From contig NZ_JAOWLA010000006.1 of NCBI RefSeq assembly GCF_025751575.1, positions 1 through 64,000 on the forward strand: a DNA stretch of 64,000 nucleotides, written 5' to 3'. Both the position numbers and the translations under genes were made by a program. The first letter of the stretch is position 1; every line of letters begins with the position of its first letter. Below are positions 1-64,000 of this stretch, piece by piece. Source of the stretch: Albidovulum sediminicola. Its GTDB lineage: Bacteria; Pseudomonadota; Alphaproteobacteria; Rhodobacterales; Rhodobacteraceae. Under the pieces are notes generated by a model. That model did not search any database. It was not told the DNA's origin and saw only the letters and a list, made by a program, of their open reading frames with translations.

Positions 1-124
1 CGAGGACCGCATCAAAGGTCGCCTGGCCCTCTTCCTGTGTCATGGCCTGCTGTGCGAGTGCCGGTGTGACGCACAGTAGCGACGAAACAAGCAGGGCAGG
101 TAGTGGTTTCATTCGGTTCTTCAC
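1..124 (-). CDS. Secreted protein, N-terminal fragment cut by the window edge
   Basis: Only the first ~40 codons are inside the window; the gene runs off the left end. Read on the minus strand, the protein has a basic start, a hydrophobic stretch (PALLVSSLLCV) and a likely signal-peptidase site after TPALA, so the product is exported. The mature part begins QQAMTQEEGQATFDAVL, too short to assign a family. Three in-frame starts compete: GTG at 154, GTG at 124 and ATG at 112. I chose 124 because AAGGAA sits about 7 bases upstream of it. It lies 130 bases downstream of the beta-lactamase-like gene on the same strand, so the two may be co-transcribed. Function unknown. Confidence 0.6.
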   Translation of the reverse strand, partial: MKNRMKPLPALLVSSLLCVTPALAQQAMTQEEGQATFDAVL

Positions 125-166
125 TGAATTTTTCCTTTGCATTGGAGTCTTCACTGGAGTTTTCCT
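118..166. repeat. Short direct duplication before the partial secreted gene
   Basis: Two copies of a 19-base unit, TCTTCACTGAATTTTTCCT at 118-136 and TCTTCACTGGAGTTTTCCT at 148-166, differ at two positions and are 30 bases apart. Each copy, read on the minus strand, carries an AGGAAAA ribosome-binding-like sequence followed by GTG. The result is two candidate translation starts for the downstream gene. Confidence 0.7.
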
Positions 167-254
167 CGCGGGATGACGATGGCTCTTGGCGGAGAGTTCT
201 GTCTTCGCCGGGCAGGAGCGCACTGGCAGGGTCTGCACGGCGAAGTCTCTCCGT

Positions 255-1289
255 TTACTGCTTCGTCATCTGCCCGACGTGGAAGTAGTCGAACAGCGAC
301 CGGGCGACCTCGGCAATTGCCCGATCCCTGTCCGTCTCGGATGTCTCGCTGCTCTTGGTGAACACGGCGATTGCAAACCGACGACCGTCGGGGAGAGTGA
401 TATAGCCGACGTCGTTGGCCACTCCCCCGATGGTTCCGGTCTTGTTCGCCACGGGCGTTCCCTTGGGCAGCAGCCCCTTGAGCCGACCAGCGCCGGTGCG
501 CGTGCGCGACATGACGTCAATCAGGAAGTCGCGGCTCTCGGCGCTCGTCGCCGTGCCATTGTCGATGGCAAGCAGGAGTTGCAGCATCGCAAGGGGCGTT
601 GCTTGGTCGCGGGGATCCGCCTCGAAGTCCAGATTGCGGTCACCCATGATCGTCAGGAGCTCCGGCCGGGTCACAAAGGCCTCCGCGGCGACTTTCATCG
701 TGGCTGGTCCCGGCAGGCCATAGAATTCCCCGATGATCTCGCCAGTCGTCCGATCGACCCTGAAATCGGTGATCCCGAGCCTGCGCAGATATTCGGTTAC
801 TGCCGCGGGTCCGCCGGCCAGTCCCATCGAGATGTCGGTCGCCGTGTTGTCGCTCTCCGTGATCATGATCTCGATCAGGTTCGCCACCGAAAGCTGGACC
901 CCGGGGTGCACGAATGTGTCGCTCAGCGCCGCATCCCCGATCATCATCATGTCGGGTGTGACGTCGACCATCTGGTCGAGGCTGAGTTCCCCCCTGCCCA
1001 CGCGATCCAGTACGGCCGCCGCGATCGCAACCTTGTAGGTGCTGGCCATGACGAAGGCCTCATCGCCATTGAACGCGATGACGTCGTCGCCGCCGATTTC
1101 CTGCGCCGCGAAGCCGATGCGCCCCGCAAGCTTCGTCGCGACCCGCTCGATCGCGGCTCCGACGGCCTGTCCTTCCTGTGTCTGGGCGTATGCCGGGCCG
1201 AAGGTCACCGATGAAACAGTCATCAGCCCGGCAACAAGTATTGCTGCCAAAAGAGATTTTTTGGCTTTTACGGTGTTCTCTTTCGACAT
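255..1289 (-). CDS. Class A beta-lactamase-like serine hydrolase, secreted
   Basis: Family function is hydrolysis of beta-lactams through an acyl-serine intermediate in the periplasm. The 344-residue protein has a signal peptide (hydrophobic LLAAILVAGLMTV, then AYAQ). Class A motifs are visible in order: STYK (nucleophile Ser and Lys73), SDN (position 130) and KTG (position 234). The usual RxDRxEPELN omega-loop motif is replaced: RVDR is followed by about 46 residues before PRDQATPLAM, where typical enzymes have about 13. The equivalent of Glu166 is therefore uncertain. The start is ATG at 1289, with AGGA/GGAG just upstream, rather than the longer upstream frame. It is divergent from an AraC-type regulator. 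True lactamase activity is likely but not certain; a related peptidase-like serine hydrolase is the alternative. Confidence 0.88.
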   Translation of the reverse strand: MSKENTVKAKKSLLAAILVAGLMTVSSVTFGPAYAQTQEGQAVGAAIERVATKLAGRIGFAAQEIGGDDVIAFNGDEAFVMASTYKVAIAAAVLDRVGRGELSLDQMVDVTPDMMMIGDAALSDTFVHPGVQLSVANLIEIMITESDNTATDISMGLAGGPAAVTEYLRRLGITDFRVDRTTGEIIGEFYGLPGPATMKVAAEAFVTRPELLTIMGDRNLDFEADPRDQATPLAMLQLLLAIDNGTATSAESRDFLIDVMSRTRTGAGRLKGLLPKGTPVANKTGTIGGVANDVGYITLPDGRRFAIAVFTKSSETSETDRDRAIAEVARSLFDYFHVGQMTKQ

Positions 1290-1464
1290 TTCCTGGCTCC
1301 AACTATTTCCGAGATCGCCAGAGCCGCGTGGCCATCGCCTGAGTCTCATGGTTTGCTGCTAGTAATTTAGCATGCCAGCGGCGCACCCTGTTTGCAGCTC
1401 ATGCCACCTGTGTCAGAAACATGTCCTAGAAGGTTAACCTGATGGCGTTGAGGGAGCAGCACTA

Positions 1465-2484
1465 ATGAGCAGGAAATCTGGCCCGAGGTTCACGCGCGGA
1501 ATGTTGATTTTGTCACCGTTCGCAAAGGCCTTCACCTCGCGGGGCGGCGATATTGACGCGCTCCTGGTCCGAAACGGTATTCCCGTCGGCGCGCTGAACG
1601 ACCCTGCGATGCTGGTTGACGCGTCCGCCTGTTATTCCGCCATGGAGGAAATGGCGGAAATTCTCGGCGATCCGTATTTTGGCGCAAAGGTGGCAATCGA
1701 AACAGCGAGGAAAGGAACGCCGGCGTTCCGGGATTCGGCGACCAATGCTCGCAACTTCGGAGATTTTCTGTCCCGGGTTGTGGTGGAAGTCTCAAAGCAG
1801 GTTGATAACGTGCGGTACTCCATTTCCATCACGCCCGACATTGTAACCTTCGAAATTCACCGCACCGTCAAGGTTACTAAGCCGTCGACACAGTTGGATG
1901 CAGTCGGCGTCGCACTTTATGTGACTTTGATTAAGAAGGGGATCGGAGAAACCTTCGACACCAAAGAAATCCTGATCACTGTTCCGACTACCGAGGGGCT
2001 TCCGCCGGGTTTTCTTCCGAAACAGGCGCTCATCACATCCCCGATCGACGGAATGCGGATTTCATTTCCGCCGCACTGGCTTTGGGCACCATTCTCGCTG
2101 GACTGGGACCTGGTGAAGGCGTCACGAGGGGAGTTTGCCACAGATGGCGCCAGCGAAGCGACCCTTTCCTATCTTCGCGACATGCTGCGGGACAACATCG
2201 CTTATCAGGATCTGACACTGGACGACTTTGCCTCGATCTGCCGCGTGCATCCACGCCGCATCCAGCGCATCCTGTGGGCACAGGGCACCTCCTACAGTCA
2301 GCTGAAGGACGACGCGCGCCAGAGCGTCACCGAAGACCTCTTGTCGAACACGACCCTGCCCGTTGCGCAAATCGCACTGCAGGTAGGTCTCTCCGGCCCA
2401 GCCGCCCTTGACCGTGCATTCAGGCGATGGACCGGCAGGACGCCGACACAATTCAGGGCAGAATCGAAACCCGAACAGGTTTGA
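1465..2484 (+). CDS. AraC-family transcriptional regulator
   Basis: A 339-residue regulator. The N-terminal ~200 residues resemble the arabinose-binding-like sensor domain found in the OruR/ArgR group of AraC proteins. The C-terminal ~95 residues hold the two helix-turn-helix units (LTLDDFASICRVHPRRIQRI, then LPVAQIALQVGLSGPAALDRAF) ending in the typical RAFRRWTGRTPTQFR signature. The start is ATG at 1465, with GAGGGAG about 9 bases upstream. It is divergent from the beta-lactamase-like gene across a 175-base intergenic region, so local control of that gene is the simplest inference. AraC control of a class A enzyme is unusual, since AmpR (LysR-type) is the common arrangement. Confidence 0.88.
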   Translation: MSRKSGPRFTRGMLILSPFAKAFTSRGGDIDALLVRNGIPVGALNDPAMLVDASACYSAMEEMAEILGDPYFGAKVAIETARKGTPAFRDSATNARNFGDFLSRVVVEVSKQVDNVRYSISITPDIVTFEIHRTVKVTKPSTQLDAVGVALYVTLIKKGIGETFDTKEILITVPTTEGLPPGFLPKQALITSPIDGMRISFPPHWLWAPFSLDWDLVKASRGEFATDGASEATLSYLRDMLRDNIAYQDLTLDDFASICRVHPRRIQRILWAQGTSYSQLKDDARQSVTEDLLSNTTLPVAQIALQVGLSGPAALDRAFRRWTGRTPTQFRAESKPEQV

Positions 2485-2620
2485 CCTGCCCCCCGCGAAA
2501 TCTCTCACGGTGATGTAGAGTCTGCGCCGACCTGCTCCGCGCCCCAATCCTGGACCGCCGGAAGCTGGAATCTTCCGGCACTTTCACGATGGCGAGCTGG
2601 CTGCGCCATCGGGGAAATGG

Positions 2621-3030
2621 TGGTGTCATTTGTGGACGGCTCCGGTTTTGCAAGGGTTTTCTTGAGCGACGTGGATCGAAGCAGGTTGCGGTCATTTGTC
2701 CGGCCTTTGTGCGCGGTGTTTCCGACCGCTGGCCCTGATGAAGTCCGCGTGCAGGGTTCCTATCAGACAGGCGGGCTCGGATGAGAAGGGCGGTGAGAAA
2801 GTCGGCCACGGTAGCGGCGGGATAAGCCTGCTGCGGGCGGCGTAAAAGTCGTCCACCTTTGCCTTCCTTTTTGACGGAGGGAGGGCGGGAGGATCTTCAC
2901 CGTGGACTTGTATCGAAAGGTTCGCTTGGCCTGTGCCGAAGGCATGAGCCAGCGGGAGGCCGCCCGGCATTTCGGGATATCCCGGGATAGTGTGCGGAAG
3001 ATGTTGGCGTTTTCCGTGCCGCCCGGTTAG
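2621..3030 (+). mobile_element. IS21-family insertion sequence, left-end remnant
   Basis: The segment contains the 5' end of an IS21-type transposase gene (from 2902) preceded by two copies of GTCATTTGT, at 2625-2633 and 2691-2699, each followed by a GG-rich stretch. IS21 elements carry such repeated sites near their ends, for transposase binding. Everything after the first ~43 transposase codons, including istB, is gone. The exact left boundary is inferred. Confidence 0.6.
2902..3030 (+). pseudogene. istA: IstA transposase, N-terminal fragment (IS21 family)
   Basis: GTG at 2902 opens a frame reading VDLYRKVRLACAEGMSQREA, then the helix-turn-helix RHFGISRDSVRKML and AFSVPPG, ending with TAG at 3028-3030. 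This is the well-conserved N-terminus of IS21-type IstA transposases. Full-length IstA continues for several hundred residues after VPPG(Y); here the frame stops exactly there and the following DNA is unrelated, indicating deletion or disruption at about 3027. SD-like GGAGG lies at about 2889. The fragment is non-functional. Confidence 0.82.
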
Positions 3031-3185
3031 CCGCGCCGGTGATAACAAAACTCCACCATGATTACCCATTTGGTTTCCTGAGAGGCGGGGGCCAACTTGT
3101 CTGCCAACTCGGCAACCCGAGGTCGCCACGCTTAAGGCAAATCAATCCGAAGCAAAGACAGAGATTGCCTCATCAACGCCCCTCA

Positions 3186-4007
3186 TTAGCGTGCGAGGTT
3201 TTCGCGACTTCTTGCCCTCCGAACATTGGCGAAGTACAGCGTTCCGGGCTGAACTAGATGAACACCGCGCGTGCAGCAGAGATAAACTCCGTAGTCGAAG
3301 TGGTTCGTCGTGTTATCTCGCCCATTCTGAGCACGAATGTTAGGGTCGAGGGTCGGCCCTCGATAGGCACCACGCTGCTTGCCGTCGATGAAGACAGTTA
3401 ATTGGCCATCGGCGCCATTGGACCAATTCGCAAAGACTTCAATATGCCGCCAGCGCCCTTTGAAGTCTCGCATCGGCATCAAGTTAATCTCGGCTACGGC
3501 GGCGCAGTCATGCTGTCCCGTGGTTTTTTGAAGGCGTAGGATCAGTTGGTTTCCGCTTCCCGCGCGTGAGTTGTGCGCGATGCTGGCATGGGGACAGTCG
3601 AAACCTTTCCATTGTGCAAAGATATAACCGCCACCGGTTTGCTGCGTATAGGTCGGGAAATCAGTGGGGATCAGCATGTCCCAAGCGTACCAAGCCTGAT
3701 CAGGTTGGGAGAAATTGCCACGACCTCCAGACGCAAGCTCGCGAAGCATGGAACGTACAGATCCGTAAGAGCAGTCTCCTTGTCCAGACCCATCCGAGTA
3801 GGTGCCCGTCAAGCAGTCTCCACCATAAATGGAAAATGCATGGATACGCTTTGCGACGATACCTTCGATGTTGTGGCGAAGAATTTTGTAGGAGCCCGGC
3901 AGATTGGAGTCGTTCTCCCGAAATCGAGCGAAATCCCAGCGATCGCCAAAGGCCGGCGAAACTCCGACCGTCAAGGTTATCATAAGAAAATAAAGAATCT
4001 GACGCAT
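3186..4007 (-). CDS. Secreted polysaccharide-lyase-like protein (heparin-lyase-like jelly roll)
   Basis: A 273-residue exported protein (signal MRQILYFLMITLTVGVSPAFG). The body has features of the heparin-lyase-like polysaccharide lyase fold: an early region with RDxD-like polar repeats, WYAWDMLIP, a FAQWKG segment, LRLQK, and a late WRHIEVFANWS with FIDGKQRG, which match the concanavalin-type beta-jelly-roll strands of that family. Cysteines (DC, CSY, CPH, CAA, CC) suggest disulfides. Start: ATG at 4007 has GAGGAAGG 5 bases upstream; a GTG at 4013 overlaps that site and is less likely. It stands alone in a mobile-looking segment with lower GC than the neighbours. Substrate unknown; the fold assignment is from memory of the family. 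Confidence 0.6.
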   Translation of the reverse strand: MRQILYFLMITLTVGVSPAFGDRWDFARFRENDSNLPGSYKILRHNIEGIVAKRIHAFSIYGGDCLTGTYSDGSGQGDCSYGSVRSMLRELASGGRGNFSQPDQAWYAWDMLIPTDFPTYTQQTGGGYIFAQWKGFDCPHASIAHNSRAGSGNQLILRLQKTTGQHDCAAVAEINLMPMRDFKGRWRHIEVFANWSNGADGQLTVFIDGKQRGAYRGPTLDPNIRAQNGRDNTTNHFDYGVYLCCTRGVHLVQPGTLYFANVRRARSRENLAR

Positions 4008-4307
4008 TATCACCTTCCTCTGCTGATGTAATCAATCGGTGCTTTTTAAGCGCGATCGGATGAGCCTTGGGCTTTCGCACGAATGGGACGCGGTTGTGTT
4101 TTCCGAAAGACGAGCATCGCCTATCACGTCTGTTGGGCTCATTCTTGGATCTTGCGACCAAGCCGTTAATCTCCTTGCGGATCGGTCTTGCTACAGGACA
4201 GATCCGTTTTATTCAGACCTTCTCGGAGCGAGTTTCAGCCCCCCAATCATTATGGCAAGTCCCATTTCCGCCCTTAGAGTTTAGAATGTCCCTTCAAGTT
4301 ATGCTGG

Positions 4308-5057
4308 CTACTCGGCCGCCATGCCTGCGCCAGACATGCTCAGCCGCTTGACATAGGACTTGAACTCGCCCGGCGAAGTAAAGCAGCGAAGGCCTGCCGC
4401 GCTGGCCATGGAGATCAGCTCAGCGCTTTCTCCCAACAGCACAGCCACAGGCTCCGTCAATTCGGCCTGGACTCCATTGGGCCAGACCAGATCGAGGATT
4501 GCGCGCTGTTCTCCCGTTTCGGGGTCCACGTGGTCGAGAGCCATCTCACCTCGTGCGAAGCCTTGCTCAACCACCCAATCGTTTAGCGCTTCAAGCTCGC
4601 TTGCTTCATCTTCACTGGCGATCCCGCCGAGCAGGACCCGGTCCGTGATCCTGGCCGCGCGTGCGCCGTCGAGAAGTGACGTTTCGTCATGCAGAAGCGA
4701 GGCGAGGCAAGCGTTGGCGGCATCCGCCAGGAGATCTTTGCGCGCTTCCATGAAGTCGCGGTAGTTTTCGATACGCCATAGCGCCGGGTCTTCCGGGATC
4801 CACTGCGACCTCAGCGCGCCTGGGTGGGCTGCTTCGATCGTCGGGAAATAGTCCTCGGGCCTGCGGTCGGAGATCGCGAGGTTTGTATCCTTGGTCAGGA
4901 AGCAGAAGTTCGCCAGCGCGTTCACCTCGGCACGTGCGTAGCTGGCCTCGTAGAGGCGCGCGCGTGGGAAGATGTGGTGAACTTCGAGGCGGCTCATTCT
5001 TCCCAGCAAGTTGTTCTTCAACGGCAGCCCTGTTCCCCAGTCACGCGCCTCCGTCAC
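4308..5057 (-). pseudogene. DUF262/DUF1524 (GmrSD-type) protein, C-terminal remnant
   Basis: The fragment reads DWGTGLPL, then the HNH-type nuclease core LEVHHIFPRARLYE, NALANFCFLTKDTNLAISDR and PEDYF, the hallmark of DUF1524, the C-terminal domain of GmrSD-like modification-dependent restriction proteins. A full protein carries an N-terminal DUF262 (ParB-like NTPase) domain of several hundred residues, absent here. The open frame can be followed only a few codons upstream of the GTG at 5057 before joining the end of the DUF3987 remnant. The HH of the nuclease core is intact. Probably an inactive relic of a defence gene; residual expression from the upstream genes is possible because it is co-oriented with them. 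Confidence 0.72.
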
Positions 5058-5964
5058 CCGTGCCGCACAAGTATCTCGATGGCTTCCGCGGCGGCCAAGT
5101 GGCTCGTGGACACTTGGGATTACCCTGAGGTTCTGCCGAGCGACGTAATTCAGCGGGCGCCCAACCGCGAACTGCGGACCAGCCTGGCTGAATCATCAGG
5201 TGGATTGCCAGTCTGCGGCCGTAGAGCGTGTATGAACCCTCTTCCTTTCGGGTTCTCTGGATCGGATTGCCCTGCCACAGATCATTGAACGCGGCGAGCG
5301 TGCTTTGCCGGTTGTCCCGAGACATCGCGTAGCCCCCCAGGAACTGTCCGCCTTCATCCGAAAAGATACCAAGAGAAGGGATTCCCTCGGCGTACTTGCG
5401 GGCTAAACCTGCGAAAGTGGGTTCCGTCACGATGCGTCCGGGCGACGGCGGCGCAGTCGGCTCAACTCCAAGAGCCTTCAGATCCGCCTCCGCGGCCGTG
5501 CGGTTCTGCCCCTTGGACTTCTTGGCTTCCGAAAGGATAGATTCACGCTGGCCCTTCCACAGCGCATGCTTGATCTCCCAGGATGCATAATCCAGGTTCC
5601 AGGCTTTTTGTGCCTCTTGCTCGAAGGCCCGAAGACCGGCCATGAGAGCCGCATCACAGGAAGACTTCCGCTCTCCCGACTTGGCGATGGTCATGGCGTA
5701 CAACGAAACCGGACGCGACCCGCCGAGCGTCTCGACATCAACAAAACCCTGCATTGCAAGCGATGCAATCGAAAGCGCAGATGCCGCCGGCAAGGCGACC
5801 GGCGCGCCGGTCTTGCCCTGCACCGCCTTCACTGCCTGCCGCAGCGGCCCAAGAGCCGCCACAGGATACTCCGCACCGGGTCTCAATTCCCGCAGAAGAG
5901 GCTGGGGAGCTTCCGCAGCAAATGGGACTTCTAGTGCCACGATGCGTTCGGGCACCATCTTCAC
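5041..5964 (-). pseudogene. DUF3987 protein, C-terminally truncated
   Basis: From GTG at 5964 (GGAGG 7 bases upstream, 2 bases after the Toprim gene's stop) the protein begins MKMVPERIVALEVPF and shows the DUF3987 features: LPAASALSIASLAMQGF, the Ser/Lys-rich TIAKSGERKSSCD (P-loop-like), FSDEGGQFLGGYAM (acidic Walker-B-like) and GRRLAIHLMIQPG. Intact family members continue for 150 or more residues. Here the reading frame changes after about QPG and ends in low-similarity sequence at 5041. An alternative frame just before the end (VSTSHLAAAEAIEILVRHG) looks like real coding sequence, pointing to a deletion or frameshift. These proteins are primase/helicase-like partners in mobile elements. 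Confidence 0.7.
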
Positions 5965-5966
5965 GG

Positions 5967-6632
5967 CTACGCCTCCGCCTTGGTCAGGAAATCGTTCCAA
6001 TCACTGCCTTCAGGAGCGGGCAGCAGAGATACATCCCAGCCCAATGCAGCAGCGCGAAATGCCAGTTTGTTGCCAGCGCCGCGTCCAGCGTTGTCTCCAT
6101 CGCTCGCCACGATCAGCCGACCAGGTCGCCTAGGCAGGCGCAGCCCGACCAAACCGGAGGTCGAGAGGGCAGCCCAGATAGCTGCAGGCCCTGTCAGCAA
6201 CCCGCTGGCTAGGCTGAGCGCAGTCTCAATGCCCTCCGCCACGACCACAGGGGCCTCCGCACAGCTGAGCTCGACGTGACCGCCGCCGCACGCACCCAGC
6301 ATCAGCTTCTTGGTTCCGTTCGGCAGATCTGCATTCCCCAAGCCGTCCTGCCGAAGGTAAGTGCGGTGGATCGCAAAGTGATCGCCCCCGTCCACACGCG
6401 CGATCATCGCGGGCAGGTGGCGGGCCGTCGGGCCGTGCCAGCACTTCGGGTGGTACCGCAAAGTTTCAGGTAGCGAAGCGGTGATCCCACGGTGACGCAG
6501 GTACAGGTCCGCCACAGATCCCTGAATAGGCAGAGCCTCTTGCCAGATCGCTTTTGCACGCTCCGCGTTCTTTGCAAATTCGAGGAGGCGGCCTTTTGCG
6601 AAGCGCTCCACTCCTGTCGCCACGTTCTGCAT
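5967..6632 (-). CDS. Toprim-domain protein (DUF7146-type primase module)
   Basis: A 221-residue protein with the Toprim fold: VVVAEGIETALSLASGLL (catalytic Glu) and LIVASDGDNAGRGAGNKLA (DxD-type metal site), preceded by the DUF7146-like ALPIQGSVADLYLRHRGI and LRYHPKCWHG. The usual N-terminal zinc-finger portion of such phage/plasmid primases is absent, so the protein is either a short variant or 5'-truncated. The ATG at 6632 has AAGAGGA directly abutting it, poor spacing that supports truncation. It overlaps or abuts the DUF3987 gene, the usual pairing in integrative elements. Role: primer synthesis or replication of the element (inferred). Confidence 0.72.
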   Translation of the reverse strand: MQNVATGVERFAKGRLLEFAKNAERAKAIWQEALPIQGSVADLYLRHRGITASLPETLRYHPKCWHGPTARHLPAMIARVDGGDHFAIHRTYLRQDGLGNADLPNGTKKLMLGACGGGHVELSCAEAPVVVAEGIETALSLASGLLTGPAAIWAALSTSGLVGLRLPRRPGRLIVASDGDNAGRGAGNKLAFRAAALGWDVSLLPAPEGSDWNDFLTKAEA

Positions 6633-6796
6633 TCCTCTTGCTGCTCGGCGCCGGCGTGAACGCTGTCAAATCCAGGATTCGATTGGATTCTGGGGAGTGA
6701 GGCATTTTGTTCCCCGGGCGTTCCCCGGAGCATGAGCGGCTCCTCGAGGTAACACACCCTATGTTTGGTCAAGTTTCTGTTTTTATTGGATATTTT

Positions 6797-6871
6797 TGGC
6801 TCCGGCGGTAGGGATCGAACCTACGACCAATTGATTAACAGTCAACTGCTCTACCGCTGAGCTACGCCGGA
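6797..6871 (-). tRNA. tRNA-Asn (GTT)
   Basis: On the minus strand the sequence folds as a cloverleaf: acceptor TCCGGCG/CGCCGGA, D-arm GCTCAGCGGTAGAGC, anticodon loop CTGTTAA with anticodon GTT, and T-arm GTAGGTTCGATCCCTAC, with G discriminator and encoded CCA. The 3' end (6797) is the border of the accessory segment to the left, consistent with use as an integration site. Confidence 0.96.
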
Positions 6872-6940
6872 ACACGGGGGGCGATATAGCAAGCGATACT
6901 GGGGGCGTCCAGAGGGATTTGTCACAAAAATCGTAATCTC

Positions 6941-7834
6941 TCACATGCGACGGTAGATGGTGCCGGGTCCGGGGGTGCCGTTCCGGGAAATCTGGTTTCT
7001 GTCTTCGAGATCAAGGAGATGGGCAAGGACGTTGCGGGTGGCCGCGCCCATGAGGGCGGCGGGCGTGTCGGTGTAGATGCGGCGTGCGAGGGCGTCGGCG
7101 TCGGCTGCGCCGGCCTCAAGTGCCGCCAGGATCTGGGACTCGCGTTCGCGCCGGTGGTTGGTGAGGAAGGCTATGCGGTCGGCTGGGTCCTCGACCGGGT
7201 CGCCATGGCCGGGGTGTAGCCGGCTGGCGCCGAGCGCCGCCAGCCGGGCAAGGCTCTCCATATAGGCCCCCATGTCCCCGTCGGGCGGCGAGACCAGCGA
7301 ACTGGCCCAGCCCATCACGTGATCCCCGGAAAAAATGCGGTCGCCCCAGGCGAAGCAGAGGTGATTGCCCAGATGTCCGGGCGTATGGACGGCCTGCAGT
7401 GACCATCCCTCACCGGAGACGATTGCGCCGTCCACCAAGGCCTCGTCCGGGCTGAAGTCGAGGTCGATACCCTCGCCGCCGCCGAAGGTGCCCTGTCGCG
7501 CCAGTTCCTCCATTCGTGCGCTGCGCCCGGCGAAGGCGCCTCCGAAGGCCAGGACCGGCGCCCCCGTGGCTTCGGAGAGCGGGCGGGCTAGCGGAGAGTG
7601 GTCGAGGTGGCTGTGGGTGACGAAAATATGGCTGACGGTTTCACCGGGCGCCAGCGCGGCCAAGATGGCGTCCAGATGGGCGGGCAGGGCTGGGCCGGGG
7701 TCGATCACGGCGACACGGCCTTCGCCAAGGATATAGGTGTTGGTGCCGGTGAAGGTCATCGGGGCAGGATTCGGCGCACGCAGAAGCCGAAGCCCCGGTT
7801 CCAGCGGGATCGGTCCCCCGGTCGCATCCTGCAT
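6941..7834 (-). CDS. MBL-fold metallo-hydrolase (LACTB2-like)
   Basis: A 297-residue protein with the metallo-beta-lactamase superfamily metal motif THSHLDHS, further His/Asp ligands in HTPGHLGNHLCF, FSGDHVMGW and HPGHGD, and a C-terminal winged-helix-like tail (RERESQILAAL...LLDLEDRNQISR). This layout matches the glyoxalase-II/LACTB2-like hydrolases, whose substrates are thioesters or RNA ends; no antibiotic role is implied. The start is ATG at 7834 (MQDATGG). It is divergent from the histidine kinase at 7877 with only 42 bases between, so the promoters overlap. Specific substrate unknown. Confidence 0.9.
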   Translation of the reverse strand: MQDATGGPIPLEPGLRLLRAPNPAPMTFTGTNTYILGEGRVAVIDPGPALPAHLDAILAALAPGETVSHIFVTHSHLDHSPLARPLSEATGAPVLAFGGAFAGRSARMEELARQGTFGGGEGIDLDFSPDEALVDGAIVSGEGWSLQAVHTPGHLGNHLCFAWGDRIFSGDHVMGWASSLVSPPDGDMGAYMESLARLAALGASRLHPGHGDPVEDPADRIAFLTNHRRERESQILAALEAGAADADALARRIYTDTPAALMGAATRNVLAHLLDLEDRNQISRNGTPGPGTIYRRM

Positions 7835-7876
7835 CTTACGCTTCCTTCCCTGCCGTCGCGCCGCTAGGGTCCGACC

Positions 7877-9208
7877 ATGCCAAATACGCCGATCTCTGCA
7901 AGTCTGAAAAGGATCCTGCCGCGCGGGCTTTACGGCCGCGCAGCGCTGATCCTGATCCTGCCGGTGGTGGTGGTCCAGCTGGTCGTTTCCGTCGCCTTCC
8001 TTCAGCGCCATTTCGAAGGCGTGACCCGGCAAATGACCCAGAACATCGTGCTGGAGATCGACCTGCTGAGCGATGCGATCGAGAGCGCCCCGCCCGGGGC
8101 GGTGCAGGAGGCCGCCTTGGCAGTGGCGGGGCCGCTTGCCCTGGACCTCGACTGGGCGGACCGGCCGGAAAGCGATCGCAGGATCTTCTACGACCTGTCG
8201 GGGCGTGTGGTGATCTCGACCTTGCGCGAAAACGTTCCCGGGGTCGGGCCCGTGGACCTTTCGGACCTGGGCCGCGTGCGGCTTGCGCTGTCGACCTCGG
8301 CGGGGCCGGTCGAGGTCGCCTTTGACCGGCGGCGCGTCTCGGCCTCCAATCCCCACCAGCTTCTGGTGCTGATGATGGTGACGGGGCTCTTGATGACGCT
8401 GGTCGCCTTCGTTTTCCTACGCAACCAGCTGCGTCCGATCCGCCGGATGGCGATCGCGGCCGAGGCCTTCGGGAAGGGCAGGGTGCTTCCCTACCGCCCG
8501 TCCGGTGCGACGGAGGTTCGGGCGGCGGGGCATGCGTTCCTGCATATGCGCGAACGGATCGAGCGGCAGCGTGAGCAGCGCACGCTGATGCTGAGCGGCG
8601 TCAGTCACGACCTCAGAACCCCGCTGACACGGCTCAAGCTGGGCCTGTCGATGCTTCCCGACGATGACGAGACGCGCGCGATGCAGCGCGATGTCGATGA
8701 CATGCAGGTTCTGACCGACGCGTTTCTCGCCTTCGTGCGCGGTGTTTCCTCCGATGAGGAGAGCGCGCCTTGCGACCCGGCTGAGCTTGCCGCGACGGCG
8801 GTTGCCGATTTCCGGCGCACGGGTGCCGAGGTCGATCTGACCGGCGCGGCGGCCGGCCCGCCGGTCACGCTGCGCGCGCACGCCGTCCGGCGCGCGCTCG
8901 ACAACCTGATCGGAAATGCCGTGCGCTACGGGCGCAGGGCCGAGGTTTCAGTTCTCAGGGCCGGTGGGCGGATCGTGTTCCGGGTGGAGGACGACGGGCC
9001 GGGCATCCCCGAAGCGCGCCGCGAGGAGGCGCAAAGGCCGTTCACCCGTCTGGACCCCGCGCGCAACCAGGATCGAGGGTCGGGCGCGGGCCTTGGCCTC
9101 GCGATTGCGGCCGACATCGCCCGCAGTCACGGCGGCCAGTTGCGGTTGAGCGATAGCGAAAGGCTGGGCGGCCTGTCTGCCGAAATCGTCCTGCCTGAGG
9201 GACGTTAG
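7877..9208 (+). CDS. Sensor histidine kinase, EnvZ-like, no adjacent response regulator
   Basis: A 443-residue inner-membrane kinase. Transmembrane helix 1 lies at about residues 20-42, a ~115-residue periplasmic sensor follows, helix 2 is near 160-180, then a HAMP segment (LRPIRRMAIAAEAFGKG). The H-box SHDLRTPL has phospho-His near residue 244. The ATPase domain shows N-box DNLIGNAVRYG, G1 EDDGPGIPE and G2 GSGAGLGLAI. It would sense an envelope signal and phosphorylate a response regulator, probably OmpR-type. None is adjacent: the next genes are convergent. Partner unknown. Confidence 0.93.
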   Translation: MPNTPISASLKRILPRGLYGRAALILILPVVVVQLVVSVAFLQRHFEGVTRQMTQNIVLEIDLLSDAIESAPPGAVQEAALAVAGPLALDLDWADRPESDRRIFYDLSGRVVISTLRENVPGVGPVDLSDLGRVRLALSTSAGPVEVAFDRRRVSASNPHQLLVLMMVTGLLMTLVAFVFLRNQLRPIRRMAIAAEAFGKGRVLPYRPSGATEVRAAGHAFLHMRERIERQREQRTLMLSGVSHDLRTPLTRLKLGLSMLPDDDETRAMQRDVDDMQVLTDAFLAFVRGVSSDEESAPCDPAELAATAVADFRRTGAEVDLTGAAAGPPVTLRAHAVRRALDNLIGNAVRYGRRAEVSVLRAGGRIVFRVEDDGPGIPEARREEAQRPFTRLDPARNQDRGSGAGLGLAIAADIARSHGGQLRLSDSERLGGLSAEIVLPEGR

Positions 9209-9259
9209 ACGGATGGGCCCTTGGTGGTCTCCAAGACAGCCAGAACGGCGTAGAATAGC

Positions 9260-10510
9260 CTACTGCGCACCCGGCGCCTGCACGGCAAAATGAAGCTCGA
9301 AGCGCACGGTTCCCTTGCCGACGCTTCGGGCAAGCGGCACGCCCATCGCCTTGGCCAGCGCCTCGATGATCGACAGCCCAAGGCCAAGCCCGGAAGATCC
9401 CTGGCCACGGTCGAAGCGCCCCTCGGGCAGGCTGTCGTTCCGGGTCGGGTTGTCGATGGTCAGCATCCCGTCGGGGGCCAGTCGCAAGCGTACCGCGCCG
9501 GAGCCATGCTCCAGCGCGTTTTCGATCAGGTTGCGCAAAAGGATCGCGAGGGCATCGGGATCAGCCGCCACCATCAGCTGTTCAAGGTCGCTGTCATCGA
9601 AGCGGATCGGATGCCGTGCGCCGGGGCGAAACTCGTCGATCAGTAGCCGGAGAACCCGGACCAGATCGCAGGGCCCACGGCCAAAGCCCACGCCCGCCTC
9701 CAGCCGCGAAAGTTGCAGCAGGCGTTCCAGCCGGCGGGTCAGCGCATCGACCGTTGTCACCGCGGCGGCGGCATCTGCATCAGCCGAAAGCTCCAGCCGG
9801 CTGCGCAGCGCGGCCAACGGCGTGCGCAACTCATGGGCGGCATTCGCGATGAAGTCCCGTTCCGACTGCCGCAGGGCCCCGATCCGGGCAAGATAGCCGT
9901 TGAAGGCCTCCGCCAGAGGACGCAATTCGCGCGGCAGACCTTCGGCCGTGACGGGGGAGAGATCGTCCGGGCCGCGTCCCGATACGGACTCGGCAAGACG
10001 GGCCACCGGCGCTGTCGCCTCCGCCACGGTGCGGCGCAGGCCCCAGACCAGGAGCACCATCAGCGGCACGGCGAAGATCAGAAACGCGGAGGCCGCCTCC
10101 AGCGTTTCTTCGCGGCGCAATCTGGTCGAATGCGCGGCCTCGATCACCGCGCCCTCGGCGGTGCGCCGCAGGATGCGCCACCCCGGCGCGTCGTGGAACC
10201 CATCGCCCGACAGGGCAGGCCAAGGGGCGGGGGATTCGTCCTGGTTCGAAGGCAAGATGCGCAGCACGCTTTCGCCGTCGTTCGTCTGCACGCCCAGGGT
10301 GCGGGGAATCTTGTCCCCGTGGTCGGTGTCGAGGTGAAGCACGGTGGTCTCGACAAGGGCGCGGAGTTCCTCGTCGAACATCTCCGTCATTTCCTGGTCG
10401 AGCACATAGGCGGATAGAAGGATCGTCGCGAGCCACCCCCCCAACACCAGGCCGAGCACCCGGCCCGTCAGTCTTGCGCGCAGCGACCGGGGGCGCGAGG
10501 CTTCGGTCAT
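9260..10510 (-). CDS. Sensor histidine kinase, PmrB/QseC-like
   Basis: A 416-residue kinase that overlaps the upstream response-regulator gene by 4 bases (ATGA), so the two are translationally coupled. Transmembrane helix 1 is at about 14-35, a ~100-residue periplasmic part is rich in acidic residues (DEELRALVETTVLHLDTDHGD), helix 2 is at about 138-157 (FLIFAVPLMVLLVWGL), followed by HAMP. The H-box AAHELRTPLAAL has His near residue 225; N-box RNLIENALEHG and G2 GSSGLGLGLSI follow. The acidic periplasmic loop would suit metal or cationic-peptide sensing as in PmrB, an inference strengthened by the divergent eptA-type gene. Confidence 0.93.
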   Translation of the reverse strand: MTEASRPRSLRARLTGRVLGLVLGGWLATILLSAYVLDQEMTEMFDEELRALVETTVLHLDTDHGDKIPRTLGVQTNDGESVLRILPSNQDESPAPWPALSGDGFHDAPGWRILRRTAEGAVIEAAHSTRLRREETLEAASAFLIFAVPLMVLLVWGLRRTVAEATAPVARLAESVSGRGPDDLSPVTAEGLPRELRPLAEAFNGYLARIGALRQSERDFIANAAHELRTPLAALRSRLELSADADAAAAVTTVDALTRRLERLLQLSRLEAGVGFGRGPCDLVRVLRLLIDEFRPGARHPIRFDDSDLEQLMVAADPDALAILLRNLIENALEHGSGAVRLRLAPDGMLTIDNPTRNDSLPEGRFDRGQGSSGLGLGLSIIEALAKAMGVPLARSVGKGTVRFELHFAVQAPGAQ

Positions 10511-11160
10511 GGCAGCACATAGCCGAGGCCCCGGCGGGTCTCGATCACCGAAGGGCCAAGCTTGGTGCGCAGGCGCGACACATAGACCTCGACCGCGTTG
10601 CCCTCGATCACGGCATCGAAGGTGCCCAGCAGTTCTTCCAGCGCCGCTTTCGGCACGATCCGTCCCCGCGCGCCAAGAAGCGCGTCGAACAGCGCCCATT
10701 CCCGTGCGGTCAGCCGAATCTCCGCCCCGTCGCGCCAGATCCGCGCGGCCGCGCGATCCACTTCCAGCCCGGCGACGGTGATGCGCGTTTCCGGCAGGCC
10801 CTGCCCCCGCCGCGCCTGTGCGCGGATGCGGGCGGAAAGCTCGCTCAGGTCGAAGGGCTTGACGACATAATCGTCTGCCCCCGCGTCCAGCCCGGCGATC
10901 CGGTCGCTGACCTGGTCGCGCGCGGTGGCGATCACCACGGGGGTCCGGTCTCCGGCCCGGCGGCGTGCCTTCAGCACGTCGAGCCCGGAGCCGTCGGGCA
11001 GGCCAAGGTCGAGGATCACGCAAGCGTAATTCGCGACCGCCATCGCCTCCTCTGCCGTTGCCGCGTCGGGGGCATGGTCGACGGAATGCCCCTCGGCCCT
11101 GAGAAATCTCAGGACCGTCTGGGCAAGTTCATCCGTGTCTTCCACCAGCAGCAGGCGCAT
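10507..11160 (-). CDS. OmpR/PhoB-type response regulator, PmrA/QseB-like
   Basis: A 217-residue regulator: receiver domain (acidic pocket LLVEDTDE, phospho-Asp in CVILDLGLPDGSG near residue 51, conserved T in VIATARD, K in VVKPFDL) followed by a winged-helix DNA-binding domain (LTAREWALFDALLGARGRIV, VEVYVSRLRTKLG, ETRRGLGYVLP). It is the first gene of a two-gene operon with the kinase at 9260-10510. It is divergent from the phosphoethanolamine transferase gene; by analogy with PmrA it probably activates that gene. Confidence 0.93.
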   Translation of the reverse strand: MRLLLVEDTDELAQTVLRFLRAEGHSVDHAPDAATAEEAMAVANYACVILDLGLPDGSGLDVLKARRRAGDRTPVVIATARDQVSDRIAGLDAGADDYVVKPFDLSELSARIRAQARRGQGLPETRITVAGLEVDRAAARIWRDGAEIRLTAREWALFDALLGARGRIVPKAALEELLGTFDAVIEGNAVEVYVSRLRTKLGPSVIETRRGLGYVLP

Positions 11161-11215
11161 GCCTCTCTTGTAGCCTGCCGCGTCAGGTGGCGCGAGGGGC
11201 AGTTTCCGCGCGCGC

Positions 11216-11238
11216 TGTAAGGTTGGCGCAATGTTAGG
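11216..11238. promoter_or_regulatory. Candidate response-regulator direct repeat before eptA-type gene
   Basis: TGTAAGG at 11216-11222 and TGTTAGG at 11232-11238 form a direct repeat with 9 bases between, in the intergenic region between the response regulator and the phosphoethanolamine transferase. OmpR-family regulators bind direct repeats and PmrA half-sites contain TTAAGG-like cores, so this is a reasonable but unproven box. Confidence 0.35.
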
Positions 11239-11352
11239 CTGCGATGGGAACCGCGCAGGCCCGGCCGGGGCGTTGCGCCGGCCGCATGACCAGTGCCCGC
11301 AGCGATCCCGATGTCAGGGGCTGTTTCGTACCCAGGAAAGCCCGAACACCCC

Positions 11353-13002
11353 ATGACCAACAAGAACGCGCCCAAAACCCAACGAGCAAAACTCCCCCGC
11401 CCCGTGATCGGGCAGACCGCCCTGAACCTTGTCGTCGCCGCCTATATCCTCGCGGTGTTGAACGGGGGATTCTGGCATCGCCTGCTCGACATCTTCGCGC
11501 ATAGCCTGCGTGAGGCGGCGCTTTTCTCGCTCGCGATCTTCGCGCTGACCGTTCTGACGCTGGAACTCCTCGCGCCCGGCCGGCTGCAACGGCCTGTCGC
11601 GGCGGTGCTGATCTTGGTTTCGGCGGGCGCGCATTACTACGAACGCACCTTTGGTGTCCTGATCGACCGCGAGATGGTGCGCAACGTCTTTGAGACGACG
11701 GTGACCGAGTCGCGTCACCTGATGACCACCGGGGCGGTCGTCTCGATCCTGCTGACGGGCGTGCTACCGGCGGCGCTGGTCTTCTGGCCGCGCGTGATCC
11801 GCGTGAAGCAATGGCATCATCTGTGGCGTTGGCCGCTAGGCGTGGCGCTGTCATTCGCCGTGCTCGTGGGCGGGCTCTTCGCGGATTTCAAGACCTTCTC
11901 GGCCGTCCTGCGCGAACGCAAGGACCTCATGGCCTCCTACCAGCCGGGCGCGACCATCGCGGCGCTGACGCGCTACGCCAAACAGCAGTTGAAGGCCGAG
12001 GCAGGGGTGCTTCGCCCGATCGCCACGGATGCCGCGCGTGGGCCGCTCCTGGCCGCGGCCGACAAGCCGGTGCTTCTAGTGCTTTTCGCAGGCGAAACCG
12101 CGCGGGCGCAGAACTTCGGCCTTGACGGTTACGAGCGTCAGACCACGCCCGAACTGGCCGCGCGCGATGTGATCAATTTTCCCGACGTGTCGTCCTGCGG
12201 CACCTCGACGGCCGTGTCGCTGCCCTGCATGTTCTCAGGCTTGGGGCAGGCGAAGTATTCGCGCGACACGTTCCTGGCGCAGGAAAACCTGCTCGACGTG
12301 CTCGCGCGCACGGGCTTTGCGATCCATTGGGTGGACAACAACACCGGCGACCAGCATATCGCCGCGCGCACGGGTTGGGGCCGGGTGGACGCAACGCTTG
12401 ATCCGGAAGCCTGCGCGATCGAATGTACCGATGAGGTCTTCTTGCCGCTGATCGAACAGACGCTGGACACGATCACGCAGGACACGGTGCTGGTGCTGCA
12501 CATGATCGGGAACCACGGGCCGGCCTATCACCTGCGCTATCCGCGCGAACGTGCAGTCTTCACGCCCGATTGCCAGACGGCCGAGTTCTCCGAATGCGCG
12601 GTGGAGGAGATCGTGAACGCCTATGACAACGCGATCCTGGAGACCGACGATGTGCTGTCGCGCACGATCGACATCCTGTCGGCTGGCGACCGTGCGCTAA
12701 GCGCGATGCTTTTCCTGTCCGACCATGGCGAGTCGCTTGGCGAAGGCGGGCTTTACCTGCATGCTGCGCCGATGTTCATGGCGCCGGAAACGCAGACCAA
12801 GGTTCCGATGGTGCTCTGGTTGGGCGAGGAGTTTCGCCAGGCCATGGGGCTTGATGCAGCCTGCCTGCGGGACGCCGCCGCCCGGCCCGCCAGCCAGGAT
12901 AACCTGTTTCACAGCGTGCTGGGCCTTCTGAACGTCACCACGACCGCCCGCGATCCGGACCTCGACCTGACGCAGGGCTGCCAGGAGCGGAGGGACAGCT
13001 GA
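11353..13002 (+). CDS. eptA: Lipid A phosphoethanolamine transferase (EptA/MCR family)
   Basis: A 549-residue inner-membrane enzyme expected to move phosphoethanolamine from phosphatidylethanolamine to lipid A, lowering surface charge. Five N-terminal transmembrane segments lie within the first ~200 residues. The periplasmic sulfatase-fold domain keeps the key residues: Glu in FAGETARAQNFG, the nucleophilic Thr in SCGTSTAVSLPCMF, HMIGNHGPAY, and the Asp-His zinc ligands in FLSDHGESLGE. The start is ATG at 11353 (MTNKNAPK). Its stop overlaps the dgkA start (TGATG). Coupling to dgkA makes sense because the reaction releases diacylglycerol. The divergent PmrAB-like system probably controls it. 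Length and motifs match EptA well; the lipid acceptor in this organism is inferred. Confidence 0.92.
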   Translation: MTNKNAPKTQRAKLPRPVIGQTALNLVVAAYILAVLNGGFWHRLLDIFAHSLREAALFSLAIFALTVLTLELLAPGRLQRPVAAVLILVSAGAHYYERTFGVLIDREMVRNVFETTVTESRHLMTTGAVVSILLTGVLPAALVFWPRVIRVKQWHHLWRWPLGVALSFAVLVGGLFADFKTFSAVLRERKDLMASYQPGATIAALTRYAKQQLKAEAGVLRPIATDAARGPLLAAADKPVLLVLFAGETARAQNFGLDGYERQTTPELAARDVINFPDVSSCGTSTAVSLPCMFSGLGQAKYSRDTFLAQENLLDVLARTGFAIHWVDNNTGDQHIAARTGWGRVDATLDPEACAIECTDEVFLPLIEQTLDTITQDTVLVLHMIGNHGPAYHLRYPRERAVFTPDCQTAEFSECAVEEIVNAYDNAILETDDVLSRTIDILSAGDRALSAMLFLSDHGESLGEGGLYLHAAPMFMAPETQTKVPMVLWLGEEFRQAMGLDAACLRDAAARPASQDNLFHSVLGLLNVTTTARDPDLDLTQGCQERRDS

Positions 13003-13397
13003 TGGGGACACCAGAAAAGGAAGCCCCTCGGACGGTGATCCCCCCGCGCGGCGGCCTGATGCATGTCGTGGATGCGGCCGGTTACTCCCTTGCCGGGTTG
13101 CGCCGTCTCTGGGCGGAAACGGCGGCACGGCTTGAGATCGCGGGGGCCGTTGCGGTGATCCTCGCCTTTCTCTGGCGGGGCGTCGAGCCCTGGCACTGGC
13201 TGGTCGCTGGCGCCCTTGCCGGGCTGGTGCTGGCGACCGAGGCGATCAACACCGCGATCGAGGTTCTGACCGACCGCATCTCGCCCGAATGGTCACAGAC
13301 GGCGAAAGACGCCAAGGACCTCGGTTCACTTGCGGTCGGGCTGATGCTCCTGGTGTTCGGGGGCTTCTTCACCCTGGTCATGACCCGGCTGATCTGA
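13002..13397 (+). CDS. dgkA: Diacylglycerol kinase DgkA
   Basis: A small (131-residue) inner-membrane kinase converting diacylglycerol to phosphatidate. Three membrane segments are visible, as is the family signature ATEAINTAIEVLTDRI followed by AKDAKDLGSLAVGL, containing the catalytic Glu and metal-binding Glu/Asn. It is translationally coupled to the phosphoethanolamine transferase by a TGATG overlap. In this context it recycles the diacylglycerol by-product of lipid A modification. The N-terminal extension (~25 residues, PRTVIPPRGGLMHVVDAAGYS) is longer than in E. coli DgkA. Confidence 0.95.
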   Translation: MGTPEKEAPRTVIPPRGGLMHVVDAAGYSLAGLRRLWAETAARLEIAGAVAVILAFLWRGVEPWHWLVAGALAGLVLATEAINTAIEVLTDRISPEWSQTAKDAKDLGSLAVGLMLLVFGGFFTLVMTRLI

Positions 13398-13424
13398 GGG
13401 CACAGCAAGCGCGCGGCGGCCCCG

Positions 13425-14828
13425 TCAGGCGGTGCGCCCGCCGTCGGGGCCATGCGCCCAGGCCTCCTCACAGGCCTGCGTGCCGACTTCAAGCGCCCGG
13501 CGCGCGTGTACGGCGGCGCGGGCGAAGACGCCGCGATGGGCCCGCCACAGCATCCAGACGACGATGCCGGACAGCGCGACATTCGACAGCGGCATGGCAA
13601 GCCAGACCCCGTCGGTGCCCATCAGGCGCGGCAGGGCGAAGAGGAAGGGCAGCTGGATCGCGATGTTGCCCATGGTGATAAGCGCGGCCTTGCGCGCCTG
13701 TCCGACCGACTGGAAATAGGTGGCCGACAGCACGATGAATCCATCCAGCACCATGGCCGACAGATGCAGGCGGAGCCCGTGCGCGGCCTCCGCGATCAGC
13801 GCGGCGTCGTGACCGGCGAAGATCCGCGCGACCGGCGCCGGAAAGGCCACGACCAGTGCCGTCAAGGCTGCCCCTCCGCCCAGGCTCAGCATCAAGGCGA
13901 GCTTGAGCACCTGCGCCATCCGCATCCTGTCACGCGCGCCGTGGTAGTAGCTCGTCAGCGGCTGCATCCCCCCCGCCACGCCTTCGGAGAAGTAGTAGAA
14001 GAAGGACATGACATAGCCCGCCACCGTATAGGCCGCGACCGTCAGCGTTCCACCATGCTGAAGGAACAGCATGTTATGCAGGACGACCACGAAGCTCAGG
14101 TAAAGCGCCATGATCATCGAGGAAAAGCCGCTCGTCAGGATGCGGGCGGCGCGGGCAGGGGTCCCGCGGCCCGGACGCAAGGCGCGCAGCACGCCGAGCC
14201 GCGCCATCGCCGCCAGGCTGACGATGATGACGACGACCTCTGCGATCAGCGTGGCGCGGGCGGCGCCCGCCAGCCCGTGGCCGAGCTTCAGCACGAAGAG
14301 CCAGTCGAAGGCCACGTTCGTGGCGGCGCCGACCAGCATGGCAGCCGTCGCGAGCCGTGGAGCGCCGAGGTTGCGCAGCAAAAGCGGCAGCGCCATCCCG
14401 GCCATGATCACCGGCGCCGACCAGCCCAGCACCGACAGATAGCCAAAGCCCATGGCGGCGAGCGTCCCCTCCGCCCCCTGCGCTGTCAGGAAGGCCGGGC
14501 CGAGCGCGAGAATAAGCGCGCCCGTGGCCGCACCCAGAACGGCGATCAGGCCCAGCGTCACGCCCAGGGTTTCGCCCTGCCGCTTGGCATCGCCGGCACC
14601 CCGTGCCGCGCCCAGTTGCGCCCCACCGCCCATTCCGGCCAGCATCGCGACGGCCCATATCACCCCGGCAAGCGGCCACGCCAAGTTGACCGCCGAAAGG
14701 CCGTCAGCGCCAAGCGCATGACCGATGAAGATCCCGTCGACGACGGAATAAAGCCCGCTGACCATCAGCGCGGCCATGGCGGGCAGGGTGTAGGACCAGA
14801 AGGTCCGGGTCAGCGATTTCGTCACCAT
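13425..14828 (-). CDS. MATE-family multidrug efflux transporter
   Basis: A 467-residue, twelve-helix antiporter of the MATE family (opening ...TFWSYTLPAMAALMVSGLYSVVDGIFIGHALGADGLSAVNLAWP is typical). It exports cationic drugs or metabolites using a Na+ or H+ gradient. The ATG at 14828 is preferred over an in-frame GTG at 14840 because GGAGG lies 5 bases before it. It follows marR by 15 bases on the same strand and is therefore almost certainly in the same operon and repressed by it. It is convergent with dgkA. Confidence 0.93.
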   Translation of the reverse strand: MVTKSLTRTFWSYTLPAMAALMVSGLYSVVDGIFIGHALGADGLSAVNLAWPLAGVIWAVAMLAGMGGGAQLGAARGAGDAKRQGETLGVTLGLIAVLGAATGALILALGPAFLTAQGAEGTLAAMGFGYLSVLGWSAPVIMAGMALPLLLRNLGAPRLATAAMLVGAATNVAFDWLFVLKLGHGLAGAARATLIAEVVVIIVSLAAMARLGVLRALRPGRGTPARAARILTSGFSSMIMALYLSFVVVLHNMLFLQHGGTLTVAAYTVAGYVMSFFYYFSEGVAGGMQPLTSYYHGARDRMRMAQVLKLALMLSLGGGAALTALVVAFPAPVARIFAGHDAALIAEAAHGLRLHLSAMVLDGFIVLSATYFQSVGQARKAALITMGNIAIQLPFLFALPRLMGTDGVWLAMPLSNVALSGIVVWMLWRAHRGVFARAAVHARRALEVGTQACEEAWAHGPDGGRTA

Positions 14829-14843
14829 GTCAACCTCCACCTG

Positions 14844-15296
14844 TCAGGCGGAGGGAAGCCCCCGACAGGCTTTTTCGAAAAGTTCCTCGAACCGGGCCAG
14901 TTCCTCGGCGCTGAGCGCGGCGGACAGGCTTGCGGCGGCGCGCGCGTGGATGGCGCTTTCCTCAGTCTCCAGCGCGGCGGTCCGGGGTGTGGGGCGGATC
15001 AGGCTTGCCCGCCTGTCCTCCGGATCCGGGGTCCGTTCGAGGTACCCCCGGGCCTCCAGCTTGGAGGCCATCGCGCTGGCGGAAGCCTTGCTGACGCTCA
15101 TGCGCTCGGCCAGTTCGGTCAGGCGCATCCCTTCCGGGTGCCAGGCGACGACATCCAGGTAGTCGTATTCTGTCGAAGTCAGATCCATGCTGCCGCTTTG
15201 CTGCGATTCCTGCCGCCAGAGGCGCCAAAGATGCCACTGAAGGCGCCTGATGCTGTCTTGCAGTTGCGCGGATGCTTCCGTTTGTTTGTTAGTCAT
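14844..15296 (-). CDS. MarR-family transcriptional repressor
   Basis: A 150-residue winged-helix regulator: LTSTEYDYLDVVAWHPEGMRLTELAERMSVSKASASAMASKLEARGYLERTPDPEDRRASLIRPT spans the recognition helix and the wing with the family D-x-R motif (DPEDRRA). First gene of a two-gene operon with the MATE transporter. A perfect inverted repeat overlaps its start codon, indicating autoregulation. An upstream in-frame start at 15314 (MEIKLV) is possible; I chose ATG 15296, though no strong Shine-Dalgarno sequence is seen for either. Confidence 0.9.
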   Translation of the reverse strand: MTNKQTEASAQLQDSIRRLQWHLWRLWRQESQQSGSMDLTSTEYDYLDVVAWHPEGMRLTELAERMSVSKASASAMASKLEARGYLERTPDPEDRRASLIRPTPRTAALETEESAIHARAAASLSAALSAEELARFEELFEKACRGLPSA

Positions 15297-15303
15297 AACT
15301 AAC
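15288..15303. promoter_or_regulatory. MarR operator candidate (perfect inverted repeat)
   Basis: GTTAGTCATAACTAAC is an inverted repeat with 6-base arms (GTTAGT/ACTAAC) and a 4-base spacer, lying across the start codon of the marR gene. MarR proteins bind 16-20 bp AT-rich dyads of this shape. A TTGACA hexamer is also present 14-20 bases upstream of it on the minus strand (about 15320), so bound repressor would block the promoter or elongation. Confidence 0.6.
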
Positions 15304-15390
15304 TTAATTTCCATCCCGTGTCAATCGCCGCCGCCGGGGCGTGGCGATGGCTCAAGGTTCGGGCATAGTGGCCTCTACCCAGGCGGAGGG

Positions 15391-15423
15391 CAAGCAAACG
15401 CCGCGCCCGGTAAAGGCGCGGCG
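15391..15423 (-). terminator. Terminator of the XRE-cupin gene
   Basis: CGCCGCGCC (15399-15407) pairs with GGCGCGGCG (15415-15423) around a 7-base loop; read on the minus strand the hairpin is followed by a T-rich run (TTTGCTTGC). It lies 41 bases after the XRE gene's stop. Confidence 0.6.
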
Positions 15424-15464
15424 GATCGAAGTCTGGAGGGTACCCCGAGCGGTCGCCTGCTTGG

Positions 15465-16079
15465 TCAGGCCGGTTCCGCTACCACGACCATGTAGGCCAC
15501 CGTCTCGCTTTCACAGCTCTTCACGCCGTGCCGCAGCTGCGCGTCGAAGGTGAGCGTGTCGCCCGGCCCCATGTCGTAGGTGCTCTCGCCGCAGGTGTAG
15601 ACGCAATTCCCCTCAAGGACCGTCACAAGCATGTAGCCTGCGTCATGGAAGAGGGGATGATTGCCGTTGTCCGACCGCTTGCGGGTGATCCGAACGGCAG
15701 AGAACCGCATCTCGGTGTTCGCGAAGCTGCCAAGCAGGCGGTAGGCCTGCGAATGGTTCGGCAGGACGGACTTGGATTCCAGCCCCTCGCCCGCGCGGGC
15801 GAAGGCGATCTCGGCATGGTGTACCGTGTGCTGGAAGAAGGCGATCACAGGCACATCCAGGGCGGCTGCCAGCGCCTCCAACGTCGACAGCGAGGGCGAG
15901 ACCTGCCCGTTCTCGATGCGGGAGATCATTGCGGGCGAAACGCCGGATTTCTTGCCGAGCTCGCGCAGGGTGATCGAGGCGTGCGCGCGCAGACGTGAAA
16001 CGGAAGTCCCGACGGCCGAAGAGATTTCGGAGCGGGCATCGGGCCGGATGGATATCACATCGGTATTGGGGTCCGTCAC
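15465..16079 (-). CDS. XRE-family regulator with C-terminal cupin domain
   Basis: A 204-residue regulator. Residues ~25-80 form the XRE helix-turn-helix (LRAHASITLRELGKKSGVSPAMISRIENGQVSPSLSTLEALAAAL). Residues ~130-200 are a cupin (AGYMLVTVLEGNCVYTCGESTYDMGPGDTLTFDAQLRHGVKS), the usual ligand-binding half in PuuR/SutR-like regulators. It stands alone, with MarR downstream and a gene-free 360-base region upstream that contains a perfect AT palindrome, probably its own operator. Ligand and targets unknown. Confidence 0.92.
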   Translation of the reverse strand: MTDPNTDVISIRPDARSEISSAVGTSVSRLRAHASITLRELGKKSGVSPAMISRIENGQVSPSLSTLEALAAALDVPVIAFFQHTVHHAEIAFARAGEGLESKSVLPNHSQAYRLLGSFANTEMRFSAVRITRKRSDNGNHPLFHDAGYMLVTVLEGNCVYTCGESTYDMGPGDTLTFDAQLRHGVKSCESETVAYMVVVAEPA

Positions 16080-16442
16080 AGGGGCCTCCTTTCACCAACC
16101 TGATTTTGGATGCTCTGTCAGAATAGCGGCTTTTTCACGGCAAACCTACCAGAACTCAACATTGTTCGTAAGGAGCACTGACCGCCCGGTCAAGTCAAAA
16201 GGATAAGTCCGCACGGATTAACATATTTATACTATAGTATATTTTTGTATCGGGGCGTCGCGGTTCGTCTGTTTTCTGTGCGTTTTGGGTGTCAGAACGG
16301 TGACTTGGCCGCCAGTGCCGCGCTCATTTGAGCGGCTGTGGCACGTCCCCTGCGCGCGGCGGGGGCAGAAGGAGGGTGACCGCCACACCCGCAGGCCCGC
16401 CGCCCGTTTGATCGGGGAGCCGCCAAGAACGGCCCGCAAAAG
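16080..16442. other. Gene-free region upstream of the XRE-cupin gene
   Basis: About 360 bases with no convincing coding frame. The left part (16200-16255) is strikingly AT-rich, against a GC-rich background, and should contain the XRE gene's promoter. The right part is GC-rich with partial dyads and leads into the glnA terminator. Nothing else is recognised. Confidence 0.6.
16228..16241. promoter_or_regulatory. Perfect 14-bp AT palindrome, XRE-cupin operator candidate
   Basis: TATACTATAGTATA is a perfect palindrome in the AT-rich patch about 150 bases upstream of the XRE-cupin start. XRE regulators bind short perfect dyads and commonly autoregulate. The sequence also contains TATA-like -10 candidates on both strands. 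Confidence 0.45.
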
Positions 16443-16469
16443 AAAAAGGGCCCCGGTCGGGGCCCTTTT
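16443..16469. terminator. Rho-independent terminator of glnB-glnA
   Basis: AAAAAGGGCCCC-GGT-CGGGGCCCTTTT: a strong GC stem with an A-run on one side and a T-run on the other, so it can work in both directions. It lies 20 bases after the glnA stop (16489) and ends the glnBA transcript. Confidence 0.9.
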
Positions 16470-16488
16470 CCAGCGCTAAAGCCTGCGT

Positions 16489-17901
16489 TCAGCAGCTGTA
16501 GTACATCTGGTACTCGATCGGGTGCGGCGTGTGCTCGTAGGCGTAAACCTCTTCCCACTTCAGCGCCACGTAACCCTCGATCTGGTCGCGGGTGAACACG
16601 TCGCCGGCCAGCAGGAAGTCCATGTCCTTCTCCAGCTCTTCCAGCGCCTCGCGCAGCGAGCCACAGACGGTCGGGATCTCGGCGAGTTCTTCCGGCGGCA
16701 GATCGTAAAGGTCCTTGTCCGAAGCCGCGCCCGGGTCGATCTTGTTCTTGATGCCGTCAAGACCGGCCATCAGAAGGGCCGCGAACGCCAGGTAGGGGTT
16801 GGCCGCCGGATCCGGGAAGCGGGCCTCGACGCGCTTGGCCTTCGGCGATTCGGTCCACGGAATACGCACGCAGCCGGAGCGGTTGCGGGCGGAGTAGGCG
16901 CGCAGAACCGGGGCCTCGAAGCCGGGGATCAGGCGCTTGTAGGAGTTGGTCGAGGGGTTCGTGAAGGCGTTGAGCGCCTTGGCGTGCTTCAGCAGGCCGC
17001 CGATGAACCACAGTGCCTCTTGCGACAGGTCCGCATACTTGTCGCCCGCGAAGAGCGGCTTGCCGTCCTTCCAGATCGACATGTTGACGTGCATACCCGA
17101 GCCGTTGTCGCCCTTCATCGGCTTCGGCATGAAGGTCACCGACTTGCCGTAGGCGTGGGCCACGTTGTGGATCACGTACTTGTACTTCTGCATGTTGTCG
17201 GCTTGTTCGACGAGGCCGCCGAAAATCAGGCCGAGTTCGTGCTGGGCGGTCGCCACCTCGTGGTGGTGCTTATCGACCTTCATGCCCATGCGCTTCATGG
17301 TCGAAAGCATCTCGCCGCGAAGGTCCTGGGCTGCGTCGATCGGGTTGACTGGGAAGTAGCCGCCCTTGTGCTGCGCGCGGTGGGCGAGGTTGCCCATCTC
17401 GTATTCCGTGTCGGTGTTCCAGGCCGCGTCATGCGCATCGATCTGGTAGGCGACCTTGGACGGCGTGACCGAGTAGCGCACGTCGTCGAAGACGAAGAAT
17501 TCGGCTTCCGGACCGAAGTAGGCGGTGTCGCCGATGCCCGAGGCCTTGAGGTAGGCTTCGGCCTTCGATGCGGTGCCGCGCGGGTCGCGGCTGTAGGGCT
17601 CGCCCGTGTCCGGCTCGACCACGTTGCAGTGCACGCACATGGTCTTTTCCGCGTAGAACGGGTCGATATAGACCGAGGACGCGTCCGGGATCAGCTTCAT
17701 GTCGGACTGGTCGATCGACTTCCAGCCGGCGATGGAGGAACCGTCGAACATGAAGCCTTCCTCGAAGAACTCCTCGTCCACCAGATCGACCACCAGCGTC
17801 ACGTGCTGGAGTTTGCCTTTGGGGTCGGTGAAGCGGATGTCGACATATTCGACCTCCTCGTCCTTCATCAGTTTCAGAGCATTCTCGATAGCGCTCATCA
17901 T
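16489..17901 (-). CDS. glnA: Type I glutamine synthetase
   Basis: A 470-residue enzyme that makes glutamine from glutamate, ammonia and ATP, central to nitrogen assimilation. The beta-grasp N-terminus, the [19 protein letters not shown] active-site loop, the [10 protein letters not shown] motif and the [27 protein letters not shown]-domain are all present. The adenylylation loop [10 protein letters not shown] contains the Tyr modified by GlnE, so activity is likely tuned by covalent modification. Two consecutive ATG codons (17901, 17898) could start it; AGGA is 5 or 8 bases upstream. It is second in the glnB-glnA operon with 52 bases between. Confidence 0.98.
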
Positions 17902-17953
17902 TTGATCCTTTCCTTGGGGTTTCGGGCCGGAGGCCGGGGGCCTCCGGGGTGTT

Positions 17954-18334
<381 letters not shown>

Positions 18335-18408
18335 TCACCACTTTCGCTGCGGACGCACAATTGGCTAGGCTTCGGGGAAGCCGGGCCGGATGACGATTCC
18401 AGGCATTA

Positions 18409-18425
18409 TGCACAAAATTTGTGCA
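18409..18425. promoter_or_regulatory. NtrC-like binding site upstream of glnBA
   Basis: TGCACAAAATTTGTGCA has perfect 8-base arms around a central A, flanked by a longer imperfect dyad (GCATT...AATGC). It matches the TGCAC-N7-GTGCA form of NtrC sites. It lies between the divergent glnB and nnr genes. No -24/-12 sigma54 promoter was seen toward glnB, which fits the established Rhodobacter capsulatus case where NtrC works with the housekeeping sigma70 polymerase. Confidence 0.6.
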
Positions 18426-18471
18426 ATGCGCCCGGATTGCGGGCTGTTTATAAACTTTCAGGGTTTCCTTG

Positions 18472-20169
18472 ATGACCGAGTTGCTGACCTCTGCCCAAAT
18501 GCGCGCCATCGAAGCGGCCGCGATCGCCTCCGGCGAGGTGACGGGGCTGGACCTGATGGAGCGCGCCGGACGGGGCGTGGTTGAGGCGATCTTCGAGGCT
18601 TGGCCGGAACTGGCGGCGAACCGCGGGGGCGCCGCCCCCGCACCCCCGGGGTATTTGGGCAATGAAGAAGAGGGGGGCGGGTCCTTTCGGGCGGTCGTAC
18701 TGTGCGGGCCGGGAAACAACGGTGGTGACGGGTTTGTCGTGGCGCGGCTGCTGGCGGAGCGGAGTTGGGAGGTGGAGGTCTTCCTCTATGGCAACCCGGA
18801 AAACCTGCCGCCGGATGCGCGGGTGAACTACGAGCGCTGGAGGGCGTTGGGGGAGGTCAATCCGCTCTCGGGCCGGTCCATTGACATCAGGCGTCATGCC
18901 GGAGCCGTCATCATTGATGCGCTCTTTGGAACCGGTCTTTCACGGCCGCTCGAGGGTGCGGCAGTCGATGTGCAACGATTCCTGCTCGGCCTTAAGGGGC
19001 GGAGCGCAGCGCGAAAGGCGCTGGTCGCCGTGGATTGTCCATCGGGATTGTGCCTCGACTCCGGGCTTCCCATTCAGAAAGGGGCGGGTGCGGCTGGGAT
19101 GTATGTGCCCGCCGCCGATCTCACCGTGACCTTCCAGCGGCGGAAACTGGGCCACGTTATCGGACAGGGGCCGCTCTATTGCGGCCGTGTTGCCGTTGTC
19201 GATATCGGCCTCGACAAAGCCGTCCGCGATGCAGCGGAAGGCCGAAGTGCGGATGCCATCGATCCGATTGCGGCACGGGCCTTTGCGCGCGAAGTCGCGC
19301 GGCCCAACACTTCCGGGGGCGCCTATTACTCGGCGCCCGGAGCAGTTGGCCTGCGAAAGCGCGTCGATCTGCACAAATATCATCAGGGGCACGCCCTGGT
19401 GCTGTCTGGCGGTCCGGGGCGAGGCGGTGCGGCGCGGCTCGCTGCCCGTGGAGCGCTGCGGATCGGGGCCGGGTTGGTCACGCTGGTCGTTCCTCACGAC
19501 GCTGTGGCGGAAACGGCGGCTCGGGTCGATGCGATCATGATCCGCGAAGCGGATGACGCAGCGGCTTTGCTTGATGATGACCGGGTAAATGCGGTTTGCG
19601 TCGGTCCGGGGTTCGGCCTCGATCCGCGGGCAGTGTCACTTCTGGAGGCTGTTCTGGACAGCAAGAAACGCGTCGTGCTCGATGCGGACGCGCTGACGAT
19701 GGTCGGGGCGCAGAGGCATCTCAGGGCAAAGTTGCACGGGGGATGTGTGTTGACACCCCATGAGGGCGAATTCGCCCGCCTGTCGCCGCAGGCCGCCAAG
19801 AAACTCAAGACCACTGCAAAAAGCGGCCCCGCCTATTCCAAGGTTGACGCTACGCGGGAGGTTGCTGCGGAGTTCGGGTGTACCGTTGTGTTCAAGGGGG
19901 CCGACACGGTCATCGCACATGCCGCTGGCCTGTGTTCCGTCCATTCGGCCCATCATGACCGCGCCGCGCCCTGGCTTGCCACCGCCGGGTCGGGCGACGT
20001 TCTGGCGGGATTCATCGCGGGGCTTCTGGCGCGGGGCTTCGCGCCGATGCAGGCGGCAGAGACCGCCGCCTGGCTTCATGTCGAATGCGCGCTTAAGTTC
20101 GGACCCGGCCTCATCGCCGAGGATCTGCCGGAGCAACTGCCGGCGGTCTTTCGTGACCTGGGGCTTTGA
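18472..20169 (+). CDS. nnr: Bifunctional NAD(P)HX epimerase/dehydratase
   Basis: A 565-residue repair enzyme: the N-terminal YjeF_N domain epimerises damaged, hydrated NAD(P)H and the C-terminal ribokinase-like domain dehydrates it with ATP/ADP. The epimerase core VVLCGPGNNGGDGFVVARLL, DALFGTGLSRPL and VDCPSGL are present; the dehydratase half has VVLDADALTMV, LTPHEGEFARL and TAGSGDVLAGFIAGLLARG. An odd in-frame insertion (about residues 50-72, RGGAAPAPPGYLGNEEEGGG) between WPELAAN and SFRAVVLCG coincides with a dispersed DNA repeat seen elsewhere in the window. ATG 18472 is preferred over TTG 18469; no clear Shine-Dalgarno sequence. Confidence 0.95.
   Translation: MTELLTSAQMRAIEAAAIASGEVTGLDLMERAGRGVVEAIFEAWPELAANRGGAAPAPPGYLGNEEEGGGSFRAVVLCGPGNNGGDGFVVARLLAERSWEVEVFLYGNPENLPPDARVNYERWRALGEVNPLSGRSIDIRRHAGAVIIDALFGTGLSRPLEGAAVDVQRFLLGLKGRSAARKALVAVDCPSGLCLDSGLPIQKGAGAAGMYVPAADLTVTFQRRKLGHVIGQGPLYCGRVAVVDIGLDKAVRDAAEGRSADAIDPIAARAFAREVARPNTSGGAYYSAPGAVGLRKRVDLHKYHQGHALVLSGGPGRGGAARLAARGALRIGAGLVTLVVPHDAVAETAARVDAIMIREADDAAALLDDDRVNAVCVGPGFGLDPRAVSLLEAVLDSKKRVVLDADALTMVGAQRHLRAKLHGGCVLTPHEGEFARLSPQAAKKLKTTAKSGPAYSKVDATREVAAEFGCTVVFKGADTVIAHAAGLCSVHSAHHDRAAPWLATAGSGDVLAGFIAGLLARGFAPMQAAETAAWLHVECALKFGPGLIAEDLPEQLPAVFRDLGL
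18622..18670 (+). repeat. Dispersed hairpin/TATTTG repeat, copy 1, inside nnr
   Basis: A GC hairpin (GGGGGCGCCGCCCCC) followed by GCACCCCCGGGG, TATTTGGGCAA and a GAAGAAG tail. The same order of parts recurs at 36991-37041 and, on the minus strand, at 59077-59130. This copy is translated within nnr, adding about 20 residues without breaking the frame. Confidence 0.75.
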
Positions 20170-20172
20170 GCC

Positions 20173-20685
20173 CTAGTCGAGGAAGATGTTGCCGCGCTTG
20201 AACCAGGTCTCGTTTTCGATGCCGGTGCCGGCGCAGAAGACCTCCAGCCCGGCGGCGTAGACGACCTGATCGGTGTCGAACTGGAGCGTGTAGGTGCGCA
20301 GAATCTCGTCCTCGCCACGGCAGATCTCAACCCCATCGACGAGCCGCAGCAGCGGAACGACCGCCTGCGCGCCGCGGCCGCGCTTGCGCCACTGGCGCAT
20401 GACGACGGGCATCCCGGCGGAAAAGGTCATGTCCCGTGCCGGCTGGTCGGCGCCCAGCGTGCTGGCCTTGACCCGGATGGACGGGCCTGCGTGATCCTCG
20501 ACCCAGACGTTGCGCAGGATGCGCATCCCCTCGCGGGTCACGATCCGGTCACCGCTTCCCAGCGTCTCGACAAGGCGGGGGCCTTGCGAGGTGAAGATCC
20601 GGGTCCCTTCCGCGATTCCGTGGAACGTCCCCTCATCCAGGGACGAGGTTTTCCGGGCAAGATTGTCAGAGAACATCAACGACAT
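20173..20685 (-). CDS. Hint-domain protein (Hint_2 type), small
   Basis: A 170-residue protein. GIAEGTRIFTSQGPRLVETLGSGDRIVTREGMRILRNVWVEDH is the Hint/intein-like N-part, and FSAGMPVVMRQWRKRG, YTLQFDTDQVVYAAGLEVF the later beta-strands. Rhodobacterales carry many such Hint_2 proteins, usually as C-terminal modules of large secreted proteins; this one is a stand-alone domain without signal peptide. The usual Cys/Ser at the splice-start position appears as a GT(R) segment, so autocatalytic cleavage is doubtful. It is convergent with nnr with 3 bases between. Function unknown. Confidence 0.78.
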   Translation of the reverse strand: MSLMFSDNLARKTSSLDEGTFHGIAEGTRIFTSQGPRLVETLGSGDRIVTREGMRILRNVWVEDHAGPSIRVKASTLGADQPARDMTFSAGMPVVMRQWRKRGRGAQAVVPLLRLVDGVEICRGEDEILRTYTLQFDTDQVVYAAGLEVFCAGTGIENETWFKRGNIFLD

Positions 20686-20910
20686 GGCAGCACCTGTTAC
20701 CGAACTAAGTCCCGATCCTGGGTGAGGAATCTGTCAAGAATGCGTTAATCGGGGGGCTTTTCGGGGAAATCTTCGGTGCCGCACCCGCGCGGCTGCCCGA
20801 GTCGCTGCCTGCGCCGCAGGGCTGTTTTTCCTCTCGCATCCCTGTGCGGGACTTGATAGAAGGGCGCGGATTTGGGGGGTGGTTTTCACGGGCTGCCTCC
20901 CACGGGCATT

Positions 20911-20995
20911 GCGGGTGTGGCGAAATTGGCAGACGCACCAGATTTAGGTTCTGGCGCCGCGAGGCGTGGGGGTTCAAGTCCCTCCACCCGCACCA
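20911..20995 (+). tRNA. tRNA-Leu (TAG)
   Basis: Class II tRNA with acceptor GCGGGTG/CACCCGC, D-arm TGGCGAAATTGGCAGACGCA, anticodon arm CCAGA-TTTAGGT-TCTGG (anticodon TAG at 20945-20947), a variable arm GCGCCGCGAGGCGT, T-arm GGGGGTTCAAGTCCCTCC, and encoded ACCA. It ends only 20 bases before the tig start codon, so the two are probably co-transcribed and separated by tRNA 3' processing. Confidence 0.97.
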
Positions 20996-21015
20996 TGAGG
21001 GAAAAGGACGAAGGA

Positions 21016-22350
21016 ATGCAGGTCACCGAGACCCTGAAGGACGGTCTGAAGCGTAGCTACACGATCACCGTGCCGGCTGCCGATCTGGACATGAAGGTCA
21101 CCGAGAAGCTCGTCGAGGCGCAGCCCGAGGTCGAGATGAAGGGCTTCCGCAAGGGCAAGGTGCCGCTTGCGATGCTGCGCAAGACGTTCGGCCAGCGCCT
21201 GCTGGGCGACGCGATGCAGGACGCGATCGACGGCGCGATGAAGTCGCATTTCGATGCGACCGGCGACCGTCCGGCGGTTCAGCCGAAGGTCGAGATGAAG
21301 GGCGGCGAAGAGTGGAAAGAGGGCGACGATGTCGTCGTCGAGATGTCCTACGAGGCCCTGCCGGAGATCCCGGACCTCGACGTTTCGGCCGTCGCGCTGG
21401 AAAAGCTCGTCGTGAAGGCGGATGAGAAGTCGGTGCAGGAAGCGCTCGACAACCTCGCCTCCAACGCGCAGACCTTCGAGGACCGCAAGAAGGGCACCAA
21501 GGCCAAGGACGGCGATCAGGTCGTGATCGACTTCGTCGGCAAGATCGACGGCGAACCCTTCGAGGGCGGCGCCGGCGAGGATTATCCGCTGGTCCTGGGC
21601 TCAGGCGCGTTCATCCCCGGTTTCGAAGAGAAGCTGGTCGGCGCCAAGGCCGGTGAGGAAGTCGCCGTCGAAGTGAGCTTCCCCGAGAACTACGGCGCGC
21701 AGCACCTGGCCGGCAAGGCCGCCGTCTTTGACTGCACCGTGAAGGCCGTCAAGGCGCCGAAGCCCGCCGAGATCGACGACGAGCTTGCCAAGCGTTTCGG
21801 CGCGGAAAGCCTTGAGGCGCTCAAGGGGCAGGTGACGGAGCGGCTCGAAGCCGAATACGTCTCTGCGGCGCGCGCGGTGATGAAGCGTGCGCTTCTGGAT
21901 GCGCTCGACAAGCTGGTCAGCTTCGAACTGCCGCCGAGCCTGGTTGACGCGGAAGCAAACCAGATCGCGCACCAGCTCTGGCACGAGGAAAACCCCGATC
22001 ACCACGGTCACGACCATGGCTCGATCGAGCCGACGGAAGAGCACAAGACGCTGGCCGAGCGCCGCGTGCGCCTTGGCCTACTGCTGGCCGAGGTCGGCCG
22101 CAAGCAGAACGTCGAAGTGACGGATGCCGAGATGACCCAGGCGGTTCTGGCGCAGGCGCGTCAGTATCCGGGGCAGGAGCGCGCCTTCTTCGAATTCGTG
22201 CAGAAGAACCCGCAGATGCAGCAGCAGCTGCGTGCGCCGATCTTCGAGGACAAGGTCGTGGACTTCATCTTCGCCGGCGCCTCGGTGAGCGAGAAGGAAG
22301 TGTCCAAGGACGATCTTCAGAAAGCGGTCGAGGCGCTCGACGAGATCTGA
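21016..22350 (+). CDS. tig: Trigger factor (ribosome-associated chaperone)
   Basis: A 444-residue chaperone. The N-terminal ribosome-binding domain includes the signature [12 protein letters not shown]. The central FKBP-type peptidyl-prolyl isomerase domain reads [20 protein letters not shown]...[44 protein letters not shown]. The C-terminal helical arms follow, with a His-rich patch ([14 protein letters not shown]). The start is ATG at 21016 ([10 protein letters not shown]), with AAGGACGAAGGA upstream; longer upstream frames run through the tRNA and were rejected. A strong terminator follows. Confidence 0.98.
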
Positions 22351-22378
22351 GGGCCCCGATCCTGAGGGACAGTAACGG

Positions 22379-22409
22379 GACCGCGCCTTTGGGCGCGGTC
22401 TTTTCTTTT
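22379..22409 (+). terminator. Terminator of tig
   Basis: GACCGCGCC-TTT-GGGCGCGGTC followed by TTTTCTTTT, 28 bases after the tig stop. A textbook intrinsic terminator. Confidence 0.92.
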
Positions 22410-22542
22410 GCCCTTGCAATCGGCGCGAAGACTGCCATCTTGGCGGGGAAGGCACTGCCTTCTTTTCCCCAAATCCGAAAACGGCCATGCTCTGCGTATC
22501 GCGGGGTTGCCCGCCTGCGACAGCCGGCCGGATGGAGTATTC

Positions 22543-23079
22543 ATGGACATCATAGACCAAGCAAAGGCCTTCGCGGCGCGCGCGCATCAGGGCCAGGTTC
22601 GCAAAGGGGCCGCGCGTGAGCCCTATATCGTGCATCTGGAGGAGGTTGCGGCCCTGGCGATCCGCTTTGGTGCGGACGAAACCGTGATCGCCGCCGCTTG
22701 GCTGCACGACACGATCGAGGATTGCGCTGTCACCGCCCACGAACTGCGCGTGATCTTCGGAGATGAGGTTACGGCCCTCGTCGAGGAACTGACCGATGAC
22801 AAGGGCCTGAGCGCGCCCGAGCGCAAGCGGCGCCAGGTGCTGAATGCCCCGCGCAAATCCCCCGGTGCGGCCCTTCTGAAAGTCTGCGACAAGATGTCGA
22901 ACGTCCGCGCGGTCGCCGAGACGCCGCCGCTTGACTGGCCGCTTTCGCGCCGCGCGGCCTATCTCGACTGGGCGGAGACCGTGGTCGCTGCGCTGCCCGG
23001 GGTCCCTCACCACGCCCGCGCCGCCTTTGGTGAGGCGCTGGAGCGCGCCCGGCAGGCCCTGATGGAGCCGCCGGCCTGA
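22543..23079 (+). CDS. HD-domain phosphohydrolase, MESH1/SpoT-hydrolase-like
   Basis: A 178-residue stand-alone HD protein. AFAARAHQGQVRKGAAREPYIVHLEEVAALAIRFG and the metal motif AAWLHDTIEDC match the hydrolase domain of RelA/SpoT enzymes; LLKVCDKMSNVRAV is the second metal/substrate motif (the family KxxDxxxN). Small alarmone hydrolases of this kind degrade (p)ppGpp or hydrolyse NADPH phosphate (MESH1). No synthetase, TGS or ACT domain. The start is ATG 22543. Substrate inferred. Confidence 0.87.
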   Translation: MDIIDQAKAFAARAHQGQVRKGAAREPYIVHLEEVAALAIRFGADETVIAAAWLHDTIEDCAVTAHELRVIFGDEVTALVEELTDDKGLSAPERKRRQVLNAPRKSPGAALLKVCDKMSNVRAVAETPPLDWPLSRRAAYLDWAETVVAALPGVPHHARAAFGEALERARQALMEPPA

Positions 23080-23153
23080 AAGCGCGCAACCCTGTTCGGG
23101 CACGCGACGATGGCGTATGCTGTTCGGAACCAGGGAGAAAAGGGGAACGCCTC

Positions 23154-24230
23154 ATGACTGACAGCATCAGGACCACGAAGGGCCGCCGCCGGCGCTATGA
23201 CAGCGTGCTGGACACCATCGGTGACACACCGGTCATCCGCATCAACCGGATCGGGCCGGACCATGTCACCGTCTATGTGAAGGTGGAGGCGTTCAACCCC
23301 GGCGCGTCGGTCAAGGACAGGCTGGCCGTGAACATCATCGAGGCCGCCGAGCGCGAGGGCCGGCTGAAGCCGGGTCAGACCGTGGTGGAGGCGACCTCGG
23401 GCAATACCGGCATCGGCCTTGCCCTCGTCTGCGCCGCCAAGGGCTATCCGCTGGTGGTGACCATGGCCGACAGCTTCTCGGTCGAGCGGCGGCGGCTGAT
23501 GCGGATACTGGGCGCCAAGGTCGTCCTGACGCCACGCGCCGAAAAGGCGGTGGGCATGTACCGCAAGGCGGCGGAGCTTGCCGACAAGCACGGCTGGTTC
23601 CTGGCCCGGCAGTTCGAGACCAAGGACAATGCCGACATCCACGAAGCCACAACCGCGCAGGAGATCCTTGCCGATTTCGACGGCGAACGGCTGGACTACA
23701 TCGTCACCGGCTACGGCACCGGCGGTACGGTGACGGGGATCGGGCGCGTCATACGCAAGGCACGGCCGGACACGAAGATCATCCTTACCGAACCCTCCAA
23801 CGCGGCTTTGATCGAAAGCGGCACGCCCCAGCCGCGCGAGGCCGATGGCGCCCCTGCCCAGGGCCATCCCGCCTGGCAGCCGCACCCGATCCAGGGCTGG
23901 ACGCCCGACTTCATCCCGCTTGTCCTGCAAGAGACCTTGGACAAGAGCTTCTTTGACGCGCTGATCCCGGTTCCGGGCGCCGAGGGCATCGCCTGGTCCC
24001 GTCGGCTTGCCGCCGAGGAGGGGATCTTCGTCGGCATCTCGGCGGGGGCGACCTTTGCCGCCGCGATGAAGGCCGCCGAAAGCGCGGCGCCCGGATCGGT
24101 CATGCTGGTGATGCTGCCCGATACGGGCGAGCGTTACCTGTCGACGCCGCTCTTCGAAGGCATCGTCGAAGACATGACCGATGAGGAGCGGGAGATCATG
24201 CGCTCCACCCCCGGTTATCAGATGGGCTGA
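23154..24230 (+). CDS. cysK: Cysteine synthase (O-acetylserine sulfhydrylase)
   Basis: A 358-residue PLP enzyme joining O-acetylserine and sulfide to give cysteine. PLP lysine is in NPGASVKDR; the substrate loop TSGNTGIGLAL, the phosphate-binding GYGTGGTVTG and SAGATFAAAMKAA are all intact. An insertion (ESGTPQPREADGAPAQGHPAWQPHPIQGW) and a C-terminal tail (TPLFEGIVEDMTDEEREIMRSTPGYQMG) make it longer than E. coli CysK, as in some alphaproteobacterial forms. The serine acetyltransferase gene (cysE) is about 26 kb away in this window. Start ATG 23154 has GGGAGAAAAGGGG upstream. Confidence 0.95.
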   Translation: MTDSIRTTKGRRRRYDSVLDTIGDTPVIRINRIGPDHVTVYVKVEAFNPGASVKDRLAVNIIEAAEREGRLKPGQTVVEATSGNTGIGLALVCAAKGYPLVVTMADSFSVERRRLMRILGAKVVLTPRAEKAVGMYRKAAELADKHGWFLARQFETKDNADIHEATTAQEILADFDGERLDYIVTGYGTGGTVTGIGRVIRKARPDTKIILTEPSNAALIESGTPQPREADGAPAQGHPAWQPHPIQGWTPDFIPLVLQETLDKSFFDALIPVPGAEGIAWSRRLAAEEGIFVGISAGATFAAAMKAAESAAPGSVMLVMLPDTGERYLSTPLFEGIVEDMTDEEREIMRSTPGYQMG

Positions 24231-25178
24231 TCAGCGGCGGGCGCGCAGCCCCTCGCGGTAAAGCACGTAAAGCCCGGCGCTGATGATCATGGCGATCCCA
24301 AGCCATCCTTGGGCGTCGGGCAAGTCGCGGAAATAGAGCCAGCCGAACAGCACGCTCCAGATCATCGCGGTGTATTCGAAGGGCGCGACGACATTCGACT
24401 CCGCGACGCGGTAAGCTTGGGTCAGCAGCGTCAGCCCCGCCGCCGCGACAAACCCCGTCGCCATCATCATCGCCAGATCGCGCATCGGCGGGTTGACCCA
24501 GCCGCGCAACAGAAAGCCGAGGCTGGCATGCGTGGCGCTTTCCTGACTGCCATCGTGAAAGACAGCAGCCAGCGCCAGCGCGCAGATCAGGAACACGAGG
24601 TTGCCCCAGAACGCCAGCGCCGCGGCGCTGTGGCGGGCGCCAAGGTGGCGGGCATGGACCATTGAGGCAGCATAGGTCAGGCCCGAACCGATTGCGAGGA
24701 CCGCGGCCCAGTCGAAGAGCTCCGATCCCGGCCGCAGCATCACCAAAGCGCCAAGAAAGCCGACGATGACCGCCGCCCACCGGCGCGGCCCCACATGCTC
24801 GCGCAGGATCAGGACGGAAAAGAGCGTGATGAAAAGCGGCGCGGTGAAGTAGAGCGCCGCCGTCGTGGCAAGCGACAGCGCAGCTAGGGCGAGGTAGTAG
24901 CCGAAATAGGCCGCGCAGATCACGAAACCGCGCCAGAGCATTGCCGACCAGCCCGGCGCGACGAGGCTGCGCAACCCTCCGTTCAGCAAGACCAGTATCA
25001 GCAGCAACGGCATCGCGGTCAGGCTGCGCAGGACCATGATTTCGTAAAGCGGGTAGCTACCGCTCAGCAGCTTCAGGATCAGGTCCTGGAGCGAAAAGAC
25101 GGTGATGCCGGTGACAAGATAGGCAACGCCTGTGGCGCTGGAGTGATCTGGCCGAAAGGCCGGTGCGACATGGGCCAT
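24231..25178 (-). CDS. EamA/DMT-superfamily transporter
   Basis: A 315-residue inner-membrane protein with ten predicted helices in two EamA repeats (first: GVAYLVTGITVFSLQDLILKLLSGSYPLYEIMVLRSL; second: LFDWAAVLAIGSGLTYAASMVHARHLG). Related exporters move amino acids, nucleosides or S-adenosylmethionine; the substrate cannot be told from sequence. Its stop abuts that of cysK, in a convergent pair with no room for a terminator between them. Confidence 0.92.
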   Translation of the reverse strand: MAHVAPAFRPDHSSATGVAYLVTGITVFSLQDLILKLLSGSYPLYEIMVLRSLTAMPLLLILVLLNGGLRSLVAPGWSAMLWRGFVICAAYFGYYLALAALSLATTAALYFTAPLFITLFSVLILREHVGPRRWAAVIVGFLGALVMLRPGSELFDWAAVLAIGSGLTYAASMVHARHLGARHSAAALAFWGNLVFLICALALAAVFHDGSQESATHASLGFLLRGWVNPPMRDLAMMMATGFVAAAGLTLLTQAYRVAESNVVAPFEYTAMIWSVLFGWLYFRDLPDAQGWLGIAMIISAGLYVLYREGLRARR

Positions 25179-25272
25179 GCGAGGTTCCGTGATTTTTGCG
25201 AAAACCTAGCGCGGGGCAGCTCGGGCCGCTTGGCTGCGGGCGACAGTCGAATGACGGGAACGAAACGCAGAA

Positions 25273-25296
25273 GGCCGCGCCGGGGACGGCGCGGCC
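25273..25296 (-). terminator. Terminator of the outer-membrane barrel gene
   Basis: GGCCGCGCC-GGGGAC-GGCGCGGCC, a 9-bp perfect stem. On the minus strand it is followed by TTCTGCGTTTCG, moderately T-rich. It lies 61 bases after the stop of the 25358-26059 gene. Confidence 0.7.
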
Positions 25297-25357
25297 CGAG
25301 ATTGGAGCGCTCGGGCGTCTTGCATCGCCCGGCCGCGCGGCTGGGTAGTGCGCGCGG

Positions 25358-26059
25358 TCAGCCCCCGAAGTTGATCTGGAAGCCCATCCCGACTTGCAGG
25401 CCGTCGGCGCTGTGCGTCAGGTTGCCAGCATCGACGACCCCTGACGCCAGCGGGTGATTGGTCGAGGCGGACAGGATGTAGCGCGTATCCAGCACCAGGT
25501 TCGCATTGGCGCCCAAGGCCCGGCTGGCCCGCAGGCCGAACATCCCGTAGGTCGTGCTGTCGCTGCTGTTCGCCGGCACGACCGTGTCACTGCTCACGAG
25601 GTCGGTCTTGACCATGCCAAGGCCAAGACCCGCGTCGAAGTCCCAGTTCCCCGGGGCGTTGGAAAGCTGGGTCCAGAGATTGACGCCGATCCGCCGGGAC
25701 TCGATCGTGGAACGATAGAAGAAAGTGGGGTTCGGCAGGCCAGGGAAGGATGCCGAGACCGTGTCGTAGGAACCACCCTGGGAATATTCGAGTTCGACGT
25801 CGAAAGACGTCTGTCCCAGCGCGAACGCATCGCGCATTCCGAGGGTTGCCGAAAACGCGTTGGTGTCGCTGGACTGGGTATCGGTGTTGTAGAAACCGCC
25901 CGCAGTGTTGAAGCCGCCGAAATCGTTTGAGAGCGCCTGGTAGGCGGCACCCAACCCGACATAGTACCGCGCGCCTTCGGCGTTAACGGGCGCGGCCGCC
26001 GCTGCGCCCAGGGCAAGCGCGGCAAGCGCCACGAGCGAGTGTTTGAAACCGTTTGTCAC
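25358..26059 (-). CDS. Outer-membrane beta-barrel protein, OmpA/porin_4-like
   Basis: A 233-residue exported protein. From GTG at 26059 it starts VTNGFKHSLVALAALALGAAAAAPVNAEG, a clean signal peptide; AGAAGGGG-like purine-rich SD lies 6 bases upstream, whereas the ATG at 26110 would bury the signal behind 17 extra residues. The mature part alternates polar and hydrophobic residues (GARYYVGLGAAYQAL, FSATLGMRDAF, TSFDVELEYS, RRIGVNLWTQL, WDFDAGLGLGMV, TYGMFGLRASRAL, ANLVLDTRYIL) and ends LQVGMGFQINFGG, with aromatic-poor but typical barrel strands. Probably an 8-stranded barrel; function unknown. Confidence 0.82.
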   Translation of the reverse strand: MTNGFKHSLVALAALALGAAAAAPVNAEGARYYVGLGAAYQALSNDFGGFNTAGGFYNTDTQSSDTNAFSATLGMRDAFALGQTSFDVELEYSQGGSYDTVSASFPGLPNPTFFYRSTIESRRIGVNLWTQLSNAPGNWDFDAGLGLGMVKTDLVSSDTVVPANSSDSTTYGMFGLRASRALGANANLVLDTRYILSASTNHPLASGVVDAGNLTHSADGLQVGMGFQINFGG

Positions 26060-26208
26060 GTCTGTCCCCTTCTCCGACACTTTTTTGGTCGAGTGCTTGA
26101 TTGAGGGCATCTTCTCCCGACCCGGTCCGCAGTTTAAGCCGGCTCAACTGCAGGGTGTGAGGCTTGGCCTTGGCGTTGCGGATCGGACACGGTCGGGACG
26201 TGGGAATG

Positions 26209-26239
26209 AAAAAGCCGCGCCGGAGGGACCGGCGCGGCT
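26209..26239 (-). terminator. Terminator of rpsF-rpsR-rplI
   Basis: GCCGCGCCGG-AGGGA-CCGGCGCGGC preceded on the plus strand by AAAAA, so on the minus strand the stem is followed by TTTTT. It lies 23 bases after the rplI stop. Confidence 0.92.
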
Positions 26240-26261
26240 CAAGACCGGGATGTTGTTCCGA

Positions 26262-26831
26262 TTATTCGTCGGAAGCGGCCGCGCCGACTTCGTCGAACAG
26301 TTCGGCGATCTCGAACTCCGCCGCGGCTTCCGCCTCGGCCGCGAGTTCCTGGATCGACTTGCCCGAGGCCTGAAGCTCGGCTTCTTCGGCCGAACGCGCG
26401 ACGTTCACCGAGACGGAGACCGAAACTTCGGGGTGCAGCACGACGGTGACGCGGTGCAGGCCCAGGTCCTTGATCGGCGCATCGAGCGAGATCTGCTTGC
26501 GGTCGATCGTGAAACCGGCTGCGGTCGCGGCGTCCGCGATGTCGCGGGGCGTGACCGAACCGTAAAGCGCACCGGCGTCGGAGGCCGAGCGAATCACGAT
26601 GTAGGACTGACCGTCCAGCTTTTCGCCCAGTGCCTCGGCTTCCTTGCGGGTCTCGAGGTTGCGGGCTTCGAGCTGGGCTTTCTGGGCCTCGAAGTTCTTG
26701 ATGTTGGCGTCGGAGGCGCGCAGCGCCTTGCCCTGCGGCAGCAGGAAGTTGCGCGCGTAGCCGTCCTTGACCTTGACGACTTCGCCCATCTGGCCAAGCT
26801 TGGCCACGCGTTCCAGAAGGATGACTTGCAT
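26262..26831 (-). CDS. rplI: Ribosomal protein L9
   Basis: A 189-residue large-subunit protein. The N-domain [37 protein letters not shown] is canonical, followed by the long connecting helix and the C-domain ([58 protein letters not shown]). The acidic C-terminal extension ([25 protein letters not shown], ~40 residues) is typical of alphaproteobacteria. Last gene of rpsF-rpsR-rplI, 12 bases after rpsR. Confidence 0.98.
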
Positions 26832-26843
26832 GTGCCTCTCTCC

Positions 26844-27071
26844 TTACTTCACGGCATAGGGCAGAAGCGCGAGGAAGCGGGCGCGCTTGATGGCCTGCGC
26901 CAGTTCACGCTGCTTCTTCGCCGAAACGGCGGTGATGCGGGCCGGGACGATCTTGCCGCGCTCAGAGATGTAGCGCTGAAGCAGACGGACGTCCTTGTAG
27001 TCGATCTTCGGCGCATTCTCACCCGAGAACGGGCAGACCTTGCGACGGCGGAAAAACGGTTTGTTCGCCAT
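26844..27071 (-). CDS. rpsR: Ribosomal protein S18
   Basis: A 75-residue small-subunit protein: [75 protein letters not shown], full length and canonical in the parts quoted ([34 protein letters not shown]). It binds S6 on the platform of the 30S subunit, and sits between rpsF and rplI in one operon. Confidence 0.98.
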
Positions 27072-27099
27072 GTGTTAGGTTCCTTTCCTCAAGCCCGGA

Positions 27100-27471
27100 T
27101 CAACGACGCTCGCGGCGTTCGCCGCGCTCGGGACGGTCACCGCGATCGTCACGCTTCTGCATCTGGACCGAGGGGCCCTCGTCGTGGGCGTCGACGCGGA
27201 TCGACATCACGCGCATCACGTCGTCATGCAGACGGGCGAGACGCTCCATCTCCTGCACGGCGGCCGAAGGCGCGTCGGTGCGCAGGAAGGCGTAGTGGCC
27301 CTTGCGGTTCTTGTTGATCTTGTAGGCCATCGTCTTGACGCCCCAGTACTCGGACATGACGACCTTGCCGCCGTTGTCTGCGAGGACCGTGGAGAAGTGT
27401 TCGATGAGCCCTTCGGCCTGCGCGTTGGAAAGGTCCTGACGCGCGATGAGGACATGCTCGTAGAGCGGCAT
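27100..27471 (-). CDS. rpsF: Ribosomal protein S6
   Basis: A 123-residue protein: MPLYEHVLIARQDLSNAQAEGL, GKVVMSEYWGVKTMAYKINKNRKGHY, then an extended basic C-terminus (KRDDRGDRPERGERRERR), commoner in alphaproteobacteria. Start ATG 27471 has GGAG 6 bases upstream; the longer frame to 27513 lacks an SD. First gene of the operon, with a TTGCAT-N16-TATAAG promoter about 100 bases upstream. Confidence 0.97.
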   Translation of the reverse strand: MPLYEHVLIARQDLSNAQAEGLIEHFSTVLADNGGKVVMSEYWGVKTMAYKINKNRKGHYAFLRTDAPSAAVQEMERLARLHDDVMRVMSIRVDAHDEGPSVQMQKRDDRGDRPERGERRERR

Positions 27472-27572
27472 GTATGCTCCTTTATCGTCTCGGGCGGCTT
27501 CATAGGCGGGCAAACCCTCCGCGGCCCGCCACGAGAGGCTACGCCGGTTTCGTGAAAGCGGAAGGATGCGGC

Positions 27573-27600
27573 CTTATAGAGGAACGGGCGCTGGATGCAA
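27573..27600 (-). promoter_or_regulatory. Sigma70-type promoter of rpsF-rpsR-rplI
   Basis: On the minus strand TTGCAT (27600-27595), 16-base spacer, TATAAG (27578-27573). Transcription would start near 27566, leaving a leader of roughly 95 bases before rpsF, in which an autoregulatory S6:S18 site could lie. Confidence 0.6.
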
Positions 27601-27615
27601 GCGGCAGATGGCCGT

Positions 27616-28425
27616 TCAGTCCGCGGGCGGCGGCGGCATGTCGATGGGCTCCCCGTCCGGTTCCGGCAGGGCCGGGGACGGGGTTTCCGGCGCCGGGGCG
27701 GGCTGCGCGGGTGCTTCGGGTTCCGGTGCGGTTTCGAAGGCTGCGAAAGGGTCGGCCATCGGCGCGGGTGCAAGCTGCATGGCAAGCGCGGTGACACCCG
27801 CCCAGATCAGCAGCGTGACGATCAGCGGGCCCAAGGGAAAGGCGGCTGCCGGGGCATAGGGGCCCGCGCCGGTCGTGATCCGCGCCAAGGTCGCATCGCG
27901 GTCCAGCACCGCATGCTTCGCCGCGCCCAGAAGGTGGAGTGTGAAGGCCACGGCCAGCGTCCAGCCCGCGAACCGATGAAAGGTCTGGAAGACGAGCGAG
28001 AGTGCCTCGTTTGAGGGAATGCCGGGAAAACCCTGGCCGAAGGGCCAAAGGATCGGTGCGAAACCCGGCGCGGAGGCGTGCCGCAGCCAGCCCGAGAGCG
28101 GGATGAGGATCATGCCGCCCCAAAGCACCAGATGGGTTGTCCGGGCCACGAAGACCTCGACCCGGCGTTCGGGATGCAGGGGGCCGGGGGTGGTAGTGAG
28201 CAGCCGCGCGACCAGTCGCAGCGCGATTACGGCGAAGGCGGCGACGCCCACCGTCTTGTGCAGGGAATAGGCCGAAAAAATCGCGACGACCTCGGCCTCT
28301 GTCGTCGCGGGAAGCGAAACCATGGTTACGCCGCGCAGCGCCACGGCTGCGATCAGCACCGCGGTCAGCCAGTGAAAGAGCCGGATGACCGGACCGTACC
28401 CATGCTGGCCATGATAGCGCGACAT
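27616..28425 (-). CDS. Cytochrome b561-family protein with proline-rich tail
   Basis: A 269-residue membrane protein with four helices typical of bacterial cytochrome b561: haem-ligand histidines in VIRLFHWLTAVLIAAV, SLHKTVGVAAF and FHRFAGWTLAVAFTLHLLGAAKH. It likely passes electrons between quinol and a periplasmic acceptor (superoxide or another protein). The C-terminal ~50 residues are rich in Pro, Ala and Glu (ETAPEPEAPAQPAPAPETP), an unusual disordered tail. Start ATG 28425 has GGAGG 6 bases upstream; longer frames upstream are not supported. It is divergent from fabD. Confidence 0.88.
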   Translation of the reverse strand: MSRYHGQHGYGPVIRLFHWLTAVLIAAVALRGVTMVSLPATTEAEVVAIFSAYSLHKTVGVAAFAVIALRLVARLLTTTPGPLHPERRVEVFVARTTHLVLWGGMILIPLSGWLRHASAPGFAPILWPFGQGFPGIPSNEALSLVFQTFHRFAGWTLAVAFTLHLLGAAKHAVLDRDATLARITTGAGPYAPAAAFPLGPLIVTLLIWAGVTALAMQLAPAPMADPFAAFETAPEPEAPAQPAPAPETPSPALPEPDGEPIDMPPPPAD

Positions 28426-28574
28426 CCGCAGACCTCCTGCCTTGGGGGCATGATGACGACCCGGGCGGGCTTTGCCTAGCCCCAGCCCAGTGCCCCGGTC
28501 CATTGCCCCGGGTCCATTGCGCGGCAGGCGCGCGCGCGCTATGCGGGAAAGAAATCGCGAGTGAGGGGGACCAG

Positions 28575-29504
28575 ATGACGCGCGCATTCGTTTTTCCGGG
28601 GCAGGGGGCGCAGGTGATCGGCATGGGCAAGGCGCTCGCCGAGGCCTATCCGGCGGCCCGGGCGGTGTTCGAGGAAGTGGACGCGGCACTGGGCGAGAAG
28701 CTTTCCGCGTTGATCTGGGAGGGCGCGCAGGAAGACCTGACGCTGACGCAGAACGCGCAGCCCGCGCTGATGGCGACCTCGATCGCAGCGGCGCGCGCGC
28801 TGGAGGCCGAGGGTATCCCGGTCACCTCCGCCGCCTATGTTGCGGGGCATTCGCTTGGCGAGTATTCCGCGCTTTGCGCTGCGGGGGCGTTGAGCCTTGC
28901 CGATACCGCGCGTCTCTTGCGCCTGCGTGGCCAGGCCATGCAGCAGGCGGTTCCGGTGGGTGTGGGGGCGATGGCCGCGCTGCTTGGCCTCGATTTCGAG
29001 GCCGCGACGGCGGTCGCGGAGGAGGCCGCGCAGGGCGAGGTCTGCCAGGCGGCAAACGACAATGATCCCGCGCAGGTTGTGGTTTCCGGTCACAAGGCCG
29101 CAGTGGAACGTGCGGTCGAGATCGCCAAGGCCAAGGGCGCCAAACGGGCGGTCCTGCTGCCCGTCAGCGCCCCATTCCACTGCGCGCTGATGGAGCCCGC
29201 GGCGAAGGTAATGGCCGAGGCGCTGGACGACGTGGCCATCGGCGAACCCGTGGTGCCGGTCGTGGCGAACGTCCGGGCGGTTGCAGTTCGCAACCCCGAG
29301 GTGATCCGCAGCCTGCTTGTCGAACAGGTGACCGGCTCGGTTCGTTGGCGGGAATCGGTGGCCTGGATGGCGGGGCAGGGCGTGACCTCCTTCTGGGAGA
29401 TCGGCGCGGGCAAGGCACTGTCGGGTATGATCCGGCGCATCGCCAAGGAGGCTGAGACGCGCGCGGTCGGCACGCCCGAGGACGTGGCGTCGGCAAAGGG
29501 CTGA
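28575..29504 (+). CDS. fabD: Malonyl-CoA:ACP transacylase
   Basis: A 309-residue enzyme that loads malonate on acyl carrier protein for fatty acid synthesis. FVFPGQGAQVIGMGKAL, the nucleophile serine in GHSLGEYSAL, the second active-site residues in QAMQQAV, and the catalytic His in LLPVSAPFHCALM are all present. Start ATG 28575 (MTRAFVFPGQG). First of a fabD-fabG-acpP run. The upstream region is rich in alternating CG (CGCGCGCGCGC) just before a possible -10 TATGCG. Confidence 0.97.
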   Translation: MTRAFVFPGQGAQVIGMGKALAEAYPAARAVFEEVDAALGEKLSALIWEGAQEDLTLTQNAQPALMATSIAAARALEAEGIPVTSAAYVAGHSLGEYSALCAAGALSLADTARLLRLRGQAMQQAVPVGVGAMAALLGLDFEAATAVAEEAAQGEVCQAANDNDPAQVVVSGHKAAVERAVEIAKAKGAKRAVLLPVSAPFHCALMEPAAKVMAEALDDVAIGEPVVPVVANVRAVAVRNPEVIRSLLVEQVTGSVRWRESVAWMAGQGVTSFWEIGAGKALSGMIRRIAKEAETRAVGTPEDVASAKG

Positions 29505-29563
29505 GGTGGTGGCCGTCCAGTACGGCCTGCACGAATGGCAACGATAACGAAAAGAGGGCGGAC

Positions 29564-30301
29564 ATGTTCGATCTGACGGGAAAATCGGCGCTGGTGACGG
29601 GCGCTTCGGGGGGCATCGGCGGGGCGATCGCGCGCGCGCTGCACGGGGCGGGCGCGACGGTCGCGCTTTCGGGCACCCGGCTGGAACCGCTGGAGGCGCT
29701 GGCGGGCGAGTTGGGTGGGCGGGCGCATGTGCTGCCCTGCAACCTGTCCGACGCCGCGGCGGTGGAGGCGCTGCCCAAGCAGGCGGTCGAGGCCATGGGG
29801 GCGGTCGATATCCTGGTGAACAACGCGGGCATCACGCGCGACAACCTCTTCATGCGCATGTCGGACGACGAATGGCGCGACGTGATCGAGGTCAACCTGA
29901 CCTCGACCTTCCGGCTTTGCCGTGGCGTGCTGCGCGGGATGATGAAGTCGCGCTGGGGCCGGATCGTGAATATCTCCTCCGTCGTCGGGGCCACGGGCAA
30001 TCCGGGTCAGGGCAACTATGCGGCGGCCAAGGCCGGCATGGTCGGCATGTCGAAAAGCCTCGCCTATGAGGTCGCCAGCCGGGGAATCACTGTCAACTGC
30101 GTGGCGCCGGGCTTCATCACAACGGCGATGACCGGGAAGCTGAACGACGACCAGAAGGCGCGGATCCTGACCCAGGTACCCGCCGGACGCATGGGCGAGG
30201 CAGAGGAGATCGGCGCCGCGGTGCTCTATCTGGCCAGCCCTGAAGCGGGTTATGTGACCGGCACGACCCTTCATGTGAACGGCGGCATGGCGATGATCTG
30301 A
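29564..30301 (+). CDS. fabG: 3-oxoacyl-ACP reductase
   Basis: A 245-residue short-chain dehydrogenase: NADP-binding TGASGGIGGAIARAL, NNAGITRDNLFMRM, catalytic Ser in NISSVVGATGNPGQ, and YAAAKAGM with the catalytic Tyr and Lys. It reduces 3-oxoacyl-ACP in each elongation cycle. It follows fabD by 59 bases, with GAGGGCGG before the ATG. Confidence 0.97.
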   Translation: MFDLTGKSALVTGASGGIGGAIARALHGAGATVALSGTRLEPLEALAGELGGRAHVLPCNLSDAAAVEALPKQAVEAMGAVDILVNNAGITRDNLFMRMSDDEWRDVIEVNLTSTFRLCRGVLRGMMKSRWGRIVNISSVVGATGNPGQGNYAAAKAGMVGMSKSLAYEVASRGITVNCVAPGFITTAMTGKLNDDQKARILTQVPAGRMGEAEEIGAAVLYLASPEAGYVTGTTLHVNGGMAMI

Positions 30302-30330
30302 ACCGCGCCACGGCGTGGTTGCGAAAGCGT

Positions 30331-30358
30331 TTGCCTCGTGCAAAGACTATGCTATAGG
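30331..30358 (+). promoter_or_regulatory. Sigma70-type promoter before acpP
   Basis: TTGCCT (30331-30336), 16-base spacer, TATAGG (30353-30358). It would give acpP its own transcript with a leader of about 115 bases, as commonly seen because acyl carrier protein is needed in large excess over FabD and FabG. Confidence 0.55.
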
Positions 30359-30480
30359 CGGCGCAGATTTGCCGGGAAGGCTAGGCTTTTACCGGTGGCT
30401 TTGTTTTACGCAGGGCCAGAACCGCTCTGAACGAGCAAGGAACCAAGGGCGGGGCAGTCCCGCGAATATGAGGATTGGAC

Positions 30481-30714
30481 ATGAGCGACATCGCTGATCG
30501 CGTGAAGAAGATCGTCGTCGAGCACCTGGGCGTGGACGAGGACAAGGTGACCGAAAATGCGTCGTTCATCGACGATCTGGGCGCCGACAGCCTTGATACC
30601 GTGGAACTGGTCATGGCGTTCGAAGAGGAATTCGGCATCGAGATCCCCGATGACGCGGCCGAGACGATCCAGACCTTCGGCGATGCGGTGAAGTTCATCA
30701 CCGAAGCCGCCTGA
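30481..30714 (+). CDS. acpP: Acyl carrier protein
   Basis: A 77-residue acidic helical protein. The phosphopantetheine serine sits in [26 protein letters not shown]. It carries growing acyl chains between fatty acid synthesis enzymes. The ATG at 30481 is chosen over an in-frame TTG at 30475. A strong terminator follows. Confidence 0.98.
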
Positions 30715-30734
30715 TCCTGACGGAACAGCAAGTG

Positions 30735-30768
30735 AAACGGCGCCCCGAACGGGCGCCGTTTTTCGTTT
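30735..30768 (+). terminator. Terminator of acpP
   Basis: AAACGGCGCCC-CGAAC-GGGCGCCG-TTTTTCGTTT: a strong stem plus T-run, 20 bases after the acpP stop. Confidence 0.95.
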
Positions 30769-31245
30769 GGGGAACGGTTTTGCCCCGACGGCCGACCTGA
30801 TCCCAGCCATCGAAACCAAACGGCCGGTCCTGAGTTCCCCGACCACGGCGGGTTTTCCCGCCTTCGCGGCGTTCGGGCGGGAGCTGCCCGTCTATCGTTT
30901 CAGCGGCGGAAACCTGCGGCCCGATACCGAAAGCTGGCCGGTCTTCCCTCGGATCGCCGGTAACGGGGCGGTCGAGGGATTCGGGTAATGGGTGACGTTG
31001 CGGCAACCTGACGCGGTTTGACTAGGTAGACCAGCTTCGTTGCCGCCCGGCTGCGAGTCGATGAGGATCTTGAGGCTGCGCGCAAGCGGGCTGGATCGCT
31101 ACAACATCGCAGCAGGGACGCGCCCTGGGGCCCGGGGCCGACGTTGGCGGCGACGGGGGGCGCACGCCTGCGGGGGCTCGCGGGCGCTGGCGCGGGACTA
31201 CGGTGCATGTTCCAGTACCCGGGGGCATGGGGTTCAAGCCTGCCC
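30769..31245. other. Gene-free GC-rich spacer between acpP and the HisA paralogue
   Basis: About 480 bases with no frame showing recognisable protein features. Several frames are open on both strands but their products are Arg/Pro-rich, as expected from random GC-rich DNA. It splits the fabD-fabG-acpP and fabF-mltG halves of a cluster that is contiguous in many alphaproteobacteria, so it may be the scar of an insertion. Confidence 0.6.
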
Positions 31246-31293
31246 ATGATAGCCCTTTGGATTCTGGCACTTCTGCTGTTAGGCTGCGCGTAG
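31246..31293 (+). CDS. Possible 15-residue lipoprotein-like peptide
   Basis: ATG to TAG encodes MIALWILALLLLGCA: a hydrophobic run ending exactly in a lipobox (LLGC) and one further residue. It could be a very small entericidin-like lipoprotein, a leader remnant of a lost lipoprotein gene, or chance. No good Shine-Dalgarno sequence is seen upstream. Confidence 0.3.
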   Translation: MIALWILALLLLGCA

Positions 31294-31354
31294 GGAGATC
31301 CCGGCCAGGGCGGGTCCGCCGCGGCCGGTCAATACCAAGACCAAGGAGGGCCGC

Positions 31355-32098
31355 ATGATTATCTATCCGACAATCGAACTACAGAACGGACGTTGCGTGA
31401 GCCTGCCGCGCGGAAACATGTCCGAGGCGGCAATTTGGCATGTAGATCCGGTCGAGAAGGCGAAGGAATTCGCCCACGCCGGTGCGGAGTGGATGCACGT
31501 CACCGATTTCGACGCCGTGACGGGCAGTTCGGAGAACCACGATCTCGTGCTTCGGATCATCCGGGAGGCCGGAATTCCCGTTCAGCTTGGCGGCGGTTTC
31601 CGGTCGCGCGACCGGATCGAGGAATGGATCGAGCTCGGGGCGGGGCGTATCGTGGTCGGTACGCTCGCCGCGCAGAACCCGCACCTGGTCAAGGAATTGG
31701 CAGGCCGCCACGTGGATCAGATCGTGCTCGCGGTGGATGTCTGGCAGGGGCATGTGATGATCGAGGGTTGGAAGGCCCAAAGCGCCTATACCGCCGAAGG
31801 CTTCATCAACGCCTTCGCCGACACGCCCTTCGCGGGGATCATCGTGACCGACATTGCCGCGGACATCGAGGGCGCGGACGCGGCACTGGGCATGATCGAG
31901 GGGATCGCGCGCTCCACCCGGGCGCCGATCATCGCCAGCGGGATCGTGCGCTCGCTTGACGATATTTCCCGGCTGAAGCTTCTGGGCGACGTGGCCGGGG
32001 CCCTCGTCGGACGTGCGCTGTTCAACCGGACCATCGATCTTGCCGAGGCGCTGCAGGAAGCTCAACCCGGGCGGCAGAAGGTCGCGGAATTCCTCTAG
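31355..32098 (+). CDS. HisA-like (beta/alpha)8 isomerase paralogue
   Basis: A 247-residue TIM barrel closely resembling HisA (ProFAR isomerase): MIIYPTIELQNGRCVSLPRG, GAEWMHVTDFDAV, VQLGGGFRSRDRIEEWIELGAGRIVVGT, VLAVDVWQGHV, IIVTDIAADI and IASGIVRSLDDI hold both phosphate-binding sites. In genuine HisA the first catalytic Asp lies in strand 1 (xIDL or LDL); here that position is Glu (TIEL). The second acid (AVDVWQGHV) is kept. It is outside any his operon, next to fabF. It may be a diverged paralogue with a different substrate, or a HisA with weak activity. Confidence 0.8.
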   Translation: MIIYPTIELQNGRCVSLPRGNMSEAAIWHVDPVEKAKEFAHAGAEWMHVTDFDAVTGSSENHDLVLRIIREAGIPVQLGGGFRSRDRIEEWIELGAGRIVVGTLAAQNPHLVKELAGRHVDQIVLAVDVWQGHVMIEGWKAQSAYTAEGFINAFADTPFAGIIVTDIAADIEGADAALGMIEGIARSTRAPIIASGIVRSLDDISRLKLLGDVAGALVGRALFNRTIDLAEALQEAQPGRQKVAEFL

Positions 32099-32197
32099 GG
32101 ACCGGCCGGCTGCCGCCGGTTCGGGTAACGGGCCTTGCCCGTCCCTTTGATTGCCGTGTATCTAACCGCTGTAGCGCGGATAGAACGAGGGCAGCCG

Positions 32198-33460
32198 ATG
32201 CGTCGTGTAGTTGTCACGGGTCTGGGGATGGTCACGCCGTTGGCGTGCGGGGTCGAGGAGACCTGGAAGCGGCTTCTGGCCGGTCAGTCGGGCGCGGGTC
32301 CGATCTCTCGGTTCGATACCGCCAACGTGATCACGACCTATGCCTGCGAGATCCCCTTTGGCGATGGTAGCGACGGGACCTTCAACCCAGATCAGTGGAT
32401 GGAGCCGAAAGATCGCCGCAAGGTCGATGACTTCATCCTCTACGGCATGGCGGCCGCGCAGATGGCGGTCGAGGATTCGGGCTGGATGCCCGAGGACGAG
32501 GAAGGGCGCCTGCGCACGGGCGTCATGATCGGTTCGGGGATCGGCGGTCTGACCTCGATCGCGGAAACGGCTGTCCTGATCAAGGAAAAGGGCCCGAAGC
32601 GGGTCAGCCCGTTCTTTATCCCGGGCGCGCTGATCAACCTCATTTCCGGGCAGGTCTCGATCCGCTTCGGCTTCAAGGGGCCGAACCACGCGGTCGTGAC
32701 GGCCTGTTCGACGGGTGCGCACGCCATCGGCGACGCGGCGCGGCTGATCCAGTGGGGCGATGCGGATGTGATGGTGGCCGGCGGCGCCGAAAGCCCGATC
32801 AGCGAGATCGGGATCGCGGGCTTCAACGCCTGCAAGGCGCTTTCCACAAAACGAGCGGACGATCCGACCAAGGCCAGCCGCCCTTATGACGCGGATCGCG
32901 ACGGCTTCGTCATGGGTGAGGGCGCGGGTGTCGTGGTGCTCGAAGAATACGAGCACGCCAAGGCGCGCGGTGCGAAGATCTATGCCGAGGTGCTGGGCTA
33001 TGGCCTTTCGGGCGACGCCTACCACATCACTGCCCCGTCCGAGGATGGCGACGGCGGTTTCCGCTCGATGTCGGCCGCGCTAAAGCGGGCGGGAGTCACG
33101 CCGGACCAGATCGATTACATCAATGCCCATGGCACCTCGACCATGGCCGACACGATCGAGCTTGGCGCGGTCGAGCGGCTGCTGGGCAACCATGCGTCCA
33201 ATGCGACGATGTCGTCCACAAAGTCCTCCATCGGGCACCTCTTGGGCGCGGCAGGTGCCGTCGAGGCAATCTTCTGTGTGCTGGCGTTGCGCGACCAGGT
33301 CGCTCCGCCGACGATCAACCTGGACAACCCGGCCGTCGAACCGAAGCTTGACCTGGCGGCCAATGCCGCGGTCAAGCGCAAGATCGACGTGGCGCTGTCC
33401 AACAGCTTCGGCTTCGGCGGCACCAACGCTTCGGTCGTACTGGGGCGGGTCAAGGACTGA
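32198..33460 (+). CDS. fabF: 3-oxoacyl-ACP synthase II
   Basis: A 420-residue condensing enzyme that extends acyl-ACP by two carbons and sets membrane cis-vaccenate levels. The nucleophile Cys is in VVTACSTGAHAIGDAA, and the catalytic histidines are in YINAHGTSTMADT and SSIGHLLGAAGAVEA; NSFGFGGTNASVVLG closes the fold. Start ATG 32198 (MRRVVVTGLGMVTPL); an earlier in-frame start at 32135 lacks conserved sequence. It overlaps mltG by one base (TGATG). Confidence 0.97.
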   Translation: MRRVVVTGLGMVTPLACGVEETWKRLLAGQSGAGPISRFDTANVITTYACEIPFGDGSDGTFNPDQWMEPKDRRKVDDFILYGMAAAQMAVEDSGWMPEDEEGRLRTGVMIGSGIGGLTSIAETAVLIKEKGPKRVSPFFIPGALINLISGQVSIRFGFKGPNHAVVTACSTGAHAIGDAARLIQWGDADVMVAGGAESPISEIGIAGFNACKALSTKRADDPTKASRPYDADRDGFVMGEGAGVVVLEEYEHAKARGAKIYAEVLGYGLSGDAYHITAPSEDGDGGFRSMSAALKRAGVTPDQIDYINAHGTSTMADTIELGAVERLLGNHASNATMSSTKSSIGHLLGAAGAVEAIFCVLALRDQVAPPTINLDNPAVEPKLDLAANAAVKRKIDVALSNSFGFGGTNASVVLGRVKD

Positions 33461-34617
33461 TGTGGCGTAACATTGCCTCCAACTTCCTGTCGATCGCCGT
33501 CGTATTGTTGGTGGTTGTCGTCGGTGTGCTCGCTTGGGGGCAGCGCCAGTACGTCGGCCCCGGGCCCCTTGCCGAGGCGATCTGCTACAAGGTGCCCTCC
33601 GGTGCCAAGCTTTGGCAGGTTGCCGAGGGGTTGGAGGAGAAGGGCGCTGTCACTTCTGCCTATATCTTCAAGGTTGGCGCGGATTACGAGGGGCGGGCCT
33701 CGGGGCTCAAGGCCGGGTCCTATCTGATCCAGCCGGGCACCCCCATGCAGGAGATCATGGGTATCGTCGCGGGCAGCGGGCGGTCGACCTGCGGAACCGA
33801 GATCAACTATCGCATAGGCGTCGCGGCGACCGATGTCCTGGTGCGCGAGCTTGACGCAGTGACGAACCGCTACGTTGAGAAGGTGAAATTCGATCCGGCG
33901 GCCGATGCCGTCCCTCAAGACTATCTCGACATCGCCGAGGATGCCGACACCCGTATCCGGATCACGCTCGCCGAAGGTGTCACAAGCTGGCAGGTCGTCG
34001 AGGCGCTCAAGCGCGCCGAGTTCCTGGCGGGCGAGGTCAAGGAGGTTCCCGCCGAGGGCTACCTTATGCCTGACAGCTACGAGATCAAGCGCGGCGCCTC
34101 GCGCGCGGAGCTTCTGGCGGATATGGAGGAGCGCCAGCGCGCGACCATCGAACGGCTCTGGGCGGAACGCGCAGGCGATCTGCCCTATGACACGCCCGAA
34201 GCGGGGCTGGTCATGGCCTCGATCGTCGAGAAGGAGACCGGGGTGCCGGAGGAGCGCCCAGTGGTGGCAAGCGTCTTCGTCAACCGCCTGCGCCAGGGGA
34301 TGAAGCTGCAGACCGACCCGACCGTCATCTATGGGCTGACCGGTGGCAAATCGGTGCTGGGGCGTGGCCTGCGCCAAAGCGAGTTGAAGAAGGACAACCC
34401 CTACAACACCTACGTGATCGAAGGGCTGCCGCCCACGCCCATCGCCAATCCAGGCGAGGACAGCATCCGCGCCGCGCTGAACCCCGCGCAGAGCGATTAC
34501 CTGTTCTTCGTGGCGGACGGGACAGGCGGGCACGTCTTTGCCAAGACACTCGACGAACATAACCGCAACGTCGCGAAGTGGCGCGAGATCGAGGCGCAGA
34601 AAAGCGACGGCGGCTGA
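33460..34617 (+). CDS. mltG: Endolytic murein transglycosylase MltG
   Basis: A 385-residue protein that cuts nascent peptidoglycan strands and sets glycan chain length. A single N-terminal membrane helix (ASNFLSIAVVLLVVVVGVLAW), a LysM-like segment (ICYKVPSGAKLWQVAEGLEEKG), then the catalytic YceG domain with the essential Glu in MASIVEKETGVPEERP and the conserved VFVNRLRQGMKLQTDPTVIYGL and SPYNTY-like NPYNTYVIEGLPPTPIANPG. Translationally coupled to fabF. Confidence 0.96.
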   Translation: MWRNIASNFLSIAVVLLVVVVGVLAWGQRQYVGPGPLAEAICYKVPSGAKLWQVAEGLEEKGAVTSAYIFKVGADYEGRASGLKAGSYLIQPGTPMQEIMGIVAGSGRSTCGTEINYRIGVAATDVLVRELDAVTNRYVEKVKFDPAADAVPQDYLDIAEDADTRIRITLAEGVTSWQVVEALKRAEFLAGEVKEVPAEGYLMPDSYEIKRGASRAELLADMEERQRATIERLWAERAGDLPYDTPEAGLVMASIVEKETGVPEERPVVASVFVNRLRQGMKLQTDPTVIYGLTGGKSVLGRGLRQSELKKDNPYNTYVIEGLPPTPIANPGEDSIRAALNPAQSDYLFFVADGTGGHVFAKTLDEHNRNVAKWREIEAQKSDGG

Positions 34618-34721
34618 CAGCGCGTTTCCTCCCTGTCGGCGCGGAACTGTGCTAGGGTTGTGCCGAGGGGCGACAGACCGGCACGAAACCCGGCGCGGGC
34701 AGATGCAAGGGGAGGTGCGAA

Positions 34722-35144
34722 ATGTCGACATCTGGAAAATGCTTTTGCGGCGCGGTCGAGCTTGAGGTCTCGGGCGATCCGTTGGGCATGGGCTACTGCC
34801 ACTGCGAGTCCTGTCGGTCGTGGTCGGCGGGTCCGGTGAACGCCTTCACGCTCTGGAAGCCCGAAAACGTCAAGGTCACGAAGGGTGCCGAGAATATTGG
34901 CGCCTTCCAGAAGACGGAGAAGTCGGTCCGCAAGTTCTGCAAGATCTGCGGCGGCCACCTGATGACCGATCACCCGCTATGGGGCGTCGTCGATGTTTAT
35001 GCGGCGACCGTGCCCGGGGTGGCCTTCACGCCCGGTGTCCACGTCAATTACCAGGAGACGGTGCTGCGCATGCCGGACGGGTTGCCGAAGATGCGCGACT
35101 TCCCAGCCGAACTCGGGGGGTCGGGCGAAACGCTACCTGACTAG
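34722..35144 (+). CDS. GFA-family zinc protein
   Basis: A 140-residue protein of the GFA family (named after the glutathione-dependent formaldehyde-activating enzyme). Metal-ligand cysteines are in KCFCGAVELEV, YCHCESCR and KICGGHL. Most members have no proven activity. Start ATG 34722 has AGGGGAGG upstream. It stands between mltG and the GTA cluster, unrelated to either by function. Confidence 0.88.
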   Translation: MSTSGKCFCGAVELEVSGDPLGMGYCHCESCRSWSAGPVNAFTLWKPENVKVTKGAENIGAFQKTEKSVRKFCKICGGHLMTDHPLWGVVDVYAATVPGVAFTPGVHVNYQETVLRMPDGLPKMRDFPAELGGSGETLPD

Positions 35145-35169
35145 GTGGCGCCCCGGGCGCGAAATGCAG

Positions 35170-35185
35170 TTAATGAGGGGTTAAC
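35170..35185 (+). promoter_or_regulatory. CtrA-type binding site upstream of the GTA cluster
   Basis: TTAA-TGAGGGG-TTAAC: exact match to the alphaproteobacterial CtrA consensus TTAA-N7-TTAAC. It lies 40 bases upstream of the -35 of the promoter at 35225 and about 190 bases before g1. CtrA is known to be needed for GTA gene expression in Rhodobacterales. Confidence 0.7.
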
Positions 35186-35224
35186 GCAGCGCGCTCTAAC
35201 GCTCTGATATAAAATGGATTTCTC

Positions 35225-35253
35225 TTGACTTCCCGAACGGTCCAATGTATACC
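35225..35253 (+). promoter_or_regulatory. Sigma70-type promoter of the GTA cluster
   Basis: TTGACT (35225-35230), 17-base spacer, TATACC (35248-35253), the strongest promoter match near the cluster. Transcription would begin near 35260, giving a leader of about 100 bases before g1. A GC hairpin-rich section (GGGGTGATCCCCCGGGGCCGC) lies within the leader. Confidence 0.72.
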
Positions 35254-35358
35254 TTCGGGCATGCTAGAAGAAGTGGGCGAGCGGCACAGGGGTGATCCCC
35301 CGGGGCCGCTTTTCCATTTTGCTCGTGCGGATCGGCATGAGAGGCGGACCAAGACCTG

Positions 35359-35676
35359 ATGACATTGAGGTTTACGGCGGAAGAGCCGGCTGCGCGTTCC
35401 ATGATCGCGCAGGCGCAGATGTTGTTCGCAACGACGGTATCGGAGCTGGAGGCTCTGATCCGGCGGATGAACAGCGGGGAATGGGATGGCAAGGGGGCCA
35501 GCGTTGCGTCGGAGTTGCGCAAGGCCCTTGCGCTGTTTCTGGAGGAGAACAACCGGATTGCAAGACTCAGCAAAGAGCAGTCGGGGGTCGCTTACGACTA
35601 CGCGCTCGACTTCGATGCCGCACGGATTGAGATCGGCCGCCGCCTGGCTTGCCTGCGCGACGCCGGAGGTGGTTGA
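35359..35676 (+). CDS. GTA g1: small terminase subunit
   Basis: A 105-residue, mostly helical protein (AQAQMLFATTVSELEALIRRMNSGEWDGKGASVASELRKALALFLEENNRIARL) in the position and with the size of g1 in RcGTA, shown there to act as the small terminase (TerS) that recruits DNA for headful packaging. It precedes the large terminase gene by 7 bases. The Shine-Dalgarno sequence is weak. Assignment rests on position, size and helical character. Confidence 0.85.
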   Translation: MTLRFTAEEPAARSMIAQAQMLFATTVSELEALIRRMNSGEWDGKGASVASELRKALALFLEENNRIARLSKEQSGVAYDYALDFDAARIEIGRRLACLRDAGGG

Positions 35677-35683
35677 GGAGTTC

Positions 35684-36967
35684 ATGGCGGGGCTGAGCGA
35701 GGGTGCGCTTATGTCGTTGCCCTGGCTCTTCGAATTCTGGGCGCTGCCGCATCAGTTGCCACCCGAGGGTGCCTGGAAGACCTGGGTGATCATGGGGGGG
35801 CGGGGCGCGGGCAAGACGCGCGCGGGCGCCGAGTGGGTGCGCGCCGAGGTCGAGGGGCCGCGCCCCCTCGACCCGGGCCGGTCGAAGCGGGTGGCCCTGG
35901 TCGGCGAGACGATCGAGCAGGCGCGCGAGGTCATGATCTTCGGCGACAGCGGCATCATCGCCTGTTCGCCCCCGGATCGCAAACCTGTTTGGGAGGCGAC
36001 GCGCAAACGCCTGGTCTGGCCGAACGGCGCGGTTGCGCAGGTCTTTTCGGCGCATGAGCCTGAGGCCTTGCGGGGCCCGCAATTCGACGCGGCCTGGGTG
36101 GACGAACTGGCAAAGTGGAAGCGCGCAGAGGAGGCTTGGGACATGCTCCAGTTCGCGCTGCGCCTGGGCTCGCATCCGCGGCAGGTGGTGACAACGACGC
36201 CCAGGAATGTCGGTGCGCTGAAGGCGATCCTCAACAACCCCTCGACGGTCATCACACATGCACCGACCGAGGCGAACAAGGCGCATCTCGCCGCGTCGTT
36301 CCTGGCGGAGGTACAGGCGCGCTATGCGGGCACAAGGCTTGGACGGCAGGAGCTTGCCGGCGAGTTGCTGGAGGACGTGGAGGGCGCCCTTTGGACTACC
36401 GCGATGATCGAGGCGGGGCGCAAGGAGCCGCCGGAGCGGTTTTCCCGTATCGTCGTCGCGGTCGATCCGGCGGTTTCTGGCAAGAGCGGCGCGGATGAAT
36501 GCGGGATCGTGGTGGCAGGTGCAGTCACGGAGGGGCCGCCGGAAACCTGGCGGGCCTGGGTGCTTGAGGACGCGAGCCTTTCGGGCTCGCCCCTGCAGTG
36601 GGCGGAGGCCGCGGTCGCCGCCTTTCGCCGGCACGGGGCGGACCGGCTGGTCGCGGAGGTGAACCAGGGCGGTAAGCTCGTCGAAAGCGTGGTCCGGCAA
36701 GTCGACCCGCTGGTCCCCTATCGGGGCGTCTCGGCGTCGGCGGGCAAGGCGGTGCGGGCGGAGCCGGTCGCGGCGCTCTATGAGCAGGGCCGGGTGCACC
36801 ATGTGCGTGGGCTGAACCGGCTGGAGGATCAGATGTGCCGGATGACGGTTTTCGGCTATGAGGGGCGCGGCAGCCCGGACCGTGCCGATGCGCTGGTCTG
36901 GGCGTTGAGCGAGCTGCTTTTGGAACCGGCACGCGGGTGGCGACGGCCACAGGTGCGCAGCCTTTAG
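35684..36967 (+). CDS. GTA g2: large terminase (packaging ATPase/nuclease)
   Basis: A 427-residue motor protein. Walker A is GGRGAGKTRAGAEW; Walker B with catalytic Glu is FDAAWVDELAKW; the nuclease domain has acidic clusters in VAVDPAVSGKSGADECGI, LVAEVNQGG and SPDRADALVWALSELLL. It packages ~4 kb pieces of host DNA non-specifically into GTA heads. Start ATG 35684 (GAGGAG 3-4 bases upstream); a downstream ATG at 35711 is possible. It is followed by a dispersed repeat, then g3. Confidence 0.95.
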   Translation: MAGLSEGALMSLPWLFEFWALPHQLPPEGAWKTWVIMGGRGAGKTRAGAEWVRAEVEGPRPLDPGRSKRVALVGETIEQAREVMIFGDSGIIACSPPDRKPVWEATRKRLVWPNGAVAQVFSAHEPEALRGPQFDAAWVDELAKWKRAEEAWDMLQFALRLGSHPRQVVTTTPRNVGALKAILNNPSTVITHAPTEANKAHLAASFLAEVQARYAGTRLGRQELAGELLEDVEGALWTTAMIEAGRKEPPERFSRIVVAVDPAVSGKSGADECGIVVAGAVTEGPPETWRAWVLEDASLSGSPLQWAEAAVAAFRRHGADRLVAEVNQGGKLVESVVRQVDPLVPYRGVSASAGKAVRAEPVAALYEQGRVHHVRGLNRLEDQMCRMTVFGYEGRGSPDRADALVWALSELLLEPARGWRRPQVRSL

Positions 36968-36990
36968 GCGGCTCGTCGGGCGGCGAGGCC

Positions 36991-37041
36991 GGGGGTTTCA
37001 CACCCCCGGACTCCCGTGGAGTATTTGGGCCAAAGTGAAGG
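36991..37041 (+). repeat. Dispersed hairpin/TATTTG repeat, copy 2, between g2 and g3
   Basis: GGGGGTTTCACACCCCC hairpin, then GGACTCCCGTGGAG, TATTTGGGCCAA and AGTGAAGG. It matches copies at 18622-18670 and 59077-59130 in order of parts. It lies in the 129-base gap between the terminase and portal genes, where its hairpin may trim or attenuate the message. Confidence 0.75.
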
Positions 37042-37096
37042 ATGAACCGCCAGCAGAGCGGTTTGTCTGGCCGTTTCATCAGACAGGAGATCGCGG

Positions 37097-38269
37097 ATGG
37101 CGTGGAATTTCTTCCGGCGCGCGACCGAGACCGTGCCGGAGCGCAAGGCCTCGGCCACGGGGCGGGTCGTGGCCTGGGGCACAGCGGGGCGCGTGGCGTG
37201 GAGCCCGCGCGACACGGTGAGCCTGACGAGGACCGGTTTTGCGGGGAATCCGGTCGGCTTTCGGGCGGTGAAGTTGATCGCGGAGGCGGCAGCGGCCTTG
37301 CCGCTGGTGTGTCAGGATCGGGAACGACGGTATGACGCCCATCCGGTCGTGGACCTGATGCGGCGCCCGAACCCCGGCCAGGGGCGGGCCGAGCTGTTCG
37401 AGGCGCTTTACGGCCAGCTGCTTCTGAGCGGGAACGGCTATTTGGAGGCCGTGGGGCCGGGCGGGTTGCCGCGGGAGCTTCACGTCCTGCGCTCTGACCG
37501 GATGGCGGTGGTGCCGGGCGTCGATGGCTGGCCTGTGGCCTATGATTATGCGGTGGGCGGCCGCAAGCACCGCTTCGACATGACGGGGCCTGTCGATCCG
37601 GTCTGCCACATCCGCAGCTTCCATCCGCAGGATGACCACTATGGTCTATCGCCGCTTCAGGCCGCTGCGGTGGCCATCGACGTGCATAATAGTGCCTCGG
37701 CCTGGTCAAAGGCGCTTCTGGACAATGCCGCGCGGCCTTCGGGCGCGATTGTCTACCGCGGCGTGGATGGGCAGGGGAGCCTGTCATCGGACCAGTATGA
37801 CCGGTTGGTGAGCGAGATGGAGGCGCATCATCAGGGCGCGCGCAATGCCGGGCGGCCGATGTTGCTGGAGGGGGGGCTGGACTGGAAACCGATGGGCTTC
37901 AGCCCCTCGGACATGGAATTCCAAAAGACGAAGGAAGCGGCGGCGCGAGAGATCGCGGTGGCCTTCGGGGTGCCGCCGATGCTGCTGGGTATTCCGGGCG
38001 ATGCGACCTATGCCAACTATCAGGAGGCGAACCGCGGGTTCTATCGCCTCACCGTCCTGCCGTTGGCGACGCGGGTGGCGGCGGCGGTCGGGTACTGGCT
38101 ATCGACCCATCTGGGCGAGCAGGTGGAGTTGCGCCCGGATCTGGACCAGGTTCCCGCGCTCGCGGCCGAGCGGGACCAGCAGTGGAAGCGGGTCGGAGAG
38201 GCCGATTTCCTGAGCCAAGGCGAAAAACGCGCCATCCTGGGCCTGCCGCCGTTGGCGGAGGGCGTCTGA
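37097..38269 (+). CDS. GTA g3: portal protein (HK97-type)
   Basis: A 390-residue protein of the phage HK97 portal family, forming the dodecameric DNA entry pore. VSLTRTGFAGNPVGFRAVKLIAEAAAALPL, HPVVDLMRRPNPGQGRAELFEALYGQLLLSGNGYLE and FGVPPMLLGIPGDATYANYQEANRGFYRLTVLPL are typical landmarks. ATG 37097; GACAGGAG lies about 7 bases before it. One codon gap-free join with g3.5. Confidence 0.95.
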   Translation: MAWNFFRRATETVPERKASATGRVVAWGTAGRVAWSPRDTVSLTRTGFAGNPVGFRAVKLIAEAAAALPLVCQDRERRYDAHPVVDLMRRPNPGQGRAELFEALYGQLLLSGNGYLEAVGPGGLPRELHVLRSDRMAVVPGVDGWPVAYDYAVGGRKHRFDMTGPVDPVCHIRSFHPQDDHYGLSPLQAAAVAIDVHNSASAWSKALLDNAARPSGAIVYRGVDGQGSLSSDQYDRLVSEMEAHHQGARNAGRPMLLEGGLDWKPMGFSPSDMEFQKTKEAAAREIAVAFGVPPMLLGIPGDATYANYQEANRGFYRLTVLPLATRVAAAVGYWLSTHLGEQVELRPDLDQVPALAAERDQQWKRVGEADFLSQGEKRAILGLPPLAEGV

Positions 38270-38270
38270 G

Positions 38271-38504
38271 GTGGCGTCAGGGTCGCGATACCTGAAGGAG
38301 CCTTTCGAATGCGCCCATGAGCATCGGTTCGAGACCACCGAAAGGATCATGGCCTTGCAGTTCGAAACCGTCGAGCGGCGGCTCGAGCGGATCGAGGCCA
38401 TGATCGAGGGCGTGGAGCGGCGCCTGTGGATGACGGTCTTCGGGGTCGTCGGCGTGATCCTGAGCCAGGCGGCGCAGTCGATACTGGAATTCGGGACAAG
38501 GTAG
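38271..38504 (+). CDS. GTA g3.5: head formation accessory protein
   Basis: A 77-residue protein (GTG start 38271 directly after the g3 stop). It has an amphipathic coiled-coil-like helix (FETTERIMALQFETVERRLERIEAMIEGVERRLW) and a C-terminal membrane-like helix (MTVFGVVGVILSQAAQSILEF). It corresponds in position to the small RcGTA g3.5 product required for head assembly. Function otherwise unclear. Confidence 0.8.
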   Translation: MASGSRYLKEPFECAHEHRFETTERIMALQFETVERRLERIEAMIEGVERRLWMTVFGVVGVILSQAAQSILEFGTR

Positions 38505-38513
38505 GAAAGCCAG

Positions 38514-39071
38514 ATGATGAGTTTGGACTATGGGCTGGAGACGAAGTTCTGCCGGCTCGACGCGGATGTCGCGCTGACGGACGGGTGCCGGATCGAGGGC
38601 TATGCCTCTCTGTTCGGGCTGGCCGATCAGGGGGGGGATGTGGTGACGGCCGGCGCCTATCGCCGGTCGTTGGACCGGCTGAAGGAGGCGGGGCGCGCGG
38701 TCAAGATGCTGTGGCAGCACGACCCGGCACAGCCGATCGGCGTCTGGGACGAGATTGCCGAGGACGCGCGGGGCCTGAAGGTCAAGGGACGTATTCTGAC
38801 CGAGGTCGAGAAGGGCCGCGAGGCCGCGGCGCTACTGGCGGCGGGTGCCATCGATGGTTTGTCGATCGGTTACCGCACGGTCACGGCAGAGCGGGATGCG
38901 AAGGGCCAGCGGCTTCTTCGTGAGGTGGAGCTTTGGGAGGTGTCCCTGGTCACCTTCCCGATGCTTCCCGAGGCGCGGGTGGCGGCCAAGGGGGATACCC
39001 CGGCGGATGCCGTTTTGCGTGAACTGGCGGCGGCCTTCGAGGACGCGCGCCGGATGCTGGTGGGCGACTAG
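38514..39071 (+). CDS. GTA g4: prohead maturation protease
   Basis: A 185-residue HK97-type serine protease that trims the capsid protein during assembly. IEGYASLFGLADQGGDVVTAGAY, the catalytic His in MLWQHDPAQPIGVWDEI and the catalytic Ser in IDGLSIGYRTVTAE are present, followed by VSLVTFPMLPEARV. Starts at ATG 38514 (AGGAAAG 6 bases before); another ATG follows immediately. Confidence 0.94.
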   Translation: MMSLDYGLETKFCRLDADVALTDGCRIEGYASLFGLADQGGDVVTAGAYRRSLDRLKEAGRAVKMLWQHDPAQPIGVWDEIAEDARGLKVKGRILTEVEKGREAAALLAAGAIDGLSIGYRTVTAERDAKGQRLLREVELWEVSLVTFPMLPEARVAAKGDTPADAVLRELAAAFEDARRMLVGD

Positions 39072-39107
39072 CCCCCCAGAAGGCCAACCCTGACTTGAGG
39101 TGATGGG

Positions 39108-40316
39108 ATGACGAAGACCGAGACGAAGGCTCGGGCCGGGGAAGGCGTGTCCGACGCTCCGGCCGAGGCGGTGAAAGCCGCGCTGCAAGGGTTCCTGAGC
39201 GAGTTCAAGAGCTTGCAGGATGACGTGAAATCGAAGTTGCAACAACAGGAAGAGCGACTGACCATGCTGGATCGCAAATCTTACGCCGCCGGACATTCCT
39301 TCGGGCGCCCGGCGCTTTCCACCGCCGTCGATCTCGACGCGCCGCACAAGAAGGCCTTTGCCGCCTATCTGCGCTCGGGTGACGACGACGCGCTGCGCGG
39401 GCTGGCGCTTGAGGGCAAGGCCCTCAACACCCAGGTGAATGCCGAGGGCGGGTTCCTGGTGGACCCCGAAACGTCGGACCGCATCCGTGGGGTCCTGAAG
39501 TCGATGGCTTCGATCCGCTCGATCGCCAATGTCGTGAATGTCGAGGCGTCGAGCTTTGACGTGCTGGTCGACCACACCGACATGGGCTCGGGCTGGGCGA
39601 CGGAAACCGGCACGCTGTCGGAAAGCGGCACGCCGCAGATCGACCGCATCTCGATCCCGCTGCATGAGCTTGCGGCGATGCCCAAGGCCAGCCAGCGGCT
39701 GCTGGATGACAGCGCCTTCGACATCGAGGGTTGGCTGGCGGGGCGAATCGCCGACAGGTTCGCCCGTGCCGAGGCTCAGGCCTTTGTCTTGGGCGACGGG
39801 ATCGACAAGCCGAAGGGCTTCCTGACCCATACCGCTGTCGATGACGGTGTCTGGGCCTGGGGGGCGCTGGGCTACGTTGCGACCGGGGCGGCGGGCGATT
39901 TCGCGCCGACCAATGCCTCTGATGCGATCGTGGACCTCGTCTATGCGCTGAACGCGGAGTACCGGGCGAATGCGACCTTCGTGATGAACTCGAAAACCGC
40001 GGGGGCGGTCCGCAAGATGAAGGATGCCGACGGCCGCTTCCTGTGGTCTGACGGGCTTCAGGCGGGGGAACCGGCCCGGCTGATGGGCTACCCGGTTCTG
40101 ATCGCCGAGGACATGCCCGACATCGGCGCGGATGCCCATGCCATCGCCTTCGGCGACTTCCACAACGGCTACACCATCGCCGAGCGTCCGGACATGCGGG
40201 TGCTGCGCGATCCGTTCTCGGCAAAGCCGCACGTCCTCTTCTACGCCTCCAAGCGCGTGGGGGGCGATGTGAGCGACTTCGCGGCGATCAAGCTTCTGAA
40301 ATTCGCCGTGTCGTAA
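39108..40316 (+). CDS. GTA g5: major capsid protein
   Basis: A 402-residue HK97-fold capsid protein. The first ~80 residues are a helical delta domain (VKAALQGFLSEFKSLQDDVKSKLQQQEERL) removed by the g4 protease. The mature part shows KALNTQVNAEGGFLVDPETSDRIRG, PQIDRISIPLHELAAMPKASQRLLDDSAFDIEGWL, NSKTAGAVRKMKDADGRFLW and ADVGADAHAIAFGDF-type strands. It is the most abundant structural protein; two hairpins follow in the g5-g6 gap. Confidence 0.96.
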   Translation: MTKTETKARAGEGVSDAPAEAVKAALQGFLSEFKSLQDDVKSKLQQQEERLTMLDRKSYAAGHSFGRPALSTAVDLDAPHKKAFAAYLRSGDDDALRGLALEGKALNTQVNAEGGFLVDPETSDRIRGVLKSMASIRSIANVVNVEASSFDVLVDHTDMGSGWATETGTLSESGTPQIDRISIPLHELAAMPKASQRLLDDSAFDIEGWLAGRIADRFARAEAQAFVLGDGIDKPKGFLTHTAVDDGVWAWGALGYVATGAAGDFAPTNASDAIVDLVYALNAEYRANATFVMNSKTAGAVRKMKDADGRFLWSDGLQAGEPARLMGYPVLIAEDMPDIGADAHAIAFGDFHNGYTIAERPDMRVLRDPFSAKPHVLFYASKRVGGDVSDFAAIKLLKFAVS

Positions 40317-40333
40317 GACGCGTGTGAATGGGT

Positions 40334-40415
40334 CGAGCGGCAACGCTCGGCCCGGATGGGCGCGGGGGATACCCGGTCGATGCCGTCTAGCTGCTCCCTC
40401 CGTCCGAGCGGCATC
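40334..40415 (+). other. Two RNA hairpins between g5 and g6
   Basis: Hairpin 1: CGAGCG-GCAA-CGCTCG (40334-40349), with a GNRA tetraloop and possible extra outer pairs. Hairpin 2: GATGCCG/CGGCATC (40379-40415). No T-run follows, so they are more likely to protect the 3' end of the abundant capsid message or slow read-through than to end transcription. Confidence 0.5.
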
Positions 40416-40467
40416 GGATCGCCTCGCGCCCTCCTTTCAGGATGGAGTAGACTTTCGGAGATTTTCC

Positions 40468-41064
40468 ATGATGCTGAGCGAGTTGAGCCCGGTCGCGCAG
40501 GCCGCGCTGCCGGTGCAGGCTTTCAAGGATCACCTCAGGCTTGGCACCGGCTTTGCCGACGACGGTGCAGAAGATGCGCTGGCCGAGGCCTATCTGCGCG
40601 CGGCGCTGGCGGCGATCGAGGGCCGGATTGGCAAGGCGATCCTGACGCGCGACTTCCGGCTTGAGTTGTCGGATTGGCGTGACGACTGGGCGCAGGCGCT
40701 GCCGGTCGCGCCGGTTTCGGCGATCGTTTCGGTCGCGCTTCGCGACGATGCCGGCGCCGTCGAAACGGTTGATGCAGGCCGCTACGCGCTGGAGCGTGAT
40801 GCCCATCGGCCGCGGCTGAAGGCGGTGGGTTCCTATCTGCCCGGAGTTCCCGCGGGCGGCACGGTCGAGGTGGTCTTCACGGCGGGGTTCGGTTCCGCTT
40901 GGGCCGACGTGCCGCCCGATCTTGCGCAAGCGATCTTTCTGCTTGCTGCCGAATATCACGAGCATCGGCACGACACCGAAAGGCGCCAGGCTATCCCTCT
41001 GGGGATTGCGGCGCTGATCGAGCGCTGGCGCAATGTGCGTGTGCTCGGCGGGGGCGCGGCATGA
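40468..41064 (+). CDS. GTA g6: head-tail adaptor
   Basis: A 198-residue protein of the phage gp6-like head-tail connector family: the start FKDHLRLG...DALAEAYLRAALAAIEGRIGKAI and the C-terminal PPDLAQAIFLLAAEYHEHR are typical. It forms the ring below the portal. Two consecutive ATG codons (40468, 40471) could start it, with CGGAG upstream. It overlaps g7 by 4 bases. Confidence 0.92.
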   Translation: MMLSELSPVAQAALPVQAFKDHLRLGTGFADDGAEDALAEAYLRAALAAIEGRIGKAILTRDFRLELSDWRDDWAQALPVAPVSAIVSVALRDDAGAVETVDAGRYALERDAHRPRLKAVGSYLPGVPAGGTVEVVFTAGFGSAWADVPPDLAQAIFLLAAEYHEHRHDTERRQAIPLGIAALIERWRNVRVLGGGAA

Positions 41065-41399
41065 AACCGCTGAGGTTGAACCGACGGCTGGTGCTGGAAG
41101 AGGCGGCGCGGCTGCCCGATGGGGCAGGCGGCTACGCGACGGTATGGGAGGCCAGGGGCATTCTTTGGGCTGCCGTTGAGGCAGGCTCCGGTCGAGAGCG
41201 GGCCGGGGAGTTCGTGACCGTCTCTACCGTCACCTATCGCATCACGGTACGCGCCGCGCCCATCGGCTCGCCGCGGCGCCCGAGACCCGAACAGCGCCTG
41301 CGGGACGGCGCGCGCGTCTTCAGGATCGCTGCCGTCGCCGAGGATGACCCGGACGGGCACTATCTGACCTGCTTCGCGCAAGAGGAGCTTCTGGCATGA
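41061..41399 (+). CDS. GTA g7: head-tail stopper
   Basis: A 112-residue protein of the phage head-tail adaptor/stopper family (MKPLRLNRRLVLEEAARLPDGAGGYATVWEARGILWAAVEAGSGRE... small beta-barrel core with LRDGARVFRIAAVAEDDPDGHYLTCFAQEEL). It closes the portal channel after packaging. Four-base overlaps link it to g6 and g8, an indication of translational coupling. Confidence 0.92.
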   Translation: MKPLRLNRRLVLEEAARLPDGAGGYATVWEARGILWAAVEAGSGRERAGEFVTVSTVTYRITVRAAPIGSPRRPRPEQRLRDGARVFRIAAVAEDDPDGHYLTCFAQEELLA

Positions 41400-41803
41400 G
41401 CTACGCAATGGCGGCGGCGCTTCAGACGGCGGTCTATGCGCGGCTGGCGGGGGATGGCGCACTTGGCGCTTTGGTTCCCGGGGCGATCTACGACGCAGCC
41501 CCGCCGGGCACGGCGGCGGGCACCTATATCTCGCTTGGGCCTGAGGATGCGCGCGACGCGTCCGATCAGGTGGGGCGCGGGGCGTTTCACGAATTCGTCG
41601 TTTCGGTCGTGACGGATGCTGCGGGTTTTCAGACCGCGAAGCTGGTCGCGGCGGCGGTGTCGGACGCTTTGGACGGCGCGCCACTTGTCCTTTCGCGGGG
41701 GCGGCTTGTCGGGCTCTGGTTTCTGCGTGCCCGCGCCCGGCGGGTCGAGGAGGCGGACGTGCGCCGGATTGACCTGACCTTCCGCGCGCGGGTCGAGGAG
41801 TAG
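41396..41803 (+). CDS. GTA g8: tail terminator (DUF3168)
   Basis: A 135-residue DUF3168 protein. AMAAALQTAVYARLAGDGALGALV and the middle TYISLGPEDARDAS with HEFVVSVVTDA are characteristic. Its hexamer caps the tail tube and joins it to the head. Overlaps g7 by 4 bases. Confidence 0.92.
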   Translation: MSYAMAAALQTAVYARLAGDGALGALVPGAIYDAAPPGTAAGTYISLGPEDARDASDQVGRGAFHEFVVSVVTDAAGFQTAKLVAAAVSDALDGAPLVLSRGRLVGLWFLRARARRVEEADVRRIDLTFRARVEE

Positions 41804-41877
41804 GCGCAGGGCGGTTCTCGCCCGCGCAGGTTTATCGGGGGAGGCAGACCCCCACCATCATCAATCGGAGACCGGAC

Positions 41878-42300
41878 ATGGCGGCCCAGAACGGCAAGGA
41901 TCTTCTCATCAAGCTCGACCAGACAGGGGGCGGGCAGTTCGAAACCATCGCGGGCCTCAGGGCCACGCGTATCAGTTTCAACGCCGAAACGGTGGACATC
42001 ACCAGCCTCGCCAGCCAAGGCGGGTGGCGCGAGCTTCTGGGGGGTGCGGGCGTGCGTTCCGCCTCGGTTTCTGGCTCGGGCGTATTCCTCGACAACAACA
42101 CCGACGAGCGCGCGCGCCAGATCTTTTTCGACGGCACGGTCGAGGCGTTTCAGGTCATCATCCCGGATTTCGGTGTGGTGGAGGGGCCGTTCCAGCTGAC
42201 CTCGATCGAATACGCAGGGAGCTACAACGGCGAGGCGACCTATGAGCTGTCGCTGGCCTCGGCCGGCGCGCTGACCTTTACGCCGCTGGCGGTGGCCTGA
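41878..42300 (+). CDS. GTA g9: major tail tube protein
   Basis: A 140-residue protein that polymerises into the tail tube: MAAQNGKDLLIKLDQTGGGQFETIAGLRATRISFNAETVDITSLASQGGWRELLGGAGVRSASVSGSGVF, with beta-rich ends IIPDFGVVEGPFQLTSIEYAGSYNGEATYELSLASAGALTFT in the parts quoted (each typical of phage major tail proteins). Overlaps g10 by one base (TGATG). SD GGAG lies upstream. Confidence 0.93.
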   Translation: MAAQNGKDLLIKLDQTGGGQFETIAGLRATRISFNAETVDITSLASQGGWRELLGGAGVRSASVSGSGVFLDNNTDERARQIFFDGTVEAFQVIIPDFGVVEGPFQLTSIEYAGSYNGEATYELSLASAGALTFTPLAVA

Positions 42301-42617
42301 TGGCTAACCCCTGGGCCGGAGAGGTCGCAGTCGTCGTGGACGGCGAGCGCCGGGAAGCCAAGCTGACACTGGGCGCGCTGGCGGAGCTGGAGGCGGCACT
42401 GGGGACCGGTTCCTTGGTTGAGCTGGCGGAACGGTTCGAGTCAGGGCGGTTTTCGGCGCGCGATGTGCTGATGTTGGTGGTCGCGGGCCTGCGTGGCGGC
42501 GGATGGCGCGGGACGGCCGAGGATTTGATGGCGGCGGAGATCGCCGGCGGGCCGGTGGCGGCCGCACGCATAGCGGCCGAGCTTCTGGCGCGCGCCTTCA
42601 CCGCACCGGAGCCGTGA
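42300..42617 (+). CDS. GTA g10: tail assembly chaperone (GTA_gp10 family)
   Basis: A 105-residue GTA_gp10-family protein: VAVVVDGERREAKLTLGALAELEAALGTGSLVELAERFESGRFSARDVLMLVVAGLRGGG in the parts recognisable. It matches phage tail assembly chaperones that hold the tape measure before tube assembly. TGATG overlaps connect it to both g9 and g10.1. Confidence 0.92.
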   Translation: MANPWAGEVAVVVDGERREAKLTLGALAELEAALGTGSLVELAERFESGRFSARDVLMLVVAGLRGGGWRGTAEDLMAAEIAGGPVAAARIAAELLARAFTAPEP

Positions 42618-42844
42618 TGGGCCGGTTCGACTGGCCCGCGCTTCTTCGGGCGGGATTGGTTCAACTGCGATTGAAGCCTGAGGAGTTCTGGCGGCTGACG
42701 CCCGCGGAACTGGTGTTGATGCTGGGCGGACCGGGAACGGCACGGCCCATGGGCCGGACGCGGCTGGAAGAGTTGATCGCGGCCTGGCCTGACAAGACGG
42801 AAGGAAACGGAAATGCCGGTGACGGACGGGTTAGACGGGCTTGA
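42617..42844 (+). CDS. GTA g10.1: second tail assembly chaperone
   Basis: A 75-residue protein (MGRFDWPALLRAGLVQLRLKPEEFWRLTPAELVLML) of the phage tail assembly chaperone family that follows g10 in RcGTA-type clusters. Its ATG overlaps the g10 stop (TGATG), and its 3' end overlaps the start of g11 by 32 bases in another frame, reminiscent of the frameshift-linked chaperone pairs of lambda-like phages, though no slippery sequence was identified. Confidence 0.88.
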   Translation: MGRFDWPALLRAGLVQLRLKPEEFWRLTPAELVLMLGGPGTARPMGRTRLEELIAAWPDKTEGNGNAGDGRVRRA

Positions 42845-43475
42845 GGCACAGGCCGCAGCGCTGGAGCAATCGCTTGGTGGCGCGCGCGTCATGGCGGCGG
42901 CGTTCGATGCGGAACTGCTCAGGATGCGCGACAGCATGATTTTCACGGGGCGCGAGGTCAACACGCTGTCCCGAAGCATTGGCAATGGCCTTCGCAGCGC
43001 CTTCGACGGGCTGGTGTTCGAGGGGATGAAGCTTTCGGACGCGCTGAAGGATGTCGCGCAGACCATTGTGGATACCATCTACAATATCGCGATGGCCCCG
43101 GTGCAGAACGCGCTGGGCGGCGCGCTTGCAAACGGGCTCAACTCCGCGCTGAGCGGGGTTTTCGCCTTCGAAAACGGCGGGAGCTTCGCACAGGGACGGG
43201 TGATGCCTTTTGCGCGGGGCGGCATTGTCAGTTCGCCGACGATGTTCCCCATGCGGGGGGCAACCGGGCTGATGGGCGAAGCGGGACCCGAGGCCATCAT
43301 GCCGTTGATGCGCGGCGCCGACGGGCGGCTCGGCGTGCAAAGCGCGGGTGGGGGGCGGCCGGTGAACGTGACCGTGCATGTGACCACCCCCGACGTCCAG
43401 GGATTTGCCCGCAGCCAGAGCCAGATTGCCGCGCAGATGGCGCGGGCGCTCTCGCGCGGCGAACGCAACAGGTGA
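42813..43475 (+). CDS. GTA g11: tape measure protein (short)
   Basis: A 220-residue protein. The N-terminal half is helical (ALEQSLGGARVMAAAFDAELLRMRDSMIFTGREVNTLSRSIGNGLRSAFDGLVFEGM, LKDVAQTIVDTIYNIAMAPVQNAL), and the second half holds the conserved GGSFAQGRVMPFARGGIVSSPTMFPMRGATGLMGEAGPEAIMPL motif of tape measure proteins. The short length fits the short GTA tail. Overlaps g10.1. Confidence 0.93.
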   Translation: MPVTDGLDGLEAQAAALEQSLGGARVMAAAFDAELLRMRDSMIFTGREVNTLSRSIGNGLRSAFDGLVFEGMKLSDALKDVAQTIVDTIYNIAMAPVQNALGGALANGLNSALSGVFAFENGGSFAQGRVMPFARGGIVSSPTMFPMRGATGLMGEAGPEAIMPLMRGADGRLGVQSAGGGRPVNVTVHVTTPDVQGFARSQSQIAAQMARALSRGERNR

Positions 43476-43485
43476 GGAGAGAGAG

Positions 43486-44118
43486 ATGGCCTTTCACGAG
43501 GTTCGATTTCCCACGAAGCTGAGCTTCGGCTCGGTCGGGGGGCCTGAGCGGCGGACTGAGATCGTTACGCTCGCCAACGGGTTCGAAGAGCGCAACACGC
43601 CTTGGGCAGAGGCCCGCCGACGCTATGATGCAGGTGTCAGCCTGCGCAGCCTGGACGACATTGGCGAGCTGATCGCGTTCTTTGAGGCAAGGCAGGGACA
43701 GTTGCACGCGTTCCGCTGGAAGGACTGGACCGACTACAAGTCCTGCTCGGTCTCCGGCGCGCCCGCCTACACCGATCAGGTGATCGGGATCGGTGATGAG
43801 GTTCTTCGCGGGTTTCAGCTGGTAAAGACCTACGCCTCGGGCGGGCATGCACAGGTCCGGCGGATCACCAAGCCGGTCGCCGGAACCGTGCGCATTGGCC
43901 TTCAGGGCGACGAGCTGGCGGAAGGCGTCCATTTCACCGTCGATGTCGAAACCGGGGTCGTCACCTTCGCCTCGCCGCCCGCCGTCGGCGAAACGGTGAC
44001 GGCGGGGTTCGAGTTTGATGTGCCGGTGCGCTTCGATAGCGATGCGATCCAGGTTTCAGTCGCCTCGTTCCAGGCGGGCGATGTTCCAAACGTTCCAGTG
44101 GTGGAGGTGCGGCTGTGA
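43486..44118 (+). CDS. GTA g12: distal tail protein (DUF2460)
   Basis: A 210-residue protein of the DUF2460/TIGR02217 family: AFHEVRFPTKLSFGSVGGPERRTEIVTLANGFEERNTPWAEARRRYDAGVSLRSLDDIGELIAFFEARQGQLHAFRWKDWTDYKS is highly conserved among GTAs and related phages. It forms the ring at the tail tip. Start ATG 43486 (GGAGAGA upstream). Overlaps g13 by 4 bases. Confidence 0.94.
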   Translation: MAFHEVRFPTKLSFGSVGGPERRTEIVTLANGFEERNTPWAEARRRYDAGVSLRSLDDIGELIAFFEARQGQLHAFRWKDWTDYKSCSVSGAPAYTDQVIGIGDEVLRGFQLVKTYASGGHAQVRRITKPVAGTVRIGLQGDELAEGVHFTVDVETGVVTFASPPAVGETVTAGFEFDVPVRFDSDAIQVSVASFQAGDVPNVPVVEVRL

Positions 44119-45002
44119 GCGGGTTCTCCGGCGAGTTCATCGCGCATCTGGAAAGCGGCGCGACCACGGTCGCGCGCGCCTTCGCGGTGACGCGGCGCGA
44201 TGGGCTGACACTGGGTTTCACCGATCACGACCGATCGCTTTCTTTCGAGGGGATCGCGTTTCGTGCCGATGCAGGGCTGACAGCGAAGGCCGTACAGAGT
44301 GGCACGGGCCTCGCGGTCGATAATACTGAAGCCCTTGGCGCGTTGAGTTCCGAGGCGATCACCGAGACGGATATCCTTGCTGGCCGGTACGATGGCGCCG
44401 AGGTTCGGGCCTGGCTGGTCAACTGGGCCGACACCGCGCAGCGGGCCCTGATCTTTCGCGGATCACTTGGTGAGGTCACGCGGCGTGGGGGGGCGTTTTC
44501 AGCCGAGTTGCGGGGGCTGGCTGAGGCACTTAACCAACCACAGGGCCGTATCTACCATGCGCGCTGCTCGGCGATCCTCGGGGATCGGGCCTGTAGCTTT
44601 GACACGGCCTCCCCCGGCTATCGTGTGGAGCTACCGGTCGAAGTGGTCGAGGACGGGCGGGTCTTTCACTTTGCTCAACTTGCCGGCCATGACGACCGCT
44701 GGTTTGAGAAGGGCCGGTTAACGGTTCTGGACGGTACGGCGGAGGGCCTGATCGGGATCGTCAAGAACGATCGCATCCGTGGGACGCGACGCGAGATCGA
44801 GTTGTGGCAATCGCTCGGCATAGCGCCCGCAGCCGGCACGATCGTCCGGATCGAGGCAGGGTGCGACAAGCGAGCGGAGACGTGTCGGCTCAAGTTCGCA
44901 AACCTTCTGAATTTTCAGGGGTTTCCGGATATTCCCGGTGAGGACTGGCTGATCGATTATCCGACGTCCGGCGCTGCCAAGGACGGCGGGAGCCTCAGAT
45001 GA
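44115..45002 (+). CDS. GTA g13: tail hub protein (DUF2163)
   Basis: A 295-residue DUF2163 protein starting at GTG 44115 (overlap GTGA with g12). FAVTRRDGLTLGFTDHDRSLSFEGIAFRADAG, EAITETDILAGRYDGAEVRAWLVNW and the Cys-bearing C-terminus (IEAGCDKRAETCRLKFANLLNFQGFPDIPGEDW) are characteristic. In RcGTA the hub protein binds an iron-sulfur cluster via such cysteines; the CxxxxxTC spacing suits that. Overlaps g14 by 4 bases. Confidence 0.94.
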   Translation: MSGFSGEFIAHLESGATTVARAFAVTRRDGLTLGFTDHDRSLSFEGIAFRADAGLTAKAVQSGTGLAVDNTEALGALSSEAITETDILAGRYDGAEVRAWLVNWADTAQRALIFRGSLGEVTRRGGAFSAELRGLAEALNQPQGRIYHARCSAILGDRACSFDTASPGYRVELPVEVVEDGRVFHFAQLAGHDDRWFEKGRLTVLDGTAEGLIGIVKNDRIRGTRREIELWQSLGIAPAAGTIVRIEAGCDKRAETCRLKFANLLNFQGFPDIPGEDWLIDYPTSGAAKDGGSLR

Positions 45003-45424
45003 CGGGCGTGGTTGGATTGCAGGCGGTCGAGATCGCACGGCGCTGGATCGGCACGCCCTACCGTCATCAGGCGTCCTGTCTCGGGGCGGGGTGTGATTGC
45101 CTTGGCCTGCTCAGGGCGGTCTGGCGGGAGCTTTACGGAGAAGAGCCCGAGGCCGTTCCAGCCTATACACGCGATTGGTCCGAGCCCGAGGGTGAGGAAC
45201 GCCTTTGGGCTGCGGCGGGTCGCCATTTGGTGGCTTGCAGCGGTGCGCTGGCGGCTGGCCAGGTGCTGCTATTCCGCATGCGCGACGGGTCGGTCGCCAA
45301 GCATCTGGGTATCGCCTCCGGGCGCGACAGCTTCATTCACGCCTATTCAGGGCACGGTGTGGTCGAAAGCGCCCTGACCGACGCATGGCGCCGTCGCGTG
45401 GCGGCGCGTTTCGAATTTCCCTAA
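44999..45424 (+). CDS. GTA g14: NlpC/P60-type cell-wall peptidase
   Basis: A 141-residue endopeptidase of the GTA/phage NlpC/P60 group. Catalytic Cys is in LGAGCDCLGLLRAVW, His in VAKHLGIASGRDSF and the third residue in HAYSGHGVVES. It opens the recipient cell wall during DNA delivery. ATG 44999 overlaps g13 by 4 bases. Confidence 0.94.
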   Translation: MTGVVGLQAVEIARRWIGTPYRHQASCLGAGCDCLGLLRAVWRELYGEEPEAVPAYTRDWSEPEGEERLWAAAGRHLVACSGALAAGQVLLFRMRDGSVAKHLGIASGRDSFIHAYSGHGVVESALTDAWRRRVAARFEFP

Positions 45425-45435
45425 GGAGAGTCCTC

Positions 45436-48400
45436 ATGGCAACCATCCTGCTGTCAGCCGCGGGCGCATTTGTCGGTGCGGGCTTCGGTGGCACCATCCT
45501 GGGTCTGTCCGGCGCGGTCATCGGGCGAGCCATCGGCGCGACGATTGGCCGGATGATCGACCAGCGGGTTCTGGGATCGGGATCGCGCGCCGTCGAAACG
45601 GGCCGGATTGATCGCTACCGTCTGACTTCGGCGAGCGAAGGAGCGCCCGTTGGCCTTGTCTGGGGTCGGATGCGAGTTTCCGGGCAGGTCATCTGGGCAA
45701 CCCGATTTCGTGAGCACGTGGCAACCTCTGGCGGGGGCAAGGGAATGCCCTCGCAGCCTACGGTAACGGAGTATTCCTACTCGGTCAGCCTCGCCGTCGC
45801 TCTTGGTGAGGGTGAGATAACGCGCGTTGGTCGCATCTGGGCGGACGGCGTTGAGATCTCTCCCGATGAAGTGACGATGCGCGTCTATACCGGGGCCTAC
45901 GATCAACTGCCGGACCCGAAGATCGAGGCGGTCGAAGGCGCTGGGGCCGTGCCGGCATATCGTGGTATCGCCTATGTCGTGTTTGAGGATCTGCCCGTGA
46001 CACGCTTCGGAAACCGCGTGCCGCAACTGTCGTTCGAGGTGTTCCGCCCGGCACAGGGTCCTGCAACGAAGGCCGTTGCCGATCTGCGCGAGGGCGTGCG
46101 CGGCGTGGCATTGATCCCTGGAACGGGTGAGTATGCCTTGGCGACGACGCCGGTTCACTATCAGGAGGGTGTAGGCCGGAACGTCTCGGCCAATGTCCAT
46201 TCTCCTGTCGGAGGCACGGACTTTTCGGTCTCGCTCCGCGCGCTGCGCGAGGAGTTGCCGAACTGCGGTTCCGTCTCGCTGCTCGTTTCCTGGTTCGGCA
46301 GTGACCTGCGATGCGCCGCGTGCGAAGTAAAGCCGAAGGTCGAATATTCGTCGCGCGAAGGGCAGGGGATGGCCTGGCGCGCGGGTGGGGTCAAGCGGCA
46401 TGCGGCCGAGATGGTCGCGCGCAAGGATGATAGGCCGGTCTACGGCGGAACGCCGGCCGACGCCTCCGTTGTCGAGGCGATTGCGGCGATCCGGGCGGAT
46501 GGGCAGGCGGTCATGTTTTGTCCCTTCATCCTGATGGATCAGTTGGAGGGCAACGGCCTGACTGACCCCTGGGACGGCTCAGCGGAACAGTCCGTGCTGC
46601 CATGGCGCGGGCGGATCACCTTGTCCGTGGCACCGGGCCGTTCGGGTAGTCCAGACCGGACTGCGGCGGCGGGGGAGGAAGTCGCGGCCTTCTTCGGGAC
46701 TGTCCAGGCCTCAGACTTCACGGTGTCGGGCACCACGATCACTTACGCAGGTCCGGCGGAGTGGTCCTACCGCCGTTTCGTTCTGCATTATGCGCATCTT
46801 TGCGCTGCAGCAGGTGGCGTCGATGCATTCCTGATCGGGTCGGAACTGCGGGGCCTGACCGGTATTCGGGGTGCCGACGACGCCTTCGTCGCGGTTGAGG
46901 CCCTGCGACACCTGGCGGCGGATGTGCGCTCGATCCTGGGTCCCCAGACAAAGATCAGCTATGCGGCGGACTGGTCGGAATACAATTGCTATCAGGACGG
47001 TTCGGGTGATCTTCTCTATCCGCTCGACGCGCTCTGGGCGGATCCGAACGTGGACTTCGTGGCGATCGACAACTACCTGCCGCTGTCCGACTGGCGCGAG
47101 GGAACCGCGCAGGCCGACGCCCATTGGGGCACGATCTACAACCTCGACTATCTGAAAGCGAACGTCGAAGGTGGCGAATACTACGACTGGTATTACGCGT
47201 GCGACGCGCATCGTGTGGCGCAGATCCGGACCCCGATCGAGGATGGCGCCCACGGAGAGCCTTGGGTCTGGCGCCTAAAGGACTTTCGTTCTTGGTGGGA
47301 AAACGCCCATCACGAGCGGATTGGCGGCATCCGGCAGTCTGCCCCAACGGCCTGGGAACCGCGGTCGAAACCAATCTGGTTCGCTGAGTACGGATGCGCC
47401 GCCATCGATCGGGGCACCAACGAGCCGAACAAGTTCCTTGACCCGAAATCGTCGGAAAGCGCCCTGCCTTTCGGGTCCGACGGCCGACGCGACGATCTGA
47501 TCCAGATGCAGTATCTGCGTGCGATGCGCGAATACTGGGACGATCCCGCCCGAAACCCGGTTTCCGACCGGTACGACGGCCGGATGATCGACATGGAGCA
47601 TGCCCATGTCTGGTCCTGGGACGCGCGCCCGTTTCCACAGTTTCCGGGCGACACGGCGCTCTGGTCGGACGGGGAGAACTATGCGCGTGGCCATTGGCTG
47701 AACGGACGCGCCGCCTCCCAGCCGCTCGCGAGCGTGGTGGCGGAGATCTGCGATCGTTCCGGCCTTCGCGACATCGACGTATCGCAGCTTCACGGGTTTG
47801 TTCGTGGCTATGGGGTCTCGGATGTCGGCACGGGGCGCGCGGGGTTGCAGCCCCTGATGCTGGCCTTTGGATTTGACGCGGCAGAGCGTGATGGCGTTTT
47901 GTCCTTCCGGATGCGGGATGGGCGCCCCGTGCGGGCGCTTACGCCCGATCACCTCGCCGTTACCGACGATCTGGACGGCTGGACGGAAACCGACCGCGCG
48001 CCCGAGGCGGAATTGGCCGGGCGCGTGCGCTTGAATTTCGTCGAGGCGGAAGGAGATTACGAGGCACGATCGGTCGAGGCGATCTTTCCGGATGAGCGGA
48101 CCCAAAGCGTATCCCAATCGGAACTCAATCTGTCGCTGACGCGAAGCGAGGGGCAGCGGATCGTCGAACGCTGGCTTTCGGAAGCGCGCGTGGCCAGGGA
48201 TAGCGCGCGCTTCGCGGTGCCGCCCTCTGCCGGGGCGCTTGCGGCTGGGGATGTCGTGACCTGCGCGGATCGCACCTATCGCATCGATCAGGTCGAAAGG
48301 GCCGGGGCACTTCAGTTGGACGCGGTTCGGGTGGAATCCGCAGTCTATGAGCCTTCGGACGAAGCTGAAGAGCGGGTAACCCCGCGGCCTTTCGCGCCGC

Positions 48401-49335
48401 CCTTGCCTGTCGCTGCGCTGTTTCTGGATCTTCCGCTTCTGTCCGGTGACGAGGTACCGCACGCCCCGCATATCGCCGCGACTGCGGAACCCTGGCCAGG
48501 AACCGTGGCGGTCTATGCCTCAGACGCCGATGCGGGCTATGCGCTTGACCAGATCCTGACTGTTCGGTCGATCATGGGGCAGACACTCACGCCGCTCGCC
48601 TCGGCGAGGCCGGGTATCTGGGACAGGGGGGGCGTGTTGCGGGTCAATGTTACCGGCGGCGCGTTGAGCTCGGTCGGTAGCGAGCAGGTGCTGAACGGGG
48701 CAAACCTGATGGCGATCGGCGATGGAACCCCAACGAACTGGGAGGTTTTGCAGTTCCAGGAGGCGCTTTTGGTCGGCCCGGATACCTATGATCTGCGCCA
48801 TCTGCTGCGTGGACAGGTGGGCACCGATGCCATCGCGCCGGACATCTGGCCTGTCGGTAGCCACGTCGTGCTTCTGGACGGTGCGCCACGGCAGATCGGG
48901 CTTTCCGTAGAAGCGCGCGACCTGTCGCGGCATTTCCGGATAGGCCCGGCGACGCGGAGCTATGACGATCCTTCCTATCTGCATCTTGTCGAGGCGTTCC
49001 CGGGCATCGGCCTTCGCCCCTATGCGCCAGCGCACTTGCGGGGCGCCTGGCAGGGTGGAGACCTCTCCATAAGCTGGGTTCGCCGAACGCGGGTCAGCGG
49101 CGATAGCTGGAGCGGGATCGAAGTCCCCTTGGGCGAAAGCCGAGAGGCCTACGTGGTGCGGATCGTTCAGAACGGCGCCATTCGCCGGGAAATCACGGTT
49201 GGTCTGCCTTATTGGACCTACGCCCAGGCGCTGATCCAGGCGGACGCGGTCGCAGCGCCTTTCGAGATCCATGTCGCACAACTCTCCGACGCCTTCGGGC
49301 CCGGCGCATTCACGAGGATGAACATCAATGACTGA
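45436..49335 (+). CDS. GTA g15: baseplate megatron protein, multidomain
   Basis: A 1299-residue tail-tip protein. The N-terminal ~40 residues (MATILLSAAGAFVGAGFGGTILGLSGAVIGRAIGATIGRMID) are Gly-rich and hydrophobic and could insert into membrane. Then come a hub-like domain, the GTA TIM-barrel-like domain (about residues 430-720, with ILMDQLEGNGLTDPWDG, LIGSELRGLTGIRG, KISYAADWSEYNCYQDGSGDLLYPLDALWADPNVDFVAIDNYLPLSDW and PIWFAEYGCAAIDRGTNEPN), and the phage-tail domains after ~900. It is the receptor-side part of the tail. Start ATG 45436 (AAGGAGAG upstream). The last 8 bases overlap the DUF2793 gene. Confidence 0.95.
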   Translation: MATILLSAAGAFVGAGFGGTILGLSGAVIGRAIGATIGRMIDQRVLGSGSRAVETGRIDRYRLTSASEGAPVGLVWGRMRVSGQVIWATRFREHVATSGGGKGMPSQPTVTEYSYSVSLAVALGEGEITRVGRIWADGVEISPDEVTMRVYTGAYDQLPDPKIEAVEGAGAVPAYRGIAYVVFEDLPVTRFGNRVPQLSFEVFRPAQGPATKAVADLREGVRGVALIPGTGEYALATTPVHYQEGVGRNVSANVHSPVGGTDFSVSLRALREELPNCGSVSLLVSWFGSDLRCAACEVKPKVEYSSREGQGMAWRAGGVKRHAAEMVARKDDRPVYGGTPADASVVEAIAAIRADGQAVMFCPFILMDQLEGNGLTDPWDGSAEQSVLPWRGRITLSVAPGRSGSPDRTAAAGEEVAAFFGTVQASDFTVSGTTITYAGPAEWSYRRFVLHYAHLCAAAGGVDAFLIGSELRGLTGIRGADDAFVAVEALRHLAADVRSILGPQTKISYAADWSEYNCYQDGSGDLLYPLDALWADPNVDFVAIDNYLPLSDWREGTAQADAHWGTIYNLDYLKANVEGGEYYDWYYACDAHRVAQIRTPIEDGAHGEPWVWRLKDFRSWWENAHHERIGGIRQSAPTAWEPRSKPIWFAEYGCAAIDRGTNEPNKFLDPKSSESALPFGSDGRRDDLIQMQYLRAMREYWDDPARNPVSDRYDGRMIDMEHAHVWSWDARPFPQFPGDTALWSDGENYARGHWLNGRAASQPLASVVAEICDRSGLRDIDVSQLHGFVRGYGVSDVGTGRAGLQPLMLAFGFDAAERDGVLSFRMRDGRPVRALTPDHLAVTDDLDGWTETDRAPEAELAGRVRLNFVEAEGDYEARSVEAIFPDERTQSVSQSELNLSLTRSEGQRIVERWLSEARVARDSARFAVPPSAGALAAGDVVTCADRTYRIDQVERAGALQLDAVRVESAVYEPSDEAEERVTPRPFAPPLPVAALFLDLPLLSGDEVPHAPHIAATAEPWPGTVAVYASDADAGYALDQILTVRSIMGQTLTPLASARPGIWDRGGVLRVNVTGGALSSVGSEQVLNGANLMAIGDGTPTNWEVLQFQEALLVGPDTYDLRHLLRGQVGTDAIAPDIWPVGSHVVLLDGAPRQIGLSVEARDLSRHFRIGPATRSYDDPSYLHLVEAFPGIGLRPYAPAHLRGAWQGGDLSISWVRRTRVSGDSWSGIEVPLGESREAYVVRIVQNGAIRREITVGLPYWTYAQALIQADAVAAPFEIHVAQLSDAFGPGAFTRMNIND

Positions 49336-50038
49336 TACCAGCCAACTGGGCTTGCCGCTCGTTCAGGCATCGCAGGCGCAAAAGCATGTCACCGTCAACG
49401 AGGCGCTCATGCGCCTCGACGGGTTGGTCCAATTGACCCTGCAATCCATCAGCCAAGCGACACCCCCGGTGGTGGTCCTTGATGGGATGTGTTTTGGCGT
49501 CCCGGCTGGTGCGGTTAACGCCTGGAGTGGGCGGGAGGGCACGGTCGCGATCGGCACCAACGGCGGCTGGAGCTTCGCCGCGCCCGCACGCGGATGGCGG
49601 GCTCACGTTGCCGACGTTGGGGCTGGCGCGATTCACGATGGCACGAACTGGCGCATTGGGCAGGTCACGCTTTCGCCCTACAATTCCGGCCTCGCCGCGC
49701 GTGTCGCGGAGGTCGATCACGTCTTGACGCCGGGTTCGGCCTCCATCACGGGTGCGATCATCCCGTCGAATGCGGTTGTCATCGGGGCCACCGCACGGGT
49801 GGTCAGCGAGATCACCGGGACGCTGTCGAGTTGGCAGCTTGGCAACCCCGGCGCGGCGGGGCGCTACGGGGCGGGGCTCGGCTTGGCGGTGGGCTCCTAC
49901 GCACGCGGTGTCCTGGGGCAACCGACGACATTCTACGCGCCGGAGGCCATGCAGCTAGACGCATCGGGCGGGGATTTCGCGTCCGGCACGGTGCGTATCG
50001 CCGTCCACTACCTGACGCTTTCGCTCCCGGATCTCTAG
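49328..50038 (+). CDS. DUF2793 protein downstream of GTA g15
   Basis: A 236-residue protein with the DUF2793 core MTDTSQLGLPLVQASQAQKHVTVNEALMRLDGLVQLTLQS, then a beta-rich region and a concanavalin-like C-terminal part. DUF2793 proteins are associated with GTAs, including head-spike/capsule-binding proteins encoded elsewhere in R. capsulatus; here one sits in the main cluster and overlaps g15 by 8 bases. Probably a host-recognition fibre or spike (inferred). Confidence 0.82.
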   Translation: MTDTSQLGLPLVQASQAQKHVTVNEALMRLDGLVQLTLQSISQATPPVVVLDGMCFGVPAGAVNAWSGREGTVAIGTNGGWSFAAPARGWRAHVADVGAGAIHDGTNWRIGQVTLSPYNSGLAARVAEVDHVLTPGSASITGAIIPSNAVVIGATARVVSEITGTLSSWQLGNPGAAGRYGAGLGLAVGSYARGVLGQPTTFYAPEAMQLDASGGDFASGTVRIAVHYLTLSLPDL

Positions 50039-50041
50039 CGA

Positions 50042-50380
50042 TTGCGAACCCCGACACATGCTGACGTGGTTGCGGCGGCCCGCGCGCTTTTACGGTTTGA
50101 GCCTGATGAGCGCGGCGGGCAGCTTGCCTCTTGGCTTCTTCATGCGGATTGGGCGGACCGGTATCGAAAACGCATAGGCCGCGTGCATCCGGTCTGGGGA
50201 AACGGAACGCTGATTTCCGCCGTTCGGCAGGCTGTGCCGAACCCCGCTACGGAGCCCTATCTGACCGATGCTTCCTATCTGGAAGCGCTTGTGCTGGTGC
50301 TGGACACCCTACTCCGCCGTCATCGGTGCAATCGTGGCGTCTCCACTCTACCGGTTTCGCCGGGCGTTCCTATCTGTTAG
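50042..50380 (+). CDS. DUF7742-like protein with TTG start
   Basis: A 112-residue protein from TTG at 50042, 3 bases after the DUF2793 stop. RTPTHADVVAAARALLRF, RYRKRIGRVHPVWGNGTLISAV and EPYLTDASYLEALVLVLDTLLRR match the small DUF7742-like proteins seen between the GTA cluster and cysE in Rhodobacterales. No membrane segments. A downstream in-frame alternative start is not obvious. Function unknown. Confidence 0.65.
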   Translation: MRTPTHADVVAAARALLRFEPDERGGQLASWLLHADWADRYRKRIGRVHPVWGNGTLISAVRQAVPNPATEPYLTDASYLEALVLVLDTLLRRHRCNRGVSTLPVSPGVPIC

Positions 50381-50406
50381 AAGGGAACAAGCGCGGAGGT
50401 GTTGCC

Positions 50407-51216
50407 ATGGCCCAGAGAAACCCGAAAGTCGCATCTGTAGATCCGGTCTGGACGCATATCTGTGAAGAAGCCCGTGCGGCCGTGCGTGACGAGCCGCTGC
50501 TGGGCGGCTTCATCCATTCGGGTGTGCTCCATCATCCGTCGATGGAGCGGGCGCTCGCCTATCGCTTCTCGCTCAAGCTCGCCTCAGGCGAGATGAGCGA
50601 GCAGGTCCTGCGCGAGATCGCGGATGAGGCGCTGGCGACCGACCCCGAGATCGGTCAGGCGGCGCGCGCGGATTGCGTGGCCGTCTATGACCGCGACCCC
50701 GCATGCCACCGGTTCTTGCAACCGATCCTGTTCTTCAAGGGCTATCAGGCGGTGCAAGCCTATCGCATCGGGCACTGGCTCTGGATGACCGGACGGCGCG
50801 ATCTGGCCTACTTCGTGCAAATGCGTGTGAGCGAGGTCTTTGGCGTTGATATCCATCCGGGCGCACGGATTGGGCGTGGGATCATGATCGACCACGCCCA
50901 TTCCATCGTGATTGGCGAGACGGCGGTCGTCGGGGACAACGTCTCCATGCTGCATTCAGTGACGCTGGGCGGCACTGGCAAGGAAGATGGCGACCGTCAT
51001 CCGAAAATCGGAAATGGCGTGATGATCGGGGCGGGCGCTAAAGTCTTGGGAAATATCCGCGTGGGCGATTGTTCCCGCATCGCGGCTGGGTCGGTCGTTC
51101 TGCATGACGTGCCCGAATGTTCAACGGTTGCGGGTGTTCCCGCCAAGGTGATCGGCCAGGCCGGCTGCGCTCAACCTGCACTGGCGATGGATCAGTTGAT
51201 CGACGACGGGATCTGA
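50407..51216 (+). CDS. cysE: Serine O-acetyltransferase
   Basis: A 269-residue trimeric/hexameric transferase making O-acetylserine, the substrate of CysK (present at 23154). The hexapeptide-repeat beta helix runs through FGVDIHPGARIGRGIMIDHAHSIVIGETAVVGDNVSMLHSVTLGGTGK and HPKIGNGVMIGAGAKVLGNIRVGDCSRIAAGSVVLHDVP; the catalytic His is in IDHAHSI. Start ATG 50407 with GGAGG 7 bases before. It may be read through from the GTA end or from its own promoter. A terminator follows. Confidence 0.96.
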   Translation: MAQRNPKVASVDPVWTHICEEARAAVRDEPLLGGFIHSGVLHHPSMERALAYRFSLKLASGEMSEQVLREIADEALATDPEIGQAARADCVAVYDRDPACHRFLQPILFFKGYQAVQAYRIGHWLWMTGRRDLAYFVQMRVSEVFGVDIHPGARIGRGIMIDHAHSIVIGETAVVGDNVSMLHSVTLGGTGKEDGDRHPKIGNGVMIGAGAKVLGNIRVGDCSRIAAGSVVLHDVPECSTVAGVPAKVIGQAGCAQPALAMDQLIDDGI

Positions 51217-51233
51217 AACCCCGTAAGAATGGT

Positions 51234-51264
51234 AAAAGGCCGGGGCATCTGCCCCGGCCTTTCT
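51234..51264. terminator. Bidirectional terminator between cysE and pdhC
   Basis: AAAAGGCCGGGGC-ATCT-GCCCCGGCCTTTCT: a strong stem with A-run before and T-run after, so it can end both convergent transcripts (cysE and pdhABC). Confidence 0.93.
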
Positions 51265-51284
51265 GTATTCCAGGTGGCCCGGGT

Positions 51285-52589
51285 TCAGGCCAGCATCGAC
51301 AGCGGGTTCTCAAGATTGTCGACGATCGATTGAAGCAAAGCCGCACCAAGCGCCCCATCGATCACGCGGTGATCGACAGACAGCGTCATCGACATCACCG
51401 TAGCTACCCCGATCTCTCCGTCCGGTTTGACGACGGGTTTCTTGAGGCCGGCCCCCACCGCAAGGATTGCCCCGTGCGGCGGGTTGATGACGGCATCAAA
51501 GTTCTCGATCCCGAACATGCCGAGGTTTGAGATGGCGAAGCTTCCGCCCTGATATTCATGGGGGGCGAGCTTCTTGGTCTTGGCGCGGTTCGCCAGGTCC
51601 TTCATCTCCGCAGACAGCGCCGACAAGGTCTTCTTTTCGGCATCTTTCAGGACGGGCGTGAAGAGCCCGCCTTCGACCGCGACCGCGACCGCCACGTCAG
51701 AGGGCTTCAGCTTCAACATTCGGTCCCCGGCCCAGACGGCGTTCGCGTCGGGAACCGCCTGAAGCGCATTCGCGCAGGCCTTGATGATGAAGTCGTTGAC
51801 CGACAGCTTCACGCCGCGCGCCTCAAGCTGCTTGTTCAACTGCCCCCGGAAGGCCATGAGCGCATCCAGCTGCACCTCGCGCCGCAGATAGAAATGCGGG
51901 ATCGTCTGCTTGGCCTCGGTCAGACGCGCGGCAATCGTCTTGCGCATCCCGTCAAGCGGAACTTCGGTATATACGCGGCCTTCGTACATCCGTGCGACGA
52001 CACTGGCGGACATGCCTGTCGGAGCCGTGGCGGCCGCGGGCGCCGCCGCAGCGGGAGCAGCCTCGGGTGCCGCAATCGCGGCTGCGGCCTTGGGCGCTGC
52101 GGAGGCCGCCTCCACATCCGCCTTTACGATCCGGCCGTGCGGGCCCGAGCCTGACAGGGTCGAGATATCGACGCCCTTTTCCTTTGCCAGGCGCCGCGCG
52201 AGCGGCGAGGCCAGGACGCGCGCCCCGCTGGTTGCAGCTGGCGCCGCCGGGGCGGCGGCAGGACCGGGGGCGGGCGCCACGGAGGCGGGCGCAGGCGCCG
52301 AGACAGCAGGGGCAGGCTTGGCGGCCGGGGCCGCGTCCGCGCTTTCGCCTTCCTCGACCATGATGGCGATCGGCGTGTTGACCTTCACGCCTGAGGTGCC
52401 CTCGGCGATCAGGATCTTGCCGACGATCCCCTCATCAACCGCCTCGAACTCCATCGTGGCCTTGTCGGTTTCGATCTCGGCGATGATATCGCCGGACGAC
52501 ACCGTGTCGCCCTCCTTCACCAGCCATTTTGCAAGTGTCCCTTCCTCCATCGTCGGAGACAGGGCGGGCATCAGGATTTCGGTTGCCAT
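51285..52589 (-). CDS. pdhC: Pyruvate dehydrogenase E2 (dihydrolipoamide acetyltransferase)
   Basis: A 434-residue core subunit. Lipoyl domain (residues 1-80, lipoyl Lys in [17 protein letters not shown]), an Ala/Pro linker, the E3/E1-binding domain ([36 protein letters not shown], ~125-160), a second Ala-rich linker and the catalytic domain ending in the [11 protein letters not shown] motif. Transfers acetyl to CoA. Last of pdhA-pdhB-pdhC, 12 bases from pdhB. The E3 subunit gene is not in the window. Confidence 0.97.
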
Positions 52590-52601
52590 CGTCTTATCTC
52601 C

Positions 52602-53960
52602 TCAGCGGTAGGTGACTTTCTTGACCGCCGCCACAACCTCGTCCGAGGTCACAAGCGCCAGTTTTTCCAGGTTGGCCGCGTAGGGCATCGGCACGTCCTT
52701 GCCCGTGCAATTGATCACCGGCGCGTCGAGCCAGTCGAAGGCGCGCTCCATGATCACGGCGGACAGGTGATTGCCGATCGAGGCAACGGGCCAGCCTTCC
52801 TCAACGGTCACGCAGCGGTTCGTCTTCATGACCGAGGCGATGACAGTGTCATAATCGATCGGGCGCAGGGTGCGCAGGTCGATGACCTCGGCGCTGATGC
52901 CCTCGGCGGCCAGCTTGTCCGCCGCGTCGAGCGCATGCGTCATCCCGATCCCGAAGGAGACGATGGTCACATCCGAGCCCTCGCGCCAGATCTTCGCCTT
53001 GCCGAAGGGCACGGTGAAGTCCGGCAGGTCCGGGACCTCGAAGCTCCGGCCGTAGAGGATCTCGTTTTCCAGGAAGATGACCGGGTTCGGATCGCGGATC
53101 GCAGTCTTCAGCAGACCCTTGGCGTCGGCGGCCGAATAGGGCTGCACGACCTTCAGGCCCGGGATCTGGGCGTACCAGGCCGCGTAGTCCTGGCTGTGCT
53201 GGGCGGCCACGCGCGCAGCCGCACCATTCGGGCCGCGGAACACGATCGGGCACCCCATCTGGCCGCCGGACATGTAAAGTGTCTTGGCGGCAGAGTTGAT
53301 GATGTGGTCGATCGCCTGCATGGCGAAGTTGAAGGTCATGAACTCCACGATCGGGCGTAGGCCTGCCATGGCCGAACCGACCGCGATGCCTGCAAAGCCA
53401 TGCTCGGTGATCGGCGTGTCGATCACGCGCCGTTCACCAAACTGGTCGAGCAACCCTTGGGAGATCTTGTAGGCGCCCTGGTACTCGCCCACTTCCTCCC
53501 CCATGAGGTAGACATCCTCGTCGCGGGTCATCTCTTCGGCCATCGCCTCGCGAAGCGCCTCGCGCACGGTCATGGTCTTCATCGGTGTGCCCTCGGGCCA
53601 ATCCGGCGAGCGGTCGGCTACGGGCGCTGCCGGGGCCGCCGCGACGGGTGCGGAAGCCGGGGCCGGGGTTGGGGCCGGCGCGGGCGCAGCCGGGGTCGTC
53701 GCCTCGGAAACGCTCTCGCCTTCCTCGACAAGAATCGCGATGGGGGTGTTGACCTTTACGCCCTCGGTGCCCTCGGCAATCAGGATCTTGCCGACTGTCC
53801 CCTCATCGACGGCCTCGAATTCCATCGTAGCCTTGTCGGTTTCGATCTCTGCGATGATCTGGCCCGAGGTGACGCTGTCGCCCTCCTTCACCAGCCATTT
53901 CGCGAGTTTTCCCTCCTCCATCGTCGGCGACAGGGCGGGCATCAGAATTTCGGTAGCCAT
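52602..53960 (-). CDS. pdhB: Pyruvate dehydrogenase E1-beta with N-terminal lipoyl domain
   Basis: A 452-residue subunit. The first ~80 residues are a lipoyl domain ([15 protein letters not shown]) that is nearly the same as in pdhC; then an Ala/Pro linker and the transketolase-like beta subunit ([74 protein letters not shown]-like [13 protein letters not shown]). A lipoyl-bearing E1-beta is known from alphaproteobacteria and is absent from E. coli. Middle gene of the operon. Confidence 0.97.
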
Positions 53961-53973
53961 GCGTCAGTCCCCC

Positions 53974-54963
53974 TTACGCGTAGATGTCGGTCCAAAGCTC
54001 CTCGAGCGCGGGCTCGGGGCTTTGCTTCGAAAATTCGGCCGCCTCGTTCACGACCGCCTTGATTTCCTTGTCGATGGCCTTCAGGTCGTCCTCGGTCGCG
54101 TGCTTGCCTTGCAGCAGCAATTCGCGCACATGCTCGATCGCATCGCGCTCGTCGCGCATCTTCTGAACTTCCTCGCGCGTGCGGTACTTCGCCGGGTCGG
54201 ACATCGAATGCCCGCGGTAACGGTAGGTCATCACCTCAAGGATGTAGGGGCCCTTGCCCTCGCGGCAGTGCGCGACAGCCTTTTCGCCGGCAGCCTTGAC
54301 CGCCAGCACATCCATCCCGTCGACGGTTTCGCCCGGAATGCCGAAGGCGAGGCCACGGGTGTGCAAGTCGGGCGTGGAGGTCGAGCGGCGCTGGGCGGTC
54401 CCCATGGCGTACTGGTTATTCTCGATCACGAAGATCACCGGCAGCTTCCAAAGCGCCGCCATGTTGAAGGTTTCGTAGATCTGGCCCTGGTTTGCCGCAC
54501 CGTCGCCAAAATAGGCGAAGGTAACGCGACCGTTGCCCTTATACTTATCCGCGAAGGCTAGGCCTGCGCCCAGCGGCACCTGCGCACCAACGATGCCGTG
54601 GCCGCCGTAGAAGTGCTTTTCCTTCGAGAACATGTGCATGGAGCCACCCTTCCCCTTGGAAAGGCCGCCCTCACGTCCCGTCAGTTCCGCCATCACGCCC
54701 TTGGGGTCCATCCCGCAGGCGAGCATGTGTCCGTGGTCGCGATAGGAAGTGATGCGCTTGTCGCCCTCTTCCGCCGCGGCCTCAAGTCCGACGACGACGG
54801 CTTCCTGCCCGATGTAAAGGTGGCAGAAGCCGCCGATCAGGCCCATGCCATAAAGCTGACCCGCCTTTTCCTCGAATCGCCGGATCAGGAGCATCTCCCG
54901 GTAATAGGATAGCAGCTCGTCTTTTGATGTATTTGATTTCGCTGCGACTTTTCTTGCTGCCAT
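53974..54963 (-). CDS. pdhA: Pyruvate dehydrogenase E1-alpha
   Basis: A 329-residue thiamine-diphosphate subunit. YYREMLLIRRFEEKAGQLYGMGLIGGFCHLYIGQEA, the GDG...NQGQ cofactor motif (AYFGDGAANQGQIYETFNMAALWKLPVIFVIENNQYAMGT) and the phosphorylation-loop-like YRYRGHSMSDPAKYR are all present. First gene of pdhABC, with a sigma70-like promoter and an 18-bp palindrome just upstream. Confidence 0.97.
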   Translation of the reverse strand: MAARKVAAKSNTSKDELLSYYREMLLIRRFEEKAGQLYGMGLIGGFCHLYIGQEAVVVGLEAAAEEGDKRITSYRDHGHMLACGMDPKGVMAELTGREGGLSKGKGGSMHMFSKEKHFYGGHGIVGAQVPLGAGLAFADKYKGNGRVTFAYFGDGAANQGQIYETFNMAALWKLPVIFVIENNQYAMGTAQRRSTSTPDLHTRGLAFGIPGETVDGMDVLAVKAAGEKAVAHCREGKGPYILEVMTYRYRGHSMSDPAKYRTREEVQKMRDERDAIEHVRELLLQGKHATEDDLKAIDKEIKAVVNEAAEFSKQSPEPALEELWTDIYA

Positions 54964-54990
54964 AGCGGCGACCTCCCAATGGCGAAAAAG

Positions 54991-55008
54991 TAGTTCAACG
55001 TTGAACTA
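54991..55008. promoter_or_regulatory. Perfect 18-bp palindrome at the pdhABC transcription start
   Basis: TAGTTCAACGTTGAACTA is a perfect dyad whose upstream edge is at the predicted transcription start of the pdh operon and 28 bases before the pdhA start codon. That is a classic repressor position. A weaker CAAC-N6-GTTG dyad follows at 55019-55032. The sequence does not match any regulator motif I recognise. Confidence 0.6.
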
Positions 55009-55009
55009 T

Positions 55010-55038
55010 CTTATAGCCCAACTTCGACGTTGTGACGA
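55010..55038 (-). promoter_or_regulatory. Sigma70-type promoter of pdhABC
   Basis: On the minus strand TCGTCA (55038-55033), 17-base spacer, TATAAG (55015-55010). The start point would be about 55003, inside the palindrome. Confidence 0.6.
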
Positions 55039-55187
55039 GGTTTTTTTCGCGAGATCAGGTAATCCCTGTAGGCCGGCGATGCAGGCCGCGCGAGGGGATG
55101 GCCCGGGAATTCAGGGCTGGATCGGCCTCTTCAGCGCCCACTGGCCTCGGCTCTGCTGTGACGGTCTTTCTGGGGCGGCGCCAGCGC

Positions 55188-55490
55188 TCAGCGGATCACG
55201 ATCTCGTCGGACCGGATCAGGCCCAGGACGTCACGGGCCTGTTGATCAAGGAGGTCCAGGTCGAGGTAGTCATCCGACAGGCGGCGTGTCAGATTGGCCA
55301 TGCGGGTGACCTCCTGTTTCAGACGGTCACGCTCCGCGATCAGGCCCGCCTTCTCCGCGTCGATCTGCACACGGCGGAACACGCCGAAATCCCCCTGAAC
55401 GGCGGCGAACGTAAAGTAGAATGCGGCCGCCAAGGCCCCGGCGTAAAACAACACCGGCCCGATGCGGGGTGAATTTCGTGCTGCGCTCAT
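55188..55490 (-). CDS. FtsB/DivIC-type septum formation initiator
   Basis: A 100-residue single-pass membrane protein (membrane helix IGPVLFYAGALAAAFYFTFAAV) with a periplasmic coiled coil (DAEKAGLIAERDRLKQEVTRMANLTRRLSDDYLDLDLLDQQARDVLGLIRSDEIVI). It matches FtsB-like divisome proteins that join FtsL and FtsQ. It follows the aldolase gene's coding strand and precedes pdhA. Its ribosome-binding site lies in a hairpin (see next entry). Confidence 0.9.
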   Translation of the reverse strand: MSAARNSPRIGPVLFYAGALAAAFYFTFAAVQGDFGVFRRVQIDAEKAGLIAERDRLKQEVTRMANLTRRLSDDYLDLDLLDQQARDVLGLIRSDEIVIR

Positions 55491-55493
55491 CTA

Positions 55494-55530
55494 TGCCTCG
55501 CTGCCGCCTCTGACGGGTGGCTGCGAGGCA
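55494..55530 (-). promoter_or_regulatory. Hairpin sequestering the ftsB-type ribosome-binding site
   Basis: On the minus strand TGCCTCGC (outer arm), GCCACC, a 7-base loop, GGCGGC, then GCGAGGCA form a 14- to 15-step stem with one mismatch and one bulge pair. The GAGG inside the last arm is the only Shine-Dalgarno candidate (5 bases before ATG 55490). Translation should thus depend on opening of the hairpin, by a trans-factor, temperature or ribosome loading. Confidence 0.55.
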
Positions 55531-55587
55531 TAATGGCACAGGCGATTCGCCAAGGGAATCCCCTGTTTTTCCCTATTTCGGGCCGTC

Positions 55588-56478
55588 TCAGGTGATCGAG
55601 GCCTCGTAGATCGACTGGATCGCGCGATCCAGCGCGGCATCGAATTCCGCATCCGACTGCTGGGCCGAAAGCCCTTCGGTCAGCGCGCGGGAGAAGCTGG
55701 CGATCACGCCGGTGTTCCGCGCGAGATGCGCGTTGGCCTCGTCGCGGCTGTAGCCGCCCGAAAGCGCGACGACGCGCATGACCTTCGGGTGGTCGACCAG
55801 CGGTCGATAAAGATCGGGCTTCGTCGGCAGCGTCAGCTTCAGCATGACTTCGGTGCCGTCGGGCAGGGCATCCAGTTGCTTGAGGATCTCGGTCAGCAGG
55901 ATGTCCTCGGCCTCGGCCTTGTCGGCGATGGAGATCGTGACCTCCGGTTCGATGATCGGCATCAGCCCATGTGCCAGAACCTGGCGGGCCAGGTCGAACT
56001 GCTGCGCCACGCAGGCCGCGATCCCCTTGGGGTTGGCCGCGTCGATGACGGAGCGTTCCTTGGTCCCGAAGATACCGGCCTTGACCGCCCGCTCCAGAAG
56101 CGCGTCGAGCCCGCCGATGGACTTCATCAGCTTGACCCCGTCGGTCGCGTCCTCAAGCCCCTTGTCGATCTTCAGGAAGGGCACGACGCCGCGGTCTTCC
56201 CAGATGTACTGCGCGGCGGGCTTGCCGCCGATCTCGCCGTCCATGGTCCGCTCGAACAGGATGGCGCCGATCACGCGGTCGCCGGTAAAGGCGGGCGACG
56301 TCGCGATGCGGCTGCGCATCGCGTGGATCAGCGAAAACATCTCCTCGTCATTCGACCAGGCGCCCTCGGCGATCCCATAAAGTTTCAGCGCCTTCGGGGT
56401 GGACCCGCCGCTCTGGTCGAGCGCCGCGATAAAGCCCTTGCCCGCCCGCATCTGTTTCGCCTGATCCTGCCGTGCCAT
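55588..56478 (-). CDS. Class I fructose-bisphosphate aldolase
   Basis: A 296-residue Schiff-base aldolase that splits fructose 1,6-bisphosphate. GKGFIAALDQSGGSTPKALKLYGI, FLKIDKGLEDATDGVKLMKSI, GIIEPEV-like LMPIIEPEVTISIADKAEAEDIL and the Lys in MLKLTLPTKPDLY are conserved in this bacterial class I group. ATG 56478 is used (GGAGAGA upstream); ATG 56481 is one codon earlier. It is transcribed with pgk, which is upstream on the same strand. Confidence 0.93.
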   Translation of the reverse strand: MARQDQAKQMRAGKGFIAALDQSGGSTPKALKLYGIAEGAWSNDEEMFSLIHAMRSRIATSPAFTGDRVIGAILFERTMDGEIGGKPAAQYIWEDRGVVPFLKIDKGLEDATDGVKLMKSIGGLDALLERAVKAGIFGTKERSVIDAANPKGIAACVAQQFDLARQVLAHGLMPIIEPEVTISIADKAEAEDILLTEILKQLDALPDGTEVMLKLTLPTKPDLYRPLVDHPKVMRVVALSGGYSRDEANAHLARNTGVIASFSRALTEGLSAQQSDAEFDAALDRAIQSIYEASIT

Positions 56479-56609
56479 CATTCTCTCCGCCAAGGAATCC
56501 CATGAGTTTACGCCCCGGCGCCCAGTCTTAGGCGAGGGGCCGGGGCGATGCAAATATGGTGGCGCAAACAGCCGCCCGGCGGGCGCACAATCCCGACTGA
56601 CCGTGTCGT

Positions 56610-57800
56610 CTAGTCCATCAGCGCGGCAACACCCGGCAGGGTCTTGCCCTCCATCCATTCCAGGAACGCCCCTCCGGCGGTGGAGATATAGCTGAAATCC
56701 CCCGCGGCGCCCGCCTTGTTCAGCGCGGCAACGGTATCGCCGCCGCCCGCGACCGACACCAGCTTGCCCGCCTTGGTCAGTTCCGCCGCCGTACGGGCGG
56801 CCGCGTTTGTCGCGGCATCGAACGGCTCGATCTCGAACGCGCCGAGCGGCCCGTTCCAGATGAGCGTTCGGCATGTCTCGAACACCGAGGCGATGGCTGC
56901 GACGGCCTCCGGCCCCGCGTCCAGGATCATCGCGTCCTCGGGGCAGGCGTCGGCGGCCACGACCGCGCTGGCGGCACCGGCCGCGAATTCCCGCGCCACG
57001 ACCACGTCGGCGGGCAGATGGATCGTGCAGCCCGCATCCGCCGCCTTGGCCAGGATCGCGCGCGCCGTGTCGGCCATGTCATGTTCGGCCAGCGACTTGC
57101 CGACGCCGATCCCCTGGGCGACCAGGAAAGTATTGGCCATGCCGCCGCCGATGATCAGGTGATCGACCTTGGTCACCAGATTGCCGAGCAGATCGAGCTT
57201 GGTGGAAACCTTGGCGCCACCGACGACGGCGGCCACGGGACGCGCCGGATCGCCCAGCGCCGCGTTCAGCGCCTTCAGTTCCGCCTCCATCAAACGTCCC
57301 GCGCAGGACGGCATCAGCTTCGCGATTCCCTCGGTCGAGGCATGCGCCCGGTGCGCCGCCGAAAACGCGTCGTTCACATAGACCTGGCCCAGCGCCGCCA
57401 TGCTGGCCGCCAGCATGGGGTCGTTCTTTTCCTCGCCCTTGTGGAAGCGGGTGTTTTCCAGAAGCACCACGTCACCCGGCTGCATCGCCGCGACGGCCTT
57501 CTTCGCCGGTCCGCCGATGCAGTCCTCGGCAAAGATCACCTTGCACCCGAGCGCCTTTTCCAAAGAGGGAAGGGTGATGCGCAGGCTCATCTCTGGCACG
57601 ACCTCGCCCTTGGGGCGCCCGAAATGCGCCAGCAGAACTGGCCGCCCGCCCGCCTTCAGGATGTCGCGGACGGTCGGCACGATCTTCTCGATGCGGGTCG
57701 CGTCCGTGACATGGCCCGCCTCGACCGGCACGTTGATGTCCACCCGGACAAGCACCGTCTTGTCCTTCAGCTCCATGTCGTCGAGGGTCTTCCAGCGCAT
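56610..57800 (-). CDS. pgk: Phosphoglycerate kinase
   Basis: A 396-residue glycolytic/gluconeogenic kinase. [77 protein letters not shown] and the C-terminal [14 protein letters not shown] are canonical. Start ATG 57800 (AGGA 8 bases upstream) is preferred over longer frames. Divergent from the cyclophilin gene at 57953. Confidence 0.97.
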
Positions 57801-57952
57801 CGCCGCATCCTTTCCATTCCGGGCGCACCGCCCGCCTTTTTCCGACCATTCAGCCCAACATTCACCAAAGGTCAACCGAAGGCATCGCTTTGCCCTTTCA
57901 ATACGCCCGCGCCCGCACTAGGTTCCGCGGGACTTTTTCTGAGGAGACCGCC

Positions 57953-58459
57953 ATGGCCGAGATCAAGGACCCCGAAAACACCATCATCATCGAACTGAAG
58001 GACGGCCCCGTCGTCATCGAGCTTCTGCCCGACGTCGCGCCCCATCACAGCCAGCGGATGAAGGACCTCGCCCGCGCCGGCAAGTATGACAACGTGGCCT
58101 TCCACCGTGTCATCGACGGCTTCATGGCCCAGACCGGCGACGTTGAACATGCCAACATGGAGCAGGGCTGGAACCCGCGCCGCGCCGGGACCGGCGGATC
58201 GGACCTGCCTGACCTTCCGGCCGAGTTTTCCGGCGTCCCGCATGACCGTGGCACGCTCGGGGCGGCGCGCTCATCGAACCCGAACTCGGCCAACAGCCAG
58301 TTCTTTATCAACTTCAAGGACAACCACTTCCTGAACCGCCAGTACACGGTCTATGGCCGTGTCATCTCGGGTATGGAACACGTGGACAAGATCCAGCGCG
58401 GCGAACCGCCGATGAATCCCGATCGCATGATCACCGTGAAGGTGGCCGCAGATGCGTGA
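57953..58459 (+). CDS. Cyclophilin-type peptidyl-prolyl isomerase, cytoplasmic
   Basis: A 168-residue isomerase without signal peptide. Active-site FHRVIDGFMAQTGD, the conserved GAARSSNPNSANSQFFINF and FLNRQYTVYGRVISGMEHVDKI are intact. Start ATG 57953 with GAGGAGA upstream. It overlaps the next cyclophilin gene by 8 bases. Confidence 0.96.
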   Translation: MAEIKDPENTIIIELKDGPVVIELLPDVAPHHSQRMKDLARAGKYDNVAFHRVIDGFMAQTGDVEHANMEQGWNPRRAGTGGSDLPDLPAEFSGVPHDRGTLGAARSSNPNSANSQFFINFKDNHFLNRQYTVYGRVISGMEHVDKIQRGEPPMNPDRMITVKVAADA

Positions 58460-59063
58460 TCCGCGCTTTCTTGCCGGCGGCCTTTTCGCCGCCGGTTTCC
58501 TGGCGCTTGGCGCGATGGTCGCCGTGGCCCAGTCGGGGACCGAGGCCGACACGACCGACGGCCCCGGCCCCAACCTTGTGATCGAGGTGGCGGGCGAGGC
58601 CAATGGCCGTATCGTCATCGACCTCATGCCGGACGTGGCGCCGCTGCATGTCAAGCAGATCACCACGCTTGCGGCCTCGGGCGCCTATGATGGCGTGGTC
58701 TTCCACCGCGTCATTGACGGTTTCATGGCCCAGACCGGCGATGTGCAATACGGCAAGACCGGTGGCGATCTGTCGATGGCCGGCATGGGCGGCTCCGACC
58801 TCCCCGACATCCCGGCGGAGTTCTCCGAGGTGCCCTTCCTGCGCGGCATCGTCGGCATGGCCCGCTCCCAGCATCCCGACAGCGCGAACTCTCAGTTCTT
58901 CATCATGTTCGCGCCGGGGGAGTTCCTGAACGGCGACTACACCGTCGTCGGGCATGTGATCGAAGGCATGGACGTGGTCGATGCGATCAAGCGCGGCGAC
59001 CAGGCCCGCAACGGGTCGGTCAGCGACCCCGACCGCATGGACAAGGTGACGGTCGCGGAATAA
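58452..59063 (+). CDS. Cyclophilin-type peptidyl-prolyl isomerase, exported
   Basis: A 203-residue periplasmic relative of the preceding gene. Signal peptide (MRDPRFLAGGLFAAGFLALGAMVAVAQSG), then VFHRVIDGFMAQTGDVQYGKTGG, MARSQHPDSANSQFFIMFAPGEFLNGDYTVVGHVIEGMDVVDAIKRG. The pair, coupled by an 8-base overlap, serves the same reaction in two compartments. Confidence 0.96.
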   Translation: MRDPRFLAGGLFAAGFLALGAMVAVAQSGTEADTTDGPGPNLVIEVAGEANGRIVIDLMPDVAPLHVKQITTLAASGAYDGVVFHRVIDGFMAQTGDVQYGKTGGDLSMAGMGGSDLPDIPAEFSEVPFLRGIVGMARSQHPDSANSQFFIMFAPGEFLNGDYTVVGHVIEGMDVVDAIKRGDQARNGSVSDPDRMDKVTVAE

Positions 59064-59076
59064 TCCGCGACCCCGC

Positions 59077-59130
59077 CTTCTTCTTTTCACAAATATCCTC
59101 GGGGGGTGCGGGGGGCAGACAGCCCCCCGC
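59077..59130 (-). repeat. Dispersed hairpin/TATTTG repeat, copy 3, minus strand
   Basis: Read on the minus strand: GCGGGGGGCT...AGCCCCCCGC hairpin, GCACCCCCCGAGGA, TATTTGTGAAAA, GAAGAAG. Same order of parts as the copies at 18622-18670 and 36991-37041. It lies between the exported cyclophilin and tyrS (convergent), and may serve as a terminator for tyrS. Confidence 0.75.
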
Positions 59131-59155
59131 GCGCGCCAAAGGCCCGGGCGGCGGC

Positions 59156-60406
59156 CTAGCTCAGGACTACCAGCGCGTGGCGTTTCTTGCCCGCGGTGAG
59201 TTTCAGCGGCGCCGCAAAATGGCTTGCCCCGAACATCTGTCCCGCATCGGTCGCAAGCTCGTCGTTCACCCGCGCCCCGCCTTCGGCGATCAGGCGCTTG
59301 GCGTCCTTGCCGGATTTCGCGAGGCCAGAGCGCACGATCAACTGCGCCAGGCTGATGCCCTCGCCTAGCTCGGACGGGTTCAGCTGCAACGTCGGCAGGT
59401 CCTCGCCCACGCCGCCCTTCTCGAAGACCTCGCGCGCGGTCGCCTCCGCCGCCTGTGCGGCCTCGCTCCCGTGGGCCAGCGTCGTGACCTCGTTTGCAAG
59501 GACGACCTTCGCCTGGTTGATCTCCGCGCCTTCCAGCGCGCCCAGCCGGTCGCATTCCTCGATCGGAAGCTCGGTGTAAAGCTTCAGGAACCGCCCCACG
59601 TCGGCATCCGTGGTGTTGCGCCAGAACTGCCAGAACTCGTAGGGGCTCAGCATGTCGGCATTGAGCCAGATGGCGCCCGAGGCCGATTTGCCCATCTTCT
59701 TGCCGTCCGAGGTCGTCAGAAGCGGCGAGGTCAGGCCATAGATCTCCCGGTCCAGAACCCGGCGCGTCAGGTCGATACCGTTGACGATGTTGCCCCACTG
59801 GTCGGAGCCGCCCATCTGCAACAGGCAGCCGTAACGGCGGTTCAGCTCCAGGAAGTCATAGGCCTGGAGGATCATGTAGTTGAACTCCAGGAACGACAGC
59901 GACTGCTCGCGGTCCAGCCGCGATTTCACGCTTTCGAACGACAGCATCCGGTTGACGCTGAAATGCCGCCCGATGTCGCGCAGGAAGTCGAGGTAGTTGA
60001 GCGTATCGAGCCATTCCGCGTTGTTCAGCATCAGCGCGTCCGCCGGCCCGTCGCCGAAAGTGACATAGGCGGCAAAGACCCGCTTGATGCCCGCGATGTT
60101 GTCGTCGATCTGCGCGGGCGTCAGCAGCGGACGCTCCTCCGCGCGGAAGGAGGGGTCACCCACCTTGGTCGTGCCGCCGCCCATCAGGACCAAGGGCTTG
60201 TGCCCGGTCTTCTGCAACCAACGCAGCATCATGATCTGGATGAGAGAGCCGACATGCAGCGACTTCGCCGTGGCATCAAAGCCGATATAGGCCGGGACCA
60301 CGCCCTTCGCCAAAGCCTCGTCCAGGCCCTGATAATCGGTGCAGTCGGCCAGGAAGCCGCGCTCCATCATCACGCGCATGAAATCGGATTTCGGGTGGTA
60401 GGTCAT
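59156..60406 (-). CDS. tyrS: Tyrosyl-tRNA synthetase
   Basis: A 416-residue class I synthetase. HIGH-type [25 protein letters not shown]-type [19 protein letters not shown], the tyrosine site [14 protein letters not shown] and the S4-like C-terminal RNA-binding domain ([31 protein letters not shown]) are present. Start ATG 60406 ([10 protein letters not shown]); an ATG 15 bases upstream (MGQAAM) is an alternative. Divergent from anmK with ~60 bases between. Confidence 0.97.
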
Positions 60407-60467
60407 CGCCGCTTGTCCCATTGATTGCGCCTTGCGTATATCTGTGGGGGCGGGCGAGGGGAAGGGC

Positions 60468-61580
60468 ATGATGAAATCGGGTTCCATCTGGGCGCTGGGC
60501 GCCATGTCGGGGACCTCGCTCGACGGGGTGGACGCGGCGCTTGTTCTGACGGATGGCCACCGGATCGAGGCCTTCGGCGACACAGCCTACCGGCCCTATT
60601 CGGATGATGAACGCGCCGTGATCCGTGCCGCGCTCGGCCAATGGCCCGAGGGGATTGCCGTTTCCGCCGCCGCCCGCATGGTCGAGGCCGCGCATGAGGA
60701 GGTCCTGGCCCCGCTTGCGCCCAGGGCGGCCCTCGTGGGGTTCCATGGCCAGACCCTCGCCCACGATCCCGCCGGGCGTGGCACCCATCAGGCTGGCGAC
60801 GGGGCGCGGCTTGCCCAGCATCTGGACCGCCCCGTGGTCTGGGATTTCCGGTCCTCGGACGTGCAACTGGGCGGGCAGGGGGCGCCGCTTGCGCCCTTCT
60901 TTCACTTCGCCTGCGCGCGCTGGATCGGCGCGCGGGCTCCGGTCGTGTTCCTGAACCTTGGCGGGGTCGGGAACCTGACCTGGGTCGATCCGGCCCAGCC
61001 TGCGCCCGAAGTGCCGGGCGCATGCCTCGCCTTCGACACCGGCCCGGCGAATGCGCCCGTGAACGACCTCATGACGGAGCGGCTGGGTGTTTCGCATGAC
61101 GCCTCGGGCGGGCTGGCGGCGGAGGGCGCGGTGGACGAAGCCGTCATCGCCCGCTTCCTCGATCACCCCTATTTCCTGAAGCTGCCGCCCAAATCGCTGG
61201 ACCGGAACGACTTTCACGGGCTTCTCGGCATGGTGGCGGACCTGTCGGATGCCAATGCCGCAGCCACGCTGACCTTTGCAGCTGCGGCCGCCGTTGGACG
61301 TGCGGCCGAGCATTTCCCTTCGCCACCCGAACGCATCCTCGTGACCGGCGGCGGGCGGCGTAACGTGACGCTGATGGCGATGCTCGACGACGTGCTCGAC
61401 GCGCCCGTCGCCCCAGTGGAGGACGCGGGCCTCGACGGCGACATGCTGGAGGCGCAGGCCTTCGCCTACCTTGCCGTCCGGGTCGCGCGAGGCTTGCCGA
61501 CCTCCTGCCCCTCGACCACGGGGGTAGGCGCGGCGGTGGGGGGCGGCCAAATCAGCTACCCCGTCGCGCCAGCGGTCTGA
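60468..61580 (+). CDS. anmK: Anhydro-N-acetylmuramic acid kinase
   Basis: A 370-residue ASKHA-fold kinase that recycles cell-wall anhydroMurNAc to MurNAc-6-phosphate. [70 protein letters not shown] and [13 protein letters not shown] are the family motifs. Two adjacent ATG codons (60468, 60471) with GGGGAAGGG upstream. Confidence 0.95.
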
Positions 61581-61587
61581 GCGGCCG

Positions 61588-62502
61588 TCAGGCCGCCGCG
61601 CGCTTGCGGCCCCGCAGCATCGCCATCGTGTAGATCACCAGCGCCGCCCAGATCAGCGGGAACGCGATCTTGCGGGTGGTGTCGAACTCTTCTCCGAAAA
61701 CGAAGACCGCGGTCAGGAAGATCATCGTCGGCGCGATGTACTGCATGATCGCGATGGTCGAGAGCGTCAGCTTTTTCGCCCCGTTTGCATAAAGCACCAG
61801 CGGCACGGCGGTTACGACCCCGCAGCCCAGAAGCATCCAGGTGTCGAAGGCCGATCCCGCAAGCAGATGGCCCTGGCCACTGCTGGCGAGCCAAAGCACA
61901 TAGGCCAGAGCCGGCGGGGTCAGCAGAAGAACCTCAAGCATGAAGCCCTGATTGGGACCGATCGGTAGCCATTTCTTGAAGAAGGCATAGCAGCCCCAGG
62001 TCAGCGTCAACGCCAGCGCGACGACGGGCAGATGCCCTGCCTTGATCGTCAGGATTGCGACGGCGAGGGCCGCCAGCGTGATGGCAAGCCACTGCGCGCC
62101 CGACAAGCGTTCCCCCAACAGCACCGCGCCAAGCAAGACCGAAAACAGCGGGTTGATGAAATACCCCAGCGCCGCGTCCAGCGCATGGCCCGATCCAATC
62201 GCCCAGACGTAGATCCCCCAGTTGAGGGAGACCAGCGCCGCGGTCAGGGCCGCCATGCCCAGCATCCGGGGTGTGCGAAGCGCGCGCATCAGATCCGCCG
62301 TCCGGCCCGTGGCGATCAGGATCGCACCGGCCACCGGAACCGACCAGAGGACGCGATGGGCGATCACTTCCTGCGGGGGGATATGCGCCAGCGCCTTCAT
62401 GTAGAGCGGCAGGAATCCCCAAAGCACATAAGCGGCCAAGGCGAACAGAAAGCCGGGCAGGCTGTCGCCGCTTCCGGTTGCCGGTGTCTGCCCCGTGGCC
62501 AT
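61588..62502 (-). CDS. rarD: RarD-type EamA transporter
   Basis: A 304-residue inner-membrane protein with ten helices. FLFALAAYVLWGFLPLYMKALAHIPPQEVIAHRVLWSVPV and the second-repeat ATLTWGCYAFFKKWLPIGPNQGFMLEVLLLTP match RarD (chloramphenicol-sensitivity) permeases. Substrate unknown. The stop lies 7 bases from that of anmK (convergent). Confidence 0.93.
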   Translation of the reverse strand: MATGQTPATGSGDSLPGFLFALAAYVLWGFLPLYMKALAHIPPQEVIAHRVLWSVPVAGAILIATGRTADLMRALRTPRMLGMAALTAALVSLNWGIYVWAIGSGHALDAALGYFINPLFSVLLGAVLLGERLSGAQWLAITLAALAVAILTIKAGHLPVVALALTLTWGCYAFFKKWLPIGPNQGFMLEVLLLTPPALAYVLWLASSGQGHLLAGSAFDTWMLLGCGVVTAVPLVLYANGAKKLTLSTIAIMQYIAPTMIFLTAVFVFGEEFDTTRKIAFPLIWAALVIYTMAMLRGRKRAAA

Positions 62503-62577
62503 CGCGATCCCCCTGGTTCGCGGCCTGACTAGCGGAATGGCCAGGCGCCCGCCATCGCCTCTTTGTCACCGATACAT

Positions 62578-63486
62578 TCAGCGCAGGCGCCGGGCGAGGT
62601 AGGCGCGGGTGAAGGCCGCGTAACCCTTTGCTGTGACCTTCAGTTCCGCGCGGATCAGGTGGTGAAGCTCCGGCAGGTGGTGGAACGGCACGGCCGGAAA
62701 GACGTGGTGTTCGACATGATAGGGCATGTTCCAGGCCAGGAACCGTACGACGGCATTGGTGAAGGTGGTGCGGGTGTTTTCAAACATGTTGGCAACGAAG
62801 GGGCAGTCGCCATGTTCCGCCAGCAGGTAGAGCCTCAGCATCGGCTGGCCGAGCAGGGCGGGCACCACCCAGACCCAAAGCAGCAGCGGCGACCACAGAA
62901 GCGAGAGTGCCGCCAGCGTGTAAAGCCCCAGCATCACGCGCGCCTCGCGTTCCATGCGGGGCAGGGCGCGCTCGGGAAGATAGGGCGCGCGCTCGCGCCC
63001 CGCCGCCAGCCGGAAGGTCAGCGCGATGTTCGCCCGCCAGACCGGCAGGCCGGAGACATGCCAGACCCACTGCCACAAGGTCCCGGGCTTCGTGCCCTCA
63101 AGTTCCGGGTCCTTGCCGGGGATGTTGGTGAAGCGGTGATGGGCGAGGTGGAAGTAGCGGAACCATTCGAAGGGCAGGATCAGCAGCACCCCGCAAACCC
63201 GCCCGACCCAGTCAGAAATCGCGGGCGTCCGAAAGGGCGTCCGGTGCGTGCATTCGTGTTCCAGCGTAAAGAGGAAGGCGATCAGCACCCCCTGCACCGG
63301 CAGCAGCAGGGGCCAAAGCGGGACGCGCGCCGCGATCAGCGCGCCGCATCCAAGGATCAGCCCCCAATGGCCCGCCAGATGCATCAGCCCCGCCCGGTCG
63401 CTCGGCAGCGTCAGCCTTGCCTTGTCCTCCGCGGCGAGTTGGGACAGGAAGTCGCGGTGGTCAGCCATCTGGAATTGCTCTTTCAT
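62578..63486 (-). CDS. Fatty acid desaturase family protein
   Basis: A 302-residue membrane di-iron enzyme. Three histidine boxes are present: LEHECTHRTPF, HLAHHRFTNIPGKDPE and YHVEHHVFPAVPFHHLPELHH, with membrane segments between them. It could desaturate acyl lipids, or act on carotenoids or betaine-related substrates as in other members. It follows the cupin gene (stop-to-start 9 bases), so the two may be one operon. The ATG at 63486 or the downstream ATG at 63468 (MADHRDF) could be used. Confidence 0.9.
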   Translation of the reverse strand: MKEQFQMADHRDFLSQLAAEDKARLTLPSDRAGLMHLAGHWGLILGCGALIAARVPLWPLLLPVQGVLIAFLFTLEHECTHRTPFRTPAISDWVGRVCGVLLILPFEWFRYFHLAHHRFTNIPGKDPELEGTKPGTLWQWVWHVSGLPVWRANIALTFRLAAGRERAPYLPERALPRMEREARVMLGLYTLAALSLLWSPLLLWVWVVPALLGQPMLRLYLLAEHGDCPFVANMFENTRTTFTNAVVRFLAWNMPYHVEHHVFPAVPFHHLPELHHLIRAELKVTAKGYAAFTRAYLARRLR

Positions 63487-63494
63487 GGATGCGC

Positions 63495-63917
63495 TCAGCG
63501 CGACGGAATGTCGAAGCCCGGTGGGGCAAGTTCGAACCCTTCGAAGTGGAAGCCGGGTGAGACCGTGCAGCCCGCCAGCGTCCAGTCGCCTGTCGTGCGA
63601 GCGGATTGCCAGTGCCCGGTCGGAACGATAATCTGCGGTCGCTGTCCGGACAGTAAGTCGATCCCGAGGATATTGTTTCCGAAAGGCCCGTTAGTTGTTT
63701 CCGATATGGAAACAATAAGCGGCGATCCCGCGTAATAGTGCCAGATTTCGTCTGCATCCACGCGGTGCCAGTGGCTCCGCTCGCCCGCGCGAAGCAGGAA
63801 ATAGATGCAGGTGCCCGCCGGGCGGCCTTCGCCCCGCGCAACCCAGGTTTCGCGGTACCAGCCGCCCTCGGGGTGGGGGCGAAGGTCCAGCGATCGGATG
63901 ATCTCGTCCGCCGTCAT
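63495..63917 (-). CDS. Cupin_5 (DUF985) family protein
   Basis: A 140-residue single-domain cupin: LRPHPEGGWYRETW, CIYFLLRAGERSHWHRVDADEIWHYYAGSPL and VSPGFHFEGFELAPPGF are the family hallmarks, with metal-ligand His in HWHRVDADEIWH. Some relatives are epimerase-like or sugar-binding; the activity is unknown. Upstream of the desaturase on the same strand. The 83 bases to the right end of the window hold no recognisable feature. Confidence 0.9.
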   Translation of the reverse strand: MTADEIIRSLDLRPHPEGGWYRETWVARGEGRPAGTCIYFLLRAGERSHWHRVDADEIWHYYAGSPLIVSISETTNGPFGNNILGIDLLSGQRPQIIVPTGHWQSARTTGDWTLAGCTVSPGFHFEGFELAPPGFDIPSR

Positions 63918-64000
63918 GGGGCGACCATGCCGCCAGTCAGATCGATCCGCAAGCCCGTTGCCTGCGGTCGCGATGCCTGATTACTCTGGCGGCGAATGGC

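Follow-up and report, generated by a model that had tools for sequence, protein, structure and literature searches.

A dispersed, REP-like palindromic element of the Rhodobacteraceae has probably been captured repeatedly into the gene nnrE from the pool of copies in the host's own genome, after which the insert has been inherited and has sometimes decayed. One such copy lies in the window, that is, the whole 64,000-nt stretch of Albidovulum sediminicola DNA analysed here. In the parts of the literature available to us, palindromic repeats within proteins are described mainly from Rickettsia, along with scattered REP cases (PMC3733652, PMC10969869). Here, one loop is hit across dozens of genera, with intergenic relatives and insert-free sister genes for comparison. 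The system makes testable how a repeat can move without a recognised transposase. Moreover, the in-frame copy permits nucleotide changes at constant protein, so that a role at the DNA or RNA level becomes testable. The finding is also a warning for interpretation: NnrE and XdhB loops in these genomes can derive from repeats.

The repeat within nnrE

The nnrE-nnrD frame is open at 18469-20169 (+), with a probable ATG start at 18472. Both domains of the fusion are recognised by Pfam (YjeF_N, E 6e-34; Carb_kinase, E 3e-48), and the NCBIfam models yjeF_nterm and yjeF_cterm both exceed their cut-offs. The gene, its insert and the parts of the element are as follows.

18472..20169, + strand: nnrE-nnrD fusion, NAD(P)H-hydrate epimerase / dehydratase (Pfam, NCBIfam, list of open reading frames)
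18619..18678, + strand: in-frame insertion of 60 nt, or 20 codons (against empty junctions, e.g. L036 and G006)
18623..18641, + strand: hairpin of the element, GCGGGGGC-GCC-GCCCCCGC, with perfect 8-bp arms (alignment with 22 other copies)
18644..18662, + strand: conserved core, CCCCGGGGTATTTGGGCAA (pattern search)
18664..18670, + strand: GAAGAAG tail of the element (sequence and alignment of copies)

At the junction, which reads WPELAANRGGAAPAPPGYLGNEEEGGGSFRAVVLCGPGNNGGDG, WPEL and AVVLCGPG are 26 residues apart, compared with 6 in insert-free relatives. The 20 extra residues sit between WPEL and AVVLCGPGNNGGDG, which bears out the first-pass annotation of an interruption of about 20 residues at the WPEL junction. 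The extra DNA was measured against the empty reference junction L036, where CTGGCGGCG is followed by GGGTCG. The nnrE copy of the dispersed element (~48 nt) itself covers 18623-18670.

The same annotation held that the enzyme is not broken, and the protein carrying the insert does look intact, judging from sequence and model. The NnrD half stays open 3' of the insert, the GPGNNGGDG motif is retained and the predicted structure has high confidence to either side of the insert. In particular, an AlphaFold2 model built from 29 sequences (mean pLDDT 85, pTM 0.86) puts the insert between a helix at residues 25-43 and a strand at 73-78. The two blocks of residues 51-70 have mean pLDDT of 52 and 50 and the adjoining blocks 89 and 93; the mean is also low at 151-160 (68) and 201-210 (58). 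Since the loop is disordered in the predicted model, some 20 extra residues would be tolerated there. For the solved relatives the best alignment begins within the insert, and only a weak match, 2dg2, spans the place, without such residues. E. coli is viable without this enzyme, which the annotation had called essential.

Copies in the genome and their setting

The element has a simple plan: a GC hairpin is followed by CCCCGGRRTATTT and this by an A/G-rich tail, about 48-50 nt altogether. Allowing up to two mismatches, CCCCGGRGTATTTGGGCMA is found at 31 places in the genome of A. sediminicola (G000) and the reversed pattern at none. Copies read with their flanks mostly share the order hairpin, ACCCCCGGRR, TATTT, tail, and fall into about three subfamilies. 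One intergenic copy (L061) equals the nnrE copy across hairpin, core and tail save for a single loop base.

A looser pattern matches the window 6 times; shuffles give a mean of 1.38, and 0 of 100 reach 6. Three copies are left once the hairpin is also demanded, at 18644 (+), 37014 (+) and 59103 (-). The two outside nnrE had been annotated at 37.0 and 59.1 kb as intergenic sequences sharing parts with the insert; both are real and intergenic, and their coordinates are correct.

36989..37041, + strand: intergenic copy between two + strand genes (absent at the syntenic place in the congener G006)
59077..59130, - strand: intergenic copy flanked by two converging genes (syntenic place in G006 lacks it)

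The G006 spacer that matches the second place is about 0.8 kb long and has a different sequence. The genes on either side of the first copy look like terminase and portal genes, as in a phage or a gene transfer agent cluster. An Rfam scan of the window at the gathering threshold returned only two tRNAs, and the element matches no described RNA family.

The setting of the copies was read with an approximate codon-usage gene model trained on the window. We took all 29 own-genome places outside the window and 60 hand-picked loci from four other genomes (20 of the 41 listed copies in G047, 20 of 37 in G051, 10 of 28 in G207 and 10 of 31 in G027), and 87 of these 89 loci could be placed. With nnrE copies excluded, and with a repeat that overlaps a predicted gene only close to the predicted start treated as lying outside that gene, 86 of the 87 copies from the five genomes are outside genes and one is inside, in xdhB. 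A normally intergenic repeat has thus become coding in nnrE, as first annotated. There is a further xdhB copy in G051, outside the 20 of 37 sampled there.

Copies placed between two genes number 25 where both genes are co-directional with the element, 18 where both run opposite to it, 22 where the genes converge and 3 where they diverge; for the remaining 18, only one side or neither has a gene within reach. When the upstream gene has the element's direction, the hairpin begins about 4-50 nt past its stop in 43 of 51 cases. A comparison of intergenic copies at orthologous places in the named 8-kb loci gave no usable pairs. The loci L079 and L085 seem to have two element copies in an inverted, face-to-face arrangement between genes, and G112 has inverted core pairs about 60 nt apart, judged by coordinates.

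Two readings of the insert can be weighed against these results. That it is a chance, low-complexity, GC-rich loop which merely resembles the repeat has next to no probability: the insert is G/C-rich and glycine/proline-rich, but intergenic copies in the same genome share its core and tail and the control gave 0 matches, and on these grounds we rejected this candidate. It is also very unlikely that the element acts as a transcription terminator or attenuator whose nnrE copy regulates by premature termination. The location would suit such a role, given that 76 of the 86 intergenic copies face at least one gene 3' end. However, no run of T follows the hairpin, the nnrE copy folds as RNA no better than dinucleotide shuffles (z 0.58), and the NnrD domain downstream has to be made. 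The two intergenic copies of the window likewise do not fold clearly better than dinucleotide shuffles (z -0.52 and -1.36). A simple intrinsic terminator was rejected because of the missing T-run and the folding. Among 23 aligned own-genome copies, both-sided stem changes occur at 3 of 5 predicted pairs, carried by few sequences.

No match to PF01797, the Y1/RAYT-type transposase, was found in the own genome, for which reason a RAYT-driven REP was rejected; the family was matched in 2 of 22 genomes of the genus, strongly in G007 and below the cut-off in G009.

Spread across the Rhodobacteraceae

The exact string CCCCGGRRTATTT is present in 152 of 198 family genomes, with up to 177 copies per genome, compared with 14 matches of the reversed pattern over all 198. 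The nnrE junction was followed with two queries. An insert-free query matched 120 of 139 family genomes, and 14 of these 120 read as having at least 12 nt extra at this place (split or lengthened matches). A query bearing the insert found matches in 328 of 394 genomes, or 327 of 393 genera. We read 50 loci from the latter, mostly ones that align across the insert: 25 have core and hairpin, 8 hairpin only, 15 neither, and 2 (G046, G401) are unreadable; G230 is represented twice, and G270 is empty. By eye, several of the 15 are decayed copies.

A degenerate pattern for the whole arrangement retrieved 66 stretches of public records in which nnrE contains the repeat, and all 66 are open in frame; the pattern demanded the sense orientation, so this set is uninformative on orientation. 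Genera represented include Leisingera, Ruegeria, Loktanella, Yoonia, Shimia, Tritonibacter, Phaeobacter, Aliiroseovarius and others. Many of the 66 are metagenome bins named to family or class only, and one is labelled Caulobacteraceae. The first-pass annotation had implied that the insertion is unique. This does not hold: the same element lies at the same junction in many genera and also in xdhB, and a restriction to A. sediminicola is rejected, since relatives carry the repeat too.

After removal of 33 duplicate reads of one junction from 191 loci, 158 distinct nnrE junctions remained: 79 with an intact repeat, 56 empty and 23 partial or other, where 79 of 158 is not a frequency, as part of the intact set came from a search pattern in which the repeat was required. 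The empty junctions are 38 aa long in 55 of 56 cases and 37 aa in one. None of the 56 has the residues of the insert, and such residues were not seen in homologues lacking the repeat, the finding that the annotation had named as fatal to its claim. Longer junctions without a clear repeat do occur, several of them decayed copies by eye. A simple pattern finds the core in sense in 64 of the 102 junctions longer than empty and in antisense in none, in a set that is partly sense-selected. Of the 79 intact inserts, 57 have TATTT in codon phase 0, 21 in phase 2 and 1 in phase 1. At one junction (L140, from G372), the hairpin part of the insert stands in three in-frame tandem copies. In G230 (C1:1184268-1185465, L133), two nnrE-like matches about 1 kb apart suggest that the gene is duplicated or split.

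Apart from nnrE, a single own-genome place is coding; it lies in L080, within the xanthine dehydrogenase gene xdhB, identified by TIGR02965 (1035 bits, cut-off 849.5). The surroundings of this copy were matched in 71 of 198 genomes. We read 26 xdhB loops, taken from the better matches, mostly aligning across the insert, and searched in sense orientation. Hairpin and core are present in sense in 15 of the 26, which is not a family frequency, and by eye all are in the PRDIS/PEDIS phase. The repeat is housed in a long variable loop between NFY/NYY and TTPY (L080; L289, L290-L314).

Capture, replacement and descent

Where do the inserts come from? For 9 of 14 genomes, the best match for the nnrE insert is a copy in the same genome (G051 and G093 tied with another genome); the 5 inserts not closest to their own copies are those of G063, G207, G213, G266 and G295. 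The mean best score against own copies is 13.2, compared with 8.5 when genomes are permuted, and none of 20000 permutations was as high (P 5e-5). In 11 of the 14 genomes, no other tested nnrE insert comes as close as the own copies, in a comparison where several copy lists were partial. This own-genome signature in the tail is the strongest independent evidence for repeated capture.

Inheritance leaves traces as well. On a tree of NnrE-NnrD built without the junction, presence and absence of the insert change at least 30 times, compared with 34-50 (mean 43.6) in 100 shuffles; the tree is poorly resolved, and about 23 of its rows have under half of the columns filled. Because there are fewer changes than in the shuffles, part of the distribution is inherited. 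The history of the insert combines inheritance with much turnover, on a weakly supported tree. In addition, the Yoonia/Loktanella-type and Ruegeria-type sets share residues beyond the element, which argues for common descent rather than fresh insertion within each.

Turnover is also seen among close relatives. Related genes, with a fourfold divergence of 0.15-0.30 in the flanks, have the inner stem in common in only 21 of 62 pairs, and the sisters L159 and L181 (support 99) have different hairpins, as the replacement of inserts predicts. At flank divergences of at least 0.45, the inner 7-bp stem is shared in 422 of 2258 pairs.

We propose that the insert represents a single copy of a palindromic, REP-like element that ranges across the Rhodobacteraceae and usually lies just past stop codons. 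A copy from the genome's own pool would land, in sense and in frame, in the disordered loop that leads from an alpha-helix to the first strand of the Rossmann core. Such capture, or the swap of an older insert for another copy, would recur in the family, and between captures the insert would pass on by descent and at times decay. Repeated capture with inheritance is favoured because the inserts resemble copies of their own genome and the empty junctions have one length. We infer that nnrE received copies from the own pool, by new insertion or by conversion, and did not get its insert in a single ancient event.

The ancient event deserves a fair hearing. A single insertion in the ancestor of the Rhodobacteraceae, followed by many losses and homogenised by ectopic gene conversion (concerted evolution), is an unlikely history in our judgement. 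In its favour, site and orientation are identical wherever the junction was read, and the xdhB inserts, by eye, seem to be in one shared frame. The insert has been retained long, along with the flanking residues, in the Yoonia/Loktanella and Ruegeria-type sets, and the tree asks for fewer changes than shuffled labels do. One junction (L132) looks like a scar beside L208, and the switching of hairpin types between related genes is what conversion would produce. On the other hand, repeated deletion would hardly be expected to leave one exact length in nearly all empty junctions, and the nnrE inserts use two main codon phases. We consider it less probable still that nnrE segments bearing the insert moved from genus to genus through homologous recombination in their conserved flanks, in place of repeated insertion. 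This reading draws on the Ruegeria-type inserts, which share flanking residues though their genes do not form one clade, and on the locus studied here. In the congener G006 the gene order of the window is kept, longer blocks are 77-85% identical and none of the three window copies is present. Over 17168-20268, G000 and G006 mostly share 87-100% identity across glnA and glnB and again in the later part of nnrE and in nnrD, with a drop to 60-86% over about 18369-18868. This profile, from the G000/G006 pair (L002), looks like recent recombination around nnrE. The mosaic makes import of the insert by recombination possible for this genome, and it weakens any reading of gain or loss from the pair. 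Against such a spread as the general explanation stand the inserts closer to own copies than to other nnrE inserts (11 of 14 genomes) and the flanking synonymous sites, which have diverged immediately beside near-identical inserts. As for the insertion itself, no target-site duplication could be defined against the strongly diverged empty site of G006, and no terminal inverted repeat was seen among the aligned copies of the element.

Fourfold-degenerate sites

The synonymous sites of the insert vary little in sets that were assembled by a shared insert type, by equal length or by genus name. Flanks here mean well-aligned flanking codons. Among nine Yoonia/Loktanella-type genes, 8 of which are in one clade, the 16 insert codons have 0 differences in 199 pairwise comparisons of fourfold sites, compared with 828 in 1805 for the flanks; among eight Ruegeria-type genes, which are not a clade, the counts are 0 of 245 and 640 of 1255. 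Counted as invariant fourfold columns, this is 5 of 5 in the insert against 7 of 40 in the flank for the former (p 6e-4) and 6 of 6 against 2 of 32 for the latter (p 1e-5). Flanking G/P/A/S codons alone are as variable as the remaining flank codons, and protein letters differ nearly equally in insert and flank (0.090 vs 0.099; 0.152 vs 0.163). Insert and flank differences are 0/85 and 112/550 in a Leisingera set, 0/30 and 54/150 in an Aliiroseovarius-like set, 0/27 and 51/166 in an R. pomeroyi-like set, 4/35 and 77/139 in a Tritonibacter/Epibacterium set and 6/25 and 49/141 in a Shimia-like set. A two-member set (L144/L035) was left out, as it is not a clade.

An unselected check compared pairs of equal length and register among 78 of the 79 intact inserts. 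There, the insert differs at 31 of 303 fourfold sites when flank divergence is 0.30-0.45 and at 22 of 398 when it is at least 0.45. A low divergence that stays flat over time, together with the switching of hairpin types, is as capture or conversion from a homogeneous pool predicts, and it makes purifying selection a less secure explanation of the unchanging synonymous sites. Within one insert type, selection on DNA or RNA is possible, chiefly in the Yoonia/Loktanella set, where residues outside the element are shared and descent is therefore indicated. That the nnrE insert in general retains a role at the DNA or RNA level, under selection as nucleic acid, is a tentative idea with the odds somewhat against it. 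A bolder version seems rather doubtful to us: an undescribed, RAYT-less mobile palindrome that repeatedly enters, in sense, particular codons of NnrE and XdhB loops and doubles as a disordered peptide and a nucleic-acid signal selected strongly enough to keep its synonymous sites fixed.

Comparison with known systems

We found no description of a Rhodobacteraceae repeat of this kind in the open-licence literature, which is not proof of novelty. Three known systems invite comparison, each as described in the excerpts of the cited papers. The Rickettsia palindromic elements (RPE) are inserted in frame in many genes (PMC10969869); they are ~150 bp long with a conserved peptide, and their host genes still look functional (PMC3733652, PMC10969869). 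The likeness is evident, since here too a palindromic repeat lies in frame within functional-looking genes, nnrE and xdhB. Unlike an RPE so described, the present element is ~48-50 nt, is mostly intergenic and has its TATTT in phases 0, 2 and 1 in nnrE; it is set apart by the description of RPE and not by a comparison of sequences. MITEs, small non-autonomous repeats, can also make in-frame fusions, according to the same kind of excerpt (PMC10969869). The element differs in being only ~50 nt; terminal inverted repeats or a target duplication were not recognised among the copies and diverged empty sites compared.

REPs come close in another way. They have been described inside ORFs, including recB, at about the same site in two Xanthomonas species (PMC3733652). 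As excerpted there, REPs (marked by GTAG or CGTC) are short hairpins in tens of copies, at gene 3' ends, between co-directional or converging genes (PMC3733652). The present element shares this general habit: 31 palindrome copies, mostly extragenic and 3' of genes. In contrast, its 23-copy consensus has neither GTAG nor CGTC at the foot of the hairpin, where that source places them (PMC3733652). It has a conserved TATTT and an A/G tail instead, and the own genome has no RAYT gene. As far as these partial descriptions go, the element resembles both REP and RPE yet differs from them in the GTAG/CGTC motif, the RAYT gene and RPE size, and we file it under neither.
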